DNA of 18,687 nucleotides. Source: Oscillospiraceae bacterium (GTDB lineage: Bacteria > Bacillota > Clostridia > Oscillospirales > Ruminococcaceae). The position numbers were made by a program, and so were the translations under genes. The notes under the pieces are model-generated. The model had not been told where the DNA came from. It ran no database searches and was given only the letters and a program-made list of their open reading frames with translations. The DNA lies in contig JAFQBO010000096.1 of the NCBI GenBank assembly GCA_017416665.1, positions 1-18,687 on the forward strand. The letters run 5' to 3'. Shown in pieces: positions 1 through 18,687 of the stretch. The stretch's first letter is position 1. Each line of letters starts with the position of its first letter.

Positions 1-91
1 ACGAGTGGCTCTGCCCCTCGACCCCGCAAGCCTTTGAAAAGGCTTGACCGAAACTTTTAGTTTTGTAAATGCAGACTTTTTCGACAAACTG
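1..91 (+). mobile_element. Right end of the terminator-associated repeat (copy 0, partial)
   Basis: This stretch matches the right-hand third of the full repeat at 10573-10855. It has the hairpin CAAGCCTTT-GA-AAAGGCTTG at 27-46, the AAACTTTTAGTTTT hairpin at 51-64, and the right terminal repeat TTTTTCGACAAACTG at 77-91. The hairpin equivalent to 27-46 in the full copy reads CAAACTTTT-GA-AAAAGTTTG, so two base pairs have changed on both arms together. The left part of the copy lies outside the window. It abuts the hairpin at 92-119 exactly at the predicted element boundary. Identity as a repeat is seen directly; mobility is inferred. Confidence 0.8.
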
Positions 92-119
92 AAACGCCAC
101 AAAATTTTCTGTGGCGTTT
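92..119 (-). terminator. Hairpin terminator after the solute-binding protein gene
   Basis: AAACGCCAC at 92-100 pairs perfectly with GTGGCGTTT at 111-119 (9 bp) around a 10-nt loop. It lies 45 nt beyond the stop codon of the minus-strand gene that ends at 165. The T-tract on the minus strand is short (TTT), so strength is uncertain. The repeat element begins at the next base, as at the other copies in the window. Confidence 0.65.
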
Positions 120-164
120 AGGTTTATAAAATTTATTTGGCAACCATATGATGTATCTTTTATA

Positions 165-1490
165 TTAGTTTTCTTTCTTATAACCGTTTAATTCAACATC
201 AATTACGCCTTTATATGAATCTCTGATTTCTGTCCATGTTGAAGGAGCATCAGCATAACCTGTAAGGAGTGCATCATTCATATTGTTGATTGCACCTCTT
301 TCGTTGTATTCGGTTGTTGCATTTGAAATTGCCTTGCTCATGCCGTATGCAAAGTCAAACATAACATTGTCAGGACTTTTGAGTTCCTGGAGGAATGTGT
401 ATTGTTCTTCTGTAATACCGCTTTCAAGCTCAGCCTTTTTCTGTGCTTCGACATACTTTTCTTCTGTTACGGCAACTCTTTCACATTCGAGATATTTTGC
501 AACTGCTTCACCGTTCTGTGAATTCTTTACAAGCATTTTGGCATTTATGTCAGCTGTGACATTCTTGCCACTGCCGTCTTCTGACGGGAAAGGAACAAAG
601 AATACGTCAGCATCCTTGTTTTCCTTGTTTGAATCGGCAATGTCCCAAGAACCTGCACCGAGGAAGAGAATATCTTCATCAAGTTCGTCATACCATTCTT
701 CGTCGTACATAGCACCGCAGATCTGTTCGATAAGTTCACCGGCACTCTGGAGCTTTTCATTTTCAATATTGTTTGTAAAAGCAGAACCGTCATATGTTAC
801 ATATGGCTGACCTGTTGACTGCATGATGCCCTGACCGATCCAGCCTGCACAGCCTGTGCCTTCAAATGTTTTCATAAGCTCTACAAACTTTTCCCAGGTC
901 CATTTGCCTTCTGTGTAAAGCTTGTACGGATCTTCAAGTTCCATGTCCTTTATAGCCTTTCTGCTATAAATAAGTACAACAGGATTGTTTATATTTGTAG
1001 GAACGGCATAGTAACCACCATTATAAGCCATCTTGTCGGCAAGACCTTTCATGTCCTTCCATAATTCGTCATTGAAATCAACATAGTCATCAAGTGGCTG
1101 GAAAAGATCAGTGAAAACGCCGTAAGGAATTGCATTATCGGTATAAGGGAACATGTCAACCTGTTCACCGCCGAGTACTGCCTTTGAAAGATCGTCAAAT
1201 TTTGTGGCATGTGTTGTCGGAATCCATTCTATTTTACCGCCGTAAACATCTTCAAAAAGTGTAAGCGGAATACTTCTGCTTTCACCATTCTGAGGATTGA
1301 GATCATAGTCAGACATGAAATAAATTGTACCGGCACCTGCTTCTTCTGTAGGTGCTTCTGTTGTTTCTGTTGCTGATGACTCCTGTGATGAAGTTTCAGA
1401 TGATGCCTGTTCTTCCTTGTCACATGCAGTAAAACCTGTTGTGAGAACAGCAATACCTGAAAGTAAAGCCAATATCTTTTTAATTTTCAT
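165..1490 (-). CDS. Sugar-type ABC transporter solute-binding lipoprotein (orphan)
   Basis: A 441-residue extracellular substrate-binding protein of the family 1 (sugar) type. The N-terminus is a lipoprotein signal: KIKK, a hydrophobic stretch, then GFTAC with the lipidated Cys at residue 23. A Ser/Thr/Glu-rich linker (about residues 24-52) tethers the globular part to the membrane. The body has the usual landmarks of the class, such as a VDMFPY-like segment, the YYAVP segment near residue 160 and a WTWEKF segment. No permease or ATPase gene is near, so substrate and partner are unknown. It begins 24 nt after ricT, with AAGGAG ahead of the ATG, and appears to be the last gene of the speA-darA-holB-ricT operon. 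It could serve a transporter encoded elsewhere or act as a sensing component. Confidence 0.85.
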   Translation of the reverse strand: MKIKKILALLSGIAVLTTGFTACDKEEQASSETSSQESSATETTEAPTEEAGAGTIYFMSDYDLNPQNGESRSIPLTLFEDVYGGKIEWIPTTHATKFDDLSKAVLGGEQVDMFPYTDNAIPYGVFTDLFQPLDDYVDFNDELWKDMKGLADKMAYNGGYYAVPTNINNPVVLIYSRKAIKDMELEDPYKLYTEGKWTWEKFVELMKTFEGTGCAGWIGQGIMQSTGQPYVTYDGSAFTNNIENEKLQSAGELIEQICGAMYDEEWYDELDEDILFLGAGSWDIADSNKENKDADVFFVPFPSEDGSGKNVTADINAKMLVKNSQNGEAVAKYLECERVAVTEEKYVEAQKKAELESGITEEQYTFLQELKSPDNVMFDFAYGMSKAISNATTEYNERGAINNMNDALLTGYADAPSTWTEIRDSYKGVIDVELNGYKKEN

Positions 1491-1514
1491 AAGTTTCTCC
1501 TTTTTATTTATATT

Positions 1515-2378
1515 TTATTTCTCTTCAAGACTTTTAAGAGCTTTAAGCTCTTCTTTGTTTACTCTGATTTCTGCGTCCTTTATAACAGTGACTTCATCTC
1601 TGTTTGCATAGACTGGAACGTCATTCTTTTCAGGCTTGATTTTCAGCTTACCCGTGATAAGATTTGCTTCTTCAACATAACCTTTGCATTCAGGCGTTTT
1701 TACATACGCTCCGACTTTAGGTGTGATTTTGAGCAGATCTTCATATGCAACCTGTTCATGCTTCAGACAGCACATAAGTCTGCCGCATGTACCTGAAATT
1801 TTTGTAGGATTAAGAGAAAGTCCCTGTTCCTTCGCCATTTTTATCGACACCGGCTGAAAATCTCCCAGAAATCCCTTGCAGCAGAATTCTCTGCCGCATA
1901 TACCAAGACCGCCGAGAAGTTTTGCTTCATCTCTTACGCCGATCTGACGCAGTTCAATTCGTGTTCTGAAAACAGATGCAAGATCCTTTACAAGTTCACG
2001 GAAGTCAACTCGGTTTTCAGCTGTAAAGTAAAAGAGAATTTTATTGTTGTCGAATGTACATTCAACATCAACAAGATTCATTTTAAGCTTTCTGAACGCA
2101 ATTTTTTCAAGGCATATGTCAAAAGCTTCCTTTTCCTTTTGCTTGTTCTTTTCAACTATTTTCATATCGGCAGGCGTTGCTTTTCTGATAATTTCCTTTA
2201 AAGGTGAAACTATTTCAGAATCTTCGACTTCTCTGTTTGCAAGAGCAACAAGTCCGCATTCAACGCCTCTTGCCGTTTCAACAATAGCATATTCGTTTGT
2301 TTCAAATTTTATTTTCTTAGGCGAAAAATAATAAACTTTACCGCCTTTTTTGAATTTTACACCAATTATTTCTACCAT
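1515..2378 (-). CDS. ricT: RicT/YaaT-family PSP1 domain protein
   Basis: A 287-residue PSP1-domain protein. The diagnostic feature is the conserved cysteine set in GICGREFCCKGF (Cys 161, 166, 167) and GTCGRLMCCLKHE (Cys 198, 203, 204). In Bacillus, RicT (YaaT) forms a complex with RicA and RicF that carries Fe-S clusters and promotes RNase Y-dependent mRNA maturation, and it affects sporulation and competence; that is family knowledge. The C-terminus is Lys/Glu-rich. The start lies 10 nt after the holB stop, and its ribosome site GAGGAAA overlaps that stop, which suggests coupled translation. The holB-ricT order matches the Bacillus yaa cluster, but yabA, which usually follows, is replaced by the solute-binding protein gene. 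Confidence 0.93.
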   Translation of the reverse strand: MVEIIGVKFKKGGKVYYFSPKKIKFETNEYAIVETARGVECGLVALANREVEDSEIVSPLKEIIRKATPADMKIVEKNKQKEKEAFDICLEKIAFRKLKMNLVDVECTFDNNKILFYFTAENRVDFRELVKDLASVFRTRIELRQIGVRDEAKLLGGLGICGREFCCKGFLGDFQPVSIKMAKEQGLSLNPTKISGTCGRLMCCLKHEQVAYEDLLKITPKVGAYVKTPECKGYVEEANLITGKLKIKPEKNDVPVYANRDEVTVIKDAEIRVNKEELKALKSLEEK

Positions 2379-2388
2379 TTAAGTTTCC

Positions 2389-3369
2389 TCAACTATCAAT
2401 AATTTCACCGCAAAGAGCAGACATTACCAGTGCTGAACTTACATTAGCTCTGATTTCCGATGCCGCCTTGTCCAGATATGTATGAATTTTCATTGCCGAT
2501 TTTACAGAAAGCTTTTCAGAAAGAACCGAGACTTCCGGTTTACAGCAGCTACTGCAGGAAATGTTAGGGTTATATCTGATTGCAACACAGTCCCTTATTG
2601 CATTGTCAAGCATTTTAAGAAATTCGGCAGTTATTGACCTGTCTTTGAATTCAGGATCGGAAAAAACAGTTAAAAGACTGTATTCGTCCTTGTTTATTAT
2701 ACTATTGACTGCTCTTTTTGTCAATGCCGAAACAGACTGAAGTTGCGGATTTTCCATATATTCAATGCACATTCCTATATTTGAACCAAAGGAATTGACA
2801 GCATTTTTAATATCGGTATCACTGTAATTTTTTTCACTGAGAGCTGTAATACACTCCTTTTCAGTGCATGCCGATGCACCTACAGAAGTTACTCTTGAAA
2901 TGATTGTAGGCAGGAATGCATCTTTTGATTTTGCGGTGAATATAAAACGTACATGAGCAGGCGGTTCTTCAATAATTTTCAGCAGGGCATTCTGTGCAGG
3001 CAGCTGAATATTGTCGGCATCTGCAAAAATATATATTTTTATGTCAGAATTGTTAGGTACGACAAATGCGTCCGTACATACATGACGACAGGTTTCAACA
3101 GTATATGTATTAAGCTTGCCGCTTTGTTCCGGAAAAATAATATCAGGATGGACATTTTTTTGAGCTATTCTGCATGAGTGACATTCACCGCATGGTGTAC
3201 CGTCATTTCTGTTTTCGCATAAAAGTGACATGGCAAGATATTTTGCAAGAGTTTTTTTGCCAAGTCCCTTTTCGCCGTATATCAGGAACGAGTGCGGTAT
3301 TCTTCCGCTTCTGAACATGGAAGAAAAAGTCTGTAAGGCAAAGCTGTTACCGTATATTTTTTCTGTCAT
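2389..3369 (-). CDS. holB: DNA polymerase III subunit delta' (clamp loader)
   Basis: A 326-residue AAA+ clamp-loader subunit. Walker A is GEKGLGKKT at residues 32-40, and a four-cysteine zinc module follows (Cys 51, 60, 63, 66). The segment QNALLKIIEEPP, then FIFTA and the ISRVTSV motif in the sensor-1/SRC position, are typical of delta' and of DnaX relatives. The single-domain length and the neighbours (darA before, ricT after) favour holB over dnaX. It works in the cytosol with DnaX and HolA to load the beta clamp. Its ATG overlaps the darA stop in an ATGA arrangement, so the two are translationally coupled. The Walker A lysine is intact, whereas E. coli delta' has a degenerate site. Confidence 0.93.
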   Translation of the reverse strand: MTEKIYGNSFALQTFSSMFRSGRIPHSFLIYGEKGLGKKTLAKYLAMSLLCENRNDGTPCGECHSCRIAQKNVHPDIIFPEQSGKLNTYTVETCRHVCTDAFVVPNNSDIKIYIFADADNIQLPAQNALLKIIEEPPAHVRFIFTAKSKDAFLPTIISRVTSVGASACTEKECITALSEKNYSDTDIKNAVNSFGSNIGMCIEYMENPQLQSVSALTKRAVNSIINKDEYSLLTVFSDPEFKDRSITAEFLKMLDNAIRDCVAIRYNPNISCSSCCKPEVSVLSEKLSVKSAMKIHTYLDKAASEIRANVSSALVMSALCGEIIDS

Positions 3370-3689
3370 AGCTTTTCAAACCGTTCTATATCCGTTACGA
3401 AAACAGTTGCACCGCCGACAGCTATTTCCACTGGGAATGTTGCACTCGAACCGATACCGCTTGAGGCGGCTGACTGTACAAACTGTTTTCTTTTGTGACT
3501 TTTGGATTTTATTATTTCAATTGCCTCATCAACCTTTTCGTTTTCAGTACAGATAAGAAAGGTTGTATTACCGGAGCTTAAAAATCCTCCTGTAGAGGCA
3601 AGCTTTGTAGCATAAAAACCGTTTGCTGTAAGTGATTTTGAAACGGCGTGACTGTCATCACCGTTTACAATAGCAAAAATAAGCTTCAT
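3366..3689 (-). CDS. darA: Cyclic-di-AMP receptor, DarA/PstA family
   Basis: A 107-residue PII-like protein of the cyclic-di-AMP receptor family (formerly YaaQ). The N-terminal MKLIFAIVNGDD strand and the ASTGGFLSSGNTTFL segment (residues 31-45) are characteristic; the TGGFL(S/R)xGNTT stretch forms part of the nucleotide pocket in family structures. The protein acts in the cytosol as a c-di-AMP sensor with a poorly defined output. AAGGAG lies 10 nt ahead of the ATG, and the 3' end overlaps holB by 4 nt. In Bacillus the darA-yaaR-holB order includes yaaR and tmk close by; both are missing here. Confidence 0.94.
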   Translation of the reverse strand: MKLIFAIVNGDDSHAVSKSLTANGFYATKLASTGGFLSSGNTTFLICTENEKVDEAIEIIKSKSHKRKQFVQSAASSGIGSSATFPVEIAVGGATVFVTDIERFEKL

Positions 3690-3715
3690 ATATACTTAAT
3701 CTCCTTGATAGGTTA

Positions 3716-3729
3716 CGGCAATATTGCCG
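3716..3729. other. Perfect 14-bp palindrome between speA and darA
   Basis: CGGCAATATTGCCG sits in the 46-bp gap between the decarboxylase stop and the darA start. It has no T-tract, so it is not a convincing terminator. It could be an mRNA hairpin that modulates darA translation or a small operator. No function is claimed. Confidence 0.4.
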
Positions 3730-3735
3730 CATATC

Positions 3736-5022
3736 TTATTTTATCACATTTACAACTGAAATTCCATAGTTTTTGAAAATTTTAATTAAATTTTTATTTA
3801 TCACTTCTCCGCTTACTGCAATCGGTACGGCAGGAGGACACGGAACATTTACCATGGCACATATTCTGCCATCAGCATCATTGACGTTTATCGTCTCAGA
3901 TTCGGACATTACCGCTTCTCTTATGCTCATTTTTCTTTCAATATGCGGAAACTCAATAGCTGTATCAGAAAGAGCAGGCTTTGGCTCGCACAGCATAAGC
4001 AGCATAGTGAGTATTTCTATTTCACGTGCTGTATTCTTAGGTGAAAAAAGCAGGACAATGCAATATTTGTCAGCATATTCACATTCAACATGCTTTTCAC
4101 GGAGCTGTTCTGCCAGATCAATACCATTGCACAGTAATGTCAGATGAAAAGGTTCAGAGCTGTAAACCTTGTATTGTCCACTGATTTTTTTACGAAGCTT
4201 TTCAAGAGCATTAACAACTTCAGCTGTATCACTCTGAAGTTGATTTTCTATATAGTCGTTGCACAGATCAAGTGATGCCATAATAAGATAACTCGGACTT
4301 GTTGATGCAAAAAGTGACATAGTTTGTTTTGCCCGGGAAATATATTTTTCGTAATTTATGTGAAGATATGCTCCGCCTGTCAGACACGGGAGCATTTTGT
4401 GTGCCGAATCACAGCACATGTCCGCACCCTGTATTATCGGGTGATTTTCCGTTCCTGCGGTGTGAGCACCGTGAGCGTTGTCAACGAGCAGTATTGCATC
4501 ATATCGGTGACATACTTCTGCAATAGCTTTTATATCGGCTGTTTTTCCAAGGTAGTCGGGCGATGTTATATAAACACACGCATTTGAAGTGTTTTTCAGT
4601 TCTTTTTCAACAGCCTCTGCGGTTATCTCACCTGAAAGAAAACCGGCTCTGTAATCAGGGTAAATCCACTGAGGCTGAATATCAAGCAATGCACAGGCAG
4701 ATAAAAAGCTTCTGTGAACGTTTCTCACAGCGATAATACTGCGTTTTTCAAACTTTGCAAGTGCAAGCATAGTCTGTATACACAGGGTAGAACCGCCTGC
4801 ACTGTAGCAGGTCATTTTTGTTTTAAAAAGAGCCGAGGCATTTTTCTCACTCTGTGCTATTATGCCATCAGCTTCAAAAAGACTGTCCGCACCGTTTATT
4901 TCGGTTATATCATAGGCAAATGAAATTTCAGCAGGCGACTTGCCTTTATGACCGGGCATATGCAGACGGAGTTTTGGCTCCTGTTCATATTTTTTCAGAA
5001 AATCATATATTGGTGTTTCCAT
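3736..5022 (-). CDS. Orn/Lys/Arg decarboxylase-like PLP enzyme (SpeA/YaaO type)
   Basis: A 428-residue fold-type I PLP enzyme of the Orn/Lys/Arg decarboxylase major-domain family. It has the early LRLHMPGHKG motif (residues 18-27), the cofactor-binding VDNAHGAH segment (Asp181), and the Schiff-base lysine in SAHKM (Lys209). It matches the short Gram-positive class represented by YaaO/SpeA and lacks the N-terminal wing domain of the E. coli inducible enzymes. The probable reaction is decarboxylation of a basic amino acid (arginine, or lysine/ornithine) toward polyamines; which substrate is used cannot be read from the sequence. It heads the darA-holB-ricT run, as yaaO does in Bacillus. Its ribosome site GAAAGGA lies between a terminator T-run and the ATG, leaving no room there for a promoter. 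Confidence 0.88.
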   Translation of the reverse strand: METPIYDFLKKYEQEPKLRLHMPGHKGKSPAEISFAYDITEINGADSLFEADGIIAQSEKNASALFKTKMTCYSAGGSTLCIQTMLALAKFEKRSIIAVRNVHRSFLSACALLDIQPQWIYPDYRAGFLSGEITAEAVEKELKNTSNACVYITSPDYLGKTADIKAIAEVCHRYDAILLVDNAHGAHTAGTENHPIIQGADMCCDSAHKMLPCLTGGAYLHINYEKYISRAKQTMSLFASTSPSYLIMASLDLCNDYIENQLQSDTAEVVNALEKLRKKISGQYKVYSSEPFHLTLLCNGIDLAEQLREKHVECEYADKYCIVLLFSPKNTAREIEILTMLLMLCEPKPALSDTAIEFPHIERKMSIREAVMSESETINVNDADGRICAMVNVPCPPAVPIAVSGEVINKNLIKIFKNYGISVVNVIK

Positions 5023-5040
5023 TGAATTCCTTTCAGCATT

Positions 5041-5072
5041 AAAAAAGGAACGCCTTACATTGAAAGCGTTCC
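5041..5072 (-). terminator. Intrinsic terminator after the small lipoprotein gene
   Basis: GGAACGC (5047-5053) pairs with GCGTTCC (5066-5072). On the minus strand the hairpin is followed by six T residues (5041-5046). It lies just after the lipoprotein stop at 5090 and only 19 nt before the decarboxylase ATG. It therefore either terminates the lipoprotein transcript or acts as an attenuator for the downstream operon. Confidence 0.85.
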
Positions 5073-5089
5073 ATAAATATTATCTTGAA

Positions 5090-5470
5090 TTATTCCTTAA
5101 CGAAAGTAACCTTTCCGCCTTCGCCGAATTCGTCACCTTCCATAACGATCTTTTCAGAATCTTCATCATAGTAAAGCTTTGCGCCGTCTTCTTCCTTGAG
5201 AACGTTATCCTTTAATTCGTATTCTTCTTCTTCCTTTTCGCCGTTCATGTCAATAATGAGCTTATCTTCTGTAACTTCAAGCTTCATTTCAAGTTCAACG
5301 CCGTATGTTTCAGCAAATGTGCTTGGATCAAGTTCAAGACCTTCCATTGAAATCTTGTCACACTTCCATGTACCGATAATGTCATCTTCGATACCGCCAC
5401 AGCCGGTTAATAATACTGCTGATGAAAGACCAGCGAGTAATACTGCTGAAACTCTCTTTAAAATATTCAT
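5090..5470 (-). CDS. Small secreted lipoprotein of unknown function
   Basis: A 126-residue protein with a clear lipoprotein signal peptide ending LLTGC (Cys24). The mature part starts with GIEDDIIGTWKCDKI, a pattern seen in lipocalin-like bacterial lipoproteins in which an IxGTW motif opens a small beta-barrel. The rest alternates strand-like segments with very acidic turns (EKEEEEYEL, GDEFGEGG). I do not recognise a specific family and claim no ligand. It has its own promoter at 5521-5549 and terminator at 5041-5072, so it is probably monocistronic. Confidence 0.85.
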   Translation of the reverse strand: MNILKRVSAVLLAGLSSAVLLTGCGGIEDDIIGTWKCDKISMEGLELDPSTFAETYGVELEMKLEVTEDKLIIDMNGEKEEEEYELKDNVLKEEDGAKLYYDEDSEKIVMEGDEFGEGGKVTFVKE

Positions 5471-5520
5471 AATCTCTATACCTCACAAAATATAATCAGT
5501 GAATTCAAATCACTAATTAT

Positions 5521-5549
5521 ATTATACTTTTTTTTACATCATTTGTAAA
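5521..5549 (-). promoter_or_regulatory. Sigma-A-type promoter of the small lipoprotein gene
   Basis: On the minus strand a -35 box TTTACA (5544-5549) and a perfect -10 box TATAAT (5521-5526) are separated by 17 nt. They lie about 50 nt ahead of the ATG at 5470. An inverted repeat AGTGA-N7-TCACT (5498-5514) lies between the -10 box and the start codon, in the early transcript or an operator position. The 5471-5602 gap holds nothing else except the imperfect hairpin at 5555-5602. Confidence 0.8.
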
Positions 5550-5554
5550 TTGAT

Positions 5555-5602
5555 AAAACCACTAATTTTCATTATCTATTTTATTACAAAATTGGTTGTT
5601 TT
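5555..5602 (-). terminator. Imperfect hairpin directly after the LRR gene stop
   Basis: The arms AAAATTGGTTGTTTT (5588-5602) and AAAACCACTAATTTT (5555-5569) are complementary at 13 of 15 positions, and the outer arm begins at the base next to the stop codon. The loop is long (18 nt) and no long T-run follows. A weak terminator or 3'-end stabilising stem is likely. Confidence 0.45.
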
Positions 5603-6583
5603 TTATTCTGTAGCCGACTGATTTGCTGCTGCATACAGTTCAGCAGGAGTTGAGTCAAATGACCAGTCTGTCAGTTCTTCTTTGGTTCCGTCATAGTTTC
5701 TTTTGTAGACGTGTATGCCTTCTGTTGAGAATTCTGTATCGGTTGAGAAGTAGTACTGCTTGAAGTTATCATCATAGTCACACTCAATTTCAAATCCGCC
5801 CTGTGCAATAAGCGGAACAAACTTGTTTCCATTTGCTGTAGCATAAATCTGGGCATAAGTATTAAGATAACCGTAAATTGTAACACTGCTGTCAACGGCA
5901 TTCTGTCCTACCGATCTGAGACCCGATTTGATTGTTAAAGTTGAAAGCTTGTCACAGTTGTCAAATGCATTTGCACCGATATGTACAAGTCCGTCAGGAA
6001 GTGTAACGGAAGTTATGTTTTCCTGTGAGAAAACGCCGTTGTTTGCAAAGGCGGAGTTTGCAATAACTTTTATGCCGTCCGGAACTTCGATTTCTGTTTC
6101 GCTTCCTGTGTAAAGATACAGAATATAATCATTGATTACTGCAAAATCAGTTTCCGTTTCAGCAAGAAGTGCCGTTTCAAATCCTGTATTTGAAAAAGCA
6201 AGTTCACCCATCTGTGCAATAGTATCTGGAAGTGTAACCTGAGAAAGTGTAAGGCAGTTTGCAAATGCAAGTGATCCAATATCACAGATACTTTCAGGAA
6301 CGACAACACTTGTTATGTCACTTCCGAGAAATCCGTTCTTGCATATTCCTGTAACGATTTTTCCATCAAGTACGTCAGGGAGAACAACATCACCCGTAAC
6401 ACCTGTTTTTGAGTATTCGCTTTCTGCAATTGAAATAGTACCGTCTGTATTTTCAATATACTTGTATCTTGAGTCATCTGCTGAGATGATATAGTTTTCA
6501 TCAGCGTGAAGATGAAGAATTGGAAGTGATGCAGTTATAAAGGCTGATGCAATAACTGCCGTTAATTTTCTGAATTTTTTCAT
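5603..6583 (-). CDS. Secreted BspA-like leucine-rich repeat protein
   Basis: A secreted protein of about 326 residues. I chose the ATG at 6583 over one nine codons upstream because AAGGAG sits 6 nt ahead of it and because it falls one base after the GtrA stop. The signal peptide is KKFRKLTAVIASAFITA followed by a hydrophobic run to about residue 27. The middle holds BspA-type (TpLRR/LRR_5) repeats such as DITSVVVPESICDIGSLAFANC, then similar units ending SLAFANC, ELAFSNT, NSAFANN and NAFDNC. The last ~75 residues look like the opening of a bacterial Ig-like domain and stop abruptly at NQSATE, with no sorting signal, anchor or dockerin. BspA-like proteins often bind surfaces or polymers; the ligand is unknown. 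Confidence 0.85.
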   Translation of the reverse strand: MKKFRKLTAVIASAFITASLPILHLHADENYIISADDSRYKYIENTDGTISIAESEYSKTGVTGDVVLPDVLDGKIVTGICKNGFLGSDITSVVVPESICDIGSLAFANCLTLSQVTLPDTIAQMGELAFSNTGFETALLAETETDFAVINDYILYLYTGSETEIEVPDGIKVIANSAFANNGVFSQENITSVTLPDGLVHIGANAFDNCDKLSTLTIKSGLRSVGQNAVDSSVTIYGYLNTYAQIYATANGNKFVPLIAQGGFEIECDYDDNFKQYYFSTDTEFSTEGIHVYKRNYDGTKEELTDWSFDSTPAELYAAANQSATE

Positions 6584-6584
6584 T

Positions 6585-7064
6585 TTATTTCTCCTTATTC
6601 TTAAATACAAAAATTTTACTTATAATATAGTTGAGTATCAGAACTATTACATTTGCGGAAATTTTTGTAATCCAGTAGTTTATTCCGATGAGTGAATAAC
6701 CAATCCACATCATGACCGTTTCCACAATAAGTGTAAATACACGTCCGCCGTAAAATGATAATGCTTCTGACAGCAAAGCCTTTTTTCCCGAAGCCTCTGA
6801 ATCAAAAACCCAGAGTCGGTTTGTAATGTACGCAAACGTTACAGCACAAATCCATGAAAAAACCGTGCTTACTACTGAAACGGAATTTGCTCCGAAACCA
6901 AGTGTTTCAAGAGCGGCTTTTGAAATTCCTGCTGAAACAAAGCTTACGGCTGTTGTGAGAACGCCGAAGAAAAGATACATCAGAACCTCTTCGTATTTGT
7001 AATACAGCTTCTGAATCTTCTCAGGAAATATACCAATACAGGTTCTTGCTATTTTCTTGAACAT
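6585..7064 (-). CDS. GtrA-family small membrane protein
   Basis: A 159-residue integral membrane protein with four hydrophobic segments. The landmarks are YLFFGVLTTAVSF, a second helix with WICAVTFAYITNRLWVF (the N-R-x-W-V-F motif typical of GtrA/DPMS-like proteins), a third helix, and a final helix ending NYIISKIFVFKNK, which repeats the K-x-x-V-F theme. Family members assist transfer of polyprenyl-linked sugars across the membrane for cell-surface glycan modification. The ribosome site is CGGAGTG. It is followed immediately by the LRR gene, whose ATG lies 1 nt after this stop, so the two form a coupled pair. No glycosyltransferase gene is adjacent. Confidence 0.88.
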   Translation of the reverse strand: MFKKIARTCIGIFPEKIQKLYYKYEEVLMYLFFGVLTTAVSFVSAGISKAALETLGFGANSVSVVSTVFSWICAVTFAYITNRLWVFDSEASGKKALLSEALSFYGGRVFTLIVETVMMWIGYSLIGINYWITKISANVIVLILNYIISKIFVFKNKEK

Positions 7065-7222
7065 TTTTTCACTCCGTTTTCTGAAAATATTAAAATATAA
7101 AACATTTTGGTATGAAAATGTACCTCTATTAATGTAACATATTTCTGCAAAAATAACAAGTACTTTTTAAAAATTCTACATTTTGCATATTGATATTTTT
7201 ACGCAAATATGATAATATTGAT

Positions 7223-7250
7223 TATAACAGTATAATTTTATGCTGTTATA
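7223..7250 (+). promoter_or_regulatory. Perfect inverted repeat around a -10-like box before the HlyC/CorC gene
   Basis: TATAACAG (7223-7230) and CTGTTATA (7243-7250) are exact inverted copies around a 12-nt spacer that begins with TATAAT (7231-7236). The spacing suits either an operator over the promoter or a 5'-UTR hairpin, about 20 nt ahead of the start codon. No good -35 box fits TATAAT; an alternative is TTGATA (7190-7195) with GATAAT at 7211-7216, 15 nt apart. The remainder of 7065-7222 is AT-rich with no gene. Confidence 0.5.
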
Positions 7251-7270
7251 TTTAAATTTTCGGAGGATTT

Positions 7271-8533
7271 ATGGACAGTTCGATTATACCTAATATTATC
7301 ATTGTGATTGCAATGCTTGTGTTATCGGCATTTTTCTCAGCCAGTGAAACAGCGTTTTCGACAGTAAATAAGGCACGACTGAAAAATTATGCGGCAAAAG
7401 GTGACAAAAGGGCATCAAAAGCACTGAAAATTGCAAATGCTTTTGAAAAAGCCTTGACAGCAATTCTTATAGGAAACAATATCGTAAATATTCTTTCAAC
7501 TTCTATAAGTACCGTTTTGTTTACCCAGATTTTAGGTCCGGGCGGTGTCGGTGTTGCAACTGCGGTTATGACTGTACTGGTTCTTATATTCGGTGAAATT
7601 ACTCCAAAGTCCATAGCAAAAAGTCATGCAGAACAGTGTGCTTTATTGTTTGCAGGTCCGATTTCACTTATAATGTTCATACTTAAACCTTTTGTCTGGA
7701 TATTTCAGTTTTTACAGAATCTCTTCAAACCTAAGGAAGAACAGCCGAGTGTTACGGAAGATGAGCTTAAATATATAATTGATGAAATTCAGGAGCAGGG
7801 CGTACTTGAACAGCAGGAAAGTGAACTTGTAAGATCAGCGCTTGAATTTGATGAAATTACAGTTGATGAAATACTTATTCCAAGAGTGAATGTTACTGCG
7901 GTTGAACGTAATACTCCGTTTGAGGAAATTAAAAATATATTCCTGAATGAAATGTATTCAAGAGTTCCTGTTTATGAAAAAAATATAGATAACATAGTAG
8001 GAATTGTAACAAACAAAAGCTTTATGCGTCTTATGAATGAGGGAAAGCAGGATATTTCTGAAATAATTCAGGATATTATACATATTTCGGATTTAAAGCT
8101 TATCAGTGAAGCACTCAAGGAATTACAGAAAAATAAGATGCATATGGCGGTTGTACTTGATCAGTATGGCGGTACAAAGGGTATTGTTACTATTGAAGAT
8201 ATTATTGAAGAACTTGTCGGAGAAATCTATGACGAAGACGATGAGGTTATTCCGAATTTTGTTAAGCTTGATGAAAATAAGTATGAAATCACTGCAGATT
8301 TAAGTATCAGCGATATGCTCGATAAATTTGATCTTCCTGAGGATTATATTGAAAGTTCGGTAAATACGGTCGGCGGACTTGTTACAGAACTTCTCGGACA
8401 TATTGCAAAGGTCGGCGAAACGACAGAGTGCGGAATGTTTAAAATGACAGTTACTTCCGCTGATGAGCAGAAAATCAATAAAATTCATCTTGAAGTTGCA
8501 GATGAAGATGACAATGAAGAAGATGATGAGTAA
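7271..8533 (+). CDS. HlyC/CorC family membrane protein (CNNM + CBS pair + CorC domain)
   Basis: A 420-residue protein with the standard three-part architecture. Residues about 5-155 form the CNNM (DUF21) membrane domain, with LSAFFSASETAFSTVNKARL near the start and GEITPKSIAKSHAE around residue 110. A CBS pair spans about 190-310 (DEILIPRVNVTAV, YSRVPVYEKNIDNIVGIV, then MAVVLDQYGGTKGIVTIEDI). A CorC_HlyC domain follows to about 408, and the tail is acidic (DEDDNEEDDE). Relatives are implicated in Mg2+ or other divalent cation export; haemolysin is a historical label. CGGAGGA precedes the ATG, and a strong terminator follows at 8545-8571. Confidence 0.93.
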   Translation: MDSSIIPNIIIVIAMLVLSAFFSASETAFSTVNKARLKNYAAKGDKRASKALKIANAFEKALTAILIGNNIVNILSTSISTVLFTQILGPGGVGVATAVMTVLVLIFGEITPKSIAKSHAEQCALLFAGPISLIMFILKPFVWIFQFLQNLFKPKEEQPSVTEDELKYIIDEIQEQGVLEQQESELVRSALEFDEITVDEILIPRVNVTAVERNTPFEEIKNIFLNEMYSRVPVYEKNIDNIVGIVTNKSFMRLMNEGKQDISEIIQDIIHISDLKLISEALKELQKNKMHMAVVLDQYGGTKGIVTIEDIIEELVGEIYDEDDEVIPNFVKLDENKYEITADLSISDMLDKFDLPEDYIESSVNTVGGLVTELLGHIAKVGETTECGMFKMTVTSADEQKINKIHLEVADEDDNEEDDE

Positions 8534-8544
8534 ATCAGTGACAG

Positions 8545-8571
8545 AATGCTTTCCATTTGGAAGGCATTTTT
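8545..8571 (+). terminator. Intrinsic terminator after the HlyC/CorC gene
   Basis: AATGCTTTCC (8545-8554) pairs with GGAAGGCATT (8559-8568), a 10-bp stem with one G-T wobble and an ATTT loop, followed by T residues. It lies 12 nt after the stop codon and separates this gene from the AEC transporter. Confidence 0.85.
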
Positions 8572-8607
8572 CATAAATTTTTGTAAATAATAAAATAAGG
8601 TGATTTT

Positions 8608-9519
8608 ATGATAGTTTTAAATCAGGTAATTATTATGGCACTGCTGATTTTAACAGGTGTCATATGCTATAAAACAAACATTATAAGCAGTGAAGCATCA
8701 AAGTCGCTTTCTTCACTTGTGCTTATGGTGGTGAATCCGATCGTTATAATAGTTTCGTATCAGGTTGATTTTGACAAAAGACTTCTTAAAGGACTGTTGC
8801 TTTCACTTCTTTTTTCTGTAATAAGCATGGCAGCGGCAATAATTCTTTCAATTATATTTCTGAGAAAAAAAGGTGAACGACTTCCGCTTGAACGCTTTTC
8901 ATGCATTTACTCAAACTGTGGATTTATGGGAATACCACTTGTAAAAGGCGTTTATGGTGCAGAAGGTGTTTTCTATCTGACGGCTTTTATGACCGTTTTT
9001 AATATACTTGTCTGGACTCATGGTGTATTCGTGATGAAAGGGAAGTTCAAGGGAAAAATGATAGTACAGGCTGTAAAAACTCCTGCTGTAATAGCTACCG
9101 TACTTGGTTTTTTACTGTTTATTCTGAAAATTTCCATTCCACAGACACTTTTTCAGACATTGTCTTTTTTAGCCGATATGAACACGCCTCTTGCAATGAT
9201 TGCCGCAGGTGTTACCATAGCTCAGACAAATATTTTAAAGTCGCTTAAAAACGTAAGACTTTATCTTGTTTCTTTTGTATCGCTTATTGCTGTACCGGCT
9301 GTAACTTCACTTATTCTTTGCTTTATACCTGCTGACAGTGTTGTTGCAGGAACTGTAATTTTAGCATCTGCATGTCCTGCCGCCGCTACAGGTACTTTGT
9401 TTGCTATACGCTTTAAAAAGGATTCATTCTATGCATCGGAGCTTTTTGCCGTTACAACACTTTTGTCGATAGCAACACTCCCTGTTGTAATGTCAATTGC
9501 ACAAAAACTGATAAATTAG
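8608..9519 (+). CDS. AEC-family transporter (auxin efflux carrier type)
   Basis: A 303-residue, highly hydrophobic protein of the AEC family. About ten membrane segments are visible in two halves of five. Family landmarks are SLVLMVVNPIVI near residue 40, YSNCGFMGIPLVKGVYG near 110 (Asn-rich, G-x-P crossover), LADMNTPLAMIAAGVTI near 195, and ILASACPAAATGTLFAI near 255. Bacterial members export or take up malate, malonate and other small acids; the substrate here is unknown. AAGGTGA lies 4-10 nt before the ATG. The stop codon is only 2 nt from the left arm of a fold-back element, and no ordinary terminator follows. Confidence 0.92.
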   Translation: MIVLNQVIIMALLILTGVICYKTNIISSEASKSLSSLVLMVVNPIVIIVSYQVDFDKRLLKGLLLSLLFSVISMAAAIILSIIFLRKKGERLPLERFSCIYSNCGFMGIPLVKGVYGAEGVFYLTAFMTVFNILVWTHGVFVMKGKFKGKMIVQAVKTPAVIATVLGFLLFILKISIPQTLFQTLSFLADMNTPLAMIAAGVTIAQTNILKSLKNVRLYLVSFVSLIAVPAVTSLILCFIPADSVVAGTVILASACPAAATGTLFAIRFKKDSFYASELFAVTTLLSIATLPVVMSIAQKLIN

Positions 9520-9599
9520 TGTATCTGTAATATAAATGTAGATAGTAAGCATAAATTTATATTTGTCGCACAAACATTTTATTTTCTGCACCTATCATC

Positions 9600-9676
9600 T
9601 GTAGGGTGCGGCGCCCTCGACGCACCGTCGAAAATTACATTTAATTAAAGGGACGTCGTAGGCGCCGTCCCCTACA
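9600..9676. repeat. Palindromic module 1 of the fold-back core
   Basis: The ends TGTAGGG (9600-9606) and CCCTACA (9670-9676) are inverted copies. Nested inside are GGTGCG/CGCACC (9605-9626) and GGACG/CGTCC (9651-9670). GC content is much higher than in the flanks. Confidence 0.75.
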
Positions 9677-9700
9677 AATGGCTGAAATTCGTTATTTTCA

Positions 9701-9771
9701 TGTAGGGGCGAGCATTGCTCGCCCGCAAAATAAATTATAATTCAAACGGGCGACCAATGGTCGCCCCTACA
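9701..9771. repeat. Palindromic module 2 of the fold-back core
   Basis: TGTAGGGGCGA (9701-9711) pairs with TCGCCCCTACA (9761-9771). Each end also forms its own hairpin: GGGCGAGC-ATT-GCTCGCCC (9706-9724) and GGGCGACC-AAT-GGTCGCCC (9748-9766). The centre is AT-rich. It shares its TGTAGGG ends with module 1 but has a different interior. Confidence 0.85.
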
Positions 9772-9858
9772 AAAATTTTACAAAATAAAAACACCGACAA
9801 ATAAAAATTTATGCTTATTGCCTATGTTTATTTTACAGATACTAAATTAGCATTTGGA

Positions 9859-9887
9859 TTGACATTAACTTTGATTTGTGATAAAAT
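9859..9887 (+). promoter_or_regulatory. Sigma-A-type promoter of the first dockerin-CAP gene
   Basis: A consensus -35 TTGACA (9859-9864), a 17-nt spacer and the -10 box TAAAAT (9882-9887, 5 of 6) lie 30 nt before the ATG. The promoter begins 18 nt after the right arm of the fold-back element. Confidence 0.85.
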
Positions 9888-9916
9888 TAAGTCACTACAA
9901 TTAACAGGAGGTTTTT

Positions 9917-10537
9917 ATGAAATTAAAAAGATGTTTTTCTGTAATTTTATCTGCTGCGATTTCAGCAACTGTAATGACTTCAACTGTCTGCTTTGCGGCT
10001 GTTAAGGGTGATGTGACAGGTGACGGCGTTGTCAATGTAAGAGATGCGGCATATATAGCATCTGCTCTTGCCAGTAGAAAATCTGTAGACGTAATCGGTG
10101 ACTATAATGATGATGGAACTGTAAATATCCGTGATGCCGCCGCTATTGCAAAAATGCTTGGCTCTGCTTTTGCATCACAGTCGATAGCTGAAGAAATGCT
10201 TAGACTTGTGAATATCGAACGTGAAAAGGTTGGCGTAGCACCGCTTAAACTTAACTCAGCAATGAATGATGCGGCAAATCTTCGTGCAAAGGAGATAACT
10301 ACTTACTTTTCACATGATCGTCCTGACGGAACAAGCTGTTTTACGGTTTTTGATCAATTCAATATTTCATATGGCTGGTGCGGTGAAAATATTGCCGCCG
10401 GAAATTCAACCGTAGCCGCAACTATGGATCAGTGGATAAACTCTCCGGGACATTATCAGAATATGATTAGTCCGAATTATACAGAGCTTGGTGTTGGTAA
10501 TAACGGCGTTTACTGGGTACAGCTCTTTAAATCATAA
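9917..10537 (+). CDS. Secreted protein: N-terminal dockerin followed by CAP (SCP/YkwD-like) domain
   Basis: A 206-residue secreted protein. The signal peptide is residues 1-27 (KLKRC, hydrophobic core, cleavage after CFA). A complete two-repeat dockerin follows directly at about 31-82. The first calcium loop starts GDVTGDG and the second GDYNDDG, each with the loop-ending Asp followed by Ala-Ala helix starts (VRDAAYIA, IRDAAAIA). A CAP domain fills about 88-206: SHDRPDGTS with His133, CGENIAAG with Glu157, and SPGHYQNM with His179 are the usual conserved cavity residues. The dockerin should dock the protein to a cohesin-bearing scaffoldin at the cell surface; the CAP role is unknown. Dockerins usually sit at the C-terminus, so this order is unusual. 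AGGAGG lies 5 nt before the ATG. Confidence 0.92.
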   Translation: MKLKRCFSVILSAAISATVMTSTVCFAAVKGDVTGDGVVNVRDAAYIASALASRKSVDVIGDYNDDGTVNIRDAAAIAKMLGSAFASQSIAEEMLRLVNIEREKVGVAPLKLNSAMNDAANLRAKEITTYFSHDRPDGTSCFTVFDQFNISYGWCGENIAAGNSTVAATMDQWINSPGHYQNMISPNYTELGVGNNGVYWVQLFKS

Positions 10538-10548
10538 TTTATAAGAAA

Positions 10549-10572
10549 AAAAGCCACTAATGAGTGGCTTTT
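10549..10572 (+). terminator. Terminator of dockerin-CAP gene 1, left copy of a 24-bp duplication
   Basis: AAAAGCCACT pairs with AGTGGCTTTT around an AATG loop, 11 nt after the stop codon. Seven A residues precede the hairpin but only four T residues follow before the repeat element starts. The identical 24-bp sequence occurs at 10856-10879, where four A residues precede and seven T residues follow. Confidence 0.9.
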
Positions 10573-10855
10573 GAGACTGTTGAAAAACCTCAAATTTAAT
10601 TTTCGTGCCGATTAAATCGGCAGGCAAACTTGAGTACGACTAAAGTAAGGGGACGCTTTCTCTTGTAAAGCGTCCCCTCTTGAAAAACAGCCCACCGGGC
10701 TGTTTTTCAATTCACCCCTCGTAAATACGCCTCCGATGAGGTATTTCGCCGTCTGCGGGCGGCGACCAAAGGCGCTGCCTTTGGAAACCGCAAACTTTTG
10801 AAAAAGTTTGATCAAAACTTTTAGTTTTGTGAATACAGACTTTTTCGACAAACTG
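10573..10855 (+). mobile_element. Full copy of the terminator-targeting miniature element (copy 1)
   Basis: A 283-bp element whose ends are imperfect inverted repeats: GAGACTGTTGAAAAA (10573-10587) against the complement of TTTTTCGACAAACTG (10841-10855), 11 of 15 matching. Internal hairpins in order: 10606-10622 (TGCCGAT stem), 10649-10677 (GGGGACGCTTT stem), 10680-10710 (perfect 14-bp stem with a T-rich 3' arm), an imperfect stem near 10724-10746 (CCTC/GAGG), 10747-10764 (CGCCGTC stem), 10766-10784 (CCAAAGGC stem), 10791-10810 (CAAACTTTT stem) and 10814-10828. It carries no transposase. The flanking 24-bp direct repeats start and end exactly at the inverted repeats. Mobility is inferred from this architecture; the responsible transposase is not in the window. 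Confidence 0.82.
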
Positions 10856-10882
10856 AAAAGCCACTAATGAGTGGCTTTTTTT
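10856..10882 (+). terminator. Duplicated terminator hairpin, right copy
   Basis: The same stem-loop as at 10549-10572, here followed by seven T residues. Fusing the left copy's upstream A-run and this copy's downstream T-run restores a perfectly symmetric terminator with seven A and seven T, which is the expected empty site before insertion. Confidence 0.88.
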
Positions 10883-10959
10883 AAACATTATAGTTAAAAA
10901 AATACCAGTTTTATGTAGATCAGCCAAATTAAACGTTTAAAATTTGATCGATCTATTTA

Positions 10960-10988
10960 TTGACAATTAATAAAAAATATGTTATTCT
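10960..10988 (+). promoter_or_regulatory. Sigma-A-type promoter of the second dockerin-CAP gene
   Basis: Consensus -35 TTGACA (10960-10965), 17-nt spacer, -10 box TATTCT (10983-10988, 4 of 6). The start codon lies about 80 nt further on, leaving a leader of roughly 70 nt with no evident structure. The rest of 10883-10959 is AT-rich and featureless. Confidence 0.75.
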
Positions 10989-11067
10989 GTTAGTATAAAG
11001 TAGTAAATAACATCACATGTTATATGTATCGGTTTAACCACATGTTTCCGGAAGGAGTTGTTGCAGT

Positions 11068-11703
11068 ATGACTCGTAAGAAAATTTTTTCAGTATTATTA
11101 TCAGCAATATTAGTTCTTATGTGCGTGCCGTTTGGTGCGTCAGCCGTTATAAAGGGTGATGCTAACGGAGATGGTATGCTTACTATCCGTGATGCGGCAT
11201 ATATTGCAGGCAGTCTTTCAAGACGTAAAGCCATTGATGATGCAGGTGATTATAATGGTGATGGTAAGGTTGACATTCGTGACGCTTCTGCAATAGCTGC
11301 AAAGCTTGTTACACCATATGCCGATTATGCTATTGAGGTTCTTGAACTTGTAAACCAGGAAAGAGCTTCACTTGGTTTGTCTCCGCTTGTTCTTGATGTG
11401 GATCTTAACAAGGCGGCAAATGTAAGAGCAGAAGAAGCATCGGAAGTTTTCTCACATACACGTCCTGACGGAACTTCATTTGCAACAGTTCTGAAGGACT
11501 TTTCAATAAGTTATTATTGCTGTGGTGAAAATATTGCCGCAGGTTGTCCTACAGCTGAAGTCGTTGTGGCACAGTGGATAAATTCCCCTGCACATTATGA
11601 AAATATTATTGATCCGAATTATACAAAGCTTGGCGTCGGATTTTATTATGATGCAAATTCACCTTATGGATATTACTGGTCTCAGATTTTTAAATGTGAT
11701 TAA
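11068..11703 (+). CDS. Secreted protein: N-terminal dockerin followed by CAP domain (paralogue of the preceding gene)
   Basis: A 211-residue paralogue of the gene at 9917 with the same order of parts. Signal peptide residues 1-26 (TRKK, hydrophobic core, cleavage after ASA). Dockerin at about 30-81, with calcium loops GDANGDG and GDYNGDG and helices beginning IRDAAYIA and IRDASAIA. CAP domain at about 86-211, with His130 in SHTRPDGTS, Glu154 in CGENIAAG and His176 in SPAHYENI. The C-terminus differs: a longer Tyr-rich loop precedes YYWSQIFKCD, and four cysteines (151, 152, 160, 210) could form disulfides. GGAAGGAG lies 10 nt before the ATG. The stop codon directly abuts the eroded repeat copy 2, whose hairpins may supply the terminator. 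Confidence 0.92.
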   Translation: MTRKKIFSVLLSAILVLMCVPFGASAVIKGDANGDGMLTIRDAAYIAGSLSRRKAIDDAGDYNGDGKVDIRDASAIAAKLVTPYADYAIEVLELVNQERASLGLSPLVLDVDLNKAANVRAEEASEVFSHTRPDGTSFATVLKDFSISYYCCGENIAAGCPTAEVVVAQWINSPAHYENIIDPNYTKLGVGFYYDANSPYGYYWSQIFKCD

Positions 11704-12051
11704 TAAAAAAACTTAAATTTAATTATCGTGCTGATTAAATCAGCAGGCAAATATACGTACGACCAAAATAAGGGGACGCTTTTTCTTGCAAAGCGTCCCC
11801 TCTTGAAAAACAGCCCACTGGGCTGTTTTTCAATTCACCCCTCGTAAATGTACCCCAAGGGCACTTCCTTCGAGCGCGTCTCCGATGGGGATATTTCGCC
11901 GTCTGCGGACGGCGACCAAAGGCTCTGCCGAGTGCCAACGGCATGCAGAGCAGAAACCGCAAGCCTTTGCACCACAGGCATGCAAGCAAAAAGGCTTGAT
12001 CGAAACTTTTAGTTTAAAAAAAATTATTTTTAAAAACTTTTTTATAAAATG
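11704..12051 (+). mobile_element. Eroded, longer copy of the miniature element (copy 2)
   Basis: It aligns with copy 1 from just inside the left terminal repeat through the AAACTTTTAGTTT hairpin. Hairpins are at 11729-11745 (TGCTGAT stem), 11772-11800, 11803-11833 (14-bp stem), 11897-11914, a nested one at 11922-11951 and an extended one at 11960-11998. The extra length is in two inserts: 27 nt between the 14-bp stem and CGCCGTC, and enlarged loops in the last two hairpins. The left terminal repeat is lost into the end of the CAP gene. The right one is degenerate (near 12036-12051). No flanking duplication remains, which suggests an older insertion. Confidence 0.75.
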
Positions 12052-12057
12052 AAACAA

Positions 12058-12080
12058 CCACAAGGCTTTACACCTTTGTG
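12058..12080 (-). terminator. Terminator hairpin spanning the antiporter stop codon
   Basis: On the minus strand CACAAAGG (12073-12080) pairs with CCTTGTG (12059-12065) with one bulged base, and the tail is T-rich (TTGTTTCATTTT). The stop codon at 12068-12070 lies in the loop, so the hairpin encodes the last residues of the protein as well. Confidence 0.6.
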
Positions 12081-13693
12081 ACTGTTTTATTTTTTTCTGT
12101 TTTTTGTGTATGTATAACAAGAATGTCGTTTTCGAGAATATCAGTAGGGCCTCTCGGGATTATAACCTCAGCTCCTCTTTTGATAAGAATTACAAGCTTT
12201 GAGGAAACTTCGGAATAATCGGAGATTTTCTTGCCAATCCACTTGCTTGAATGATGAATTTTTTTTTCTGTAAACATTGCTGTACTTCCCTGATATTCAG
12301 GTGCACTCACTACAACAATATCGCCGTCTTTTATTTTTGTACTTCCGTTAGGGATTATACTTTCTTCGTTTCGTATAATCAATACAAAAAGTAAATCCCA
12401 TGGAATTGAAAGTTCACGGATTTTTTTGTTTTTCCATGGATGCTCGCCGTTTACAGTCAGTTTTATGAACTGAACATCAAGCTCCTCAACATAGTCGTTA
12501 AATGTTTTTAATACATTTGAGCTGTCATCAGTCATTTTAAGCTTTTTCGACATGAACGGAATAAGCGTTCCCTGGAGAAGTATTGAAATTAAAACAATAC
12601 AGAAAATCATGTGAAAAATGTCGTTTTCAAGCTTTTGTACCGAAACAACCGCCATTATTGCAAAAACTATTGATGCCGCACCTCTGAGACCAGACCATGA
12701 TACAAGCAGTTTTTGCCTGATACTGCATTTGAATGGTGCAAGTACGCCGAAAATTGCAATCGGTCGTACAATAAACATAAGAAATACAGCGATGGCAAGT
12801 GATGGTAAAAATACTTTTACAAGCGATGACGGGAATGATAAAAGTCCCAGCAGGAAGAAGATGAGCATCTGCATAAGTCCTGTTATGCCGTCAAAGAAAT
12901 GTACCATTGATTTTTTGTTTTTTATGTCGGAATTACCGAGTATTATGCCGACAATGTATGTACTTAAATATCCGTTGCCGTTTATTGACTCAGGAAGTGC
13001 AAAGGCAAGTACAGCTACAGCAAGTACAAACGCCGCATCAAAACCTTCTGTTGTAAAGGTGAATTTCTGAAGTACAGTTCTGGCAATCAGTGCGATTATA
13101 ACACCTATTGCAATGCCATAGGCAAACTGGGCAAATACAAGATAAATAAGAGAACCCGCTGTTGCCGTACCGTTTAACATGGAAATGGCAACGAGAGTAA
13201 GCATATATGCACATGGGTCATTACTTCCGCTTTCCATTTCAAGCAGTGAGGCTGTATTTTCTTTTAAACCAAGCTTTTTTGAACGTAGTATCGAAAAGAC
13301 TGAGGCTGCGTCTGTCGAGCTTATAACTGCCCCTATAAGAAAGCTTTCCCAAACGGATATGCCAATGATAAAGTAGCAGAAAACAGCTGTAATTACCGCT
13401 GTGACGACAACTCCGACAGTTGAAAGCAAAATTGAACGTGTCGCAACTTTTTTTGCCTCACTCCATCTTGTGCCGAAACCACCATAAAACATGATGAAGA
13501 TAAGTGCGATTTTACATATGGATTCCGCAAATTCATAATTTTCAAATTCTATTCTGAAAATTCCATCTGAACCGAAAAGCATACCCAGTACTATAAATCC
13601 AAGCAGTACGGGTATGCCTATTTTGTTTGTGAGCTTATTGGTGATAACACATATTATTACTACTAAAGCACCGATAAGCAGAAGTGATGTCAT
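12068..13693 (-). CDS. CPA1-type cation/proton antiporter with tandem RCK_C domains (NhaP2/CvrA-like)
   Basis: A 541-residue protein. Residues 1 to about 395 form a CPA1 membrane domain of roughly 12-13 helices. Key transport motifs are present: SSTDAAS with Asp128, and ESGSNDP with Asn158-Asp159, the ND pair typical of electroneutral CPA1 exchangers. LVSWSGLRGAASIVFAI lies near residue 330. The cytosolic tail carries two RCK_C (TrkA-C) modules, about 415-470 (NKKIRELSIPWDLLFVLIIR) and 475-535 (GKKISDYSEVSSKLVILIKR), each with the IIPxGxTxIxxxDI(V/L)V signature. This architecture matches K+/H+ antiporters of the NhaP2/CvrA group, so K+ or Na+ export with proton uptake is likely. RCK_C domains can bind nucleotides, including c-di-AMP in Gram-positives; binding here is speculative. 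GGAGGTGA sits just before the ATG. Confidence 0.92.
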   Translation of the reverse strand: MTSLLLIGALVVIICVITNKLTNKIGIPVLLGFIVLGMLFGSDGIFRIEFENYEFAESICKIALIFIMFYGGFGTRWSEAKKVATRSILLSTVGVVVTAVITAVFCYFIIGISVWESFLIGAVISSTDAASVFSILRSKKLGLKENTASLLEMESGSNDPCAYMLTLVAISMLNGTATAGSLIYLVFAQFAYGIAIGVIIALIARTVLQKFTFTTEGFDAAFVLAVAVLAFALPESINGNGYLSTYIVGIILGNSDIKNKKSMVHFFDGITGLMQMLIFFLLGLLSFPSSLVKVFLPSLAIAVFLMFIVRPIAIFGVLAPFKCSIRQKLLVSWSGLRGAASIVFAIMAVVSVQKLENDIFHMIFCIVLISILLQGTLIPFMSKKLKMTDDSSNVLKTFNDYVEELDVQFIKLTVNGEHPWKNKKIRELSIPWDLLFVLIIRNEESIIPNGSTKIKDGDIVVVSAPEYQGSTAMFTEKKIHHSSKWIGKKISDYSEVSSKLVILIKRGAEVIIPRGPTDILENDILVIHTQKTEKNKTVTKV

Positions 13694-13707
13694 TTAATCA
13701 CCTCCGA

Positions 13708-13962
13708 TTACAGTAACAGTGTAATAATGCAAAGGGCGATCATAAGTGCAGCTGCTATAAGATTTATGATACTTGACAGCTTTTTGCCTTCCTTAAATCC
13801 TTCAACAGCGTTCCATGTTGTTGCAATTACAAGAAGTGCTGCCGCTGCAATTATACCTATTTTCTGAGGGATAATGTCAAAATTACCGAGTATAAGTATC
13901 AGCATTGACAAAACTGAAAGTATGACTCTTATGAGTGAATATTTGCCTTTGTTTTCATTCAT
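13708..13962 (-). CDS. Small three-helix membrane protein of unknown function
   Basis: An 84-residue protein with three hydrophobic helices: SLIRVILSVLSMLILIL, IGIIAAAALLVIATT and LIAAALMIALCIITLLL. I do not recognise a family. Its ATG overlaps the end of the DUF896 gene by 8 nt, with a strong ribosome site GGAGGAAA inside that gene's last codons. The antiporter ATG lies 14 nt after its stop. This spacing suggests joint expression, possibly as an accessory to the antiporter, which is inference only. Confidence 0.8.
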   Translation of the reverse strand: MNENKGKYSLIRVILSVLSMLILILGNFDIIPQKIGIIAAAALLVIATTWNAVEGFKEGKKLSSIINLIAAALMIALCIITLLL

Positions 13963-14176
13963 TCTTATTTCCTCCGTTTCTTCTTGTTACCTTTTTTTTG
14001 CTTCCATCAGGATTTACAATGTAGGTGTTTTCAAGCTGTGATGAAAGACTTCTTACAAAGCTGTCCCTGTATTCCTGACGAAGTACAGCCTGTTCTTCCT
14101 TTTCTTCCGGGGTAAGTTCCTCTGTACGGGACTTTCTTGCAAGAAAATTAATTCTGTCTATTTTTTTCTGTTCCAT
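13955..14176 (-). CDS. DUF896 family protein (YnzC-like)
   Basis: A 73-residue soluble protein that matches DUF896: KIDRINFLARKSRTEELTP, then EEKEEQAVLRQEYRDSFVRS, a two-helix hairpin with the typical IDRINxLARK...LTxEExxEQxxLRxEY pattern. The tail (NPDGSKKKVTRRNGGNKNE) is basic. Bacillus relatives such as YnzC have a known three-dimensional fold but no settled function. GGAGA precedes the ATG by about 9 nt. It is the first gene of the three-gene run that ends with the antiporter. Confidence 0.9.
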   Translation of the reverse strand: MEQKKIDRINFLARKSRTEELTPEEKEEQAVLRQEYRDSFVRSLSSQLENTYIVNPDGSKKKVTRRNGGNKNE

Positions 14177-14217
14177 AAAATTTTTCTCCGATAAATACTT
14201 TTAATCAATATTTTTTA

Positions 14218-14246
14218 CAGGGTGAGCTTAGCCCACCCTGATTTTT
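14218..14246 (+). other. Hairpin between glgP and the DUF896 gene
   Basis: CAGGGTG (14218-14224) pairs with CACCCTG (14234-14240), followed on the plus strand by ATTTTT. It lies just past the glgP stop on the minus strand, but the T-run is on the plus strand and the minus strand shows TAAAAAA. It may be a weak terminator or an RNA 3'-end stem for glgP. Confidence 0.5.
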
Positions 14247-14256
14247 ATGAGTGAAA

Positions 14257-16590
14257 TTAAATATCCACCTTACCAATATGCCAGATGTTTTCAGCATAGT
14301 CACGGATAGTTCTGTCAGAACTGAATTTACCTGCATTACATGTGTTAAGCCACATTTTTTTCGCAATGTTCTTTCTGTCGCCAAAATCACCGATACACTT
14401 GAGTTTTACTTCAATATAGCTTTCAAGATCGCCGAGGAGATAATAGTTATCAGGTGAATGCCATGATGCACCATCTGTAAGTGAGTAGTAAAGTTCTCTG
14501 AAATCACCACTTCCGCCGTCTGAAACTGTACCATTGATAAGTGTTTCGACAACCTGTCTGATCTTTGGATTTTCAGCCATAAGCTTACGACTGTTGTACT
14601 TAGGCATAATATCCTTGAGTTCTTCAACTCTTGCACCGAAGATGTAGTTGTTTTCTTCACCTGCTTCACCGACAATTTCAATGTTTGCACCATCGTATGT
14701 TCCGAGTGTTACAGCACCGTTGAGCATAAGCTTCATGTTACCTGTACCTGATGCCTCTGTACCTGCTGTTGAAATCTGTTCAGAAACATCTGCAGCCGGA
14801 ATAAGCTTTTCAGCGTATGAAACATTGTAGTTTGAAACAAAAACAACCTTTACATATTTGCTTACTTCTTCATCATTTTCCACAAGCTTTGCAATTTCGT
14901 TAATGAACTTGATGATTGCTTTTGCACGTCTGTAACCCGGAGCTGATTTTGCACCGAAAATAAATGTTACAGGATTCATATTAATGATTTCGCCCGACTT
15001 GATACCATAGTAAATGTAAAGAATTGAGAAAGCGTTTAAAAGCTGACGCTTGTATTCATGAAGTCTCTTGATCTGAATATCAAAAATAGAATTCGGATCG
15101 ATTGTAATGCCTTCTTTTTCCTGAATGTACTTGGCAAGCTTTTTCTTGTTTTCTTTCTTTATGTCGAGGAATCTCTTCATAACATCTTCGTCTTCACTGT
15201 AACCGGAAATCTTTTTGAGTTCGTCAAGATTTGTCATCCACTTTTCGTTTCCTAAAAGTTCAGTGATAAGTGCTGATAGATCCTTATTACAGAGTGCAAG
15301 CCAGCGACGCTGTGTAATACCATTTGTCTTGTTCTGGAATCTCTTAGGATAGATGCTGTACCAGTCAGCAAGAACTGTGTCTTTTAAGATTTCTGTGTGA
15401 ATTTCAGCAACACCATTTACATATGATGAACAGTAAACAGCCATATCAGCCATATGCACAAGACCATCTCTTACGATTTTGATTCTGTCAATTTCTTCAG
15501 GTGTCTTATCAAGTGTGTACATTTCAGCAATGAGCTTTTCGTTAATCTGTAAAATAATAGCATAAATTTCAGGGAGAAGTTCTTCAACAAGACGACAATC
15601 CCACTTTTCAAGTGCCTCAGGCATTACAGTATGGTTTGTGTAGTTGAAAACCTTCTTTGCAAGTGCGAAAGCCTTGTCAAATGATACGCCGTTATTTTTC
15701 ATAATTCTGATAAATTCCGGAATTGAAATAACAGGATGTGTATCATTGAGCTGAATTGTGATGCTGTCTGAAATGTTGTCAACAGTTCCACATCTGTCAA
15801 TGTGCTTTTTTATAATGTCCTGAAGTGAGGCACTACAGAAGAAATACTGCTGTTTAAGGCGGAGTTTCTTGCCCTCCCATGTATCATCATTCGGATATAA
15901 AACCTTTGAAATGTCTTCGGCATAGATTTTTTCTGCTGCTGCTTCAAGATAATTCTGTCTGTTGAACAGATCAAAGTCAAATTCGTTTACAGCTTCAGCC
16001 TGCCAGAGTCTGAGTGTGCTTACATGATTTGTCTTACAGCCAAAAATCGGCATATCGTAAGGTACAGCCTTTACAGTCTGACCATTGTAATTTACTTCAA
16101 CAGTTTCACTGTCAATTCTTTCTGACCATGGATCACCGAATTTTGTCCAGTCATCAGCTGTTTCTGTCTGGAATCCGTTTTCGATGCCCTGCTTGAAAAG
16201 ACCGTACTTGTATCTGATGCCATAGCCGTCAAGAGGAAGATCAAGTGTTGCAGCACTGTCGAGGAAACATGCGGCAAGACGTCCGAGACCGCCGTTACCG
16301 AGAGCGGCATCTTCAATTTCTTCAAGTTCTGAAAGACTCATGCCCATTTCCTTTAAAACGGCTTCTGTTTCATCGTAAATGCCGAGGCATAAAAGGTTGT
16401 TGTATACAGCTCTGCCCACTAAAAATTCCATTGAAAAATAGCAGGCTCTTCTGCTGTTGTTGTGTTCAGTTTTTGATTTTGCACGGTTTTCCTGTGTGTA
16501 CTTCATAACAGCATTACCTATTGCTGTATGAACCTCCTGAGGAGTTTTACAGTTTTTGAGTGCGTCTTTAAGGTTTTCGGTGTAGTTCAT
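14257..16590 (-). CDS. glgP: Glycogen/maltodextrin phosphorylase
   Basis: A 777-residue GT35 alpha-glucan phosphorylase, which releases glucose-1-phosphate from alpha-1,4-glucans using PLP. Motifs are ACYFSMEFLVGR (residues 49-60), the glycine-rich GNGGLGRLAACFLDS (98-112), NHVSTLRLW, LNDTHP, and the PLP site GTEASGTGNMK with the cofactor lysine at residue 620. The N-terminus is short and lacks the long regulatory extension of animal enzymes; length fits bacterial GlgP/MalP. Substrate preference (glycogen or maltodextrin) is not decided by the sequence, but pairing with malQ suggests both. The start is supported by AAGGAGACG 7 nt upstream. The malQ stop is 13 nt away, so the two form an operon with malQ first. 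Confidence 0.97.
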   Translation of the reverse strand: MNYTENLKDALKNCKTPQEVHTAIGNAVMKYTQENRAKSKTEHNNSRRACYFSMEFLVGRAVYNNLLCLGIYDETEAVLKEMGMSLSELEEIEDAALGNGGLGRLAACFLDSAATLDLPLDGYGIRYKYGLFKQGIENGFQTETADDWTKFGDPWSERIDSETVEVNYNGQTVKAVPYDMPIFGCKTNHVSTLRLWQAEAVNEFDFDLFNRQNYLEAAAEKIYAEDISKVLYPNDDTWEGKKLRLKQQYFFCSASLQDIIKKHIDRCGTVDNISDSITIQLNDTHPVISIPEFIRIMKNNGVSFDKAFALAKKVFNYTNHTVMPEALEKWDCRLVEELLPEIYAIILQINEKLIAEMYTLDKTPEEIDRIKIVRDGLVHMADMAVYCSSYVNGVAEIHTEILKDTVLADWYSIYPKRFQNKTNGITQRRWLALCNKDLSALITELLGNEKWMTNLDELKKISGYSEDEDVMKRFLDIKKENKKKLAKYIQEKEGITIDPNSIFDIQIKRLHEYKRQLLNAFSILYIYYGIKSGEIINMNPVTFIFGAKSAPGYRRAKAIIKFINEIAKLVENDEEVSKYVKVVFVSNYNVSYAEKLIPAADVSEQISTAGTEASGTGNMKLMLNGAVTLGTYDGANIEIVGEAGEENNYIFGARVEELKDIMPKYNSRKLMAENPKIRQVVETLINGTVSDGGSGDFRELYYSLTDGASWHSPDNYYLLGDLESYIEVKLKCIGDFGDRKNIAKKMWLNTCNAGKFSSDRTIRDYAENIWHIGKVDI

Positions 16591-16603
16591 TTTCGTCTCC
16601 TTT

Positions 16604-18079
16604 TTATCTGTTATACATTTTATTGAGCTTTAAAATTTTCTTGGCAAGCTTTGGTGTGAAATCTTCTTCCTTTGTTCTGAACTGCCAGTTGGTACCAAGT
16701 GTTGACGGCGTATTCATTCTGCCGGATTCGTCACTTCCAAGGAAGTCCTGCATCTGTGCAACGGCTATCTTTGCCACACTTGACCATGTAAGCTTGATTA
16801 TTTCCTTTGGAATATCCTTTTTCTTCTTGATGTTAAGATATGCCATACAGAATTTGAGAGTGGATTTTGACTGTGAAGAAACCCAGCCTTTGAGTGTTTC
16901 GTTATCGTGAGTACCCGTATATGCGATACAGTTTGAACTGTCGTAGTTATGTGGGAGATGTTCACTTTTTCCGCCTTCGCCGAATGCAAACTGTGTAACT
17001 TTCATACCCGGATAGCCTACTTCTCTGAGCATTTCCTTTACATCATCTGTAATAAAGCCTAAATCTTCGGCTATAATATTAAGGTTGGAAAGCTGTTTGT
17101 TTGCTGTTTTGAAAAGTTCAGCACCGGGACCTTTTTTCCATTCGCCTTCTTCGGCAGTTTCATTACCGTAAGGGATGGTGTAGTAGCTTTCAAAGCCTCT
17201 GAAGTGGTCTATTCTTATTATATCATAACATTCAGCAGAGAATTTAAGTCTTTCAAACCACCATTTGTAGTCAGTTTTTTTGTGGTAATCCCAGTCGTAA
17301 AGAGGATTGCCCCAGAGCTGTCCGGTTTCTGAAAAGGCATCAGGAGGACAACCAGCTACAGCTTTTGGTTTTTTGTCCTTATCAAAGCAGAAAAGCTCAG
17401 GACTTGCCCATGCCTCGACGCTGTCGTATGAAACATAAATAGGCATATCACCAATAATTTCAACGCCTTTGTCATTGGCATATTTTTTCAGATTTTTCCA
17501 CTGTGCAAAGAATTTGAACTGAATAAACTTGAAAAATTCAATTTCCTGTTCAAGTTCTTTTGCTGCTTTTTCAAGGGCAGTTTTATCTCTCATGGCAAGT
17601 TTTTTGTCCCATTCATACCATGCTTTTCCGTCATTGGCAAACTTTAATGACATGAAAAGAGCATAATCTTCAAGCCAGTGGGCATTCTTTTCCTTGAATT
17701 CCTTGTAGCTTTTTGAAATGTCACGCTTGAATGCTTTATATGCCTGCTTTAGAACCTTAAAGCAGTACTTGTATATCAGAGCATAATTTACACGGTTTGC
17801 GTTGTCCTCCCACTGAACATCCTTAAAGTCTGATTTTTTCAGAAGTCCTTCTCTTTTGAGAGTATTGAAGTCAATAAAGTAAGGATTTCCTGCGTATACT
17901 GAAAATGACTGATATGGTGAATCTCCGTAGCTTGTCGGAGAAAGAGGAAGAATCTGCCAGCATTTTACACCGGCATCCACAAGAAAGTCAACAAAGTCAT
18001 AAGCAGCCTTGCCCATTTTTCCTATACCGTATTCGGTCGGAAGACTTGATATGTGCATAAGAATACCGCTTTTTCTCAT
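16604..18079 (-). CDS. malQ: 4-alpha-glucanotransferase (amylomaltase)
   Basis: A GH77 disproportionating enzyme of 491 residues that moves maltosyl segments between alpha-1,4-glucans in the cytosol. Counting from the chosen ATG, the nucleophile is Asp291 in IRIDHFRGFE, the acid/base is Glu338 in IIAEDLG, and the third carboxylate is Asp392 in GTHDNE. The N-terminal GILMHISSLP and GDSPYQSFS segments are also conserved. I chose the ATG at 18079; a GTG three codons upstream overlaps the GGAGTG ribosome site. A small hairpin (CTGCT/AGCAG, 18095-18107) precedes that site. A TATAAT at 18136-18141 on the minus strand is a possible -10 box without a good -35. Products feed glgP immediately downstream. 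Confidence 0.97.
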   Translation of the reverse strand: MRKSGILMHISSLPTEYGIGKMGKAAYDFVDFLVDAGVKCWQILPLSPTSYGDSPYQSFSVYAGNPYFIDFNTLKREGLLKKSDFKDVQWEDNANRVNYALIYKYCFKVLKQAYKAFKRDISKSYKEFKEKNAHWLEDYALFMSLKFANDGKAWYEWDKKLAMRDKTALEKAAKELEQEIEFFKFIQFKFFAQWKNLKKYANDKGVEIIGDMPIYVSYDSVEAWASPELFCFDKDKKPKAVAGCPPDAFSETGQLWGNPLYDWDYHKKTDYKWWFERLKFSAECYDIIRIDHFRGFESYYTIPYGNETAEEGEWKKGPGAELFKTANKQLSNLNIIAEDLGFITDDVKEMLREVGYPGMKVTQFAFGEGGKSEHLPHNYDSSNCIAYTGTHDNETLKGWVSSQSKSTLKFCMAYLNIKKKKDIPKEIIKLTWSSVAKIAVAQMQDFLGSDESGRMNTPSTLGTNWQFRTKEEDFTPKLAKKILKLNKMYNR

Positions 18080-18140
18080 TTTTATCACTCCGTTCTGCTG
18101 TAAGCAGCATTTTTAATTAACAAATTAAGGGGATTATTAT

Positions 18141-18533
18141 ATGCAAAGAGTATATACAGGTTTTACTGTTTTTTTAACAGGTGCATTGGCATACAGTATA
18201 GCAGAAATACTGTTCCGTGGCTACACACATTGGACAATGTCTATCACAGGCGGAATTATATTTCTGATACTTTTCGGGATACATTCCAATCTCAGAGAAA
18301 TGTCATTTTTCAAAAAATGCCTGATGGGTGCAGGAGTAATTACAGCGTTTGAATTCACTGTCGGAATAATAGTGAATATAATGCTCCGATGGAATGTCTG
18401 GGATTATTCTGACGTACCACTGAATCTGCTGGGACAGATTTGTCTGCCTTTTACGGCTTTGTGGTTTTTTATCTGTTTTCCTGCATATTTTCTGTGTTTT
18501 GCACTCAGAAAAAGACTGCACCTGTATCATTGA
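18141..18533 (+). CDS. Four-helix membrane protein, CmpB-like (putative ABC transporter type IV family)
   Basis: A 130-residue integral membrane protein with four hydrophobic segments: about 5-25, 32-48, 60-83 and 98-122. The segment NIMLRWNVWDYSDVPLNLLGQICLPFTALWF resembles the CmpB-type WDYSxxPxNxxGxICLxFxxxW signature, so I place it tentatively in that family. The family name implies an ABC transporter, but experimental support is thin and no ATPase is nearby. It is transcribed divergently from malQ across only 61 nt, with AAGGGG ahead of the ATG, so its promoter must overlap the malQ 5' region. A terminator and repeat copy 3 follow. Confidence 0.75.
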   Translation: MQRVYTGFTVFLTGALAYSIAEILFRGYTHWTMSITGGIIFLILFGIHSNLREMSFFKKCLMGAGVITAFEFTVGIIVNIMLRWNVWDYSDVPLNLLGQICLPFTALWFFICFPAYFLCFALRKRLHLYH

Positions 18534-18595
18534 CACGCATATATTTTATTATAACATTTTTTGTATATATATTTCAAGTAGTTTTGAAAAAAAGC

Positions 18596-18620
18596 AGGAG
18601 CTGTTTTTGACAGCTCCTTT
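18596..18620 (+). terminator. Terminator after the CmpB-like gene
   Basis: AGGAGCTG (18596-18603) pairs with CAGCTCCT (18611-18618), preceded by a run of seven A residues (18587-18593) and followed by TTT. The element copy starts at the next base, so the T-run appears cut short, as at 10572. Confidence 0.85.
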
Positions 18621-18687
18621 CAGACTGTAGAAAAACCTAAAATTAAAATTTCGTGCCGATTAAATCGGCAGGCAAACTTGAGTACGA
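18621..18687 (+). mobile_element. Left end of the miniature element (copy 3, partial)
   Basis: It starts with the terminal repeat CAGACTGTAGAAAAA (18621-18635), which matches the complement of the right-end repeat at 12 of 15 positions. The TGCCGAT-TAA-ATCGGCA hairpin (18654-18670) and GGCAAACTTGAGTACGA follow, identical to copy 1. The rest is beyond the window end. Confidence 0.82.

Follow-up and report, generated by a model that had tools for sequence, protein, structure and literature searches.

The 283-bp element at positions 10573-10855 of the window (the whole 18,687-nt stretch of DNA analysed here, from an Oscillospiraceae bacterium) is probably a transposase-less relative of the IS1182 family of insertion sequences (ISs) that was inserted at the base of a predicted terminator hairpin, which is now copied exactly on each side of it. 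That insertion rather than excision was the direction is suggested by the pattern of the relatives. Since dozens of these sit between copies of quite different hairpins, the enzyme likely picks its targets by DNA shape, not sequence. Duplication of the target hairpin characterises the element and its relatives in general and is not peculiar to the window site: among the sites examined, it was the most frequent outcome, it was found in Clostridia, Bacilli, a fusobacterium and a gammaproteobacterium, and it extends to the MITE family.

The window element and its hairpins

The 24-nt palindrome AAAAGCCACTAATGAGTGGCTTTT occurs in two exact copies (100%), at 10549-10572 and 10856-10879, which directly adjoin the element, one per side (Table 1). 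The chance of an exact abutting 24-bp match at the local base composition is about 1.5e-14. The left copy has A7 upstream and T4 before the element, while T7 follows the right copy; when the flanks are joined across a single hairpin copy, A7-hairpin-T7 is obtained, with a predicted RNA fold of -16.1 kcal/mol. Three A-T pairs remain outside the duplication. The exact repeat and the restored symmetric structure, both pointed out in the first-pass annotation, were thus confirmed. The termini of the element are imperfect inverted repeats (11 of the 20 outer bases match; 11 of the outer 15 by direct reading). The statement in that annotation that the host keeps a terminator on each side needs qualification: a hairpin is indeed found on both sides, but only the copy on the far side has the full T tract, because the gene-side copy keeps just four T residues before the element.

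The hairpin is a terminator by prediction. A simple consensus terminator scan of 10400-11000 gave the left copy only, on the minus strand (1 found as compared with 0.6 expected in shuffles); the right copy is missed because A4/T4 is counted as stem. Several strong hairpins occur within the 283 bp, where no open reading frame of at least 80 codons is present, and a search for known RNA families gave ten weak Rfam matches, all under the gathering scores.

The element is placed between the paralogous genes 9917-10537 and 11068-11703 (55% identical), which presumably contain dockerin-like and CAP-like parts. These adjacent, secreted-protein-like genes look like a tandem duplication; no adjacent pair of this kind was listed in the other genomes of the genus at E values up to 1e-20. 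Two further MITE copies are located in the window. The second copy and its hairpin lie beyond the minus-strand gene 165-1490. The third lies between the second CAP-domain-like gene and an antiporter-like gene (labels by eye); it is decayed, and a duplicated hairpin cannot be made out there.

Table 1. Positions of the MITE copies, their ends and the associated hairpins in the window
Feature	Positions	Strand	Remarks
Right part of second MITE copy	1..91		cut by contig start; right end 75-91
Hairpin AAACGCCACAAAATTTTCTGTGGCGTTT	92..119		abuts second MITE copy
Left copy of duplicated terminator-like hairpin (target-site duplication)	10549..10572		identical to 10856-10879; 10-bp stem, 4-nt loop; element cuts T tract to four
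283-bp MITE related to IS1182-family insertion sequences	10573..10855	+	several to many copies in both G000 and G009; ends match those of IS1182 elements
Left terminal repeat, consensus CAGNCTGTAGAAAAA	10573..10587	+	first base G here; matches right end of parent IS
Internal hairpin, MITE core	10648..10678		
Internal hairpin, MITE core	10680..10710		T5 on each strand in stem; possible two-way terminator of the element itself; absent from terminator-like matches
Right terminal repeat (CAGTTTGTCGAAAAAGT on minus strand)	10839..10855	-	matches left end of parent IS
Right copy of duplicated terminator-like hairpin	10856..10879		full T7 tract, to 10882
Third, decayed MITE copy	11706..12051		degenerate ends; approximate boundaries, from by-eye comparison with window element

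Copies, parent elements and empty sites

When the window's own genome (G000; assembly 64% complete, 416 contigs) was searched with the element, at least 78 matches were found, with 40 of the 126 candidate places scored: at least 40 strong matches and at least 38 short secondary ones, mostly to the internal hairpin. Many of the matches lie at contig ends, and many contigs of this genome end inside MITE copies. The pattern of the right end, taken by itself, is found at 37 places in G000 and at 52 in G009, whose genus is the same; 1 and 32 stretches of viral contigs match the end patterns. Nearly all other copies match from query position 2, because their left terminal base is C and that of the window copy is G. 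The element has the characteristics of a MITE: a length of 283 bp, dozens of copies, inverted-repeat ends, a 24-bp duplication and no transposase gene.

Among the G000 and G009 copies, the flanking hairpin varies from place to place, and where both flanks are visible, the hairpins on the two sides are usually identical. Considering single MITE ends with enough flank in the loci of the genus, a hairpin abuts 40 of the 44 left ends and 45 of the 49 right ends. These 85 ends carry 74 hairpin strings up to reverse complement, or about 60 groups when near-identical strings are merged, and the window's hairpin is found among them at the window's own element only. Because other copies carry other hairpins, the hairpin belongs to the target, not to the element.

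Element positions 74-257 (10646-10829 of the window) form a multi-hairpin core, which is also found in elements of other genera with different outer ends, as though a single cargo had been paired with ends of various types. In other genomes, matches to these positions often miss the outer ends, and exact flanking direct repeats of at least 14 nt were found in just 4 of 30 such loci; thus, the core also occurs with other ends or in decayed form.

The family, left unassigned in the first-pass annotation, is IS1182 as judged from sequence. The transposases of loci L161 (Claveliimonas bilis), L152 and L178 score 408, 425.5 and 415.9 bits, respectively, against the IS1182 profile NF033551 (cut-off, 270), and these autonomous relatives have the DDE catalytic residues in an RNase H-like fold. 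When single differences are allowed, the IS left end CAGNCTGTCGAAAAAGTC matches the MITE right end, and the IS right end CAGNCTGTAGAAAAACC matches the MITE left end. The full-length IS with the same termini for which a search had been suggested thus exists in the form of IS1182 relatives, but in G000 it is represented only by a decayed copy, whose two fragments have NF033551 as their best match at 101.6 and 92.1 bits, both below the cut-off. An intact transposase with MITE-matching ends was not found in G000 or G009, both of which are incomplete genomes. Among the solved structures, a comparison by sequence gave no relative, only one chance match at E = 0.68. An IS1182-type DDE transposase would be the candidate for moving the MITE in trans.

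Sites free of the element were found in several relatives. Streptococcus phage Javan90 has a single 26-bp hairpin at a place where, in Javan87, which matches it otherwise, two copies enclose a 1538-bp IS; the left flank, one hairpin and the right flank of the Javan87 site are present exactly in Javan90. The linear plasmids pELF_AA55 and pELF_AA94 have one and two 25-bp hairpins, respectively, with a 1536-bp IS in the latter. The plasmids AP026619 and CP040238 also have a single hairpin at the corresponding place, the 150-base flanks being without an exact match. For the window's own family, a MITE locus in G009, located between the gene for a small acidic protein and metK, has two hairpins. 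At the metK locus of G003, that gene and the same riboswitch-like leader (a riboswitch by eye) recur with a single hairpin and without the MITE. In this comparison, the downstream leader is retained by G003 only: L301-L305 have a single hairpin just past the stop codon but different neighbours, L299, L306 and the broken copy in G000 are less clear, and no match was found in G004. The reading of the repeat as a target-site duplication, proposed in the first-pass annotation, is therefore upheld on both of the points that could have overturned it: other copies carry other hairpins, and the empty sites of Javan90, pELF_AA55 and the G003 metK locus already hold one.

The orthologous empty site of the window's own insertion, to be sought beside orthologues of the 9917 gene, was not found in 11 genomes of the genus. 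In these genomes, the closest relative of that gene outside G000 is 56% identical (G009:C4) and is followed by a different hairpin; it may be nearer to the 11068 paralogue.

Duplication length and hairpin span

The survey started from 200 named loci in five groups with element-like ends, many of which are partial. Those with at most one mismatch over both ends together and at least 30 bases of flank were kept, one per place, and this gave 71 distinct insertions: 28 MITE-sized ones (9 in G000, 17 in G009, 1 in G006 and 1 in G007) and 43 IS-sized ones, the IS loci being mostly from metagenome assemblies, which are error-prone at repeats. Among the loci dropped by the filters were L232-L235, which do carry hairpin duplications. 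L228 was left out, as its element stands at the edge of the record, and L257 and L254 are one and the same site. At L231, the survey scored an outer left end; the inner pair has a 20-bp duplication.

Duplication of the whole target hairpin was found at 48 of the 71 insertions (22 MITEs and 26 ISs). Different hairpins occur on the two flanks at 17 (3 MITEs and 14 ISs), a hairpin on one flank only, by the threshold of the script, at 2, and no hairpin at 4. Thus, to the earlier question of whether each copy is flanked by a duplicated hairpin, the answer is positive for most of the copies examined but not for all. The duplications at the 48 sites are 19-39 bp long, equal the hairpin span in 42 cases (r = 0.989) and are perfect in 37; the foot of the hairpin directly adjoins the element (0 nt) in 44 cases and is 1 nt away in 4. 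As a control, positions in the same loci (n = 12,709) were examined: a comparable hairpin was found at 622 (4.9%), and among at most that many random flank pairs, one had a repeat of at least 15. Most DDE transposases generate a target duplication of fixed length. Here, the duplication is neither fixed nor short but follows the hairpin span, and the sites also differ from those of the IS1272 type, where the hairpin is removed and the target is not duplicated. ISfinder is said to give long variable direct repeats for IS1182.

Three further features were found among the 48 duplications. One is that Watson-Crick pairing continues past the duplication by 1-6 pairs in 26 of them (17.9 expected by chance), and hence the longest possible stem sometimes reaches beyond the cut. 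Another is that the outermost bases are A...T in 37, so that the sequence at the cut may matter somewhat. The last is that 40 of the target hairpins are accompanied by a T tract, defined as five or more T among the eight bases just outside the duplication on either or both strands, so that most of them look like terminators; the other 8 have none. The orientation of insertion relative to the T tract is unbiased: 10 same, 11 opposite, 19 with tracts on both sides and 8 with neither, four untyped elements and four plasmid elements having been set by hand.

The insertions with a good but different hairpin on each side include L170, L186, L209, L213, L220, L126, L131, L065 and L069, among the 17. 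They could stem from recombination between copies, from misassembly or from a different route of transposition, and errors of metagenome assembly may account for many of these sites. The first two could also underlie the sites with a one-sided hairpin or none. As for recombination partners, eight hairpins of four MITE loci were sought among the collected loci and were found only at their own loci, in overlapping records; one of them, sought across all of G009, occurs there once.

Named plasmid and phage records gave a hairpin duplication at 13 of the 18 sites that could be assessed: L229-L235 (7 of 7, with L231 taken by its inner end), L253 and L255 (2 of 5 distinct ISEfa7-like sites) and L309, L311 (from a Bacillus subtilis plasmid), L312 and L313 (4 of 6 more). 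Among the hosts are Bacilli, the fusobacterium Cetobacterium and the gammaproteobacterium Providencia. No hairpin duplication was found at L252, L254, L256, L310 and L314, and the hairpins at L252 and L314 are different ones; a gene in the left flank of L252 continues into the element, as would be expected after a later rearrangement. In L231, an Enterococcus plasmid, a further inverted ISEfa7 end precedes the duplicated hairpin (650-710), as though the hairpin had served as target for two oppositely oriented copies, of which one was later lost.

Target recognition and relation to known elements

With somewhat more confidence than doubt, we propose that cruciform junctions are the targets of much of the IS1182 family and its MITEs: a shape-reading transposase would attach both 3' ends at the base of an extruded hairpin, so that structures of any length would be copied. 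The target would be a hairpin extruded from both strands, and each of the two transposon 3' ends would be joined, within the four-way junction, to the 5' foot of one stem-loop. Repair of the gaps would then copy the whole stem-loop, leaving one complete hairpin on each side of the element. A four-way junction holds the two joining points together at any stem length, which would explain the range of the duplication lengths; if mobile, it would also allow joining slightly inside the longest stem, as at the window site. The sites with different hairpins, a one-sided hairpin or none, the pairing that continues past the duplication and the A...T excess at its edges count against the proposal. This duplicating route corresponds to pathway b in Fig. 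13 of PMC5678879, which is drawn there without data for IS1272, the authors favouring pathway a, in which the hairpin is lost, as far as the accessible text of that paper goes. For a given direction of transcription, the gene-side hairpin would lose T residues and the one beyond the element would keep them, and a hairpin on either side would shield the element from outside transcription.

Other targets are conceivable. The transposase might bind the inverted repeat as an ordinary duplex, one subunit per arm, and make staggered cuts at the outer edges, with no extrusion. The predominance of A...T at the first and last bases (37 of 48) leaves room for some cut preference, and the orientation is symmetric; however, the joining points are about two to nearly four helical turns apart, and yet the duplication coincides with the hairpin span in nearly all cases, whereas the stagger made by a fixed transposase complex is normally constant. 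As the arms also have no obvious sequence in common, we regard this explanation as unlikely. Slightly less likely still is a single-stranded or RNA-associated hairpin, formed on the lagging strand or at an active terminator with a paused RNA polymerase and an R-loop. The frequent T tracts would accord with such a target, but they are absent at 8 of the 48 sites, insertion has no preferred orientation relative to them (10 versus 11), and among strong hairpins outside genes, terminators may simply be the most frequent kind.

We give very little credence to a replacement of the target stem-loop in the manner of IS1272, by which the target hairpin would be removed and the hairpins beside the elements would be secondary. 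It has a precedent in this IS1182 relative, which replaces its target hairpin without duplication according to the accessible text of PMC5678879 and PMC4923244, but for the elements studied here it is contradicted by the two hairpin copies at 48 of the 71 sites and by the empty sites, which have one hairpin where occupied sites have two. Least credible of all is that the hairpins are parts of the mobile element and travel along with it. Naville and Gautheret, in the portion available of PMC2965389, took terminators upstream of ISBma2-type transposases as intrinsic 5' terminators of the ISs; for the present copies, such an origin is ruled out by the other hairpins at other copies (about 60 at the 85 MITE ends) and by the single hairpin that is already present at empty sites.

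Several known elements resemble the one in the window. IS1272 and TnSha1 of Staphylococcus belong to the same transposase family and likewise target hairpins, often terminators, with no sequence consensus, but in the accessible accounts they delete or replace the hairpin and make no target duplication, whereas the whole hairpin is duplicated here (PMC5678879; PMC4923244). Of the ISBma2-like IS1182 elements in group III Clostridium botulinum and C. novyi, ISCbo5 is located at terminator hairpins (PMC3098183); the available part of that account gives no duplication lengths, empty-site comparison or mechanism, and the elements encode a transposase, in contrast to the MITE. The 160- and 169-bp MITEs paired with ISMac2 in Methanosarcina acetivorans are, like the window element, short non-autonomous relatives of IS1182, but their duplications are apparently 4 and 0 bp (the column meaning was deduced, the header being absent), and no hairpin duplication is reported in the accessible portion (PMC3852290). 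ISEfa7 and related IS1182 elements of Enterococcus, Streptococcus and Bacillus have ends most of which begin with CAGNCTG. Elements of this kind, together with those of other genera, share the exact duplication of whole hairpins with the window element (the 13 named sites above); they are full-length ISs with a transposase, and the subterminal sequence is GTAGACAAA in ISEfa7 as compared with GTAGAAAAA here.

In the open-licence literature searched, as far as its text was accessible, no account of whole-hairpin duplication as the usual outcome was found. Within that literature, hairpin targeting by IS1182 members is already known, and duplication of the whole hairpin is known only as a hypothetical pathway. 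What is new is duplicating, hairpin-targeted transposition in the IS1182 family, measured, accompanied by empty sites and extended to a high-copy MITE.

The survey supplies data for a duplication pathway that was previously only a possibility for IS1272. As the duplication length tracks the target hairpin, the old question of whether hairpins extrude in the chromosomes of living cells becomes a matter of counting. If the cruciform reading is true, each insertion would be a natural record of such an extrusion, and with every transposition, the terminators around these elements would be taken up anew from the host. The presence of dozens of copies per genome with little damage may be explained by the location of the sites beyond gene ends, in likely stop signals that are copied. 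The terminators upstream of IS1182-type transposases could, by analogy, be read as host hairpins acquired at insertion.
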